Part shown: positions 1 to 64,000 of the stretch, one piece after another
Numbering within the stretch: position 1 is the first letter of the stretch
Layout of the letters: each line of letters opens with the position of its first letter
Source of the DNA: Echinarachnius parma
Taxonomy: Eukaryota > Echinodermata > Echinoidea > Clypeasteroida > Echinarachniidae
Reading direction: 5' to 3'
Assembly (NCBI GenBank): GCA_037951105.1
Contig: JBAMJV010001854.1
Location: 1 to 64,000 of the forward strand
Length of the DNA: 64,000 nucleotides
Notes under the pieces: model-generated
What the model was told of the DNA's origin: nothing
What the model saw: only the letters and a program-made list of their open reading frames with translations
The model's database searches: none
Program-made: the position numbers and the translations under genes

Positions 1-1254
1 AAATAATGAATCAAGTTGACAAACTTGAATGGTGTGCCAATTAATGAACGCTATGTGAACAGAGTTGCCAAGTGAAGAGAATACAATATGGAAATTCCAA
101 AATGTGAGGGTCGCTATTGGAATGCAACCAGTTTTATATTTAGTTTGTTTTTCTGGAAAATGATCTGGATTGTGGAAAAACACAAATTGTGTTTTCCTGA
201 CAAAATATTGTTGGTTGTCATGAGATATTTGATTTGACAAAACTTTGTTGCTGTATTGATAAACTTGGCAGCTATGGTGTAGGAATAGTTAAGAGTCAAA
301 ATAAAGGCAAAGGCGAGACTGAAAGTATTAGAATTTAAGGGAGGTTTTATTGGTTAACGAAGTCAAAGATACATTATTTGTTAGATATGTCAGATACGTC
401 AGACTGTCAAGGTCAATTGAATGTCACTCTAGGCAAACAGACACAAGTGACATAGTCTATTACATTCAAGAGTGATTTGATAAAATGTAGATCAAGTAAT
501 CAAGTATATGCATCAAGTACAAGCCTCGATACAAGGAAGAATGGTTGTGTTTTATATGCAAATTAAGACTTGCAAATTGTTTGATTCATATGCAAATTTA
601 GATATGCAAATCTTTCATTTATATGCGAATTAGCAAGTGGAAATTGTAGAATCACTAGTTTAGTAATTTGAAGATGAATTGCGAGCTCATAGAATTACTG
701 CCTGAGTTTTCATAGGTCATATTTTATAGGTTTCTAGACTGATTCAGTGATTAATAAAGACAGGTTAAGATTTAAAGAGTTAATTACATTCATCATGTGA
801 TAAGATTGTAGTAACTCATAGTGTTGATTTAACTTGAATTATGCACCTATTATGCAGCTTAAGAATTTGGTTGTCATAAAATGTTAGACAATTATTCAGG
901 AATTGATTGATTAGGTTTATGCATACTAGTAAAAGCACAAGGGTTTCAAATTCATATTAATTTTGAGAAGCAAATTCTAAGGATGAAAACACTAAGATTT
1001 AAACTTTGTTTTCTGAAAAGTATGATAAAAACTTGTGAAGCTTATAGAATGCAAACTTAAATAAGTGTTACATTTTATTCTTACACAAGCTGTATTTAAA
1101 GGAGCGGTTATTAATGCTTAAAGGTGCAGTAGCATTTGTTACATATTTAAAGGTAATTTTGTACTGTAAAATGTCATACACAGTTATGTAAACAAGACTA
1201 TGTGAATAATGTACTAAATCATTTCTTTGGTTCTTTCTGTTTTTTACAGATCGA
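1..1254. other. No gene found
   Basis: AT-rich unique-looking sequence. Besides the octamer cluster I see no coding region, repeat terminus or RNA gene. Short frames (for example 114-299 minus) have no recognisable features. Confidence 0.6.
556..611 (+). promoter_or_regulatory. Cluster of three ATGCAAAT octamers
   Basis: Perfect ATGCAAAT at 556-563, 590-597 and 604-611, with a 7/8 match at 570. This is the POU-domain (Oct) octamer. No adjacent gene is visible, so function is unproven; AT-rich composition makes chance possible. Confidence 0.35.
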
Positions 1255-1790
1255 ATAAAATAAGCTTAACGGCTTACCTATCTCAATTTCAAGCGGGACA
1301 ACATTCCTTTCTCGCTGACTCCCTTTCGTCACTTATCCAATCATATATCTCCAATTCTTCATAACCTTCACTGGCTGCCTGTCCACCTTCGAATACGTTT
1401 CAAGTTACTCCTGCTCATGTACAAATGCATGAACGGTCAAGCTCCCAGCTATCTACAAGAACATGTCATTCCATACACACCAACTCGTCAAATTAGGTCA
1501 GCTACCCACAACCTCGTCGTCCAACCCAAGGTTCTCTCCCAGTCATATGGTGAGCGCAGCTTCTCCTTCATCGGTCCTTCTCTCTGGAACGCTCTCCCAA
1601 ACCGGATTAAAAACTCTCCTTCTGTTGACTCTTTCAAAATCAACCTTACATCGTATCTCTTCCAAGAACATTTTCAGTCATAGCTCAAACATGGACTCTA
1701 TCTACAACTTTCTTCTCAAAGCGCTTAGAGGCTGGACTGCAGTAGGCGCTATACAAATATGTTATATTATTATTATTATTATTACCTTGT
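1255..1790 (+). mobile_element. 5'-truncated CR1/L2-like LINE, C-terminal fragment
   Basis: The frame encodes SPILHNLHWLPVHLRIRFKL, then MYKCMNGQAPSYLQ, YTPTRQIRS, YGERSFSFIGPSLWNALPN and PSVDSFK. This is the familiar C-terminal tail of CR1/L2/Jockey-group reverse transcriptases (LHWLPVxxRIxFK, LWNxLP). It stops at 1681-1683 and the 3' end carries a TTA repeat (1769-1790), typical of these LINEs. The polymerase itself is absent, so it is a dead fragment. Confidence 0.85.
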
Positions 1791-2394
1791 TCATGTTACT
1801 CCCATTACCATGGTTGTATCATAAATATTGTGGTATTTTGTGCAAAGTTTGAACTATTTGTCACTTTGCAAATATTATTGTGGGTGCATATTTTATAATA
1901 ATGTTTTCTTCATGAAACAAATATAACTATTTTTCCAGTCGGTAGAATCATGATGCATATATACCCACATAGTACATGGCGTCAAGGCCGAATTTCCTTT
2001 CTAGGGGGTATACAAGTTGCACAGTTTCAAGTTTAAAAGTGCAAAAACTCCCTTTGCACCCCCTCTCACACCCACCCCCGCTGAGGCGGATTTTTTGAGT
2101 CCTTCGAAAACCAAATATCCCGGACGGCTCTTTTATACTCGTCTCTCTCGCCTGTCCCAAACAGTTCTTGATCATTAAAACTCTGTTTATAGGGCACGTA
2201 TGAACTTGTATATCAAATTGCCAAACATTTGTTAACCCCCAAATTCAATCCCTTAACAACTCTTCATCAAATTAGTAGATAGGAATGAACAGTCTCCTGT
2301 AAAATTATCGTTATTTACAAATTATGAATTGTATAGGACTTTGTGGAATACAATCTTTCAATCTCTTTCCTAGCTGTTTTCATTTGATTGGCAA

Positions 2395-2770
2395 ACTCAA
2401 GACGGCACTCTCACAAAAAATCATCGGTTTCATCCATTTTAAATAAAATATTGTGCATGTGATGTTTTGTTGAAATAGTGATTCGATAGAGACATAATCA
2501 ACAACTATTTAAAAACATCTTATGTTAATTTTTGAAAAGAGGAAGCATTAAAAAAAAATTTATTAAGGGCTGGTTCAAAATTCTCTAATAATTGTGGGGC
2601 CCCACCTTATTACAAAATGGTTATGTTTATGGATATTTCAGCCATTTCTGAACCGATTTTGATCAAATCAAGTTCATTCCGTCATTAAAATATTATGCTC
2701 TTTCAAATTTGACACTCAGTTTTTTATTATCTCACAAAAAAATTGTACAAACAGTATTGCATAATGTAGT
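2395..2770 (+). mobile_element. MITE-A partial copy
   Basis: Matches the inner and right parts of MITE-A, from the CATTTTAAATAAAATATTG block through the GGGGCCCC centre to the TTATCTCAC block, but lacks both terminal repeats. Confidence 0.75.
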
Positions 2771-3471
2771 GTTTTTATAATCGATGAAACAATTTTTGCC
2801 ATCACGAACATATAAATTTCAGGTGTCACAGCGGTCAAGACCTTTTCCAACCTTGTTCATGCTTGTCCGATGAAAATCGAGAAGGGAAATATTTTAACAC
2901 CTCACCCCTCCTGAAAAAATGAATGTCCAAGCCTTGGATTTAAGTATAAGCGTGTCATGCCTTGAGCCCCCAACATGCTACAGACGGTTAGATTATGGGC
3001 TTATCATTTTGATATAGGTATACAGAATATATAACTGTGTTGATGCAATTTTGAAAATGATAGATTGATTTTTTATTTGAGAATCATATATTGTTTTTTG
3101 CTTAAAATTATTGAAAAGAAATACAAACATGCAGCCATTTAAATTTTCAGATTAAAATAAATTGAATTCAAATTCACATGATATTCAAAGTATACTGTTT
3201 TCTCTGCATTCAATTTTTTATTTGTAACTTCACATGTACTACTTGATACACGTACCAGAAATGACAGATATAATCATTGGTAGAAATTTAAGGTGTATTA
3301 CCAATTTTTGAGACACCTGGTATGGACACCAGCCTGATTATTTCTGGAACTATGTACTTATCTAACGTGTGTTTGTGCACATTACTGTGTCACTAGCATG
3401 TGCATGTGGTGAGTCTGTGTATGTGTGTGTGTGGGTGTGCGTGTATGTATGTATGTGTGTATGTATATTGT

Positions 3472-4371
3472 TTAAAGGGATAGTCTAGTTTTGGTAAAGA
3501 GAGTATTTTGGTCAAACTGAATGTTAGTAACCAAAATCTGCACCATTACATTATAAACTAATATTCATAACTCCACCATGCTCGTAAGAAATTTAACAAA
3601 ATACAAATGACTAAGTAAAAAGCCTGTTATCATTCAAAAAGAGCCGTTAGAACTTAAAGTGAGGCCTGTAAAGTGTCTAACTCCACGAAAATTACTTGGA
3701 GCTTCCTCGTTTCTCTTCTACCGTGTTGTTTAGCTTATGGTACGAGAAGAATAAAATAGGGTTAGATTTTTCCAAATACCCCTTTAGTATGACGACATCT
3801 ATCATTCAGCTCAAAAGCGTTAACAAACGGTCATAAACGACATAAACGTCCGTTGTAAAAGCTGACGCATATTTTCGCTTTTTAACCAGGAAAGCAGTGG
3901 TTTTTTTTAAATGAAACTTTCACACACCATTCAGACATATCTTGGTACGGGATTGAAGTCTCAAATGTCATTTTGAGCAATATCTGACAAATACAGGCCT
4001 CACTTTAAGATGGTTTCAACCATTTTAAATAAAACATGTGCATATGATGTTTTGTTGAAATAGTGATTAGATAGAGAGGTAAACAACAACTATTTAAAAA
4101 CCTCTTTAGTAAATTTTTTAAAAGAGGAGGTATTTAAAAAATTTTCTAACGGCCGGTTCAAAATTATTGAATAATTGTGGGGCCCCACAATTATTACAAA
4201 TGGTTATGTTTATGGATATTTCAACCATTTCTGAACCGATTTTGATCAATAAAATTTATTTTGACATTAAAATTGTATGCTCTTTCGAATTTGACACTCA
4301 GTTTTTCATTATCTCACACAAAATTATTTTGTGTAGCGCCCTCTATACTAATTACTCAACTATCCCTTTAA
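3472..4371 (+). mobile_element. MITE-A with MITE-B nested inside
   Basis: MITE-A is bounded by TTAAAGGGATAG and CTATCCCTTTAA, with terminal repeats of about 30 bp that read on as GTTGAGTTTTGGTA in better copies. It has no ORF and contains an internal GGGGCCCC palindrome at about 4181. MITE-B occupies 3654-4008. Confidence 0.85.
3654..4008 (+). mobile_element. MITE-B (nested)
   Basis: Bounded by TTAAAGTGAGGCCTGTA and TACAGGCCTCACTTTAA with TTAA at each edge. Related copies: 37455-38008 (full) and 10433-10633 (right part only). Non-coding. Confidence 0.85.
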
Positions 4372-5640
4372 ATATGTGTGTAATATGTGTTTGACGTGTC
4401 TTTATGTGTGTGTGGACTTTTATGTCCATGGATCTGATCTGTCACGTTAGCTCTATTAAAAAAATACAATTTGTCACAGTAGATGGACATTGGTTTCACT
4501 TCTATAATGATTATTCATAAAGCCCAATATTTGTTTAAGTTATTTTATTTATCCGAAAATACATGAATAATATAACTTTCTTTTTATATTCGTTTGTATT
4601 CACCTGGATATAACGCTTTAAAAACATACTACATACGTGTATATTAAATATAGAGATCAATACAAATATATAACTAATAATATCATTTTACTTGCAACTA
4701 ATTAGAGGCATGTTATAATTCATATGCAGATTTCATATGAAGACTATCATATTCATCAATATGCAAATACAATTGTCATTTCCATTCATGGTTTGCAGCA
4801 TAATAAATACTACTTACGTATTAGAAGTAACATGTCCAGCCATTGCGTTTGGGTATACTATTATTGTAAATTTATCACCCTACTTCCGCCATTTTCCAAT
4901 ACAATAATTAGAAACTAAGTACTAATTATATTTCCTGTGCGAATATATGTACAATCATTAGTCATATTTTGTTCAGTTGAAACATTTACATCAAAAATAT
5001 AGCCTGTCTTTAGTATGCATTCTTTTTTGAATCATTAACAAAATAATTATATAAAGACACAAACATATCTTGGATAAAACACTCCACGTGTACGTTATAC
5101 AAGAGAAATGAGATGTTTAAATATATCAAAGCTTATGTACTGGATAAGACATCATTGTACATATAATCTGTATAACTTTCAAGATTTGCATTATCTACTA
5201 CCAAAAGTGTGTACCAACAACAAACATGACATGTACCATTACTTTTGTATTTTGGTCTGAACGTTTTTAATTTTCTATGAACTACCAAGAACCTCCTTGG
5301 AACTACGGACCATGAAGTGAGTTATGAATGATTTATTTTCTCATCTACGAGAAGCTGGTAGGCCCCGTATTAACTCGATGGGAATGTCGAAATCTGGTAG
5401 GGAACAGGTTAATCTTCCTAAGGTGACAGGTGCATACGTGACCTTTTCGGACAAGCAGGAGTCGGTCAACTTCTTGTACAGTTTTACAACCTGTGTATGA
5501 AAAAAATAACAACGATGAAATAACGACAACGAAAGACAACCAACCAACACGTAAATCCGTTAATCAGTTGATGAAATACCCATTCCCGGGGGGGGCCACT
5601 CAACTATATTGCTGTACACACGCGCGACCACAGGTTTTTC
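4372..5640. other. No gene found
   Basis: AT-rich sequence with short TG stretches (4375-4415). Frames of 60-75 codons lack recognisable domains. At 5590 a dispersed repeat starts with a G run. Confidence 0.6.
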
Positions 5641-6330
5641 AAACCCACCCTAAACAAGTTTTATCCATTGGTCAAATTTATACCCTATTCAATTATTTTC
5701 GCGTGCTTTTTTGACAATGTTGCCCCCTAAACAAGTATAACCCTAAAACATATACCCCTAAACAAGGTCTACGTCAATTGCTCTCAATTAAACCTCTAAA
5801 AACAATGGAAATGGTTAACCACCTTAAACCCTAAACAAGGTCTAACTTAAATAAACCTCTAATGTACATGTACTTGTCAATCCCCGGCAAACTCCAGACA
5901 AGTCCGGGAAACAAGTTTGGAGAAATAGATACCCTAAACGCGTATTTGTTTAACTCCACAAACATACCCTTTTTTTCCTTCTGATTTTGGCCTTTTTGAC
6001 ACCCTAAACGCGTCATGCGCGTGACGCGCCATGATCGGTTTACCGTTTACCGGTTTACCGTATAGTATTCAGCAAAAAGGTAAATTAAGCATTTTGCTTC
6101 ACTCGAGTCGAGGTTTTAAAACCATTATGCCATTTTAACAATTAAGGGGTGTTAACTTTAAAATGTGCATTACGCCTTTTAGGCTCCATTCAGAAAAGGT
6201 GCGATACATAGGCCATTTAGGGTATATTTCAGAAATGGTGCGATACGCCATTTTTGCTCATTAGGGTCCATTTTTAAAAAGGTGCGATACGCCATTTTTG
6301 GCCATTAGGGTCCTTTTTTTTAAAGGTGTG
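5640..6330 (+). repeat. CCCTAAAC and GGTGCGATACG repeats
   Basis: From 5640 to 6010, CCCTAAACAAG or CCCTAAACGCG recurs irregularly. From about 6180 to 6330, units of about 42 bp contain GGTGCGATACGCCATTTTT and TTAGGGTCC. No gene seen. Confidence 0.7.
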
Positions 6331-6360
6331 ACACGGGTGGGTAGCACTTGTGTATGAGAG

Positions 6361-6972
6361 ATATACCCCATCCTACATTCCACCTCTTTCTCCACCCCCC
6401 CCCCCCCCCCCCTCCTCCTTCTATATCTGGTGACAATGACACAATGAACATAATACAAATCATTCAGAAGTATTGCATAGTATTAAGTATAATCTTTATG
6501 CATTTATCTTCATTAACTCCCTAAGATGTATGAGTACATATACAATGCATTCCACACTTATATTAATACATTGATGCACAACAAATAAATGTATGCACAA
6601 ATCAGTAGATCCGATTCTACGAGTACAATGTGTTGTAAGATTGAGTCGAACGTGGCACTCAAAGGGTTGTTGGTGGTCTAAATAAAAAATAAAAATCAGG
6701 AAGTAGAAAATGTAAAGATAGGAGGAAATATGAACAAAAAATTTCTTCTACCACATTATGTGCATTTCAGCAATGCACACATTTGTGTGTAGCGATTGCA
6801 AAATATATGTTTATCGTGCATGTTCTGATCTCATGTATTGCGCAATGTACTTCACCTTGTAGCTGTGTATTGCGACATAATGAAGGGTGGCGGGGCATTT
6901 AAGGCCTTTAAATATACCAGGTCCCAGTAGGAAGTGGATTTATTTTCACAACCGGTATTTCTCTCGTATTTG
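6361..6972 (+). repeat. Direct 0.6-kb duplicate, copy 1
   Basis: Starts TATACCCCATCCTACATTCC, passes a poly-C tract and ends CCGGTATTTCTCTCGTAT. It matches 13278-13887 closely throughout. No gene is recognised in either copy. Confidence 0.85.
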
Positions 6973-7220
6973 TTTTTTAAGGTATTCAAATATGGACATT
7001 GTTATCAAAATTTGGGGCTAAACTACGGTATATTATAAAACAAGAGTTTATTGCGAGTATGGCGAGTGACAGCGAATTGATTTGCTCATGCATTGTGAAA
7101 TGGTTGTTTAAATTAATTGGTTGACAAAATGGCTCACTTAATAATTGTTGTGCTCCTTGGATCGAGTAATAATTATGATTTCAATTAAAGACCGAACTGT
7201 AATTTATCAAATCCAAGGTA

Positions 7221-7515
7221 GAACTCAACTATCCCTTTAACGGGATAGTTGAGTTTTGGTAAAGAGAGTACAGTTTGGGTCAAACGGAATTTTAGTAACC
7301 AAAACCTGCACCATTACATTACAAACTAATAGTTATAACTCCACCATGCTCGAAATTGAGTTAAAAGCCTGTTATCATTGAAAAAGAGCCATTAAAACTC
7401 AAGAGGTCGCTCTCTAAAAACGGGCTAAAAACTCTTTTTTTTTTTCAACCATTTTAAATAAAATTTTGTGCACGTGATGGTTTGTTTAAAAAGTGATCAG
7501 AAAGAAAGATAATCA
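7221..7515 (+). mobile_element. MITE-A fragments joined end to end
   Basis: The right end of one copy (ACTCAACTATCCCTTTAA) is followed at once by the left end of another (CGGGATAGTTGAGTTTTGG). The second copy continues to about 7515 and then stops. It looks like a tip-to-tip junction of two copies or a rearranged pair. Confidence 0.7.
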
Positions 7516-7695
7516 ATAACTTATTATGAACCTTATGAAAATGGAAAGAGAACACGTCTTGTTATACTATTTAACCCTCAAAATTCCATTTATTTGCTAT
7601 TACGCTTTTATTTGTGTTTATTCTGAAGGGCAATCTTAGTTGGTCCACGTATTCACACAGTCGTAGTCCTATTATCGCACATTACATGCACTTTG

Positions 7696-8149
7696 TTTAA
7701 AGGCATATATGCGTGGGTTATAAAGGGTAGTCAGCAAATTCCAACTCGACTCCACCGTAATCTCTCGAGGTAAACTCAAGATATATGTTGGATCGATCGA
7801 AGAGAGGTGCTTCGAAATATCTGAACAAAGGCCTTCTTATGAAATTGCATGCAGCAAACAAATTTCTCACGCTGTCACCTAGCCATCAAACGGCGGCACT
7901 TTGAAGTCGGTTGCGGTTAAGCGTGTTACGTGATATTTTCGCTCGTAAACATCTCTGATGGATCTCCATTCGACTAGTACAAACATTCCGAACGCGACTA
8001 TTTTTAATGTATTTTTGACTCGGGTATTCGGGAAGTGGGACAGTTTGCGATCGCTACTTATAACTGAGCCAATGGGGATTACGTACCGTGCGTAAAAGTG
8101 CGCAAGATGGATCCACGCGTCTAATAACCCACGCATATATGCCTTTAAA
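7696..8149 (+). mobile_element. MITE-J
   Basis: Bounded by TTTAAAGGCATATATGCGTG and CACGCATATATGCCTTTAAA, with pairing inward for a few more bases (GGTTA/TAACC). Interior about 400 bp without a convincing ORF. Confidence 0.78.
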
Positions 8150-8485
8150 TAATCATACCAATTGCTCTCTGACTACCTGGCCGAGTTTTGACTGGTTGTA
8201 TTTGTTACTCTTACGCAACGTTAGTATCAATACCATGCTCAGTGCGCACTGTCTTATTATTGTACATTACATGTTATCCAAACATTTTTGGGCTTTTGTT
8301 TTGTTGTTGTTGTTGTCAATATAGACACGAAATGATTGTTATGGCGATGTAATTGCGTCATTGGTATTGTACTGTGTCTAAATAATCATACCAATTGCTC
8401 TCTGCCCACTTGGCCGAGTTTTGATTGGTTCGTATTTGTTATTATTATGCAACGTTATTATCTATACCAAGCTCAGTGCGCACTG
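8147..8485 (+). repeat. Tandem pair of ~105-bp units
   Basis: 8147-8251 and 8379-8485 are direct copies starting AATAATCATACCAATTGC and ending CTCAGTGCGCACTG, roughly 85-90% alike by eye, separated by about 127 bp. Confidence 0.8.
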
Positions 8486-8686
8486 AACATCACATCATTG
8501 TTATCCAAAAATTTTCTGGCCTGCATGCATGCCTGATTTTCTTAGTTTATTTGTTTGTTTGATTGTTTGTTTTTTGTTTAATAACCTTTAATAGTGGAGA
8601 ATCCCAGCGTGGTGTACATTGGACCGTTATACCAGTTCCCTGGTTGAACAGGTAATTCAACACAGTACGATGTGCAAACATATTAT

Positions 8687-8874
8687 ACAGTTGTTAACTG
8701 GTGGTGGAGGGAAAAGCACGGAATGTTCCACTCCCAAGGGATTTTAAATGCTATTAAGGGAAGAGTAAATAAGTCCCGAGACGAAGTCGGGGGACTTATT
8801 TTCTTCACGAAATAGCATTTTAAATCCCGAGGGGAACATTCCATGATTTTCCCGACAGCAAAGTTAACAACTGT
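8687..8874. repeat. Hairpin element
   Basis: ACAGTTGTTAAC at the left pairs with GTTAACAACTGT at the right; inner arms GGAATGTTCC and GGAACATTCC, then GGGATTTTAAATGCTAT against ATAGCATTTTAAATCCC also pair. Non-coding foldback. Confidence 0.78.
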
Positions 8875-9240
8875 TTTATCATCTGATTGCCATGTACTAC
8901 AACAGCAGCTCATGTACTGTATTTACTAAGTCAGGTGATAAATTATATTATAAAATGGGTAGAAGAATCCCTGCATTCTGATTGGTCAATTAGCATGTAA
9001 AAGTTTTTTACTGATGCATGGCTCACTTTAGTTTGATTTTCAGTTTTTTTTGCGCTTATTTTATAAAAAACAAATGTTGCACAGGGGTATTTCGTGGATA
9101 AAAAAAAAAAAAAAAAAATTATCATTAAAAAAAAATAATTTAATGTTAAAATTTATATAATTTTTTTTATTTCATCTAAAAAAATATATAAAAGTAAACA
9201 AATTTTTTTTTTTTAAATTTGAAATAAAAATGTTTCCCAG

Positions 9241-9363
9241 CCATGGGTTAGTACTTTTGAAGCCATGGGTTAGTACTTTTGAAGCCATGGGTTAGTACTT
9301 TTGAAGCCATGGGTTAGTACTTTTGAAGCCATGGGTTAGTACTTTTGAAGCCATGGGTTGGTA
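9241..9363 (+). repeat. 22-bp minisatellite
   Basis: Five identical units of CCATGGGTTAGTACTTTTGA plus AG, followed by a partial sixth. Identity of all units implies recent expansion. Confidence 0.95.
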
Positions 9364-9591
9364 AATTTAGCCAATTTAGCCATTACTGGGAAAAGGTCTG
9401 ATTTTCAAATTTGTTCGCGCCCATTTTATAAAACAAATACTGCACATGCATATTTCGTCGATCGGTAAGAATTGTATGCACTCTTTTAACTTTGGAAATG
9501 GTCTAAAACCATACCAAAGTTAAACTTGTGCATCCAATTCGTACCGATCCACTCATGCCTGTGCATCATTTGTATAATATGACACCATGGG

Positions 9592-10231
9592 CAGGCGCGC
9601 CGGAAGCAGTTTTGGATTGGGGGGGCAAAGACCTAAGGCGGCTCACGATTTGTTTCGTAGGGGCTCATGCCCATGCAATCACACTCACAGGGTTGCCAAC
9701 TTTGAGCCAGAGGTGAGGGTGAGACATTGCAAGGGAGCGAAGTGACTGCGCGGGGGGAGGGTGTGGGAGGGGTGCCCCCCTCCCACGGTAGAGAGCTTTT
9801 GCATTTTTGGACTTGAAATTGTGCAATCTGGTGCATACCTAGATAGGAAATTCGGGATTAAGATTAACTGTACCTAGGAAAGCGTGTTATGATTTGATCG
9901 ACCAGAAATTTGAAATATATTTTTCACGAAGAAAATAAATGACACACTAATGAATATCCACCCCAACACACACAAATGTTGTATTTAGTGTCATACACAG
10001 TTCAAACATAAACCATATGCTACATTATGTATGATCCAATAACATAGCCTACAGCCAAGAATGAGTCCCGAGGGAGCTAAGCGACCGAGGGCTGCGGCAG
10101 AGCCAGAGGTGAAGGGTTTGGGAGGGGGTATCCCCCTCCCACGGGGAAGATTTTCTGGAAATTTGTCTGGATTTTCTTCAATTTGGTGCACGTCACACAA
10201 GCAGCCAGAGAAATGCCAGCCTAGACGGGAA
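9592..10231 (+). repeat. Dispersed repeat K, copy 1
   Basis: Begins GCGCGCCGGAAGCAGTTTTG and ends AAATGCCAGCCTAGACGGG, with two internal CCCTCCCAC/GTGGGAGGG blocks. The reverse copy is at 18212-18903; partial copies lie at 10965-11100 and 12596-12690. Short frames in it are not genes. Confidence 0.8.
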
Positions 10232-10325
10232 ATACGTGGCCCACAGAAAAAGTACTCACCCCAGACCATACGCAAGTTACACAAGCTCATACATGCTATC
10301 TTTTCTTTCCCACTCTTCTTCTTCT

Positions 10326-10360
<35 letters not shown>

Positions 10361-10432
10361 CAAAAACGCGTTTTGCCCCCGGCCGCCCCCCCCCTGCCCC
10401 CCCCCCCCCCACTTCCGGCGCCTATGAAATAG

Positions 10433-10633
10433 GGTTAGATTTTTTCAAATGCCCCTTTAGTATCACGATATCTATCATTCAGCTCAAAAGCGTTAACAAA
10501 CGGTCATAAACCTCATAAACGTCCGTTGTAAAAGCTGACGCATATTTTCGCCTTTTTAACCAGGAAAGCAGTGTTCTTTTTCAATGAAACTTTCACACAT
10601 CATTCGGACATATCTGACACTTTACAGGCCTCT
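10433..10633 (+). mobile_element. MITE-B, right half
   Basis: Matches MITE-B from AATAGGGTTAGATTTTTTC to ACACTTTACAGGCCTC. The left half is missing and a poly-G/poly-C repeat abuts it. Confidence 0.75.
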
Positions 10634-10650
10634 TAAACACCAATTTCAAA

Positions 10651-10707
10651 TGTGTGCGTATGTGTGTGTGTGTGTGTGTGTGCGTGCGTGTGTGCGTGTG
10701 CGTGTGC

Positions 10708-10739
<32 letters not shown>

Positions 10740-10793
10740 GTGTGTATGTGTATGTGTATGTGTGTGTGTGTATGTGTGTGTGTGTGTGTGTGT

Positions 10794-10878
<85 letters not shown>
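10651..10878 (+). repeat. (TG)n microsatellite, ~230 bp
   Basis: Almost pure TG dinucleotides with TATG and CGTG interruptions. All frames over it are low-complexity artefacts. Confidence 0.97.
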
Positions 10879-11847
10879 GGTTCGTTTGTGTTTGTATATC
10901 GGTATAATCATGAGGTAGATGATGTAAGTCATGCTTTCTTAAATTATATCATATAAGGTATGCACCAGATTGCATTATTTCGAGTGTAAAATTGCAAAAG
11001 CTCCCTACCCTGGAAGGGGAGATACCCCCCTCCATACCCCCTCCCACCCTTGGGCGTATCACGCCCTCGGGCTTGGTCGCACCGCTCTCTCGCATCATCC
11101 CCCACTTCTCAAAACAGACCTACGCCACTGGTTGTGACGTAGGCAGTCCGTTGTCTACCCACGTGTTTTAACCAATGGTTTTAACTGACCAGTTGGCATG
11201 GGTGTGGCGAGATGCGGTCAACCGTGTAATGTCTGAACCTTCACAAACACACTCACACATGCACACGCAACGAGCTTTTGTGCGTCTGGCGCCCGTCTGG
11301 CGCCAAAACTGTTCAATAATAATGTAGCAGCCCAGCTAATAACTAGAAAGTTATAAAGAAGGGTCGGTATAAAAAGTCCCAATCCTGTTAATTCGTATAA
11401 GCTTTGATTTGGCTTTTTCCCATGCATACCAGGGCCCCATCATTATGTAATAACGTTCTCTCATTTTGAAAGGATGTTCAGTAAACCATTTCAAGAAATT
11501 AAAGTACGCATTGAGATGGCAGCCCCCTCTAAGTATATAAGAATATACAAATATTCATAATAGGAGCGCGTAAACAAATTCTACATGGTTGATTTGTTAT
11601 GGTCTTTTGTTGCACTACTCTAAGAAGGAGACAAATTCTGAGGGATAATTGCCTTGACTTAATTAACACTCCTGAAGGAAGGATAACTAAAGAGATCGAT
11701 TTATCCTAAAAATGAATAAAAAACCGCCTGACATAAATGACCTACTTTACTTTAAAACCTTTCTATCGCCATGTAGACAAGATTCTTGTCGAAAGCGCGC
11801 AGCGAAAACTTAAAATGAATGTATAAATTAGTTTTTGAACGTGAGAA

Positions 11848-12429
11848 TTAAAGGGATAGTTGAGTTCTGGTAGAGAGAGTACAGTTTTTAGTCAAACTGA
11901 ATTTTAGTAACCAAAACCTGCACCATTATATTACAAACTAATAGTTATAACTCCACCATGCTCAAAAGGAATAAACACATTACAAACGACTAAGTAAAAA
12001 GCCTGTAATCCTTCAAAAAGAGCTGTTTAAACTAAAGAGGGCACTTTCAAAAAATGCATTTGTTTAAACCATTTTAAATAAAATATTGTGCATGTGATGT
12101 TTTGTTGAAATAGTGATTAGGCTAGATAGAGAGATAATCAACAACTATCTAAAAACCTCTTTTGAAAATTTTTGAAAGGAGGAAGCATTTTAAAACAAAT
12201 TTTAACGGCTGGTTCAAAATTATTGAATACTTGTGGGGCCCCACAAGAATTACAAATGGTTATGTTTATGGATATTTCAGCCGTTTCTGAACCGATTTTG
12301 ATCAAATAAAGTTTATTCTGCCATTAAAATTGTATGCTCTTCCAAATTTGACACTCAGTTTTTCATTATCTCACCAAAAAAATTATTTTGTGTAGCGCCC
12401 TCTCTACCAAAACTCAACTATCCCTTTAA
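11848..12429 (+). mobile_element. MITE-A, full copy
   Basis: About 580 bp bounded by TTAAAGGGATAGTTGAG and CTCAACTATCCCTTTAA, with the GTGGGGCCCCAC palindrome inside. No coding capacity. Confidence 0.88.
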
Positions 12430-12469
12430 CAAGTCTTCTTAGCTGATACATTTGATTTCCCCCCCACTT

Positions 12470-13012
12470 TTCTTCTTTTTCTTTTACTTTTTTTGTTGTT
12501 TTGGGTTGGGGGGGGGGGGGCAAAAACGCGTTTTGCCCCGCACTTTTTAATGGATTGGGGGTCGGCCGCCCCCCCCCCCCCCCCCACTTCCGGCGCCTAT
12601 ATTTGGAGGGGGTATCCCCCTCCCAAGGGGAATATTTTGCATTTATATACTTGAAATGGTGCAATTTGGTGCACTTCATGCCATACTTGTGAAGGAAATT
12701 TAGAATCCGAGTTATAAAAAAAAGAGTGAAATGTCTATGCTCTTATCAGATGTTTAAAACAAACTGAGGTAGTCTATTCGCGCGCGAAGCGCGCAGCGAA
12801 AATTGAAAATGGATGTATAAACTTGTTTTTGAACGTTAGCTCATACATTTGATTTTGTCTTTCCCACTCTTTTTTTATTTTATTTTTTTTTTTGGGGGGG
12901 GCTTTTTGGGGGGGCAAAATTGCGTTTTGCCCCCCCACTTTTTGGATTGGGGGGGGGGGGGGGGGGGGGCGGCCGCCCCCCCTGCCCCCCCACTTCCGGC
13001 GCCTATGACCAT
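12470..13012 (+). repeat. Poly-G/poly-C repeats with CGCGTTTTGCCCC core
   Basis: Two units (about 12470-12600 and 12880-13012) share a G run, a CAAAAC/TGCGTTTTGCCCC core, a C run and the end CACTTCCGGCGCCTAT. A third unit is at 10325-10430. The same family is likely related to repeat K, whose end is also a GGCGC-CGGAAG motif. Confidence 0.7.
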
Positions 13013-13277
13013 GGGATATTATATCCTTTCCTTCCTCAATATAAGAACAAGGAATTAAATTCAAATAAAATTAAAACAAAATACTGAATGTCAATTAAAC
13101 AACGTGGAAGTGTTGGACATTTACACAAAGAATCTGATATGTTTCATTAAACAGGATAATAATGGTCTACCCAATTCATCTGCAATTGTAATACTCTGGG
13201 GGAATTGCTTATTTCCTATAGGCTTATACACAAACAAACACATTTGTCCCCCTCCCCATAGCTTTCTCTAGCTCAAT

Positions 13278-13887
13278 GATATACCCCATCCTACATTCCA
13301 CCTCTTTCTCCACCCCCCCCCCCCCCCCCCCCCCCTCCTCCTTCTATCTCTGGTGACAATGACACAATGAACATAATACAAATCATTCAGAAGTATTCTG
13401 CATAGTTTTAAGTATAATCGTATGCATGTATCTTCATTAACTCCCTAAGATGTATGAGTACCTATACAATGCATTCCACACTTATATTAATACATTGATG
13501 CACAACAAATAAATGTATGCACAAATCAGTAGATCCGATTCTACGAGTACAATGTGTTGTAAGATTGAGTCGAACGTGGCATTCAAAGGGTTGTTGGCAG
13601 TCTAAATAATAAAAAAAAAATGGGGAAGTAGAAAATGTAAAGATAGGAGGAAATATTAACTATTTTTTCTTCTACCATGTAATGTGCATTTCAGCAATGC
13701 AAGTATTCGTGTGTAGCGATTGCGAAATATGTTGATCGTGCATGTTCTGATCTCGTGTATTGCGCAATATACTTTACCTTGTAGCTGTGTATTGCGACAT
13801 AATGAAGGGTGACGGGGCATTATAAAGGCCTATACCAGGTCCCAGTAGGAAGTGCCTTTATTTTTACAACCGGTATTTCTCTCGTAT
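13278..13887 (+). repeat. Direct 0.6-kb duplicate, copy 2
   Basis: Same unit as 6361-6972, 6.9 kb away and in the same orientation, with the poly-C tract extended to about 23 C. It is either a dispersed repeat without obvious termini or a segmental copy. Confidence 0.85.
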
Positions 13888-14629
13888 AATTGGCAGCCCA
13901 AGGGGTGGGGGGGGGGGGGGGGGGGTTTAAGCCCCTAACCCCCCCCCCCCCCCCGTAGATCCGCCACTGCATGCAACCTTGTCTAACCGGACTTTACCTT
14001 CCATATATTATAGCATTTTTCTAGGTTTTAAGAAATACTTCAATAATTAATGTCATTATAAATTATATTTAATTCGATGAAACATTATTTTGTTAAATAT
14101 GTTGCGATATTCTGTTTATCTTCCAAATATTTGGTCTCAAATTAAACACCATGCTTATCACTAAAAATTTCTCTTGTGAGTATCACATTCAGACCATATT
14201 TTGTTCTGTTTATGCATAAGGTTATTTGAACTGCAAGTTTAATACATTCGATATTTGTGTCTATTAACCAATAAAGATATTATTTTTTTTACCATTATAA
14301 TAATGGTAGAAAATTAATATCTTATTGGTAAAAATTATCCATTTAGAGACTGATGTGGTTAATTTAAAGGATACTTTCATGTATTTAAAGTTTCTGTTGC
14401 GCGCTATCCACTTTATATAAATTAATAATTTGTGTACAAATGTTCTAAGTAAGTATTTTCAGAGATAGCTGGTACATGTACTGAAGTTGTAACCTACGTG
14501 CATACGCCTTTGAATGAATTGCTACTTATTGTTATGAAGATTTAAAAATGGGAAAATTAGTTGCCAGTTAAACAATAAACCATCGTACTAAAGTTGCTGT
14601 AATGCAAAGTTTACAAGAGTAAAACGAAC

Positions 14630-14699
14630 CTGTTAAAGCCATTGCCCTGCTGAACTCGTCTTTGAGAATATTTAATAATTCTTTCAGCCCGTCTTCACC
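14630..14699 (-). CDS. HAO1: HAO1-like, exon 8
   Basis: Acceptor TTGAAG|GGT, phase 0. It encodes GEDGLKELLNILKDEFSRAM followed by ALTG, matching the family's C-terminal helix (GxxGVxxxLxxLxxEFxxAMALSG). The donor GTTCGT is weak. Reading through would add about 16 unrelated residues before a stop, so a final exon for the C-terminal tail is expected below 14630. One candidate after a TACTTAG acceptor near 11530 would end in a stop within 12 codons, but its sequence is not convincing. Confidence 0.85.
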
Positions 14700-14753
14700 C
14701 TTCAATCAAATCAAAGAAAATTGGTTGTTAATACCGATAACATATACGGTATG

Positions 14754-15305
14754 TTGTGTCACATCCCAAAAAACGGAACGGGGCACTTCCCAAAATATAG
14801 TAACAAAATGAGTATATATGTATATCGGATAGAGTGTCTTTTCCAATGAAAAACGATACCAAGAACAGTCATTTTGGTCGTGTAGTTTTTGGTTTAGGGC
14901 GCTGTGAGTATAACACCATGTCAGGTTCCCATTTTTGCCAATTTTTTACCAAGTCAGTGCCTGATAAATCGCACTTACTGCCCATCATACCGTTGAACAC
15001 GCCAGCATTCCGCGCGCCATTGTTAGTGTGCACTCAGCCGTGTGCCGAGAGAATGGGCATGGTTGTTCGATGGTATTACGGGCTGGAAGTGCGATTTAAC
15101 TGGGTAACTGGTAACTTGGTAAAAAATGACAAAAATAGGCACCCGACATGGTGTCACTCACAGCGCCCTAAAACAAAAACTACACGACCAAAATTACTGT
15201 TCTTGGTATCGTTTTTCATTGGAAAAGATGTCCGATGGACATGTAATAATTGTGGTAATATATTTTGGGAAGTGCCCCGTTCCGTTTTTTGGGGCCACCC
15301 TGTAT
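14754..15305 (+). mobile_element. MITE-D, palindromic element (550 bp)
   Basis: A foldback: AACGGAACGGGGCACTTCCC on the left pairs with GGGAAGTGCCCCGTTCCGTT on the right, and inner arms around CCAAGAACAG also pair. The right tip is GGCCACCCTG followed by TA; the left tip is degraded. The 157-aa open frame across it (14834-15307) comes from palindromic sequence, not a gene. It lies in HAO intron 7. Confidence 0.82.
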
Positions 15306-15689
15306 AGTAACATTGTCCAAATCCTCAAAACTTATTAGGAACTCTAGTGGTTCTATCATACCTTATCATAATCATATTAACAATAAAAGCACAGGAAAAG
15401 TTTCGTTTTTTCAAATTTCCATTTCGTTCGAAAGATATTTACGATTGAAGTATTCCCATATGAAATTGTCTACGGGGTAATTTAAGCCGTGTACAAAGTA
15501 AGTGCACTAAGTTAGTGAATATCACTTTGCATTTTCGCTCATATCTCAGCGAAAAAACATCAAATTAACGTGAATTTTCACACATTTCCATGATTACTTT
15601 GTGGACATATCAGATCACACCAATACACATTTGATTAATCACTCATCGCTTTTTGCACTTGTCAACACAGTTACTATAGATCCCTTTAA
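15306..15689 (+). mobile_element. MITE-C, left end lost
   Basis: Begins TAGTAACATTGTCCAAATCC at the end of the MITE-D element and ends AGATCCCTTTAA. The outer TTAAAGGGAC is missing, presumably lost where the two elements meet. Confidence 0.75.
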
Positions 15690-15852
15690 GTTTTTTACGA
15701 ATGCCTTTAATTTACTAATAAGTATCCAAACCTAAAAATCACAGCTGTATTATACAAACACGGCAGAAAACAAAATGGCGCGTAAGAACAACGAGTGTTG
15801 ATTGGCTGCCGAACAGGTAACGGCAAATTCATCTTTGCCTGTTAAGCCTGGC

Positions 15853-16068
15853 ACAGACAGAGCCGACTCGACCCGACTCGACCCGACCCGACTGGTTTCA
15901 ATCAGGCTAGAGTTGGGCCCGGTCGGTCGGATCCGATTCATCGTGTTCAATCGGACCCAACTGACATCCAACTGTATCTCGACTGGCAAAATGTGTGTCG
16001 CGAGGCACTGCAAACTGAGCCGATCCGAATGAAAACCAGTCGGATCGGGTCGAGTCGGCTCTGTCTGC
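15853..16068 (+). mobile_element. MITE-H, copy 1
   Basis: Inverted ends CAGACAGAGCCGACTCGACC and GGTCGAGTCGGCTCTGTCTG enclose about 170 bp. A second copy is at 21296-21502. It lies in HAO intron 7. Confidence 0.8.
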
Positions 16069-16506
16069 GGTGGACTTCACTGTGTAGAACCGACTGGGAG
16101 TGTAGTCGTACAATTCATTACAATTCATAATCATTAACTATTTATTTATATAAAATGATGACGTCATAATTAAGGGAAATTGAGCATTCCTATTGGTTGA
16201 TTACTGATGCTTAATCCGGTATAGTAAATGGTAAAGTTATAGTGCATATGCACTATAACTGCGCAGGGGGTGGCCTTGGAGTGCGTAATGTGCGCTTGTG
16301 CGCTTGTTCTTGAATGGGGAAAATGCGCAGAGCGCGCAATTATGTTTAATACGCGCTGGCCCTTGTACAAAGCAGGGCCGACGAGAGAACACTCACAATT
16401 TGAGCAAGGTCAATTTGGGTTTATCATCATGATAACAAAATCAGTTCCCCAAAATAATCATCTTATATAACAAATAGTACATGATTCCTGTCGTTAAATA
16501 TTGCAT

Positions 16507-16618
16507 AATAGACACCTCTACATTTTTAATTTCTCTCGTGCGATTATATTGCACTCGGCCTGCGGCCTCGATGCAATATAATCGCTCTCGAGAAATTAAA
16601 AATGTATCGTTGTCTATT
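16507..16618. repeat. Compact hairpin element
   Basis: AATAGACACCTCTACATTTT pairs with AAAATGTATCGTTGTCTATT and the pairing continues through CGATTATATTGCA to a GCCTGCGGCC centre. The ends AATAGAC/GTCTATT resemble MITE-F tips. Confidence 0.75.
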
Positions 16619-16666
16619 CTGGTATATTCAACTCCAAACCATGCACTATTTGTATAATAATCAACT

Positions 16667-17190
16667 TTAAGGGTGGAATTCTCATCAAAAGATTAAATTT
16701 AGCCCGGGTTAATTTTGTATGGAGCGCCGAACTGCAAACAATGCGCACTTATTTCTAAATGCGCGCTTGTTGATAGATATGCGCACTCATCCTTCATAAA
16801 CGCAACACAAAACATATGAATAGACCATTGCGCCTGACGCTTATTTTTACGCTAAACTGGCAAGAAGAAAGTATGAAAAAAGTATGCAGGAACTTGACAA
16901 TAATCGTTGATTTTGCCAGATTTATTTGAATTTTCATATAAATAACAAGGACTCATCTTGCGGGGAAACCTCCAAACTTCCGCTGTCAAAATCGAGTGTA
17001 GAAAGCGCTAAATGAATGAAGAAAAAAATAAGATAAGTGCCAACGGAGACTATGGTGGCAAAGCAGTAACTACCCGGCTTTCCATAAAACAGTTGGTTAA
17101 ATGTAACCTACTTCTGACGTAAAACGACGCGAAACGACGCCATTTAGCACTGTGCTAAATTTAACCTTTTGATCAGAATTCCACCCTAAA
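16667..17190 (+). mobile_element. MITE-I, 0.5 kb
   Basis: Terminal inverted repeats of about 34 bp: AGGGTGGAATTCTCATCAAA on the left, TTTGATCAGAATTCCACCCT on the right, then paired TTAAATTTAGC inward. No ORF. It lies in HAO intron 7. Confidence 0.8.
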
Positions 17191-17292
17191 TAACAAAGAA
17201 TGATACTACGAAACTGCATCACATTTATGAATTAATGTTTTATAGTTTGATGGCATAAATCAATTATAAAAATCACTTTAAATTATGCTTAC

Positions 17293-17454
17293 ATCACAAG
17301 CGATTCCATAGAGGGCAGGCCTGCCGATGAACACGGCCCGTGCTCCCAGTGCGAGGGCCTTGAGGATATCAGTCCATGTTCGTACACCGCCATCGACATA
17401 GACCTCGACGTGCGTATCGCGGACCGCATCCACCACCTCAGGAAGGGCATCGAG
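17293..17454 (-). CDS. HAO1: HAO1-like, exon 7 (FMN phosphate site)
   Basis: Acceptor GATGTAG|CTC, phase 0. It encodes [11 protein letters not shown], then [20 protein letters not shown] and [17 protein letters not shown]. The DGGVR and GRP elements hold the FMN phosphate in this family and are intact. The donor is GAT|GTAAGC. Confidence 0.93.
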
Positions 17455-18211
17455 CTACATCAGAAAACAACAAGCAACACACAAAAATAAAATCAGGCGA
17501 ACCAACCATGCAAATAACCAACAAACAAACATACAAACAAACAAACATCATACCAAGATCGGACATCTCGATGAGACAAGAGATCTGCGAGGGATTTCTT
17601 TTGTTCCTCATAGCAGATACCATGTACATATTTAGTGCTTAATTACAAATTAAACTTAGTTCAGTGAGGGTTTTGAATTTTTGATTAATTTTAGTGTAAA
17701 CAAATTCTCTCTATATAAGATGATTAGATTAATTAAACGTTATTCTTATTATCTCAGTTTGTTGTGTAACTTGCGTATGGTCTGGATGAGTAGTTTTTCT
17801 GTACAGGGGTTTGCCTCACGAAACTCTAAAATGGGGGACTTAAGAGCTGACTGCAAGCACAAAATGTAGGATCTTTGGAATTGGAGCTACAAAAACCCTG
17901 AAACGGGAGTTAAGGGGTCTAAGGAGCAGACTAAAACTACAAAATACATGGACTTGGAGCTACCAAAGACCTACGGAAACCATCAAATGGTGGTCCAAGG
18001 AGATGACTAGAAGAAGAATAATGGACTTGCGATACTCAACTACCTAGCCAAGTCAGTCTGGGGGTCTATGGAGCGGCAATTTCTGATAATCGGGTATCTT
18101 GAGAGCGGCAATCGGGTGTGAAAACGGGGGTCTTGTAAGCGGCACATACCCGTCTTACATTATACATGAGTGCCACCCCCCCCCCCCCCCCCCCCCCCCC
18201 CGCACGTAGTT

Positions 18212-18903
18212 CCCGTGTAGGCTGGCATTGCTCTGGCTGCTTGTGTGACGTGCACCAAATCGCACCATTTCAAGTATATAAATGCACAATCTCCCCCCGT
18301 GGGAGGGGGATACCCCCTCCCAAACCCCTTCTGGCTCTGCCCCAGCCCTCGGTCGCTTCGCTCCCTCGGGACGCATTCTTGGCTGTATAGGCTATGTTGT
18401 TGGATCGTACATAATGTGGCATAATTATGGTTTATTTTGGAACTGTGTATGACACTAAATACAATAGTTGTCGGTTGTGTGTGTGTGTTGGGGTGCATAT
18501 TTATTAGTATGTCAATTATTTGTTTTCTTCCTTAAAACATATATTTAAAATTTCTGGTCGATCAAATCATAACACGCTTTCCCAGATACAATTAATCTTA
18601 AGCCCGAATTCCCTATCTAGATATGCACCAGATTGCACAATTTAAAGTCCAAAAATGAAAAATCTCCCTACCGTGGGAGGGGGGACATCCCCCTCCCACA
18701 ACCTCCCCCCGCTCAATCACTTCACTCCCTCGGGCTCGGTCGCTTCGCTCCCTCGCAATGTCTCACTCTCACCTCTGGCCTCAAAGTTGGCAACCTTGTG
18801 AGTATGGTTGGGCATGAGCCCCTACACAAACAAATCGTGAGTCCCCTTAGGTCTTTGCCCCCCCCCCCCCCCCCAATCCAAAACTGCTTCCGGCGCGCCT
18901 GTG
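18212..18903 (-). repeat. Dispersed repeat K, copy 2 (inverted)
   Basis: Same order of blocks as 9592-10231 read on the minus strand, ending CTTCCGGCGCGCCTG at 18903. It lies in HAO intron 6. A run of 26 C (18176-18201) abuts it. Confidence 0.8.
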
Positions 18904-19256
18904 CTCAGTCCCTGGCCACTGGGGAGTGAGGACCATATAATTCAACGCATTATACTGTGCAATTTCAACTGCCCGATGAGCATAAAGCCAACGAGAAGTC
19001 CGGAATTGGGTGCAGCAACAAAGTTTATTGTCAACACAGTCACTATATATGGACCCCTTTAAAGTTTTCTTATACACATCTACAAACAGGGATACGCTCA
19101 ACACCTGTCCACTGGGGAGTAAGGACAATATAATTCAACGCATTATAGTGTGTAATAATTAACTCCAAGATGAGCATACAGCAAACGAGTAGCGACAAAT
19201 TAGGTGCAGCGGGATAGTTCGGCAATTATCACTGAATTACCTAGATCCCTAATATC

Positions 19257-19506
19257 AGTTCGGAATAACGAACCCGATTTCATTTTCGGACTAACGAACC
19301 TTCGGAATAACGAATCCGATTTAATTTTCAGATCAATGAACCTTCGTCATAACGAACCCGATTTTATTTTCGGAATAACGAATCTTCGGAATATCGAATC
19401 CGATTCATTTTCGGAATAACGAACCTTCGGAATAACCGAACCTTGGGAATAACCGAACATTCGGAATAACCGAACCTTCGGAATAACCGAACCTTCGGAA
19501 TAACGA
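19257..19506 (+). repeat. GGAATAACGAA satellite array
   Basis: Repeats of CGGAATAACGAACC alternate with GATTTxATTTTCGG spacers at first, then shorten to CGGAATAACCGAACCTT units near the right end. It lies just inside HAO intron 6 next to exon 6. Confidence 0.88.
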
Positions 19507-19530
19507 GCTGTAACCCTTTGACCAACTTAC

Positions 19531-19622
19531 CGGTGATATGGCGGTGTCCAGCTGCCTCCCTCCATGTGCTGAGACAAGGATCCCATCCACACCAGCCGCA
19601 ACGGCCTCTCGGGCCATATCGC
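19531..19622 (-). CDS. HAO1: HAO1-like, exon 6 (catalytic His)
   Basis: Acceptor TTACAG|GC completes Gly. It encodes GDMAREAVAAGVDGILVS followed by AHGGRQLD. The family signature here is SNHGxRQLD, containing the active-site base His and the substrate-binding Arg. Both are kept, but the Asn before the His is Ala. It ends CCG|GTAAGT in phase 0. A satellite-like array of GGAATAACGAA units (19257-19506) sits just inside the downstream intron. Confidence 0.92.
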
Positions 19623-19754
19623 CTGTAAGAAGTGGAACAAAGTGTGGCTTATTCTTAATATATTCAAAACGAGATATATATAAATATTCCCAAAGTCTTT
19701 TAATACTTCCATGAGGGAATACGATGGGGACATGAAGTGTGATATGGGAAGTGT

Positions 19755-19915
19755 GTCATGGTATGTGTGTGTATGTGTGCGGGCGTGCTTGCTTGTTCGT
19801 GTGTTTTCGTGTGTGCATATACGTACGTGTGTGTGTGTGTGTGTTTGTTTGTGTGTGCGTGCGTTGCATTTTTGTGCGTATGTGTATGTGTGCGTGTATG
19901 TGTGCGCGTGCGTAT
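19755..19915 (+). repeat. TG-rich microsatellite
   Basis: Imperfect TG repeat with many CG and TATG interruptions, in HAO intron 5 between exon 6 and the MITE-A copy. Confidence 0.9.
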
Positions 19916-19957
19916 TGTGTTGGGGCGGGTTCGGACCCTCGAACCTTATACCTTCAG

Positions 19958-20492
19958 TTAAAGGGATAATTTAATTTTGGTAAAGAGTCTAAGTAAAGTT
20001 TTGGTCAAACTTAATTTTTGTAACCAAAACCTGCACCATTACATTGCAAACTAACAGTTATAACTCCACCATGCTCAAAAGGAATACAAAAATTACAAAC
20101 GACTAAGTAAAAAGCCCGTTATCATTTAAGAAGAGCTGTTAAAACCCAAGAGGACGCTTTCTAAAAACTCATTGGTTTCAACCATTTTAAATAAAATATT
20201 GTGCATGTGATGTTTTGTGGAAATAGTGTTAAGATAGAGAGACAATCAACAACTATTTGAAAACCTCTTTTGTAAACTATTGCAAAGTGTAATAACTGTG
20301 GGATCCGACATTTATTCCGATCGAATATATTTATTGATATTTCAACTGTTTCTGAACCGATTTTGATCAAATAAAGTTGATACTGTCTTTAAAATTGTAT
20401 GCTCTTTCAAATTTGACACTCAGTTTTTCATTAGCTCACACAAAATTATTTTGCGTAGCGCCCTCTATACCAAAACTCAACTATCCCTTTAA
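19958..20492 (+). mobile_element. MITE-A, full copy in HAO intron 5
   Basis: Bounded by TTAAAGGGATAAT and ACTATCCCTTTAA. The internal palindrome has decayed to GTGGGATCCGAC. It lies between HAO exons 6 and 5. Confidence 0.86.
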
Positions 20493-20573
20493 CTGTACGA
20501 TTCACTACGTTCCAGTAATGATGGTAATTGGTAATATATCAAGAGCGTAAATAAGAAGCTAACGTGATAACAC

Positions 20574-20655
20574 GCCTTTGACGACTACTACGGGTTTCCG
20601 CACTATGTTTATCCATCCAGGTGATGCTCTCCCAGGCCACGTGACAGAGTTAGCT
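20574..20655 (-). pseudogene. Partial decayed duplicate of HAO exon 5
   Basis: About 80 bp closely match the 3' half of exon 5 (20762-20838) in the same orientation, and the similarity appears to run into the donor region. Relative to the real exon it has a 5-bp insertion after CACGTGG and several substitutions, so the WESITWIK frame is broken and the donor GT context is changed. It is a tandem exon-fragment duplication that could not replace exon 5. The duplication breakpoint towards the exon's 5' side is obscured by unrelated sequence. Confidence 0.7.
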
Positions 20656-20752
20656 ACATACGTACTACGTACCGCGGTTGGGAATTGAATCTAAGACTTT
20701 CTTATCAGAAGAAGAAGACCCGAACCAATATACGACTAAATGAATTACCCAC

Positions 20753-20928
20753 CTGACAAAACGCCCTTGACGACTATGGGTATCCGCGCTATGCTCTTAA
20801 TCCAGGTGATGCTCTCCCACGTGGCAGAGTTATCTGCCATCATGTTGTACTCCCAGAGGAAGATATCCCCGGACGTCCTGGCTTGTTTGACCTCTTCCTC
20901 GACCTCAATCATGTTCATGTTGACGCAC
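20753..20928 (-). CDS. HAO1: HAO1-like, exon 5
   Basis: Acceptor TATATAG|G completes a Val codon. It encodes the loop 4/beta-5 region, reaching SATWESITWIKSIARIPIVV (family SWEDIxWLRxLTxLPIV) and the KGVLSG strand whose Lys binds the flavin. The donor is TCAG|GTGGGT. A decayed duplicate of the 3' half lies about 100 bp further on in the intron (20574-20655). Confidence 0.92.
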
Positions 20929-21295
20929 CTATATAATGATACATCTTTCATTAAACAACGGAAATTTCATTGTATATATACTATATTAGGGTCCATGTAC
21001 TAGCGTACTCCTATTAAAGTCGAAAGACAATGCTTATTTACATCTGAGGCTGACAGTAAGCATGGTAAGTTACTATATTATATATAAATTAATCCTGTTA
21101 TATTCGCGGAAATCGCAAGTGATATATAATAACTAATTGCACTCATTTTGTAAACAGTTCAAATGCGCACACTTCAATCATAAACATCTTTATAAAAAAA
21201 AAAAATCGGAAAAAGTGAAATCCATTTCATCCTTTTATTGGCATGATGAGTAATACGAAAGTAATGAAAACTGCTAAATTTAGTCCGTTGATATT

Positions 21296-21502
21296 AACTC
21301 GACCCGATCCGACCGGTTTCCAGTCAGGCTAGAGTCAGTTTCGCTCATTCGGAGCCGATTCAACATGTTTATTTGGCCTCGAATGACCTCCGACTGGCTT
21401 TTCAAGAATGGCCAAACCGGAGTCCTGAGGCAACGTTTACTGAGTCGATCCGACTGAAAATCAGTTGGATCGGGTCAAGTCGGCTCTGTATGCCATGTTT
21501 AG
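21296..21502 (+). mobile_element. MITE-H, copy 2
   Basis: Same order of blocks as 15853-16068: CTCGACCCGATCCGACCGG at the left, CGGATCGGGTC-like sequence and AAGTCGGCTCTGTATG at the right. The left tip is worn. It lies in HAO intron 4. Confidence 0.75.
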
Positions 21503-21626
21503 GCATTATACTGCAATTCTGTAATAATGTTATTTGATTTATCGAGCTCATTTTTAGTACTTTCAAGAACTGACGAAATTTGTGGTGTGTATTACAGATG
21601 AAATTAATAATAAGGACGAAGCTTAC

Positions 21627-21741
21627 ACTAGCTGTGAGTAGAATTCTTTCTTCTTCTCGTCTTTTACTTCTTCGAAGATGTCAAATCTCATCTCCCCTCG
21701 CCTCTTCCCGCATTCGGCAAAGTCAACCGTGACCAGAAGGG
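21627..21741 (-). CDS. HAO1: HAO1-like, exon 4 (divergent loop region)
   Basis: Acceptor TTTTAG|CC. It begins with the conserved LLVTVD strand whose Thr contacts FMN. The family's following TPxLGRRxxDxRNxF stretch is replaced by FAECGKRRGEMRFDI, which keeps the Arg pair but loses the Thr-Pro. The rest is a Lys/Glu-rich segment ending at SQL. The donor is CTAGT|GTAAGC; using the GT two bases earlier would put a stop into exon 5, so GTAAGC is the right junction. Confidence 0.85.
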
Positions 21742-22794
21742 CTAAAATCAAAGATGAATGTAAATTAGAACTAACGAAAATTAGATGTATCGGTTCCCAT
21801 GGTGATGAAGATATAAGGTTGGCTTGCAGTCGCACCATGTAAGGAAGGGGGAGTGGATACTCCTGACAGAGGACTGTATGATCCTTTCCTGCGTAGTCCT
21901 AAAAAGGACTGTATGGTAGTCTTGGAAAGGACAGTTCGTTATACTCTCTCGGGTAGTCCTAAAAATGACTGTGATAGTCCGTGTATAAGGTTTGTTTGTA
22001 TTCTTTCCTGAGTTTTATTAAATGTATGTGGAAGTGTTGTGGCACAATTTGACAGGAGCTTGACTTCCAATCATGGGCTCTCGAGTTCGAAACTGATCGA
22101 GTTCTCGACATTAATGTACTTCAGCTAGGCATTTAATCATCAATGTTGTTTTCTACCAAGGGGTTTGAAATTGGTACACGGAACTTCGAAAAGCTGGGAA
22201 CGTGGTGGCGTAGGACAGTGTGAATTGAAAATATAAATTCATTTGATGGATTGTAGAGTCCCATTTCCCGTGCAAAGTTTTAGGTGGTCTTAGAGTGCTC
22301 CCATCTTCAAAAGGGTGGATAATTTGAATTTATACTGACTTCAGATATTCTGCAATTGTTTTTCTCCGAAAAATGCATTAAACAAAAAATGTAAATAAAA
22401 AAGAAATATCATTGGGAACGCCCCTTAAAAGTGCCCAAATGCTGTCCGCATTCCACAAAAGGCGTGTGACAGTATTACACGAGTGAGTTCGGATTTGTCT
22501 GTATAGTTGAACTCAACTTCCGTCTGCAATTACGTTATATTTGGCCACGCCCCCTAATCTCGAATTTTAAGGGACGAGGTTTAGCAAGTCATGTAGTGCT
22601 TTAAAATAGGTGGAAACACATGTACATTTTCTGGTACTGTGATTACCTTCTATACACACTCAGGTCGGAATATTGACTAAAGAGGATTTTGTAACGTTAT
22701 TGGTTGCCGTGCCCCCTCCCCCGTGTTTCTACGCCACCGTGCCCGCACGCCCATGGTATGTAGCCCCTTGATAACAAGTCAAACAAAGGTTTAC

Positions 22795-22965
22795 CTTGAT
22801 ATCCTGCTGCCTCTGCTCGTCTGAGGAACAGTTCTGTAATCTTCCTGTTCTTGTAGACGTAGGTCTGCATCATCCTTAGACCCGAAGGAGCTGCCTTGGC
22901 GATGTCCTCCAGCTGGACGTTGGCAGCGCTACTGACGGCCATCAGTAAACCGGAAGCAGCAGATG
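22795..22965 (-). CDS. HAO1: HAO1-like, exon 3
   Basis: Acceptor TTTAAG|CA completes an Ala codon. The exon encodes the segment after the DGE motif (SGLLMAVSSAANVQLEDIA), then the flavin-contacting QTYVYKNRKIT strand (family QLYxYKDR) and the helix ending in AEAAGYQ. It ends TCAAG|GTAAAC with one base left over. Length and order match the family. Confidence 0.9.
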
Positions 22966-23484
22966 CTTAAACGGAAACCACATGTAATTCTTTCCTTAAG
23001 GCGAAGTTCGATGCAATTGGACATATTCACATAAAAGGTGGAATAATTTCCAATAATTACGATTTTTTTATCAATTGATTCTTTAAAATGTCTCTATTGT
23101 GTCCTTTTCATGCTCAAATTTATTTCCAATAGGTATCATGTTATCTGTAAGACCTACTTTTTAATTTGCAATTTTTGTGTGTGGTACCTTGGATGCGTTA
23201 TACGTGCATTTAGTCTTTCAAAACAGTCAAAGTAAACATTTCCGAAGACCCTATTCATTATTCGTAAGAGTTAAAGGGAGCGTCGAGTATTGGTATTTTC
23301 CGAAGTGCCCCCCAAAAATTATTTGTAACGGGTTTGGTTGATTTCAATTCCATATGAAAGATCATCGAAAAAACATGGGAAATAATAATAATTCCCATTC
23401 AAATGCTCTAATTGTTGTGAAATTTGCTTTCAAAATATCATATAAAAGTGATTGACGTCCGGACATCACTTTTGACACTAACTC

Positions 23485-23525
23485 AAGAGAACGCTAGCGC
23501 GAAGCGCTAGCGTTCTAGGTTCTCC
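23485..23525. repeat. Short perfect palindrome
   Basis: GAACGCTAGCGC-GAA-GCGCTAGCGTTC with flanking AGA/TCT pairing, a very stable 13-bp stem. Part of a larger unidentified repeat from about 23275. Confidence 0.7.
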
Positions 23526-23708
23526 TAATACGGGACTGAAAATTAATATTGTTTGTGCACGCTAATTGTGCTTAAAACTATACATACGACACGGTACTTA
23601 CCACCGATTCACTCTCCAATATGTGATCCAACTATCGGGTGGATTAAAGTTATGATAATTTCCTCCATTCCGCTAAAAATCAGTGATTTATGCGCCTCCT
23701 CGACTTCT

Positions 23709-23808
23709 CTCCGTGTGTTAGCGCGACTGATATAGCGCCGTTCGCCGTTCGTATCGGCGGCCATCGCAATCATCAAAATCTGTTCGGAGTCGCGCTAACA
23801 CACGGAGA
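23709..23808. repeat. Hairpin with 22-bp perfect arms
   Basis: CTCTCCGTGTGTTAGCGCGA pairs with TCGCGCTAACACACGGAGAG around a 50-bp centre. It resembles a short MITE. It lies in HAO intron 2. Confidence 0.75.
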
Positions 23809-23989
23809 GCAGTGGTCTATTCGCTGACGGCGATACGTGCATGGTGATATAATAATAGTACATAACATAGGTGTCGATTTCTTCTCGCCATTGGGGGGAA
23901 TGATACCTTCGGGGAGGGAGAGAAGCGTCCAACCCAGCAGCGTGGGCGGGATTTTATGACCGGAGGGGGGAGGGGGTGCAAATTGCAAG

Positions 23990-25400
23990 CACCTTGATGG
24001 AACCCTGAATGGAATCACAATGGGTGTCCAGGGGGCGGAGCCCCCGTAAGCTTTTTGATTTTTGATATACAAAACTAAAGATGTTGTCCAGTCAAAAGGG
24101 AAAAGGTAGATCACATTCAATAGTTATACATTTAGCTTGATTTCATAATTTCAGTGGGCATAGCGAGAGTTCCTAAATACAACTATAATACGTGTACAGT
24201 GGACCGGTCAAATGACTATAATGGAGGCCAGAGGGCAGAGCCCTCCGGGAAGCTTTCGGGTTTTGCGTTACAGAACTAAAAAAGTTGTCCAGATTCAAAC
24301 AGGAAAAATAGTTAGTTATTATAAGTAAGATATATAGTTAGCTAAATTTTAGTGAGCATAGCGAGAGTTCCTGAATAAAACTACTATCCGTGTAATGGGG
24401 ACAGGGTCAAATTACTAAAATGGGGATTCCAGGGAGCGTAGCCCCCGGAAACTTTTGTTATTTTTCTATACAGATCTAAAGATGTTGTCCAGATTCAAAT
24501 AGGAAATATAGTTAGCTATTAAGAAGTAAGCTTAATTTAAGTGGGCATAGCGGCGATAGTTCATGAATAAAACTTGTATACGTGTAACGGGGACACGGTC
24601 AAATATCTTTAATAAGGGACCAGGGGGCGCAGCCCCCAGAAGCGTTTGGATTGTTGATACACAGAACTAATGATGTTCAGATTCAAAAAGGAAACAAACT
24701 TTGGCTATTAAATAGTTGTATATATAAACCGAACAAAAAAACAACTACCCCTCTAAACACTGCTCATGATTTCAAAACCAAGAATCATTTCAAGATTTCG
24801 TCTGGCCAACATATTGTTATGATAGCTAGTAGAACAATGTGTAAAAATAAGAGGTAACCATTAATCCATGGTTGAGTAAGCACACATTAAAGAGAATTGT
24901 TCATATTTCAAATTTCGCAAAAGAAATTAATAGATCAGTTTATTGAGCATTGGGAACTTTCAAATTGCACTGTTTTACAATAACAATTAATGCATTTAAT
25001 CACATGTGCCATTAACAAATAAAAATGGATGTGTTAAGTCACATGCGCTGTTTCACAACAAATTTACAGGCATGCGTAAGGTCTTGTGACTTTTGAAGTG
25101 GGTAATTTTGTCTTCAATATGTGCTCATTCAGCCATGAAATGATAAATGTAGCTGATTTTCACACAAAATGTACATAACCATTGTAGAAACATTGTGGTA
25201 TGACGACATCGTGAAACAATTATGAGCAGTTGTTTAGGGGGGTAGTTAATTTTTGTGTTCGGTTTAGTTGGCTAAAGTAAGTGGGCATAGCGAGAGTTCC
25301 GTAATGAAACTATTATACGTGTACAGGGGACCGGGTCAAATTACTATAATGGAGGTCCAAGGGGTATAGCCCCCGGACGATTTCGGATTTGGGCAGATTA
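23990..25400 (+). repeat. Diverged ~190-bp tandem repeat
   Basis: Units begin near 24156, 24353, 24540 and 25277 with TGGGCATAGCGAGAGTTCC and contain a hairpin CAGGGGGCGGAGCCCCCG. A partial unit precedes them from about 23990. The fourth unit is interrupted by the element at 24727-25265. It lies in HAO intron 2. Confidence 0.8.
24727..25265 (+). mobile_element. MITE in the tandem array
   Basis: Ends CCGAACAAAAAAACAACTAC and GTAGTTAATTTTTGTGTTCGG pair, and the inner CTAAACACTGCTCAT pairs with ATGAGCAGTTGTTTAG. It interrupts one unit of the array. Non-coding. Confidence 0.78.
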
Positions 25401-25976
25401 GCACTCTCAAGATGTGGTTTAAATTGTATCAATTTTCACATTATGAATGATAAGGGGCAATGTCCCTTTATTTTAATATTTTAATATATATTTGAATCCC
25501 AAATATTGGGGGGAATAATAATAGAGGCCACCCCCTCCCCCCTCAGATATTAGGGCATACATCACTCCCCCATCCCCCGTGATCGACGCCCATTGTACAT
25601 TCATTACGCACACAATAGAATCATCGTATATGACCACAATTTTAGAGTTCGTCTTGTCTACACATGAATGTATGGGAATTGTATTTCGAAGGGACATATT
25701 TGGAGGCGCACAGGAGCCAAAACAACGGGAAGACTCCGCCACACCCATATATTTGAGTTTGTTAGGTTCCCATCTTAACTGAATGTATTGTGTTCAGAAA
25801 TTGTTTCTCTCTTGTATGCACCGAACCCCTCTGGGTTGCCGGTATAATGTTCGGTACTCGACTGAGACGGGTGACCGAACGATGGGTGAACGTGGAGCGG
25901 GACCTAATCGTGACATGTCACGTTCCAGTTTACTAACACATGCAATCGAATAGCCCAATCCTGTGTACGCCTCTAA

Positions 25977-26366
25977 TTAAAGGGACTTGTAACATTGTCC
26001 AAATCCTCAAAATCCAATTGGAATTCTAGCGGTTTCCTCATACCTTGTTGTATTCTTATTACCGGTAACACAAAAACCATGGGACAGGTTTCGGTTTTCA
26101 AATTTCCCTTTCGTTAAAACGATATTTACGATTGAATTGTTCAGATGTCAAATTATCCAATGGATCGTCAGAACCGTGTACAAAGCGAGTGCAATGAGTT
26201 AGTGAATGTCACTTTGCATTTTTGCTCATTACTCGGCCATATCAAGTCCATTTCACTTGAATGTTCACACAACACCTAGTGGACATAATCAGATAACTAC
26301 AATATACTGTATCAACCACTCATCACTTTTTGCACATGTCAACAAAGTTACTTGAGATCCCTTTAA
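25977..26366 (+). mobile_element. MITE-C in HAO intron 2, abutting the donor
   Basis: Bounded by TTAAAGGGACTTGTAACATT and GTTACTTGAGATCCCTTTAA. The TTAA at 26363-26366 lies five bases into HAO intron 2. Copies of this family also lie at 15306-15689, 32697-33092 and 36511-37024. Confidence 0.85.
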
Positions 26367-26371
26367 CCCAC

Positions 26372-26523
26372 CTTTTGCTGTGGCAATTTCACCGTCGGGG
26401 TGTGCCCCTTTGTGTAACGCAGTGGGAGCGATGCAGCACGGGAAGGCTACTCTGTGTCCCAAGATGGTGGTCGAGGTATCTCTCTTGGATACGTCACGCA
26501 TCAGTCTTGATTTTAGGCGATAC
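26372..26523 (-). CDS. HAO1: HAO1-like, exon 2
   Basis: Acceptor TTTAG|G completes the split Arg codon from exon 1. The exon encodes the strand after the DYY motif (LMRDVSKRDTSTTILG) and the FMN-site segment IAPTALHKGAHPDGE, matching the family's ATAMxxxAHxDGE pattern. It ends AAAAG|GTGGG, leaving one base. The intron begins GTGGG and then runs directly into the TTAA end of a MITE (25977-26366), so the donor is only five bases from transposon sequence. Confidence 0.9.
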
Positions 26524-27481
26524 CTAAAGATCAATATCAGAAATAACTTTGTAAATTAATACTAGTATACTGAAGTAGAGGATTTGGTTGAGGTATCTCT
26601 CTTGAAGAAGTTATGCATTACTTTTGGATTTAGGTAATACTAAAGATCACTTTCAGAAATCATATTGTAAATTGAATATTGACTTGGAGGATTTGATCGA
26701 GGCATTTCTCTTTGAAACGTTTCGCATTAACCATAAAATGGCCGAGCTATTTGATGTCTTTCTAGGACCTTGCACGTATGTTAAGTAAAGTGTACAGAAT
26801 ACTACTGTACTCTCATTTTTCTTTCAATAATTTATATGTTTATGGTAATGTATGCAAATAAGGTTATAAATTCACAATTTGGCCCCAAAATATATATTTT
26901 TTTTATAATAGAAAATTTGTTTTCACTACATACGTGTATATTCTTTAAACCATTTAGAATAATATATATTTGAAACATCCAGGTTACTCCGTATGTTTCC
27001 TTACGTTTTGATTAATTTCTTATGTATTTCCTTGTTTCTTTACTTATGTATTTCATTGTTGTTGTCATAGGCGTACCCAGGGGGAGGGGGTTGGGGGTTC
27101 AACCCCCCCCCCCCCCCCCTTGACCAAAAAATGGCTGTTTTGGGGGGTTTGAACCCCCCTTTCAAATTTAAGCCGGTCTCGAGACTACTTTTAAGCGGTC
27201 TCGACCGTTTAAAACCCGGTCACGCTGACTAAAACCTGGTTTCGACCGACTAAAACCCAGTCTCGGCCCCAAAATTTTTCGAAGATCTCTGGCCTCGGGC
27301 TTGATAATTTTGAAAGTACTTGGTCTCGGGTTCGAAATTTTTTTTTACGGAAACCCCCCATCATAAAGTCATCATCATTGTTTTTGCAATTCATAATATT
27401 ATAATCTTTTCATGCAATAATCATTTGAATTCGCCCAGAGTTCGTTCCTATTATATCGCTCTTTCCGGGCCTACCGCTATA

Positions 27482-27886
27482 CAGGGTGTCTCAGAAAGAA
27501 TGCAACACCTACGATAGACAGAAGAACCGCATGACTGCTCTCCCTTTGATAAGGAAGACAATGTGAGCCATACCGTATGGGGTACTTGATTATGCAACAT
27601 TGTCTTCTTTATCAAAGGGGTTTCTTTTTCTATGGGAGGCCTTGGGGCGAGAATGTCCCAGTGTTCAGAGGATCGCTGGAGACGAAAAAGTAGCAAATTT
27701 AGGAAACGACATTGCCTCAGAAAAATGGCCCTAGGATCCAAACGCCTTACCAAAAATCAATGCTTATGGTATCATTTTGTTGGAAAAAGAATGTTCTACC
27801 CAATCAAACAAAAAACAATGACATTTGGTCGATGATGTTGATAAAATTAACGATCCTAGGTGTTGCATTCTTTCTGAGACACCCTG
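27482..27886 (+). mobile_element. MITE-E, mariner-like, TA target duplication
   Basis: Terminal repeats of about 30 bp: CAGGGTGTCTCAGAAAGAAT on the left and ATTCTTTCTGAGACACCCTG on the right, flanked by TA on both sides. No transposase. It lies in HAO intron 1. The TA duplication and CAGGGTG tips suggest mobilisation by a Tc1/mariner-type transposase (inference). Confidence 0.82.
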
Positions 27887-27946
27887 TATGTCCTCCATAG
27901 CCTCGCACTGGAAGAAGTTTTGTTGTCAATGGACACTTCCTTTTCC

Positions 27947-28145
27947 AATAGACCGCTTCTGTAATGTATGCAAATATTATGCGTAGGACGTCAGACTCCC
28001 CGTTGGCAAGCTTAACAATAGTAACTATGTCCGGCAAGTTCCGGCAAACCTAGCTTGCCGGACCTAGTTACTATTGTTCAGCTTGCCAACGGAGAGTCTT
28101 ACGTCATACGCTTATTATTTGCATACATTACAGAAGCGGTCTATT
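27947..28145 (+). mobile_element. MITE-F copy 1 (hairpin)
   Basis: A near-perfect foldback bounded by AATAGACCGCTTCT and AGAAGCGGTCTATT, with about 92-bp arms meeting at a loop near TTCCGGCAAACC. The arms differ at about seven positions with no directional bias, so this copy serves as the unedited reference for copy 3. It lies in HAO intron 1. Confidence 0.85.
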
Positions 28146-30058
28146 CGTGAGGATTTTGTAGTCGTTCAACCATGAGTTCTCGCAAGTTGTTCTCTCGCTT
28201 CTCCTTTTCTTTTGACAGTTTTGTGTGTGCTCCATAGCAGCGTCAACCGCCTACCTATTTGCACGACTGCGTCTATTTTATCAAGAATTCAAAACTATTG
28301 AAATGGTCATCAATAATTATTGAAAAGACAGGCGGGGCGCTCTTATCCGGCTTAGTTACGTCGGCATTGTCTTGCTTTTTCTTGGATCTTGTAATCATGA
28401 CCGTCTTTGTTAAATGTACTAAATCAGTTTCAGACTTTCAGACAGCGTTACGTAATATATTAATAGCGCAATTTGTTGACGGAACGTTGTACGAATTGTG
28501 TATTACACGTATGCTGGGCATAATATGCTGCAAGAGGAAAGTAAAGGGCAATTCCACGCCAAATGAGCCAAAAGTGGAAAAAATCAAATGAGGATTATTT
28601 CTGATCTTGTTTATTTTTTCTGGATTATTTTTTCATATATCATAATCACATAATGATATCTTTCCGTTTACATGATTAAAAAAAATATTGGGCGTCTCCT
28701 GATAGGAGAAACAGACACCATACATGAATCTATACATATGGGACTACACAGTGCCTATTTCTAGATTGTCTTCATTTTTTGCATTCCTTTCTAGTATTTT
28801 TTTGTTTTAAGGTACCAAATTGGATGATTGAATATCACAATTTGTGTTCAGATTAAAAATTCAGTCTTTTGAGAGTCCTAAAGTATATTTTTAATCAATA
28901 AAAAACTCTGTCCTTCTGTTACTGTCCTTCCGTTACCGATACTAGATAGACATATTTTTTTCAAATAAGTGTTGTAATACTCTTAGAACATTAGGGAATG
29001 GACTATTAAGGGGAGGGCCAATGTCGAAAAAGTGACTTTAGGTTGCCATATCTCCACAACAAGTTTAAACCGAGTCTAATTGCAAGTATTTTTAATGAGA
29101 CAACATAATTCAGAGGTCTACCTCTACAATTTTGTTGCGAACACCTCCAAATCCAAGATGGCGTCCAAAAAGGCAGCCGTTTCGTATTGCTATAGATAAT
29201 TGGCGAGATTTCCCAAACGACACCTTATATCAACATTATTCTGCAATCATTTTAAAGACAATAACATTTCCTATAATCTGATACCAAACACCGTGAGGTT
29301 CAGGATATGTATCACGGTCATTTTTAGCCCCAAACTCAAATTTTATGCATTTTTCCCCCAAAATATGAAATTATTGATTTACATAATTACGTATAAATCA
29401 AGAATTATATTAGCAGTCAATTTAATACTTTTTCAAAAAACTGTCCAATTATATCGACAATACTCCCTGAAAATCTCAAGTGCATACCGTATCTGAACAA
29501 AAAGTTATAGTACTTTGAAGTCAGCATTAGCTATCCACAAAATGGGTAGTTTTGCATGATTTCTCATGCTATACAGGGTGTATCAAAAATGTGTAATCTT
29601 AATAAGAGGACTTGTATACCAAATGATTACACCATCTTGATCGCGAGGAACGCACCCTTCATGCCCTTCATATCTTATTACATGTAGCCTACCTGGAGAC
29701 CATAAAGCCGGTCTATACAATTTGTCTGACTCAGTATTAAAACAAAACAAACTCATTTGCTAAACTAATATGCACAACACCGAAAGCCTCAGCAAGCCGA
29801 ATGTTAATTATTTTGCACTACACTGTACTCGTGTAACCATGGTAACAACAGCCGATTATGGACAAAAATATACTTTAAATTTTACTGATTTTTGTGCATA
29901 AGGCGGCTTGTAGTAGCCAGATATATGATTTATTCTATTTATATTGGTTTTTTTTTTGCTATTTTGAACCCCCGTAAGTGATTTTTGTTCACTTTTTTCA
30001 CTGATAGCCGCGAAGCGGCTAATTTTTTGGCTATTTTGAACCCCCGTAAGTGATTTAT
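28146..30058. other. HAO intron 1: no gene found
   Basis: Contains a plus-strand frame 28259-28591 that opens with TTG rather than ATG and a frame at 29200-29496; neither has a recognisable domain. A single mariner-like tip TACAGGGTGTATCAAAAATG is at 29574. At 29945-30060 a unit TTTTGAACCCCCGTAAGTGA is repeated. Confidence 0.55.
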
Positions 30059-30066
30059 GTTCACTT

Positions 30067-30186
30067 CAGGGGCGTCGATCTGTTCGGAAAACACAATGCA
30101 TTGGGGGGGCGAGCATTGTTTGTGAACAATAGCTCGCCCCCCCCCCCCCAATGTATTGTGTTTTCCGGACTGATCGACGTCCCTGG
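30067..30186 (+). mobile_element. hAT-type mini hairpin with 8-bp target duplication
   Basis: 120 bp bounded by CAGGGGCGTCGATC and GATCGACGTCCCTG, flanked by a perfect 8-bp duplication GTTCACTT (30059-30066 and 30187-30194). CAGGG tips with 8-bp duplications are the hAT hallmark. The centre is a G-run paired with a C-run. Confidence 0.88.
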
Positions 30187-30673
30187 TTCACTTTTTTCAG
30201 TGATGGCCCCCCGTAGATCCGCCACTGATTATGTCAAGGTGCATTTTCCCGTCTGGTGCTGATATGTTCGTCTGAGTGATTGATCTTTGTGAAGATTAAA
30301 TAGTTTACAGAAGTTGTAGCAAGCTGACCTTCCTGCCCAATATCGTCTAACCATAATTTGCATATATCCAAATTATCCCAAAGTAAACACACAAAAAAGA
30401 AGAAAAAAAAGCGTCCTTTGTGGCTGTCGGCTGTGTGACAATTTCGTAAACGAAGCATAATGATATACATTATAACATACAACAAATTTTGCAGAATTTC
30501 CGGGGGTGCTGCAGCACCCCCAGCACCCCCGCTTCCCAGGCGCATGGGTTTAACCAGGGATATGGGAGTGGTTTAACTATGTAAGAACCACAAGAGTTGT
30601 AAAGTAAGTTTTGTGGATTTTGACTACGTTACTCGGGACGTTACTAGATCCCAATCATATTCTCATTGCCTAC

Positions 30674-30822
30674 CTGAGATATGATTCACGACTTTCTCTC
30701 AGTGTGATTTCTCTATCCGCGCCACCTCGGTAGTAGTCAAACATGACGGGATCGATGATCGTGGCCGCATCGCGCTCGAAGTCGTCCAGGCACACGCGAC
30801 GAAGTTGACCGATCGCGTTCAT
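30674..30822 (-). CDS. HAO1: 2-hydroxyacid oxidase (HAO1-like), exon 1
   Basis: First exon of an FMN-dependent alpha-hydroxyacid oxidase, a family of usually peroxisomal flavoenzymes that oxidise glycolate and related 2-hydroxyacids to 2-oxoacids with release of hydrogen peroxide. The first ATG in frame is at 30822 with A at -3; the frame stays open upstream but without another ATG. The start reads MNAIGQLRRVCLDDFE, followed by the family's FMN-binding DYYRGGADxExTLxES segment. The exon ends CAG|GTAGG with two bases of a codon left over. The eight exons described here keep phase throughout and give 362 codons plus one base; human HAO1 is 370 aa, so only a short C-terminal exon is missing. Paralogue assignment (HAO1 versus HAO2) is not certain. 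Confidence 0.9.
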
Positions 30823-31354
30823 ATTTCCAAGGCTATTTAATGAAATTTTCGCAAGCGTCACTGGTAGTTTCAAATAGTGTTCGCCGGCGGAGAGTTCTAG
30901 GTCTCACGGGCGTAGGTCACATGTCATTCTGGGGAGGATGATCTATTCCTTCACCCCCCCCCCCCCCCCCCCCCCCTCCCCCTGATGAATATGTATTACG
31001 TAAGTCGCTACGCCCAACTGATTATAATTTGGCCATTACCGTGTTTTCTATCACTGGAGACAGAAAGTGTGACGCCTCCAAACTACGGTCAAGTGGTATG
31101 AATTTCAGGTTCGGTGATTCTGAATAGTACCCTTATGTTCTCGGTGCGAAGCTCGAGTCGCATCGCACGCAAATGGAGACAACACTCCACCACACACTAT
31201 CATTCGAAGAGGTACAAGTCAATGAACACAATGGCCACGTTGCAGAAAGTAAGTTTTAAGTGCAAGTCATAAAATGTGCGTGTTTCAACCAATCAGATTT
31301 GCCCATGAAGAACAAATGATCTGACTTACAATCGATTGTGCAACGGGGCCCAGG

Positions 31355-32500
31355 GCCCCGTTTTTTTTGTTTTGCAATAATATTTTATTTTTTCTCTCAA
31401 ACAACAAATTTACAATGTAAATCATTTGCAATACAAATCATATTTTTTCAACATAGTCATATGGAAAATCATAATTGATGTATACAATCCACATACAATT
31501 ACAATTAAATGGTACTTAAAGATATGATCCTGATCATAATATATACAATTCATATCTTCTGTAAGTTTGTTTTAACATATTTTCAAAAATCATCTCTTTC
31601 AATTTCATAAAAATAAAAAAACGCAATATATTTCATTTGAGAGAATATCATTTAAATGCAACACTGGTTTTCTTAGTAATGTTTCCTTTTCTCTCAAGTT
31701 ACAATTGTATTACAGAGAACCTATTTAAAGTAGAAGTATAAACCGATACAAATCATAATCAATGTATTCATAAAGGAGAAAAACAAAAAATGTATACACC
31801 ATTATAACTATTTATCAATATATATATAGTTACCTGCTATCAACATAGGTCTAAACTAAATAATGATCATTTTGGTGTTTAAAAGAAAACGTGCAAGAAA
31901 GTGGAAAGATATAAGAATAAAAACAAAGACAGAAAAGGAAGGGAGGCGGTAGAGAAGAAAAAAAAACAAAAACAAAAAACAAACACTCAAAACTCTGTCT
32001 CATAATCTAAGCAGAAAGGGTGTCCCATTTTCTATAGTTAATTCGCAACGTCCCTCTCTGTTCAGCTATCTTTCTTTCTTCCTCTTTATTTTTCATTAAT
32101 GTATCTTTAATATCTCTAATAGTTGGAGGATAATCCTTCGTTCTACTATTAACAAATATTATACTTTTTATCAAAAGTATAACGTGATTTAATAATTGGT
32201 CTTCCCCTGCATTGCAAACCTTCATTCCCACATGAACCCCTTTCCAATCTATATATTTTAATTCTTTTAAATCAAACTCATTACCACAATCTACCCAAAT
32301 CATTCTTACTTTTCCACAAGAAAAAAACAAGTGTTCATACGTTTCCTGCATTTTATGACAAAAGGAGCATAAATTACTATTTACTATATGAAAAGTATAC
32401 ATATGTTTTTTTTTTGTATAAATAAGGTTATAGAGCAATTTAAACCGAAAACTCAATGAAGATCCTATAATATGCATATTGTACCTCTTCTGAGAGCTGA
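31355..32500 (-). mobile_element. LINE 3' fragment with zf-RVT domain
   Basis: The frame 32477-32007 encodes FRFKLLYNLIYTKKKHMYTF, then CSFCHKMQETYEHLFFSC and MIW, the C-terminal zinc-finger domain of L1/Tx1-like LINE proteins. It belongs with the type of LINE seen at 61593. The low-complexity A/T-rich 3' region continues to about 31365. It probably forms one insertion with 35340-36135, later split. Confidence 0.8.
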
Positions 32501-32696
32501 GAACATACTGAGCATGAAAAAGTTAATTTTGAAGCCCTAACACCGCCCAGAAAACAATTAAAAGCAAATTTAAACTCTTATTCTAAACCCCGATTTTCGC
32601 CGTTTGACGGCGATTTGGTGCAGAGAAATTTGATGACGTCACAGGTAGAATAGGCCCAAACCACGGCCGCTGACGGTAGAGCGGTACCAAAGACGC

Positions 32697-33092
32697 TTAA
32701 AGGGACTTAGTAACATTGTCCAAATCCTCAAAATAAAATTGTAATTCTAGCGGTTCCTTTATACCTTGTTGTATTCGTATTAACAATAAAATCATGGGAC
32801 AGCTTTCGGTTTTTCAAATTTCCCTTTCATTACAAAGATATGTATGATTGAAGTATTTAGATAAGAAAATCTCCGGGCGAGATTTTCATCCCTGTACAAA
32901 GTGAATGCAGTGAGTTGGTGAATATCACCCAATATCACTTTGCATTTTCGCTCATTACTTGGCCATACATTGTCCATTTGACCTGAAATTTTCACACAAT
33001 ACCCTGAGGACATATGAGATAACAACAGTATACATTGCATCAACCATTCATCAGTTTTTGCACATCTCAACAAAGTTACTAGATCCCTTTAA
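32697..33092 (+). mobile_element. MITE-C
   Basis: Full copy bounded by TTAAAGGGACTTAGTAACA and AAGTTACTAGATCCCTTTAA. Non-coding. It lies in the DNA separating the two minus-strand LINE fragments. Confidence 0.85.
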
Positions 33093-34348
33093 TGCCGAAA
33101 GACCGACCACTGGACAATTTTCTTGTACAAAGTGAATGGGCAGCGCGCGATGTCCTCAGTTAATGCGCGCAATTACAGTCCTGACGTCACAATGCAAATT
33201 GCACAGGGGGTTCCCCACATATGTATTGTTGCAGTTGTTGTTGTTGCTGCTGGCTTAAAGGGCATCAAGCGTGGGGATGCTACATAGCGGGTCGCCATTT
33301 TGAACTGGGTTAGTTTGCGCGCACCGCATGACACTGAGCTAACGTGCATTACGCACCGTGCGCAACGCGTATGCAAGATGGCGCCGCGCATCTCATTTGA
33401 CGAATCTGAACTACCTTTAATGTGAATGACTCGGCTATTTTTAGCCTAGCAACAACACTATTTTCGGAAATAAATCAGCTGACTAAGCGCACCGATTTTA
33501 TAATGCGCACTTATACGCAGTTATCATTGGTCAATTATTCCACAAAGCAGTATCATGTTGGGAAGAACAAAGTCGATTGGTTTGTCGGTGCATATTCCAG
33601 ACAGCATGTGCGTGATAATATGCAAATATCCAAATATGCCATTGCCTGTTTATTGTGCACGTTCGAGATCTGTGAATTTAACAATTCTTTATTTCAAAAA
33701 TGTGAGTGAAAATCTCTAAAAGCTCATCGACAATAATTTTTAAATATTTTTACATATACAAAGACAATATTGAATTAGAAAAACAATGTGTCCCCCAGGT
33801 GTACTCAACTTGGAGATAAGCTGATGTTCAATCGTCATACTAGCCTGAATTTGCCGAGTTAAGTAAGTACGTTCTGATCCTTACTTTTGTTTAAATTAAT
33901 ACTAACAAAGGGAACATTTGTTCCAAAAAAGCTCATCGACAATAATTTTTCAATGTGTTTTAATTAATTAAAATAAACAAGATTCAGTACTGTACCCAAA
34001 CCTCTGGGTGTACCCAACTTTCTCTTTAGCTCGATTTGAATCTTCATTCTGTTTGAAGGGACATCGCTGCGCGACCGCCAGTGATCTGTCTTGTAATTCT
34101 ACAGTCTTTGGCGGTACCCGTTGCCTCCCCCAACGATCCCCCAGTCCAGCGAGCGCGAGTTATGCTGCCCTGCTCAATCGATAGAACGCCGACCTTGTCA
34201 ATATCATTTTTCTTGTTAGATTCGACCTGAAATCTGCAAAATCGGAGAATGGTGGAAATGTCTGAAGGAAGTGAAGATTTCAGGCATGGTTTTGAGGTGG
34301 AAATCGCGAGTTCGCCAGTATCGACAAAGTTGAATTCGAGTCGCAAAG
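33093..34348. other. Intergenic: no gene found
   Basis: AT-rich sequence with a GC-richer stretch at 33130-33400 containing GCGCGC-type repeats that resemble part of MITE-J (CGTGCGCAA, CAAGATGG). AAAAGCTCATCGACAATAAT occurs at 33718 and at 33928, a diverged direct repeat. Confidence 0.5.
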
Positions 34349-34530
34349 TCGGGAAAAGGTGCATGGCGTATGGTAGATCGACAGATCTATCACTTTCATG
34401 CCTCTTTGACTTTGACATTATATTGTATTTTTCTCTGTCGGCATTCTAAGCCGACAGTGAAATATAACTATAATAATGTCAAAGAGGCCATCATGAAAGT
34501 GATAGATTTGTCGATCTGGCGTATGACTGC
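34349..34530. repeat. Hairpin element 1 of a pair
   Basis: GATCGACAGATCTATCACTT at the left pairs with AAGTGATAGATTTGTCGATC at the right; the centre is GCCGACAGAG-like sequence (CTGTCGGCATTCTAAGCCGACAG). It lies 90 bp before a second, similar-sized hairpin. Confidence 0.75.
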
Positions 34531-34617
34531 GGCAATTGTATAGCGAATTGCACCATGTCCATGCACAGTTTGTCGGGGACTAGATGCTGGGGGAAAGGGC
34601 GCATTGAAACCCACACT

Positions 34618-34911
34618 CCGTTGTCGGCACGCTGGCCCGCTAGCTGGCTCGTGAAGAGTATCCTACGAAACACATATGTAACGTACCCAAAATCAACTAA
34701 ATCTTCGAAAATTGCTCAAATAATGGTCATGATTTCAAAGTAGTTATCTTTTTTACCTGTTCTGTGTAACTTCTTTGAAATCATGACCATAATTTGAGCA
34801 ATGGTCGAAGATTTAGTTGATTTTGGGTACGTTACATTTGTGTTTTGTATGGTACTCTTCACGAGCGCGTCACGGGCAGCTAGCGGCGTAGCGTGCCGAC
34901 ACTGTGCGGGT
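34618..34911. repeat. Hairpin element 2 of a pair
   Basis: GTCGGCACGCTGGCCCGCTA pairs with TAGCGGCGTAGCGTGCCGAC, and inner arms CCCAAAATCAACTAAATCTT pair with AAGATTTAGTTGATTTTGGG. Arms are about 130 bp. Confidence 0.8.
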
Positions 34912-35339
34912 ACAATAGTGAGCTAGCGCCAAAAATCTCCCAAATCCCGTCATCATTGTCGCTGTCTGATGAATCATTCCTGTCCTCTTCTTCATCTTCT
35001 TCGGAAAATCCATTGCGAAACTCAGTTCGAGAGTATTTTCCTCCATTTTCCTCGAAATAAAACTGTCCAGCGTATAATGCACGCGCATTGCTTTGCTAGA
35101 TCAGCTGATCGGCCGGGCCCGTTCTACCGATGACGTCACGATTTTCAGGCCGATCGTTGAGCGAATTTCAGTCTCGGAGACTGCTCACTTTTGCCCCATT
35201 TTCGAAGACTTTTTTAGTCAAATTTCAACATTTTTATCGCGGATTAAGTTAATATCCTTAGAAAAAATAACATTTCCTTCACAAACATACCAAATTTTGC
35301 CAATTTGAAAGTCAACGACGGTTCGGTTTAAATTGAAAC

Positions 35340-36135
35340 TCCCTCAGTGTACTATTAAGCGTAGATTTTCGGGGACGTACACAAATATTCTCATTGTCCT
35401 TTCCAATAACATTATATAAGTGTTCTATATTGCGAACTGCAAAAGACTTCTCTACCCTTAAATTTAACAAATGTGCATATATACTTTTTGAAGTTATACC
35501 ACATAATAAATAATCTTTTTATTCCATCGAAACTCCAAATTTTATTCAGTATCTTCTATCACATTATAATTTCTACTTAACAATTGTTTCCATATAAATG
35601 GTATATTTTCAAATATAGGTTTTCCCGCTCAATTTCGCGATTGTGTCAATCGAATTGATAACAGGAGCAAACGAATTCGCGCGATTTGCGATCGCCGTAC
35701 CAAAGCAGCATTCGAATTCGTAAATAGTCGTTCAAAATCACGTAGGAGCAAGTGAATTTGCACAAAGTGCATACCTTTTCATCAATGGTCATTCGAATTC
35801 GCGAAAGGCCGTTGACAGTTGGCTGCACATTCGCGAATTCGAATGCCCATAAATGAACTTCTGTGTCTATTCACGAAAGCGTGTGCGTATGCATGAATTC
35901 GCATGCACTTATTCGGAATTTGGAAGACCGATACCAACGATTACGCGGCAACGCGCGAATTCGAATGACCCTAAATGAATTCGATTGAAAAAAGTGCAAA
36001 ATTGAGCGGGAAAACCTATATTTGTTTTACTATATCAATCTCTGACCTGTCTAAGCCTAATCTTATAAATTCGTGAACAGATTTTATTCTGCCATTACAA
36101 TCAACTATATGATGTATTTTATAGACATTTAAAAA
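35340..36135 (-). mobile_element. Decayed LINE fragment interrupted by a MITE
   Basis: On the minus strand there are broken stretches of LINE-like coding sequence (PFIWKQLLSRNYNVIEDTE, FRWNKKIIYYVV) with stops and frameshifts. The fragment is interrupted by the hairpin element at 35611-36023. It has the same strand and order as the zf-RVT fragment at 31355-32500, from which about 2.8 kb of MITE-rich DNA separates it. Confidence 0.55.
35611..36023 (+). mobile_element. MITE rich in CGAATTCG motifs
   Basis: Terminal repeats AAATATAGGTTTTCCCGCTC and GAGCGGGAAAACCTATATTT. The interior has at least seven GAATTCG/CGAATTC motifs in both orientations. It is inserted in the decayed LINE fragment 35340-36135. 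Confidence 0.85.
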
Positions 36136-36510
36136 AAAAAAAAGAGATACGATCGATTGTAAGTTGCAATTAATCGTAAGTCAGATCACGTGTTCTAGTG
36201 TTGACATCATTCTACCGGAAATATCTCTACGCGGGAATATGAAACATATAGTTCGGAAAATGTATACTTCTCAAAGTTCGTTTTCGCTTTATATTTCACG
36301 AAGTCCCAGGACTGTATTTAGTATTTGATCAGAAACATAATCGCAATTAGTTAAGTAACTGTCTTATTATTGATCGTGGGTACCAAGTATGGGAAAATAC
36401 AAGTGTTTTATACAGGCTGCTGATTGTTAACACGATCAATAGATACACAATTGAATAGTCGACTCGCTAATACTGATCGTGCTCTCTATTATCAGCCTGT
36501 ATTAACATGA

Positions 36511-37024
36511 TTAAAGGGATCTAGTAACTTTGTTGACATGTGCAAAAAGTGATGAGTGGTTGATAATGTATATCATGTATATTGTTGTTAACTGATATGT
36601 TCACTAGTGGACGTTATACCTTAGATAGAGTAAAACACAATTTTGAGGTAGTTTTCTTGTCGGTATACCTTTAATTTTTAAAGGATCTAGAAATAGTAAC
36701 TTTGTTGACATGTGCAAAAACTGACGAAGGGTTGATAAAGTATGTATTTCTGTGATCTGATATGTGACATTTCCATGGAGAATTCGTGTCATACTATCCC
36801 AAGTATTGAGCAAATATGCAAACTAACACATTGCGCTGACCTTGTAAACGGTAGAACTGTAGATATTGAATCCAACCACTTCAATCATACATACTTTTTA
36901 TATCGAAGGAGATATTTGGAAAACCGAAACCTGTTCATGTTCATGAGAAAAATACAACGAGGTATTATGAGAACCGATAGAGATTGTAAATTGTGTGGAT
37001 TTTGAGAATAAATTACTATAACCT
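36511..37024 (-). mobile_element. MITE-C, two overlapping reverse copies
   Basis: Two left-end segments in the same orientation (36511-36600 and from about 36669) both read GTAACTTTGTTGACATGTGC; only the second continues into the family body. The far terminus is not clear. Confidence 0.65.
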
Positions 37025-37454
37025 AGATCGCTTTGATATGGCAAAATAGTTTAATACAAAATTATTTCTTACCTTCATTGTACATGTTGTATAAACAGTA
37101 TAATGAAAATTCAAGTCAGTCTGTGGACTGGGGCCGAGAGATGGTCGCAATTCCGAATCAAGGATATTATAGCACGGCTACAAAGCCAGATCACAACCAA
37201 AGATTAAGAGTAGCTAGTTGATAATTGATTATCACATGAATAACACTATCCCATTTTAAAACACACAGGAAGCTATGTACAATTGTGCATCGTGTCAACA
37301 GCATGGTTTATGGCGGAATATATGACTCTGCTGTGCGAACTTGTATACGAACTAAATTATAATTATGGAACCTCAATACATTTTCAGCAAACGTATTTTA
37401 AAGCCATTTCCGTCTGCCTGAAGGAACATTTTTTGCAAGAACAGCACACTAGCC

Positions 37455-38008
37455 TTAAAGTCATACCTGTAAAGTGTCCAAATCCACGAAAATTACTTGG
37501 AGCTTCCTCGTTTCTCTTCTACCGTGTTGTTTAGCTTATGGTAAGAGAAGAATAAAATAAGGTTTGATTTTTTCAAATGTCCCTTTAGTATGAAGATAAT
37601 TATCATTGAAAATCATTATTTCTAAAGCGTTAATCAACGCAATTGAAAACAAGTACAATTGTCTTAGCTGAGAACGTCCGCATGCAGCACCCGTGAGAAC
37701 ATTCCGGAGATTGAACTTTAAGCCGAGCGAGTTCAAATTCCATGAATTATGTACTACGTGTGTAAAAATACACGGGTGCGAATATCTCAAACGGATCATT
37801 CATTACTGCGACAAAAGTATGGCAGACCATCAGTATTCGGTGATAAAATATGAACTCAATATTCGTTTTTTTCACTAGGTAAACAGTGTTCGTTTTCTTT
37901 CAAACTTTCACAAATCTTTCAATTGTATTTTACAATGATATTGATATAGGATTGAAGTCTCAAATGTCATTTTGTGCAATATCTGACACTTTACAGGCAT
38001 CACTTTAA
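37455..38008 (+). mobile_element. MITE-B, longer copy
   Basis: Bounded by TTAAAGTCATACCTGTAAAG and TTTACAGGCATCACTTTAA. It is about 200 bp longer than the nested copy at 3654 owing to extra central sequence (37590-37840). Confidence 0.8.
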
Positions 38009-38582
38009 TATCCATAAAATTGAGCAGACAAATATAGAACTGGGGAATCCCAAGAAATGTTATGTTTGCTTGAAGCAGACGGACATACGCCCTCTTTCTG
38101 ATTATACTGTGTATTGGCCCAAATCATAACATATGAAATTATTGTAGGCCTACGTTCTTGTCCAGTTTGTATGATTCCATTTATTATAATGTATTTTAAA
38201 TAGTTTTCTCATACATATTAGTGAATACTTTACATACTGAGCTACTGTTTTGTTATTGTCATTATTATCGATCCATTACGTATGTTACATTCTCCACTCT
38301 CTCCATTTTTCCACATATCTCCATATAAATAAACACTCTTGATTTGCTTATGTTATTGTATAGTTTCGATGAATAAATCAAACATAACATTTGACACATA
38401 TGTTGTCATAGAAATTACCTTTCCAGTCCACAGGTCCAGTGGACTGCAAATTTATTTTCTATGACAGCATTGGCCTAAACATGTTTACAGATTTTAAGAG
38501 GTGAAGACATTATATTTTATTTCTAATTTATCATAGGTCCTTGTTTTAGTAACACGCGCATTAACATTGATTCATGAACATA

Positions 38583-38633
38583 CAAAAGCACACAAACACA
38601 CGCACACACACATACAAGAACACACATACCCAT

Positions 38634-38666
<33 letters not shown>

Positions 38667-38775
38667 GACACACACACATACATGAATAAACATAACCATG
38701 CAAATACACACGCACTCACATACGGGCACACATACACACGCGCACACACAAAAAACACACAGGCACATGATAATT
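38583..38775 (+). repeat. (CA)n microsatellite
   Basis: Imperfect CACACA and CATACA repeat; frames over it are artefacts. Confidence 0.95.
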
Positions 38776-40604
38776 CACACACGCACCCATGACTGTATGT
38801 AATTATTGTTTCTACAATATAAAGTTTTCTTCAAGTTCGTTTGGTCGAATAAGACCAAATTACTAAATCCCTTAGAATATAATATCCAGTATACTTGCAA
38901 TTATTTTCCTTTTTTTAAATATAGATTTGCTCTCATATTCAGTAAACAGACTATGCAAGTTTAAAATAGTTTCAAACAAATGGGAGAGTCCATGGACATT
39001 AAGTAGCCAACATGGAAATAACAATAAGGAACCGGCAATTTGTTTTACAAACAGAATTAAATATATGTTTTCTAGTCAAATCGTCTCGAAAATTGTATTG
39101 TTGCGTTGTTGTTCATATCTGGTAGACTATACATTATAGTATATTTAATTTGAGTGTATGATATTTAGTTTACAAACATTGACCAGCAATCAAGATAACC
39201 GTTAACAAAATGAAAAGTATTACTGCTGAATGTAGTATGATTAATGTTGATTCAACCTCTCACTTTCGGAGATTCTCTGCCGATGAAAACATTATCTGTG
39301 TTATCTATACATGTCTGATAAAAAACAGTATACATGGATTTTATAAATTAAGGTAATACCCTTTTTCCACGATGTAATATACAACAATGAATATAATAAT
39401 AGTACAATAAACATGATAAACCATAATATATTATCACCATATACATGAAGTTGGTTTGCTATATAAGAATGTTGTCATTCTTTTTTTATGATTAAGAATA
39501 TACATAGACATAAAGGCACTGCTGCATATAAGAGACAATCTAAAGAATTAATCGCATAATTAAAGTTCAACAATAAAAATATTACAAGAAGGCGCTTGGT
39601 GAAAATGAAATCAAATTTTTCACAAACCACAATCTTGCTTAGCAAATATGAACACGAATTCAAATAATAACAATCTACGTATACCGCCGTGTAAATACAA
39701 CTGTTTAAACTATTGTTCATGTACATTGTGCTTAATAGTTTACTTAACCACTAAAATACAGCCAATAAGAAAGAAAATCCACACAGTTTGCATAATTGCG
39801 CTTTTCTATCGGTGCATGCATGTGAATACTACCATTATCCATAATTACGTATGCATAATTAACACTCTGAGTGCCAAATTGTATCACCATAATCCACTAG
39901 AGCCCGTTTTTTGACAATAATTGACATGAATAATCCTAATCATCCTATTCACAATTAGTATACATTCACATTATATACACCGTAGTCATTTGTACAATGA
40001 ACAATGAACGAAGCATTGTGACTTGAGTCGACTATGGGACTCAGAGGGTTTAATAAGCATGGAGAATATAATGCACGTTCCTTATTGCCATTATTTACAG
40101 CATATACATGAATAAAATAAAATGTAATTGCTTTCAATTTCCTCATCATTTGTTCTTAACATTTTCTGGTGAAGTATTATAATTGATTAACTACACTATT
40201 TTAGGATTCAAGATTTATCTTTCTAACAAGTCAATATAATTAAGTAAAATGTTTTGAGTTTACAATACACATCGTTAAAAAGTTATAATACTTAACATAA
40301 TATAAAATAAACAAATGTACTAATGAACATAATTATGAGATTAACTATGAGATACCAGACAAAACTATACATGTAAACGTCTTAATAAATAACATAGTAA
40401 TTTACAATGATAACACATTCAAAGATTCTGAAATACCAGAAGAAAAAAAACTGTCGATTATTCGTGACTTATTGACAAAAGATAACCGTTGTGCATAATA
40501 TCACATTATACAGTCAGCTTCAAACAATGAAATAGAATGCTCTAGTATACAAACCATGCGTAGACATAACAAATACATTATGAATGCAAATGTGCACGTT
40601 TACC
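38776..40604. other. ZNFX1 3' flank: no gene found
   Basis: Very AT-rich. Frames at 38927, 39475, 39648 and 39955 are short and without domains. Confidence 0.6.
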
Positions 40605-40860
40605 TATTATTATTATTATTATTTATTCGGCATTTCAAACAAAGTACAATATAACGATACAAAATGAACAGTGAATTTACAAAACAAAACATAAAAGAAT
40701 GCACCCCTGGTGAGCCTCCCCAAGCTGCCTGGCAGGAAAAAAGAAATCTTGCATTCCTATGACCCATAGGTCTTTCCTACCAACTTGAGGAGGCCACCAG
40801 GGAAGCATTGTACATAAATATTTCAATTAAGCAACAAGGTGTATTATGTTATCAGTCTAA
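40605..40860 (-). mobile_element. LINE/SINE 3' tail
   Basis: On the minus strand it ends TGCCGAATAAATAATAATAA, a trinucleotide-repeat 3' end typical of CR1/L2-type LINEs and the SINEs they mobilise, preceded by about 230 bp of GC-richer sequence with no ORF. It is a 5'-truncated copy. Confidence 0.55.
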
Positions 40861-40880
40861 CACGTGGAAGTGTTAGAGTC

Positions 40881-41375
40881 TATCCCCGTGTTCACACACA
40901 ACAAATTTCATCCCTTAATCATCTCTATAGAATCATCACTAGCGATACGACGTTTCTTTAGTGATGATTAAATCAAACCTGGTCAACGTTCACACACACA
41001 CATAGCATATCGGACACCAGCTGTTTTCCAGGTGGCTTTCAGATGCATCGAACACCAGGTCTCCCTAGGGCCCCCCTAGGGCCCTGTGTGCGCGAACGTT
41101 CGAGTTAAGCCACGCCCAGTTAGTTACGAGTCGTATCGCTAAACATGATTAAGCGAGAAATCCTTGTTCACACACAAATTCGGCGTGATTCTATAGTCAG
41201 CTCTCGTACGAAACGGGGATAAAACCAGCGTATCGCTAGTCATCTCTAGCGATACGTCGTTTCGTTAGTAAGCGTTCAGACACACGAATTTTTAATGGGA
41301 AGCTGATTCTATAGTCAGCTGCTGATTCTTTAGTCATGATTAAGGGCTGAAAATTTTGTGTGTGAACACGGGGTA
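40881..41375 (+). mobile_element. MITE with AGCGATACG motifs
   Basis: Ends ATCCCCGTGTTCACACACAA and TTGTGTGTGAACACGGGGT are inverted. Inside, AGCGATACGACGTTTC and its reverse complement recur (40943, 41130, 41230, 41255). A CCTAGGGCCCCCCTAGGGCCC core lies near 41065. Confidence 0.82.
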
Positions 41376-41422
41376 TGAATTGTAAGAGTTAATATTCACA
41401 TTTAAAATTGCCTAATATCTGC

Positions 41423-41967
41423 TTAAAGGGGTAGTTTAGTTTTGGTAAGGGTGAACTTTAGTAGCCAAAACCTGCACAGTAACATTATAAACTAATAGTT
41501 ATAACACCACCATGCTCGAAAGGTATACAAAATTACAAACGACTAAGTAAAAAGCCTGTTATCATTCAAAAAGAGCCATTAAAACACAAGAGGGCGCTTT
41601 TTAAAAAGGCATTGGTTTCAACCATTTTTCATACAAAATTATGCATGTGATGTTTTATTGATATAATGATTAAATAGCGAGATCATCAACAACTATTTAA
41701 AAAACGCTTTTGAAAATTTTCGAAAAAGTGCAAGCATTTAAAAAAAAAATTTCTAAAAATCATCTAATTATTTGGGCCCCAAATAATTATAAGGTCAGAT
41801 ATATTTATTGATATTTCAGCCGTTTCTGGGTCGATTTTGACCAAATAAAGTTTATTCTGTCATTAAAATTGCATGTTCTCTCAAATTCGACACTCAGTTT
41901 TTCATTACCTCACCAAAAAATTGTGATGTGCAGCGCCCTCTCTACCAAAACTAAACTACCCCTTTAA
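41423..41967 (+). mobile_element. MITE-A, divergent full copy
   Basis: Bounded by TTAAAGGGGTAGTTTAG and CTAAACTACCCCTTTAA. The terminal repeats have changed together from the family consensus (T to C and C to T matched in both ends), so this is a subfamily rather than random decay. Confidence 0.86.
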
Positions 41968-43080
41968 TATCTGCTTATTACGCTACGATGTGGTTCGATC
42001 AGGTAAGGATACAGTTGTCTTGGGTCATGACAGACCAGTTCCACAGCTGGGGGGGGGGGGGGGGGGGGCATTGTCCCTCTCTGTGAATATACTTGTAATT
42101 TAAAGAAAACATTTGAGTATACCTGGTTGTGTGTAGATTAGCGCGCATATTATGTGCGTACACAATATATAACATGGATAATGATTGAGTCGCGATTACA
42201 GACGAGTATCAATCACGACACAACCAATATATAAAATCGGAAACAATATTAAATTCGTATCAAATTATGATGAATTGTTAAGAAGAAACTGCCAAAAGAG
42301 AGTGTACTTGTCCATAATTAATGTATAATACAGTTTACATTCACCCCTGTAAACTTAAACTTGAAAGTCCTTCCAAGCGCACTCTGATACGACCAGTCAT
42401 TTTGGACAACCTTTCATAAATCTAACACATGTATTATCTATAACAAAAATATGAAAAAATCTTGGCCGTTACAAACACATCAAACATTTCATCATGAATT
42501 AGCTGATATTTACATTCATTCGTATGAACTTCAAATATTATGAAAGACCCCTAACCATACAAAATAACTTCTGTTTTCAACATGAAATTGTTGAATACTT
42601 CTAATCAACTCATGATTATATATTCATATAGTGTTACATGAAAATATGATATAAATCCTATTTAGACAATGAAATGTTCTTTGTAAACGTATATACGTGT
42701 TGTTTCATGAAAATATAATATACATCATATTTTGGAAAATGGGATGTTCTTTGTAAATGATGTTCACGAGTAAACGTTAAAATTACATACTTCTTTTGTA
42801 GGGATCGTCAAAAGCTGTAAAACATTTCTCGAACTACATTACAATGATAATGACAGTGATAAACGATTTGAAAAATTCATTAAAAATATCGCACGAAAGT
42901 ACATGTCGTGGCTTAGAGTTATGTTCATGTAGAGCATGTATATCATGCTTTTAAAAGAAGTATTAAATATTTCCAACATTGTCCCATCTATTCAAAATCA
43001 AAAGGGAAGAAATCGAGGTATCCTAATAATTGCATTTCAATTCTGCGCAAACTATCTAACTGGCCAGTACCGCGATCACA
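41968..43080 (-). other. Region just downstream of ZNFX1 stop (possible 3' UTR)
   Basis: AT-rich, non-coding, with a 20-G run at 42049-42068. It would include the ZNFX1 3' UTR, but I cannot place the poly(A) site. ATATTTTCATGTAACACTAT-like sequence repeats loosely at 42630-42740. Confidence 0.5.
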
Positions 43081-44043
43081 TTACATGAAGAAATTGCCAT
43101 ATTGTTGGCTTCCACCTTGATTACGTCTGCCTCGGCCACGCCCCCCGCGACCACGCCTCCCTCCTCGGCCCCGCCCACGCCCTCCACCATAACCACGCCC
43201 TCGGCCTCTGTCCTGGCCGCGCCCTCTAAATGATCCCCCACCACGTCCGTAATGGTCACGTTCTTCTGGCGACTGCAGTGGTGCGTGACGCCCCGGACCC
43301 CTTGCGTCTCCGGGAGCACCCTGTGGCTCAACCTCCCCTCCCTCCTCCTCCTCCTTCTGTTTCCGCAGCTCTTCATCCTTGCACGCCCGACAGCTTTCAC
43401 CTTTGCACTCGCGCCTCGTCAGTACATGTCCCTTGTCGCACTTTAGCCAGATGTCCACTTCGTAGGAAACCCAGACAGGATTTTCCAAGGCTGGTAACCT
43501 TTCATCGCCCATGGGGGTCATGTCATAGCGCCTAAGCAAACTCTCGACCAAAATGCGGCGTGCAAGTATAACTTGTTCGGAAATTTGAAGAAAGTGGATA
43601 GATGTTCGTGGCTTAGCTAAGATAAGCTTCAGAATATCACAAATCGTACAAATGTGACTTGCTCTTTGGAAGATGTGTTCGTAGGAGGACATCTTACCAG
43701 GAGCCACTCTGGTGAGTTTTCGAAATTCTTCCAGAGAATCTACCAAGTATCTGTGAATTCCGTCTATGGAATCGACGGTACCGTACAGCTCGGCCTCTAT
43801 CCGCCAATTCACAAATTTATCTACAGTACAAGTGTCTTTCTTATATCTCTCGTACGTTTTGACAGTGACCGTTGCTGATTCGATCAGCTTGGCAATGGCT
43901 TTGGGATAATCGTTAATTACTCCCTTTCCACTTTCTTGTACCCGCTCGACAACCCTCCGCAGACTGAGAGCTGATTCGCGCAGTATGTTGCCATAGCGCC
44001 GACTCGTGTGTATCTGTTTCTTGCATCGGGGACAGGATTTCAC
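43081..44043 (-). CDS. ZNFX1: ZNFX1, exon 3 and stop
   Basis: Acceptor AAATAG|GTG, phase 0. It starts VKSCPRCKKQIHTSRRYGNI, the family's C-terminal CPxC element, followed by a helical domain of about 170 residues and a second Cys cluster (CDKGHVLTRRECKGESCRAC). The last 75 residues or so are an RG/RGG-rich tail ending GGSQQYGNFFM before the TAA at 43083-43081. With exons 1 and 2 the protein is about 2132 aa against roughly 1918 in human; most of the excess is the two RG-rich ends. Confidence 0.93.
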   Translation of the reverse strand: MKSCPRCKKQIHTSRRYGNILRESALSLRRVVERVQESGKGVINDYPKAIAKLIESATVTVKTYERYKKDTCTVDKFVNWRIEAELYGTVDSIDGIHRYLVDSLEEFRKLTRVAPGKMSSYEHIFQRASHICTICDILKLILAKPRTSIHFLQISEQVILARRILVESLLRRYDMTPMGDERLPALENPVWVSYEVDIWLKCDKGHVLTRRECKGESCRACKDEELRKQKEEEEGGEVEPQGAPGDARGPGRHAPLQSPEERDHYGRGGGSFRGRGQDRGRGRGYGGGRGRGRGGRRGRGGRGRGRRNQGGSQQYGNFFM

Positions 44044-44345
44044 CTATTTAAAAAAGACAAAACAAAAATTCAATTTTAGTGTTCTTAATAGACGCTGATA
44101 CCAATTGATTCATGAAGCATATCACTGCATTAGTTCCTTCACAAGGCGCAAACGGATATTAGATCACACGACGTCGATACATGTATTTGTCGCTTGATTG
44201 GCCAAGTCCAGTAAGGAATGTAGTCGTTTACCGTATTAGTCCAGTAGACATCTCTATAGGGCCTAGAAATCTGTACAAGTCCAACGTTTTTCTTACTATT
44301 CATGTTCTAAATGGTTTCTAGAGAAGATTCAGCCTTGTTGCCACC

Positions 44346-44836
44346 TTAAGTGCGTATCTCACCGGCGGAGACGTCGCCGCGACTGCCGCGACTGATCAGT
44401 CGCGGTAGTCGCTGCGACTCGGGAGACCCGAAAATGGTTTGCAATCTCACCAAAGCGAAGTCTCGGAGACGTCTCCGCGACGTATCCATGGGAGCAGGAA
44501 CAAACTGTACCAAATGATAAAGAACTCAGTCACGTGGTCTCTAAAGTGGGTCAAGCAACGTCAAGTAGTGTCGCGGAGACGTCTCCGCAACGCTTCCTCT
44601 CAGTCGCCTTGGTCTCCAGTAGGTCGCGGCGACGTCTCCCCAGTTGTGGACAAAATTAGACTCCGCGACTGATGGTCGAAAATCGAACATGTTTGATTTT
44701 CCCGCGACTCCCCGGAGACCCGGCTAGTCTCCAGGAGACGTCGCGGCGACGTCGCGGAGACGTCTCAGCGACCAGCGGAGACTGAGTCGCCAACTAGTCG
44801 CCAACTAGTCTCCAGCCCGGTGAGATACCACCTTAA
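44346..44836 (+). mobile_element. MITE-G, GC-rich, nested in the palindrome
   Basis: Flanked by TTAA on both sides, with terminal repeats GTATCTCACCGG and CCGGTGAGATAC. The interior is dominated by variants of GAGACGTC, GTCTCCGCGAC and CGCGACTG in both orientations, making it far more CpG-rich than its surroundings. Confidence 0.85.
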
Positions 44837-45063
44837 TAAAGATAATTAGCTAATTTGCATATTTCTGAAATAAGGTCAGAGGTCATTTGCTATCTAGGAA
44901 TAGTGCAAACATAATGGAAACTATTATATAAAGGTGTTTCGGGGTAAGGAATTAATTTCCGGTGCTCATTGCATTTGCCATATGGGCAACAACCTGAAAT
45001 CCAAGATGGCTGCCCCTAATTTGCATATCTATGAATATTATTAGTTTTTGGTGGTTCAAGCCA

Positions 45064-45634
45064 TTAAAGGGATAGTTGAGTTTTGGTATAGAGGGCGCTA
45101 CACACAAAAAAATTGTGAGATAATGAAAAACTGAGTGTTAAATTCGAAAGAGCATAACATTTTAATGACAGAATAAACTTTATTTGATCAAAATCGGTTC
45201 AGAAATGGCTGAAATATCCATAAACATAACCATTTGTAATAAATGTGGGGCCCCACAATTATTCAACAATTTTGAACCAGCCGCTACATTTTTTTTAAAT
45301 GCTTCCTCTTTTCAAAAATTTACAAAATAGGTTTTTAGATAGTTGTTGATTATCTCTCTATCTAACCCCAATTCAACAAAACATCACATGCACAATATTT
45401 GATTTTAAATGTTTGAAACCGATGAGTATTTAGAGAGCTCCCTCTTGAGTTGTAACGGCTCTTTTGGAATGATAACAAGCTTTTTACTTAGTCATTTATA
45501 ATGTTTTATTCCTTTTTTTTAGCATGGTGGAGTTATAACTATTAGTTTGTAATGTAATGGTGCAGGTTTTGCTTACTAAAATTCAGTTTGACCAAAACTG
45601 TACTCTCTTTACCAGAACTCAACTATCCCTTTAA
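45064..45634 (-). mobile_element. MITE-A nested in palindrome left arm
   Basis: Full copy in reverse orientation. The matching place in the right arm of the palindrome carries a single TTAA, giving an internal empty site that demonstrates TTAA target duplication. Confidence 0.9.
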
Positions 45635-47241
45635 TGAGCAAGAAGTACAAGGTATTATTTTTCAATCATGTTCTATGTAAGAAAGACATCTTAGCTTTGT
45701 TGCCACCTTGGCAACAATCAGCAATGCATATAATTAGCATAATTAGGTTTTTCACCTAATTTGCATATTCCCCAAAATCAAGTAAAATCATATATAGCGT
45801 GAACCCTAAAGGTAAAAATGACAAGTAATACCACTTTTCCAAGGTTTTGGGGGGCAACAAATCTATTTATGATACTTCATTGAACATATCACCATGGCAA
45901 CCCACATAAATCCAAGATGGCCGCTTTCGGCTTTTGTAAGGAGATTAAAGTTGCTTATTCCAATGATTAAAAGTAAAAAAAAAAAAATCATCCCGATCTT
46001 ATTTAACCTGAAGAATTGACACATGTCTCCTAGCTAGACTAATTTTGGGAACGGCCATCTTGGATTTATCTGGGTTGCCATGGTGATATGTTGAAAAATA
46101 TCAGAAATGGATTTGTTGCCCCGCAAAACCTTGGAAAATAGTTATTACTTGTCATTTTTACTTTTCGGGTTCACAATATATACGATTTTATTTCATTTTT
46201 GGGAATATGCAAATTAGGTGAACAAACTATTTATGCTAATCATATGCATTGCTGATTGTTGCCAAGGTGGCAACAAAGCTGAAATATCTTTAATGCATAA
46301 TATGTAGAACATGATTAAACAATAATATCCTGTATTTTTTGCTTATTAATAGCCTTAGCCACTAAAAAACAATAATATTAATATATATGCAAATTAGGGG
46401 CAGCCATCTTGGATTTCAGGGTGTTGCCCATATGGCACATGCAAATGAGCACCGGAAATTGATTCCTTCCCCCAAAACACCCTGAAATAATAGTTTTCAT
46501 TATGTTTGTACTATTCCTTGATAGAAATTGACCTCTGACCTTTAGGACCTAATTATCTTTATAATGCTTATACAAAAAAATGCTCAATGTTGCCGAGGTG
46601 GCAACAAGGCTGAATTTTCTCTAGAAACCATGAAGAACATGATTAGTAAACAAAACATTGGACTTATGAATGTCTCCAGGTCTGGTACACGACATATAGA
46701 ACCAGCTACTAGACTATAATAATGATGTTCGTTTCTCTATAGGATGGTGGAAGGTGTTACAACTTAAGAATCGTTTACATGTTGTAAATAATATTGCAAT
46801 CTAGAATGTTTATCTTTTTTTATAAAAAGAATTATTGAATAGAAAAGAAATTGAGAAAAGAAAATATGGCTTCGCCAGGACAATCCGGGAATCGTAGCCG
46901 AGGCCTCTGGATTTCTAGATCGATGATCTAATATTTGATACACATGGATGGTGGTTCTTCCGTAAACCATTTTCAATACTTGTGGTGGTAAGACGCTATT
47001 TAAACCTGACACAACCCCGAACACTATTAAATCAAATTAGGACATGTGCAGGGGATCTGGCAATGTGATGAAGCTGTTTTTTTTTCTCTCTATTTTTATA
47101 GAGGGTTTGTATAAGAAATGAATAACCGCCAGCTTTGAGGCTCAATGTTTAGAACATCAACTGAGCAATCTGGACATGGTAAATTTCTTGTGTTTGGATT
47201 TGATGTGTATTATGTTAATAATTCAAGAAAAGTAATATTAC

Positions 47242-47350
47242 CGAGAGTTTTGTGAAGGTCCCCTTGGATGATGCGTCCTGGTGAAGCTCCATCAGTCTGT
47301 CCAGACCGGTGACCTCGAAGAAGTGACCACAGTCCTCGAGTTGAATGTAC
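47242..47350 (-). CDS. ZNFX1: ZNFX1, exon 2
   Basis: Acceptor GATTACAG|G completes an Arg codon from exon 1. It encodes YIQLEDCGHFFEVTGLDRLM followed by ELHQDAS, the conserved linker after the zinc fingers in ZNFX1 proteins. It ends CTCTCG|GTAATA in phase 0. Intron 2 (44044-47241) contains the 2.4-kb palindrome. Confidence 0.92.
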
Positions 47351-48043
47351 CTGTAATCAAATAAAAACCCACAAGAAATATTACAAATATGTATTTTTAA
47401 ATACAAATATGCAACAGCTACATGAACAAATCCTTAGCTTAGCCCGTTTAATGAACATTTAGTTACATGAAAAAGAAGTCAAGTAGTTCTAAAAAGTTCA
47501 TTAAAAGTTAATAGAAGTTCAATGATGCTTACATGGCAAAAACACATAAACGACTACGATACAGGGCTGGTGTCATTAGAAAATCAGCCGTTTGCGCAAA
47601 AAGGGGCGCGCTCCAGACACCTGAAATTCTCAACAAAAAATTAATTTAAAAAAAGGGGAATGTAATGTTTGGTTCAAATAATTATTCGGTAGAGAGCTCA
47701 TCAAAAAACAATTTTAAAGTATTTTCAAAAATATGTTCAACATTTTATTGCAATCTGATATATTCATTAATGTTTCAGCTGTTTCTGAACATTTTTTTCT
47801 CAAAGTTTATTCTGAGTTTTTAAATGTGTACTTTTTTCAAATACAATTCTCAGTTCTTTTCATAACCTTAGGCAAACAATATTTATCGAAGCTCCTCTAA
47901 ACCAAACTGCACTGTCCCTAGCTGTAGAAGTATATCGTGAGTCTTGTTTAGTAGTTATTTTGTTTCTCTAGTCGCGTTGGCGTACAAATAATCATTAGCA
48001 TGATAATTGTAGATGTTAGAGGCAGTTGATCAAATTAACTTAC

Positions 48044-51000
48044 CTTGATGTTTGGGGATCTTCTCCCTCGAAGAAGCGCGACTGTTGCAGCTCTTCCTTG
48101 TCACATATGCGGCATTTTCTCGGGCAGATTTCACCGCAGAGTCCGATGCAAGGGTGGCCACACTTTCGTTTCTTCGGACAGGGTTTGTCGCATGGAGGTC
48201 GGTTGCACGGCTCACAGCACAGGTTGGTGCACTCGTGGTGATCACATTTCCAGTTGCATCGCTTCATGCACACGTCACATGTATTACCGCACGAATCCTT
48301 GCACTGGGTGTGGCGGCAACGTCGGTTGCACTTATTGCGACAGAGAGAACACGGTATTCCACAGTTCTGAGGGCATCTGTGCCCACAGACAAGTTCCTTG
48401 TTGCATATCTCAGCGCAGCGTACATGGACCCCGCAGCGACACTGCCCACACGTACCCACGCACTCGTGTCCGCATTCCAGTTTAGCTGTGCACTTGATGT
48501 AGCACGACCCGGGTTCATCGCAGCAGCGAACAGTCACTAAATGTTTACATGGCCAGTCACTTCTAGTTATCGACTCCGTGCATTCCTTGCTACATGTTGT
48601 TCCGCAGATTTCTTGGCAGACGTGACCACATTGGAGTTTAAGCTTACATCTTTCGACACAAACGGCATCGTCCACTTCCGCTGAACATGCCATGATCTGG
48701 GTGTGACCACAATACAGCGTTGTCTTGACCTGCTCAACGCATTTGCCTTTCTTGAAGCACTTTTCTGTCAGTATGTGCCCGCACTCCAGTCGTTTGTCAG
48801 TCACGATTTTGCATTTCACAGCAGTTTCGTCGATGTGGCAGAAAAGGGTATGCTTGTGCTTACAAGGCAATTCTTTCACAACCTCTACGTGGCATTTGAC
48901 TTCTGACGAATTTGTACAACACTCCATCTGAGCGGTATGGTGACAAGAAAGTTCTCGTTCAACTTTTTCATAGCAGCGGCCTCTTTCCCGGCATTCCTCC
49001 GTCTTTGTGTGGCCACATTCAAGAGGCCTTTCAACCATGATTTTACATTCCTTGTCAAGACCTTCTGGACTCACATGGCACATGAGAAACCGTTTGTGGT
49101 TGCACTCAAGTGTTTTCTCTACCATTTCAGTGCACTCGATAGACATCACGCTTGTGGAGCACTTCGCCAGACACGTGTGACCACACGGCAACACTTTTTC
49201 AACCAGCACCGAACATGTGGCTGGACAAGGTTCGGAGCATTTCTTGGGGCATTTGTGCATTTCAGTACATATCAGCTGCATGCAAGGAGCCTTACACTTA
49301 TAAAGCGTATGATCTCGATCAATTGGATGACATTTCAACCGACAAACATGGCCACAGTCTAGTCGAGCATCACATGCTTTGTTGCATCCTCCTTCGGGAA
49401 CTTTGGTGAAATCTTCCGATACCTTCACTTCGGTCTTCTGGTCAGGGTGGTTGACACACTCAAGAACGAGCGATTTTCCTATGAGTTCATGGGACGCAAG
49501 ATCATTCACAATCCCTTTCCACATGTCGCTCTTTTTGGCAAAGAGTGTGAAGTTTCCGATGCAATACAGACCCTTCTTTGCCCTCGACAACGCAACGCAA
49601 ACTCGGTTCGAGGTCCCCAAGAAACCAATCTTTCCACCATCGTTACTCCTGACGAAAGAAAGAAGGATGATGTCATTCTCTTCCCCTTGGTAGTTATCGA
49701 CAGAAGCAACTCTAACACCTCGAAAGATGTCTCGTTTCATCATCTGTTTGAATTGCAGCAATTGACCAGTGTATGCTGTCAGGATGGTAATTTGATTCTG
49801 ACTGTATCCTTGTTGAAGAAGGTAGTTGCAAAGCCCAATCATTAACTTCACTTCGTGCAGGTTGAAATGGCTTTGCGTATCTTCCATGGCATCTTCTGGT
49901 TCTGTGTGGTCAATGAAGAATATATCCTTCTCCGTACCTTGTACACTACCATATTCCGTAACTGATTCGTGGTCGTGGAGGTTGTCGTAGAAGTGTCTCT
50001 TCATGATATCAGACAGTTCAACTCTCATGCGATGCTGAAGTTCCAGTTGGACGTATGGGAATCCGTTGTTGATTAGTCTTTCAAACAAAGACACATCAAG
50101 GTGATACTTCCTGGCGAGCATGTAGACGTTTGGCTTTGGTCGAAGTTGCTGATGGTCGCCTATGAGAATGAGTTGCTGACATGAGGCACTCAGTGACGTG
50201 ACTATGTGAGCTTCGAGTACTTCGGCCGCCTCTTCTACGATGACGATCTTTGGTTTGACTCTCTGGAGGACGTGTTGGTGATTAGCGGCTCCTGTCGTGG
50301 TCATACCTATGATGGTTGCTTCTTTGAGAATCTGATATTTCTCCACAGACCTTGCTTCCTCTAGCTGGGAGCATAGCTGTTTGAATGCAGTTTCGTGATG
50401 TTCAAGTTGTTTTTCTTGGTAGGCAACGTAGTTTTTCAGCCACACATGATATAGCGCCCATCGTTCATTCGATCGCAGTCGCCAGACATCGGAGATATTT
50501 GCCAACGTGTGATGGTCAATTTGATCAGTACCTTGCATCTTTTTCTGTAGGAACCGTTTCAGTTTGCGTACATTTGGCGTTTTCAACTCGTCAATGTCAA
50601 ACCCGAGAAAGATGTAGTCCTCGCCAATGTCAACCGTCTCTTCTTCATAATCTTCATCAATCATTCTCTCGGATTCTATCATCGCCCTCTCGTTTTCTAC
50701 ATCTACTACGGCAGGGCCGGTGTTGTCCTGTTTTGGCTCTTCCCTGCCACTGGTTTTGCCAGCTTCATCACTATCTGCTTCTACCTCTGCCTCTCTCGTG
50801 GCAGCTGCTTGAGCTTGGACTGTTTGATTTTCATCCCAATCGTCATCAGTCTGACACTCACAGAGTAACCACTCAACAAGCCAAGACTGTACTGGTTTGA
50901 GATTCCAAAGCCGCAAGAGACTGTTGTATTGATCCCAAGTCATGAAATGTCCAAGTTCGATCTCATTGATGATTCCATTCTTCGCCCCATGTAGCCTTGC

Positions 51001-53370
51001 CTGCGTTCTCTCGACTAAGATCTTGGCAGTGTCCACTTCTTTCTTGACGTGGCGAACTCTTCTCTTGATGATTTCCCCATCGTCTCTATTTCCCCTTCGA
51101 ACAAGGCGATTCAGATTGTATGGCTCCAATTCGGCACTCTTACTCCGACTTCCTACTCGAACTATGCCTGACGTGTGAAATTTAAGAATGCCTTCCAAGA
51201 ACTGATCAAGGGCGTGATTGGTGAAGCATACCAAGAGAATCGGTCCTGGGTCTTTGCTGTACCAAAGCGCCATATTTCCCAGAAGAATCTGCACTATCTT
51301 CAGCCCAATGTACGTCTTCCCTGTTCCAGGTGGTCCTTGGATGATCGACATTTCCTTAGTTAGAGCCGTTTTGACAGCTTCCAATTGCGACTCGTCCAGC
51401 TGCACCATGGTTCCAGATGGCCAGGTTGATTCATCTAGTACCGTCACGTGGCTGCGTTGCGAATCTTGACTGTATTCAGGTGTCATGATGGGTGAAATAT
51501 CCATGGTTGCTGGTCTTGCTTCCAGTTCGTCTTCAACAAAAAGGTCGTCGAAAAGAAAATGTCTTCGAACATTGACCCTTGGTGCTGGCATGGATGGGGT
51601 ATCAAAGATATAGGATGGTGCTTCTACATCCTTACATAGGTTCAGAGTGTACCGTGACAGTGGCAGCGAAGCGGTCGACATTCGTTGTAGTCCCAGAAGG
51701 ACGGGTCGATATGCCTCGAAGAACACTGTTGACTCTGCCATCACAAATGTTTGGTTCTGCAGACACGACGCATCATCGTGATCAACTAGTGAAATGGTGA
51801 TGCAGCCCTTCTCCAGGTTTTCCGCGTCCCGCTTAGCAACTGTTGCGAACAAATACGTCTTGAAGTCGTCGGATGATAACATCAGCAGAGATCCGAACAT
51901 GAGTCGTTTCGAAATTTGCCACCGTACATGTTTGAGCTTCTTGAATGACACGCAGTATGAGAGTCCAGAGAAATCACGTACAGCACCGACGTACTGAACG
52001 TCTTCGTAGATCCTAACTTCCGAGAGCCTTGCCCTTCGATCGGGATGTGCTTTCTTGAAGGCGAGGTATTCAGAAATACCTGCTCGTAGGGGATATATGA
52101 AATCTTCTTTCAAAAGCCTGAACTGTACGTCAAGGTAGTGGTCAGCATCAGCATACACTCCTCTTGTGAGATGAGGTCGTAGGAAAGGTTGGTATCCAGC
52201 CTCTAACTCTTTTGGTGTAGGAAGGACCGACTGTTGGCGGAAATCATCCGGTGGTGGGTTTTTACTCATTCGATCCACTTGTCGCTTGTGTTCTCTCTCT
52301 AGTTCAATCGTGTTGACTTGTTCGTTCAACTGTTTTACCAAGTCCAAAACTTCATCGCGGAAATGTGAATCCCCTAGTTCTGAAGCAGCATCGGACATGA
52401 ATGTAATAGCAACCTTTATGTCAGAAGCACGGCTTGGAAGGCTCTGAAGAACCACGTTGAATACGGCAATGACATTCCTAAATAGAGACTGTGCTTTGTC
52501 ATCCAATCCTGTGCATCCCGCGGTGCGCAGACGAACAAGAATCAAAGGAAGCTGGGTGCTGAGAAGCTTTGAGTGGACAACCATGGTCATCAGCATGTTC
52601 ACTGTTTCGGCCGCTCCAATGGTGTCACTGATAAAGGCGAGGACATTCCAGAAGAGATGCTGCCGCGTGTCGTCAATGCGTTCCTCATTCAGACCTGCTT
52701 CAAAGCACCCCTTGAGTGAACCTAGCTCGATCGCGGCTTCAGAGGGATCTTTGCGGAGTATTTCCATGAGTAGCCGTGTGCTGATAGGGTTGAAATTCCC
52801 TCGTCCCGATGATGTATATGACCTTCCACCGCTGGCGTCCTCTCTTCTACTGCCTCCCTGCCTTCTTCCTCCTCCTCCTCCTCCTCCTGCCCATCTGCCT
52901 CCTCCTCCAATACCTCTTTCCCCTCTTCCTCTTCCACCTCTCCCTCCTCCTCTATTCCCTTCTCCTCCTATCCCTCTTTCTTCTGTCCCTCTGCCGCCTC
53001 TTCTTCCTCCTCCCCCTCCTCCTCTATCATGATATTGTGTTTCTCGGCTCCCCCTTACATGGTTTGAACCTCTTCCCCTACCCGCATTTGAACTCCTGTC
53101 TCTCATCTCTCCATCGACTCTGTAGTCATAATCGCTCGTTCTTCTGCTATTCTCTCTCCATTGCCTCCCTTGATTTCTATCTCTGTCATAGTGTCTCTCT
53201 TCTCGTTCGTCTTGATCACGTTGCCTTCCTTCTTGCCATCTGGGCGCTCCTCCTCTTTGACCCCGTCCTCTTGCACTCCGACCCCTCGCGTTACCACCGG
53301 ACGGGTTCCCATGGTTACGTGTCTCTCGTCCCGCGTATTCCGCTTCGTCAGAGTAGTTTGCCCCAAACAT
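48044..53370 (-). CDS. ZNFX1: ZNFX1 (NFX1-type zinc-finger helicase), exon 1
   Basis: ZNFX1 is an SF1 RNA helicase with NFX1-type zinc fingers; in vertebrates it acts as a mitochondrion-associated dsRNA sensor and in nematodes in small-RNA inheritance. ATG 53370 has A at -3 and an in-frame TAA eight codons upstream. Residues 1-195 are a Gly/Arg-rich disordered tail. Residues about 195-370 are helical (ARM-like, starting ISTRLLMEILRKDPSEAAIE). The helicase core has Walker A GPPGTGKT at 679-686, motif II VEEAAEV near 1045-1051, motif III IGDHQQL near 1072, motif V DNYQGEENDI near 1227 and motif VI CVALSRA near 1257. Residues about 1320-1765 hold repeated Cys/His NFX1-type fingers (CGHxCxxxC spacing). 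An acidic insert with long Glu/Asp runs lies between motifs I and II. The exon ends ATCAAG|GTAAGT, leaving two bases. Confidence 0.96.
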
Positions 53371-53638
53371 CTTTGGTATACAGCTGTGGATTTAAATGGG
53401 ACAAAAACAAAACTTCTCTTTGTGATTAAATGGGCGCAAATTTAAATACGTCAATGAACTGCATTTTTCCCCCGTGAACTATAACAAGAGAAGGCACCGT
53501 TTGATACGATATGACCTGATGGAAACGTTCAGATTTCCGAACGATTAGCTAAAACTAGCAATGCATATCTTGTTTATGAAGCCTCCCTATTTGAAAACAT
53601 GTGAAGAGCTTAGCTGCTGTACATGCATTCTTGCTTCT

Positions 53639-54007
53639 TTAAAGGGGTAGTTCACTTTATTTGGTCAAAATCGGTTCAGAAATGGCTGAAATATCAATAA
53701 ATGTATCCGATCGAAATACATTTGTGCTCCAAATTTATTCGATGATTTAAAAAAAAAAACTCTTCTTCAAAAAATTTAAAAAGCGGTTTTTAAATAGTTG
53801 TTGATGATCTCTCTATTTAATAATTTTTTCAACAACACATCACATGCATAATTTTGTACGAAAAAGTGTTTAAAATAATGCCCTTTTAGAGAGCGCCCTC
53901 TTGTGTTTGAATGGCTCTTTTTAATGATACCAGGCTTTTTACTTAGTCGTTTGCAATTGTGTATACCTTTCGAGCATGGTGGAGTTATAACTATTAGTTT
54001 GTAATAG
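53639..54007 (-). mobile_element. MITE-A, truncated copy upstream of ZNFX1
   Basis: Reverse-orientation copy with terminus TTAAAGGGGTAGTTCAC (like the 41423 subfamily). It stops after ATTAGTTTGTAATA, so the far terminus is missing. Another very decayed piece lies at about 47640-47925. Confidence 0.75.
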
Positions 54008-55272
54008 GCTTTACTACTAATCATTCAAAGAAATGCATGTCAATCACATACACATGTCTTATCAAAATCTGTTCGGTAAACAAGTTTAATCTACATTGGA
54101 TTATGTTCAAATTTGTTTATAATATCAACGGCTATGCGAGCCTCGTCTACCATCTTGACCATATGTATGTTTTTAATTGAAAGTCAGATATCTCCAAACA
54201 TATACAATCGTTAGCCAAATTACAAAAAAAAAAGTTATTTGAAACGAGCTTGTACGACTGTGAAATCGTCCAATTGTTATTAGAGACTGATTGAATTTGT
54301 GAGGAAATACGGTAGCGATGATACGGGGGACATGATATGCATGGGGTCGACACGCAATGACACGACAATTATCAACTTCCCACCAATACGTTTAACACAT
54401 ATTTATAATATTGATCATTTCTATTTTTTTTCCTTCTCTATTTGCCATAAATAAGCATTTTAAACCGCATAAGACGAAATCATACTTAAAATACACTTTC
54501 AATCCTCCCTGTTCATTATTTAAATACATATGTTTATTCGAATTTCTTTTCTCCCCATGGGGGGTACTCGAATCATTAGATCAAAGAGGGTCTTGGAAAT
54601 TGACCTGCCAAGAGTGACATTACGCTCGCCAGCTTAAAGGGAAAGTTTATATAAGCTTTTAAGCAGATTGTTTGAAAAAGAAACAATTTTAGATACCTAA
54701 TAGCGAAAGTTTGAGCAGATTTGGATAATCCAATCAGGAATTATGATTTTTCAAAGTTTTGATCAAAATCTTGTTTGCTGCCCTCTTTGTCACCTTTTTG
54801 CTAAATCTCAGATAATCATTAGAGAACAGGTAAATGTGCATGCATTTAAGGTTAAACTTCCTCAACTGGTCCATTGAAATCCACGAAGAATGAACAAATG
54901 TGAAAATATATGTACAAAGTCAGTGGAAGGTTGACCACTAGGCTATATCACAGATGTTGGCAAATTGCCATTTTGAGAGGGCGGCAAACAAAAATTACCG
55001 AAATCATAACTTTTGGACTGGAACATCCAAATTTGCTCAAACGTTTACAGTTGGGCTTCTTAAATTGTTTTCCTTTCATTTAATCCAATAAGTACTTGGG
55101 GAACTTCCCCTTTAATTGGCTCGGCTTCAGTCAGTTCTTTGTCGCACCAGTACCAAGCGGTGAAAATTATTGTGTGGACGCACGAGCAGCGCGGCGGCCG
55201 CGGGGGTCTAGAGAGCGGCGACTGTATACAAGAATTTGGAGCAGCAAACGGCGTCGCGAATTCATGGGTTTA
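54008..55272. other. Upstream of ZNFX1: no gene found
   Basis: AT-rich sequence. From about 54636 to 55110 a palindromic element is likely: GCTTAAAGGGAAAGTTTATA and TTTGAGCAGATTTGGATAATC on the left match, in reverse complement, GAACATCCAAATTTGCTCAAA and ACTTCCCCTTTAATTGGC on the right, giving another TTAA-type MITE. Confidence 0.6.
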
Positions 55273-55822
55273 TACAGGGTGCCTCCCCCCCCCCCCCCAA
55301 AAAAAAAAAAAAAAAAAAAAAAAAAACGGAAAAGGTTATAAAAAAATTATGCCATTTTAAAGAAACGTAAAGACTATGTTCACTGGATAGACAATCCTTT
55401 TAAAGGAAATTTGATACCAAGAACATTAATTTTGGTCTAGTATTTTTAGTTTTAGGGCGTCTTTAATGACATTATATCAGGTTCTTACTCACTCACAATC
55501 ATGCTCCTTCGCTTTCAACCTCGGGTTTTCTGCTGAATGAACATGGACATATTATAAGTATTCGTACTGATCACTGCTTGAAACTCTGACGGGCATGAAT
55601 GGCTATTTTTCAGACACCAACTTCGTAGAAATTGACACAAATCTGAACCTGACATGTTGTCACAGAAGATGCCATAAAATAAAAACTACTCGAGCAAAAT
55701 TGCTGTTCTTGGTATCAAATTTCCTTTAAAAAGATTATATCCAGTGAACCTATAGAGTCTATATTATACGTTTGTTTATACTGGCAATACCCGTTCCGTT
55801 TTTTTCTGGGCCACCATATATA
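55273..55822 (+). mobile_element. MITE-D relative with poly-C/poly-A tract
   Basis: Shares the inner arms of the 14754 copy (TGATACCAAGAACA against TGTTCTTGGTATCA) and ends TTCTGGGCCACCA. The left end runs into a C tract followed by about 28 A, so that terminus is corrupted. Confidence 0.7.
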
Positions 55823-56593
55823 GAGCGGCTAGGATACTATACAGTATGTCTCCAAAAGAATGGTAAAGTTGGAAAATATTCTTTTACGGTATGATGGTAA
55901 TTTGAAAAATATACATTATATTATATGGTGTCACATTAAAGGAAAATAATCAGTTGGTTTTTATTTCAGCTTAATTGGGTTTGTCAGTCGTGAGATATGG
56001 TTGTTTGTTTGCAAAATATCGAAATCCACTTTGTGCCAATTTACGGTATGTGCATTACATAACTTACCAAAACGTAATTTTGTTCGAGCAAAAATAAGTA
56101 GCAAGTAATTAATTATTCAATTGGCTAAATATGATGCTTAAATATGTTGTAACCAATGCCTGAATTCCATTTTAATGGATTTCACGCCTTTTGTTGGATC
56201 AACAGAGGCTTTACAAAATCTTCAAAGATTCGTCAACTGAAGTAGTGATTTATCATTAATGCGTGTTATTACAATGCGAGCCTTTGCTATACACTTTAAC
56301 ATCAGTAAGGTTAACTTTATCAGTAAGGCTTATCAGTAAGGCTCTTTATGGTCTCAATATTCAAACGCAAGGCCTGACAAATGTCTTCAATCAATTCCAG
56401 TAACAGTAACAATGCAAACGCCTTCATTTTTGCAACACATTTCGGATTACTGTCAAAAGTGCTAGGAATCTGAGGCGATCAGAATCCATGTAGCAAGGTC
56501 AATTTTGAAGAACTCTATCCAGAAAACTTGTTTTTTTTAGGGGGAGTGAGTAATTTACAAAAACAACGGGACCGAGACCGAGCCCGGTAAAAT

Positions 56594-56640
56594 GGGGGGG
56601 GGGGGGGGGGGGGGGGTGCGTACGCACCCCCCCCCCCCCC
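56594..56640. repeat. Poly-G/poly-C hairpin
   Basis: 23 G, then TGCGTACGCA, then 14 C: a perfect self-complementary tract. Confidence 0.9.
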
Positions 56641-57129
56641 TGCCCTCCCCTGGCTACGGGCCTGTAATATCATAATAATTAGTGAGAAAACCAATTGTGT
56701 GCAACAAATGTCCGTCGCAATTTCCAGTGCAAATACGCAAATCGGCACAAATGGGTTTTTGTATATTTGTATACAATCAGACATAATTCGAGACCCACTG
56801 AAGGTCATACAAGCAGCATCTGAAAGCACAACTCTTCCCATTTAATATGGTACCAAATAACCTAACGATTTTCATATTATCATATTCCCCCCCCCCCCCC
56901 CCCCCACCCCCCTGACTGTACCGTTCATTTTGAGACATACAGAGTGGGGATCGTACAGGTCTACAATGGTTTACAATTTTTAAAGAAAATTAGATCCTTG
57001 AGAGTGACACTCGGCTCTAAAAAAAAAAAAGGGGGGGGGGGGTATTTAAACAGCCGGCACGCGTGTTGCCAATAGGGAGTTTTCGCTAATGTGAACGAGA
57101 ACGAGTTTCCCGTCCTAGAACGACCGTTT

Positions 57130-57354
57130 CAGGGTGGCCCAGAAATAACGGAACGGGGTATTTGCAATTGTGATAATATGTTCACTGGATAGATAATCTT
57201 TTTAAAAGAAATTCGTTATTTCGAACACCCAAACAAAAACATTACTGTTGATGATATCAAAGTTCTTTTTAAAAGATTATCTATCCAGTGAACCTAGTCT
57301 GTATGTTTCTTTATAATGGAAAGTACCCCGTTCCGTTATTTCTGGGCCACCCTG
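57130..57354 (+). mobile_element. MITE-D short form, near-perfect terminal repeats
   Basis: 225 bp bounded by CAGGGTGGCCCAGAAATAAC and GTTATTTCTGGGCCACCCTG. Most of the interior of the longer family members is absent. Right flank TA. Confidence 0.85.
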
Positions 57355-57357
57355 TAT

Positions 57358-57537
57358 AAGCAAATAATTTGCGTATGACGTAATACTCCACGTTGGCACT
57401 GTTTAACAATAGTAACTAGGTCCGGTAAGCTCCGGCATACTTATCTTGCCGAACCTAGTTACTATTGTTAAGTTTGCCAACGGGGAGTCTATACGTCATA
57501 CGAATATTATTTGCATACATCACAGAAGCGGTCTATT
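57358..57537 (+). mobile_element. MITE-F copy 2, left end truncated
   Basis: Same hairpin family with the right end AGAAGCGGTCTATT intact. The left arm lacks its outer 22 bp or so and abuts the end of the MITE-D element at 57130-57354. Differences from copy 1 show no A-to-G bias. Confidence 0.8.
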
Positions 57538-57636
57538 GAATGTAGTCAACCCGTGCTGTTCACTACCTGTTCGCTGCCTTTGAACCATTTTCGTTTTTAG
57601 TTAACGCGCGTTCAAAATGACGTCGTTCCCTTCTAC

Positions 57637-58335
57637 ACACAATCATGACAAACACTCACACACACCTTACACTTTCAAACATACACATGCGCAAACACAC
57701 GACCCGACTGAACTAACTCCAACACAGACACACACACACATACACGCATTCAATCACACAAAACACACACACACTTACACACACGTATACTCACACGCAC
57801 AAACATCCACTCCCGCACGCACGCACGCACTCGCACTCAAACAAACAACAATGCACACAAACACCCCACACATGCGCTCACACAAACACAAACCCTTACA
57901 CACGCGTATACACACAAACACAACATTAATACTCCCACACATACGCATACAGATACACAACACACACCCACACAAACACAAACACATGAATGCACACTCA
58001 CAAATGCACACAAACACCCACACACGCACATCCACACACACAAACACACACACTCATCCACGCGAGCACTCAAACAAACACAAACACACGCACACACTCA
58101 AACAAAAAACCCATACCCGTAATACGCATACACACACGCACGCAGGCACTCGCATTCCAACAAACAAAAACAAACACATATACACTCACAAACACACACA
58201 CACGCACAAATGCGCACACACGTACACAAAGCCACAAACGCACACATTCAAACACACACGCATACACCAGTTACATAATCCACCACACATACACATACAC
58301 ACGTATAAAACACACACACACACACATATACATGT
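57637..58335 (+). repeat. 0.7-kb CA-rich low-complexity tract
   Basis: Long imperfect CACACA tract with AAACA and CGCA variants, open in several frames on both strands (the longest 246 codons of His/Thr-rich sequence). There is no splice or domain evidence for a protein. Confidence 0.9.
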
Positions 58336-58488
58336 TGATACTTCTCTGATTACGTAATTCTGAAGACGGTGCACTGGATTTTCCGACGAACCTGAAATCG
58401 GGCATGAACTAGTGCTCAGATTGGCCAGACGACGAGAGAGAACGTAAGTGACGTAATTTCTCGCCTAAATGACGTCATTTCTTCTAGT

Positions 58489-58730
58489 AGGGGCCACAAA
58501 TATGGGTGTTCACTGCAGTTTGGGGTACAATCGTTTTACTTGGCATACAAACTCCTTGGATCAAAAGAAGAAAATTTATCCAAAGAGACACTCTGTATCA
58601 ATTATGGAAATTTGGCCGAATTTGCATAGATACAGAGTGTCTCTTTTGACGAATTTTCTTCTTTTGATCCAAGGAGTATGTATGCCAAGTAAAACAATCG
58701 TACCCCAAAATGCAGTCATGGACCCCTTAA
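58489..58730. repeat. Long-arm palindrome upstream of the LINE
   Basis: GGGGTACAATCGTTTTACTT pairs with AAGTAAAACAATCGTACCCC and pairing extends through CTCCTTGGATCAAAAGAAGA to AGAGACACTCTGTAT, giving arms of about 115 bp with few mismatches. The 101-aa frame over it is an artefact of the palindrome. Confidence 0.82.
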
Positions 58731-59329
58731 CCACCCCACTACTCGTCGTCCTCAGGTTTGCGAAAATACCGTAATATATACGCTAGTACCACCACGATTT
58801 TCCTGATTACTCGATTACGCGCAAATAATGTCGCCGCACGGGTTGAACCACTTTTGTTTCCAACTTTTCAATTATACCAAACTTACAAAACAAGGACCTA
58901 TCATTACTAAAATAAGGTAATGTGACATTTTGTCACTGGCACTGCAAGTCACGCCGAAAATTTGTAAATTTTGAGATTTATGTACAAAACAAAATCTTGT
59001 ATTTATTTATACATATTTTCGGGGGGTCAAAAATAATAGTTCCCTAACACAAATAAAATGAAACGATACAAACAATAAATACACACGAAATCTTCAAAAC
59101 AGTAGAAAACATAACTATTACGCAGGCTCTTCCCATTTTTTAAAAGCATTATTTTTCTGACTGGTCCGATGTAGTAAAAACAATGGTCATTCATCAGAAA
59201 TAAATGATTTATGAGCAAAATATGAACTGTATTATTTGCTTATGTAACCATACATATGTAAATTTGATACCGTGGCAATCGGGCGTTTCAAATTATAATC
59301 ATAATGATTTCCAATGTGTTATTTGGGTC

Positions 59330-61592
59330 AAGACTGAGTTTGTGAAAAAGGTTCTGGATAAAAATGTTCCTTCACTGTTCCTTAGGGATTAGTTAAAGAT
59401 ATGTCAGGGTGTTTGGTCAAAATAACGTGCAGGTGGAAATGGAGAGAAAAGATTCTGGTTGGTAAAGACCTTGTGGAATATTTTCTTTAATTGATTAGCA
59501 TTTTTTTAAAGCCAGTTGACTACCGCGTCTGGACTGAATAATCTTGTAAAAAGGTTTTAAAAGGGATAAGAGAGCTCACTCATTCTGAGTTTGTGAAAAA
59601 GGTTTTGGATACAAAGGTTCCTTTATTGTTCCTTAGGTATTAGTTAAAAATGACTCTGAATTGTGACATTCTTATAAGTGATGTATTAGAAGAATAGCGG
59701 GTTTAGTGAGACGGTTCAGCATCTTAATGTATTGTAAATTGTTTTTTTTTTAATGGGATAAAGAACGGTACTTAAACAAGTCAATAGACCGCTTCTGCAG
59801 TGTGTGTAGGTGGTATGCGTTGACGTCGGGGTCCCCGTTGGCGGGCTTGACGGTGGTGACTGGGTCCGGCAAGCTCAGGGTAATCTAGCTTGCCGGACCT
59901 AGTTGCCATTGTTGGGCTTGCCAGCGGGGAGTATTGCGTCATACGCGTATTGTTTGCATGCATTGCGGAGGCGGTCTATTATCTGATGAAGTCTCTTTAG
60001 GGGAATCCTTTTATTGAATGTTTGAAAAGCCAATCTAGTGACACCACGTCATGACTGAGTGATCTCTAAAAAGGGTTTCGAAATTGATGAAAGAGTTGGC
60101 TTAGTCATGCTTATTTTTTTTTAGAGAGGTATTAGAAGTGTGGAGTAGCCGTTTTAATTGTTGGTGTTTTTTGACACATGTCAAGCCAGTTTGCTACTAG
60201 GCCAGAATTGAGGGATTTCGGAAAGGGTTTTTGTAATTGAAAAAGGGAAAAAATGAAGGAAAAAGAAGAAAAAGGAGAAACTTTTGTTCATTGTTTCTTT
60301 TTGATTTTTTGAAAAAATGTATTACTTGAGTCTGAATTGTTGTTGTCACATTGGAGTTTTGACATTCTTATAAGTGATGTAATACAAGAATAGCGAGTGT
60401 TTTGTACTTCTTTCTATGAGACTATTCGAAAGTCCAATGTATTGTAAAGTTGTTTTTATTTATATAGATGTAACAGAGGGTATACGAGAGTAATTGAATG
60501 TCATTTAATGCTCTCACAAAATGGGATAGAGGGTCGTACTTATAAAATCCCTTAAATGGAGTATTGTCATTGAATGCTTGAAGAGACAAGGAATTTCTTT
60601 TTGATTTTGTGTAAAAGGCGGGAAATCTAATGGAAATGGTTAAAGTCGGCGGGTAATTGAACGCCGGATAGAAGTCTCATACAAGGGGATATGAAGTATT
60701 ATCAAGTGTAAACACGTCATTGTTTGTTTTGTTTTGTTTTTTTTTTTTTTTTATGAGACAATGTATTTGGTTTCTCTCTTGATTATGTAATTTTGTTTAC
60801 AGTCGTAGAAGGTTGTCTACTTGTTGAGACATCATGTCTGTTATTGGTTATTCAGGATTGAGGGTTTTTTTTCTTTTTGATTCCTTTCCGGTTTTTTTTT
60901 TAATAGAATGCTTAAAAAAAAAGCAAAAGTAGATTTCTTTTTAGATAGTGTTTTGGGCTTCCGATATAAGGGGGTATTGAAACAAAAGCGATTCGTATGA
61001 GTTATTTTAAAAGAAATACATGGAATTGGTAAATACTTTTGTTTGGAGTATAATGAATGCGAAGTGATGGAGAAAAGGGTTCAGTGCTTGACGAAAGGGT
61101 TCCTTCTAGCTGGAAATGCAGTGATTACCCTCGCAATCCCGAGGCATTTGGGGTTTGGCTACCTATTATAAGCCCCTATAGATTGGTGCAGTCTGATCTC
61201 GGTCAAGACTGAAGGATGTTAAAGAAAGGCAAAATTCAGTAGTGACGTGTTTTGTCTATTGTTTATTCTTATTTTTGTGTAGTGAAGGGGATGGGTGGCG
61301 GCTCATTCGGACGGTAGTTTATTATTATTCTTTTTTCGCACTTGGTGGTTCGATTCGATTTATTTGTTTTGTTCTTCTTTTTTCTTCTATGTATTGTTAT
61401 TCTTGTGACTGTTTAACTTTTTAAATTTCTTTTCCAAGGGGTATGGCGGTAGTTCCTCTTTTTTCATATTTTTGTGGTAACAGTCAGAATTATGAGGGTT
61501 ACTCTAAAGAAGTGTGTGTCCCCTTCTCATTACTCAGGTTATATTTAAATAGAAATGATGATAAAGTTTATATGTATTGATATTGATATATA
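59330..61592 (+). mobile_element. LINE 5' region with internal repeats
   Basis: Non-coding sequence leading into the LINE ORF. It contains diverged direct repeats: 59331-59400 resembles 59582-59645 (both contain GAGTTTGTGAAAAAGG), and 59654-59780 resembles 60358-60540 (both contain GACATTCTTATAAGTGATGT). Such repeated 5' units are common in LINE promoters. A hairpin MITE (59783-59980) interrupts the first long unit, and the second unit lacks it at the matching place. The 5' boundary of the element is not clear, and no ORF1 protein is visible. Confidence 0.65.
59783..59980 (+). mobile_element. MITE-F copy 3, hairpin with A-to-G hypermutation
   Basis: A 198-bp foldback element bounded by AATAGACCGC and GCGGTCTATT, the same family as 27947-28145 and 57358-57537. 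Aligned by eye with those copies it shows about 25 A-to-G changes on the plus strand spread over both arms and no G-to-A. When the left arm is compared with the reverse complement of the right arm, about 15 sites are G against A and 11 are T against C, none are the reverse, and only about 3 are other changes. It lies in the LINE's sense orientation. Confidence 0.85.
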
Positions 61593-64000
61593 ATGACGGA
61601 CTTTGATAATATATCGTTTAATTGTAATTTTGTATCCTTGAATGTTAAGGGAATAAGGGAAAGAACAAAAAGGGGTGGTATTTTATCTTGGTTACGAGAT
61701 AAACGAGTAGAAGTAGCTTTTTTGCAGGAGACTTACAGCACTAATGATGTTGAAGATGTATGGGGTTCTTTGTGGGATGGAACAATTTATTATAGCCATG
61801 GGACAAATCACAGTAGAGGGGTGGCGGTATTGATAGATTCTAAATTAGATATCCAGGTTCTTCAAGTGCGCAATGATAATGCAGGGAGATTTATTATTTT
61901 AGACTGTATTATTCAGGGATTAAGATTAATATTAATAAACGCGTATTTTCCAGTAAGAGGGAAATCAATGGAGCAGATTGAGTTTTTGAATAGTATTGAT
62001 AACAGTTTGGATACAATAAATGGTAATGGTAACCCAATAATTATGGGAGGGGATTTTAATATGATTTATAATGTTGATTTAGATTATTTGGGAAGTAATA
62101 AAAAAGAGGTACAGTCGATATTTCTTAAACACTTTGATAATTATAAGGATAAATGGACTTTATTAGATATTTGGCGGGGGAAAAATGGTTTAAAAAAACA
62201 ATATACGTTTAAACAAATTAACCCCTTTGTCCAAAGTCGTTTAGATTATTTTTTTATTTCATATAGTTTAGAACAAATTGTCTTAAAATGTAATATAATA
62301 CCATCAATTGCACCAGATCATTTTGCTGTTCAGTTACAATTTTATAATTTGCCTAATTTTTCAATTAAAGGTAAAGGTAGTTACTGGAAGTTCAATAATA
62401 GTTTATGTGGAGATGGGGAATTTATTAGACAGATGGAAGTGGAAATAGGGAGATTAAGAAATATATATGAAAAAGAAATTAAAGATGTAAGAGTGTATTG
62501 GGATTTTTTGAAAATGAAAATTAGCAATTTTATTAGGAAATTTTCTAAAGAAAAATCTAGAAAAAGGAAAGAAAAAGTTCAAAATCTGGAAAATGATATA
62601 AGTGTAATTGAAAAAGAATTGATAGAAAAGGTAGAAAAGGAAAAGGTTGATTTGTTGGAAAATAAAAGAATGGAGTTAAAAAAATGTTATGAATATATTA
62701 ATGAGGGTTTGAAAGTTCGATCTCGAGCATCATTTTATGAGAGAGGGGAACAAAATACTAAATATTTTGTGCAACTAATGGAAGCAAATAAAAAGAAGAC
62801 AATTATAAGTAAATTATTAGTAGATGGAGGAAAAATAAGTTTTGATATGGATATTATTATTCGGGAAATACAAAGGTTTTATGCTGGATTATATTCCAAA
62901 TTTGTTGTTGATGTAGAATTATTTAATGAAAGTTTATTTTTTAAAGGTTTGCCAAAATTAGGTTTAGAATCAAAGGAAATTTGCGAAGGTAATATAACTC
63001 AAGGGGAATGTATAGCGGTTTTAAAAGAAATGAAAGGTAATAAGTCACCCGGAAACGATGGTCTTAGTGTAGAGTTTTATGAATTATTTTGGCCTGTTAT
63101 TGGTGATATTGTGGTAAGGGCTTTAAATGAAGCATTTGTTAAAGAAGAATTATCTTCTTCACAAAAACAAGCTATTATAATATTGATTCAAAAGGAAGAT
63201 AAAGACCCCTTACAAATAACAAATTACAGGCCTATATCATTATTAAATGTAGATTACAAAATTTTAGCTAAGATATTGTCTGTTCGGATTAAAAAAGTAT
63301 TAGGGGAACTTATTAGTATAGATCAGGTAGGATATTTAAAAGGGAGAAATATCGGTGAGGCTATAAGATTGATAGACGATATGATTTTCTATACTAAAAC
63401 AAATAATATACCAGGGTTTTTATTAGCCATTGACTTTAAAAAGGCTTTTGATACTGTTTCTCATGATTTTTTGCAAAATGTGTTAAAGACGTTTGGTTTT
63501 GGGACTTCATTTTGTAAATGGGTTCGTACACTCTACAAGGGCGCTCAGAGTTGTGTATTTAACGGCAATGTATCGACTGGTTATTTTAATATTATGAAAG
63601 GGGTAAGGCAGGGAGACCCCTTATCACCCTATTTATTTATATTATGTATAGAAACTTTAGCACGCTCGATTAGGACCGACAATGAAATTTCAGGGTTTAT
63701 TTTGGGAAATGCACATATTAAACAAGTATTATACGCAGACGATATGACGCTTTTTGTAAAAGATAAAGATTCGTTGATAAAATTAAATGAAAAATTTGAA
63801 ACTTTTGCTATAATATCGGGATTACAAATTAATCGAGACAAAACATATGTTTTGTTATTAGGCCCTCTTCATGGAAAAGAAATTGTAACTCCTTTTGGTA
63901 CAAAAGTTGGGATGATTAAAATATTAGGTGTATATTTTTCTATGGACCCTGAAGTTCGAGAAAGAATGAATTATAAAGAAATTTTAAGTAAAATTAAACA
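61593..64000 (+). CDS. LINE endonuclease-reverse transcriptase ORF (Tx1/L1-like), partial
   Basis: This ATG opens a frame with no stop through the window end (802 codons read). The APE-type endonuclease comes first: SLNVKG, FLQETY, SRGVAVL, INAYFPV, GGDFN near residue 153, SRLDYFFIS and PDHFAV. A charged linker follows (about 290-360). The reverse transcriptase has GNKSPGNDGL, NYRPISLLN near 545, AIDFKKAFDTV near 614, GVRQGDPLSP and the catalytic YADD near 713. All catalytic motifs are present, so the copy looks intact as far as it can be read. The pattern fits L1/Tx1-group LINEs of marine invertebrates. The C-terminal CCHC-like zf-RVT domain would lie beyond 64000; a related copy shows it at 32007-32477. 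No ORF1 was found upstream. Confidence 0.93.
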   Translation, partial: MTDFDNISFNCNFVSLNVKGIRERTKRGGILSWLRDKRVEVAFLQETYSTNDVEDVWGSLWDGTIYYSHGTNHSRGVAVLIDSKLDIQVLQVRNDNAGRFIILDCIIQGLRLILINAYFPVRGKSMEQIEFLNSIDNSLDTINGNGNPIIMGGDFNMIYNVDLDYLGSNKKEVQSIFLKHFDNYKDKWTLLDIWRGKNGLKKQYTFKQINPFVQSRLDYFFISYSLEQIVLKCNIIPSIAPDHFAVQLQFYNLPNFSIKGKGSYWKFNNSLCGDGEFIRQMEVEIGRLRNIYEKEIKDVRVYWDFLKMKISNFIRKFSKEKSRKRKEKVQNLENDISVIEKELIEKVEKEKVDLLENKRMELKKCYEYINEGLKVRSRASFYERGEQNTKYFVQLMEANKKKTIISKLLVDGGKISFDMDIIIREIQRFYAGLYSKFVVDVELFNESLFFKGLPKLGLESKEICEGNITQGECIAVLKEMKGNKSPGNDGLSVEFYELFWPVIGDIVVRALNEAFVKEELSSSQKQAIIILIQKEDKDPLQITNYRPISLLNVDYKILAKILSVRIKKVLGELISIDQVGYLKGRNIGEAIRLIDDMIFYTKTNNIPGFLLAIDFKKAFDTVSHDFLQNVLKTFGFGTSFCKWVRTLYKGAQSCVFNGNVSTGYFNIMKGVRQGDPLSPYLFILCIETLARSIRTDNEISGFILGNAHIKQVLYADDMTLFVKDKDSLIKLNEKFETFAIISGLQINRDKTYVLLLGPLHGKEIVTPFGTKVGMIKILGVYFSMDPEVRERMNYKEILSKIK

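What the first reader, a model, noticed from the sequence alone, without database searches (positions are those of the whole stretch)
59783..59980. Genomic A-to-G hypermutation scar in a hairpin inside a LINE 5' region
Seen: this MITE-F copy differs from its sister copies (27947, 57358) by about 25 A-to-G changes on the plus strand, in both arms, with no G-to-A and only two or so T-to-C. The test within the copy is stronger: left arm versus reverse complement of right arm gives about 15 G/A and 11 T/C mismatches, all in the direction expected from A-to-G on one strand, none reversed, and about 3 others. Copy 1 arms differ at about 7 sites with no such class. Known: ADAR deaminates A in long RNA duplexes and disfavours A after G. 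Inference: the LINE transcript, carrying the MITE as a hairpin in its 5' region, was hyperedited, and the edited RNA was reverse-transcribed. The hypermutated strand is the LINE sense strand, as this requires. A heritable copy of an RNA-editing event in a LINE would be unusual.
Basis: partly seen in the sequence, partly recalled or inferred. Interest (0 to 1): 0.92.

Follow-up and report, generated by a model that had tools for sequence, protein, structure and literature searches.

The report
RNA-editing scar inherited by a LINE
A jumping gene in what looks like a sea-urchin-type genome carries a folded RNA hairpin in which about half of the A's have become G's, as an RNA-editing enzyme would do; copying the edited RNA back into DNA has made the edits heritable, and new edits still seem to be added.

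Summary
The hairpin at 59783-59980 differs from its relatives by 27 A>G of 55 A's, 0 G>A, 2 T>C and 2 C>T; arm against arm the count is 27 to 0. The G states are derived: 20 more MITE copies are unedited. Every judged copy has at least 23 of 25 shared A>G changes; the window copy has two more. Editing seems to continue. In 36 insertions judged independent, A>G is 14 times commoner in the hairpin than in the LINE flanks (10/1112 against 15/23132 A's, p=7e-8); only T>C is also mildly raised; 4 of 5 hairpin A>G sites recur against 0 of 15 in the flanks. The 5' neighbours follow the ADAR order A/T > C > G. Best explanation: ADAR edits the LINE RNA hairpin and reverse transcription fixes the edits. 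The longest Watson-Crick run is 13 pairs, against 55 in the inferred ancestor, so the lineage may be hard-wired against dsRNA sensing; that is inference. No RNA data; the ADAR gene search did not complete.

The parts
59311..64000 (+). LINE copy (L1-like), 5'-truncated at about 59311, running off the window end
   Evidence: homology to other family copies begins here; endonuclease-type and RT domains downstream
59334..59651 (+). repeated 5'-region units of the LINE (59334-59400 and 59585-59651 are 90% alike; repeats about 370-380 bp apart in fuller copies)
59783..59980 (+). A-to-G hypermutated palindromic MITE carried as a hairpin in the LINE 5' region
59783..59879 (+). left arm of the hairpin; 16 G/A sites in the arm comparison
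59880..59883 (+). predicted terminal loop
59884..59980 (+). right arm of the hairpin; 11 T/C sites in the arm comparison (A>G on the + strand of this arm)
59852..59852 (+). extra A>G of this copy (hairpin position 70); the family majority has A
59936..59936 (+). extra A>G of this copy (hairpin position 154); also in L013
61590..63998 (+). open ORF2 (endonuclease/exonuclease/phosphatase-type and reverse transcriptase domains), continues past the window
27947..28145 (+). unedited sister MITE; no other match to the LINE stretch 59000-64000 there
57371..57537 (+). second unedited sister MITE, truncated at its left end

Best explanation
A palindromic MITE of about 198 bp jumped into the 5' untranslated part of an L1-like LINE. 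From then on each LINE transcript folded there into a long, nearly perfect RNA hairpin. The host A-to-I editing enzyme (ADAR) deaminated about half of the adenosines of one such transcript or of a few in succession. LINE reverse transcriptase read inosine as G and put the edited version into the genome. That edited element founded the present family of 44 found copies. New transcripts are still edited at a low rate at remaining A's, so some new copies carry further A>G at hot spots. Shown here: the A>G strand bias, its restriction to the hairpin, the derived polarity, the carriage through separate LINE insertions, the excess of A>G within the family and its recurrence. Inferred: that ADAR is the enzyme, that the recurrence is new editing and not recombination, and whether the 25 founder changes came in one burst or in steps.
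For: 27 of 55 A's changed to G against 0 G>A; arms 27 to 0. 25 changes in the family majority; 24 of them lie in the predicted duplex, 22 now as G-U pairs and 2 opposite a changed C. 44 copies with the hairpin at one LINE position and several different 5' truncation points, so the hairpin was in the reverse-transcribed RNA. In 36 insertions judged independent A>G is 10/1112 in the hairpin against 15/23132 in the LINE flanks; G>A 1/2482 against 22/18440; C>T 1/1508 against 46/9003; without the window copy 8/1081 against 15/22453, p=5e-6. Recurrence: 4 of 5 hairpin A>G sites, 0 of 15 flank A>G sites, 0 of 11 other hairpin sites; sites 17/90 and 90/154 show all four combinations. 5' neighbours of the 25 fixed sites and 26 unedited A's: A/T 21 of 34 edited, C/G 4 of 17, p=0.017; trend p=0.007 (counts taken by hand). 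20 MITE copies outside the LINE: no A>G against copy 27947-28145; 0/1100 against 10/1112, p=0.002, same p with L054, the other haplotype of that copy, left out (0/1045). Precedent in passages read: about 200-bp palindromic Harbinger repeats are the most RNA-hyper-edited repeats of Xenopus, and hyper-editing is found in purple sea urchin (PMC5625713).
Against: No RNA data. The search for the ADAR domain (PF02137) in this genome did not complete (13 tries, first, last). 5' G depletion alone is borderline on the 25 family sites (1/25 against 6/26, p=0.055). No 3'-neighbour preference is seen, though invertebrate ADARs favour A there (PMC5625713). T>C is also mildly raised in the hairpin (4/2012 against 12/29622, p=0.016), which sense-strand editing does not predict. 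L049 has A at two founder-edited sites while sharing two later G's with other copies, so recombination among copies may explain part of the recurrence. The 36 copies were those most like the window hairpin; the 4 other copies, left out of that count, add 4 A>G but also 3 G>A, several C changes and indels. The 20 MITE controls are among the ones most like copy 1 and so carry few changes of any kind.
Confidence: 0.9

Rival explanations
1. The LINE needs an RNA hairpin here; over time only changes that keep pairing (A-U to G-U, G-C to G-U) were tolerated, so G-U pairs built up by ordinary mutation and selection.
For: Nearly all fixed A>G sites are still paired on the sense strand (24 of 25); the + strand still folds at -153 kcal/mol.
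Against: C>T at G-C pairs is just as tolerable but is rare: 2 in the window copy, and 1/1508 among copies, below the flank rate of 46/9003. Selection cannot lift A>G 14-fold above the flank rate in young copies (inference).
Confidence: 0.05
2. The reverse transcriptase misreads while passing the hairpin.
For: The excess is confined to the structured stretch.
Against: Only A>G (and mildly T>C) is raised; changes other than A>G are rarer in the hairpin than in the flanks (11 of 7114 cells against 224 of 80197). About half of all A's changed in the founder, with an ADAR-like neighbour order.
Confidence: 0.03
3. Deamination acted on DNA (ADAR on an RNA:DNA hybrid or other transcription-linked damage), not on RNA.
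For: Could add T>C on the + strand (4/2012 against 12/29622) if cDNA in the hybrid were hit.
Against: LINE flanks, which should be transcribed with the hairpin, are not affected, and MITE copies outside the LINE are not affected. The changes follow the RNA hairpin and the sense strand.
Confidence: 0.04
4. One founder editing event only; later shared A>G sites are inherited or recombined subfamily markers, with no continuing editing.
For: 25 changes are shared by practically all copies; A>G sites 17, 68, 90 and 154 are each shared by 2 to 5 copies; L049 looks like a mosaic; 23 of 169 other flank sites are also shared (10 of 135 with homopolymer neighbourhoods masked).
Against: The copies sharing an A>G share few or no other markers. 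0 of 11 other hairpin sites and 0 of 15 flank A>G sites are shared, and two site pairs fail the four-gamete test. The A>G excess is present by sites too (5 of 31 A columns against 15 of 684, p=0.001).
Confidence: 0.15

Closest known systems
RNA hyper-editing of palindromic ~200-bp Harbinger repeats in Xenopus (PMC5625713, passages read)
   Same: A self-complementary DNA-transposon repeat of about 200 bp, edited at many A's, with G depleted upstream of sites across the species studied.
   Different: There the edits are seen in RNA reads over a genomic A; here the changes are in the genome, fixed in a retrotransposon family.
APOBEC hypermutation of retroelements ('DNA editing'; PMC2873906, passages read)
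   Same: A host deaminase leaves clustered one-class changes in inserted retroelements.
   Different: There G>A from deaminated minus-strand cDNA; here A>G in an RNA hairpin. That survey saw no excess of A-to-G/T-to-C clusters in high-quality DNA traces of human and Xenopus.
ADAR-type A-to-G hypermutation of viral RNAs (viral cases listed in PMC6757416, passages read; a retrovirus case is recalled, not looked up)
   Same: Edited RNA enters the replication cycle and A>G clusters persist.
   Different: Here it is a host-genome LINE whose edited form has multiplied in the germ line.
L1-like LINEs
   Same: Endonuclease-type plus reverse transcriptase domains; best solved relatives are LINE-1 ORF2 proteins.
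   Different: Carries a MITE hairpin in the 5' region; no long ORF1 found, only a 127-aa ORF just before ORF2 in three other copies examined.

Membership tests
ADAR A-to-I hyper-editing cluster | A>G far above all other classes, on one strand | tested here: met
   27 A>G, 0 G>A, 2 T>C, 2 C>T; arms 27 to 0
ADAR A-to-I hyper-editing cluster | changes lie in a long RNA duplex, not beside it | tested here: met
   24 of 25 fixed sites are paired; hairpin 10/1112 against flanks 15/23132
ADAR A-to-I hyper-editing cluster | G depleted 5' of edited A; A/U > C > G | tested here: met
   5' G: 1 of 27 edited against 6 of 24 unedited in the window copy, p=0.034, and 1 of 25 against 6 of 26 for the family, p=0.055; A/T 21/34, C/G 4/17, p=0.017; trend p=0.007
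ADAR A-to-I hyper-editing cluster | 3' neighbour preference (A in invertebrates) | tested here: inconclusive
   edited/all by 3' base: T 7/15, A 7/12, G 7/12, C 6/12
ADAR A-to-I hyper-editing cluster | A/G mixture in RNA over a genomic A | not testable with these tools
   no RNA reads of this animal
ADAR A-to-I hyper-editing cluster | ADAR gene in the genome | not tested
   PF02137 search asked 13 times, never answered; urchin ADARs are mentioned in PMC5625713
L1-like LINE | endonuclease and reverse transcriptase domains in one ORF | tested here: met
   PF03372 and PF00078; LINE-1 ORF2 structures best matches
L1-like LINE | ORF1 | tested here: inconclusive
   no + strand ORF of 80 aa or more between 59311 and 61586 in the window copy; a 127-aa ORF just before ORF2 in L024, L031 and L044, its nature not tested
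L1-like LINE | copies with differing 5' truncation | tested here: met
   5' ends of homology at -31, -85, -221, -471, -605, -944 from the hairpin and further out
L1-like LINE | 3' end, poly-A and target site duplication | not tested
   copy runs off the window; 3' ends not fetched
MITE | short, palindromic, non-coding, many near-identical copies in unrelated flanks | tested here: met
   1884 first-look candidates, 40 scored, at 98-100%; 20 fetched, 19 with flanks of their own and L054 in the same flank as 27947-28145
MITE | target site duplication | tested here: not met
   none seen by eye in the 15-bp flanks of 20 copies; superfamily unresolved

The most novel reading that the evidence does not exclude
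The edited hairpin is an adaptation that the LINE acquired from its host. Editing wrote about 22 of its 24 G-U pairs into the element, and its longest Watson-Crick run is 13 pairs against 55 in the inferred pre-editing form and 30 in MITE copy 27947-28145. The element's RNA is then born already 'self-marked' and escapes dsRNA sensors, small-RNA cleavage and further editing, and this lineage is the one that multiplied (a left-junction search with up to 3 mismatches found only edited copies, with 47 and 62; an exact empty-site pattern found none). The same hairpin works as a germ-line recorder of ADAR activity: each new insertion stores the edits its RNA carried.
Probability: 0.25. Interest if true: 0.95.

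Novelty: new variant of a known kind. Interest (0 to 1): 0.86.

Why it matters
It is a case, with an internal control, of RNA editing entering the heritable genome through a retrotransposon: the same hairpin is unedited in the MITE copies outside the LINE and edited where it moves as LINE RNA. It makes testable whether ADAR edits LINE RNA in the germ line, how much per retrotransposition, and whether edits hard-wired as G-U pairs help an element avoid dsRNA sensing. It also gives a method: scan palindromes inside retrotransposons for one-sided G-U mismatches between the arms.

Tried and rejected
Rejected: a G-rich MITE subfamily as ancestor (20 more copies unedited, and arm asymmetry); reverse-transcriptase error and pairing-only selection; chance among inverted repeats. 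A first version of that script gave an empty result, probably because its BLAST scoring was not accepted, and was re-run.

Led nowhere: MITE pattern in viral contigs and genome contigs, 0 matches each; LINE ORF2 in viral contigs, no confirmed relative; LINE region against phage records, none. Pattern for the empty LINE site (exact, gap 0-14) gave 0 matches. The right-junction pattern and PF02137 in the own genome did not complete. The species was not identified; the best named hits of the ZNFX1-type protein are sea urchins, so 'sea-urchin-type' is inference. A first reading that L047 keeps an ancestral A at a founder-edited site was wrong (position 47 is ancestrally G) and is not used. A first statement that the LINE has no ORF1 was softened. 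A comparison of fixed with later changes (25 A>G to 6 others against 10 to 11, p=0.018) depends on leaving out the central stretch 94-104, where the ancestor is uncertain; with it (25 to 12) p=0.17, so it is not used as support. Paper searches for a published genomic ADAR scar in a retroelement: (listings and starts of abstracts; passages only of PMC2873906, PMC5625713, PMC6757416 and PMC5974252); none that I saw described it, in this open-licence library only.

Full report
What is there. Window 59783-59980 is a palindromic element (a MITE by structure) of 198 bp lying in the 5' region of an L1-like LINE on the + strand. ORF2 (endonuclease-type and reverse transcriptase domains) runs open from 61590 past the window end. 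The LINE copy is 5'-truncated at about 59311, where its homology to other copies starts. The genome is 1.2 Gb in 14,790 contigs. The best named relatives of the ZNFX1-type protein at 48043-53391 are sea urchins, so an echinoid is likely; the species is not known.

The observation. Against the two sister copies in the window (with both orientations of each, and its own reverse complement) the element shows 27 A>G of 55 A's, 0 G>A, 2 T>C, 2 C>T and 8 others. Arm against arm, which needs no outgroup, there are 16 G/A and 11 T/C differences, none reversed, 4 other mismatches and 2 gaps. Among the 39 other inverted-repeat rows with arms under 3 kb apart nothing comparable appears. Twenty more MITE copies from the genome, 19 in flanks of their own and one (L054) in the same flank as the window copy at 27947, carry the A states. 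At sites where both orientations of their consensus agree, the LINE hairpin shows 23 A>G, 2 T>C, 2 C>T and 2 others. The G's are therefore derived.

A family, not one copy. A search with the hairpin gave 40 scored copies at 98-100% identity, of 749 first-look candidates. A left-junction pattern with up to 3 mismatches gave 43 places, 39 exact and 4 with one mismatch; the reversed control pattern gave 6. Together these are 44 copies, all fetched, and all have the hairpin between the same LINE flanks (in L042 the left flank has lost some bases, L034 and L049 keep only about 31 bases of it). Different 5' truncation points show separate retrotransposition events. Four pairs are judged the same locus on two contigs, at 99.9-100% identity over the fetched stretch: L009/L048, L010/L012, L015/L026, L016/L017. 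Twenty-five A>G changes are common to the family majority. L049 has A at two of these sites (71 and 185). L052 has several indels and was kept. The window copy has two further A>G.

Editing seems to go on. For 36 insertions judged independent (the 40 less one of each same-locus pair; the 4 short extra loci were not in this count), A>G is 10/1112 A-cells in the hairpin and 15/23132 in the LINE flanks (p=7e-8). G>A is 1/2482 against 22/18440 and C>T 1/1508 against 46/9003. T>C is 4/2012 against 12/29622 (p=0.016), a mild excess that I cannot explain. By sites it is 5 of 31 A columns against 15 of 684 (p=0.001). Two of the 10 A>G belong to the window copy itself; without it 8/1081 against 15/22453, p=5e-6. 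Four of 5 hairpin A>G sites occur in two or more insertions; 0 of 15 flank A>G sites and 0 of 11 other hairpin sites do, while 23 of 169 other flank sites do (10 of 135 with homopolymer neighbourhoods masked). Copies that share an A>G share few or no other markers. Site pairs 17/90 and 90/154 show all four combinations. The four extra copies add A>G at 2 (L051), 17 and 90 (L049) and 90 (L050), but also G>A at 71 and 185 (L049) and 74 (L051), C changes in L050 and L052, and indels in L051 and L052. Recombination could produce part of this, so recurrence is strong but not proven.

Enzyme. The 5' neighbours of the 25 fixed sites and 26 unedited A's: A/T 21 of 34 edited, C/G 4 of 17 (p=0.017); one-sided trend A/T > C > G p=0.007; 5' G alone p=0.055. 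For the window copy, 5' G is 1 of 27 against 6 of 24 (p=0.034). No 3' preference is seen. The MITE copies outside the LINE have no A>G against copy 27947-28145 (20 copies; 20 x 55 A's, 0/1100 against 10/1112, p=0.002; p=0.002 also without L054). They were taken from the 40 most similar copies and so carry few changes of any kind. In the copies examined, the hairpin is edited where it travels as LINE RNA and unedited elsewhere.

Structure. The inferred pre-editing hairpin pairs 53 A-U, 41 G-C and 0 G-U; the family form has 28 A-U, 40 G-C and 24 G-U. The longest Watson-Crick run is 55 pairs in the inferred form, 13 in the family form and 30 in MITE copy 27947-28145. Two fixed T>C changes (positions 16 and 125) lie exactly opposite edited G's and make G-C pairs; with two cases this may be chance.

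Burst or steps. No half-edited older copy was found by the left-junction search and no exact empty site, so burst and steps cannot be told apart. A comparison of fixed with later changes is not robust (p=0.018 or 0.17, depending on the central stretch).

What is known. RNA hyper-editing of about 200-bp palindromic Harbinger repeats is described for Xenopus and hyper-editing for purple sea urchin (PMC5625713, passages). A survey of DNA traces found APOBEC-type clusters in retroelements but no ADAR-type excess in high-quality DNA traces of human and Xenopus (PMC2873906, passages). In seven paper searches (listings) I saw no report of an ADAR scar fixed in a LINE family; most subscription papers are not in that library.

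Noticed in passing
30067-30185 and 34622-34901: Two other palindromes whose arms differ by one-sided G-U mismatches on the + strand (5 to 0 and 6 to 0); weak, but candidates for the same process.
   Followed up: no
L048 against L009, and 27947-28145 against L054: Contigs C1853 and C8703 look like two haplotypes or a duplication of the same region (99.93% over the LINE copy and its flanks; same MITE flank).
   Followed up: partly
59311-61586; L024, L031, L044: The LINE has repeated 5' units and, in three other copies examined, a 127-aa ORF just before ORF2 that is only 75 aa long in the window copy (61197-61421).
   Followed up: partly
hairpin positions 128, 130, 166, 177 in L033, L041, L038, L044: Single T>C changes, mildly more frequent than in the flanks (4/2012 against 12/29622); could be editing of antisense RNA or of cDNA.
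   Followed up: no
27947-28145 and 20 genome copies (L053-L072): The MITE shows no target site duplication by eye; superfamily unresolved.
   Followed up: partly
61590-63998: The nearest ORF2 relative in the protein search is an unnamed ENA protein at 92% identity (P0001); the next are at 55-56%.
   Followed up: no
48043-53391 (-): Long open ORF (1783 aa) with ZNFX1-type helicase domains and an RGG-rich start; best named matches sea urchins.
   Followed up: partly
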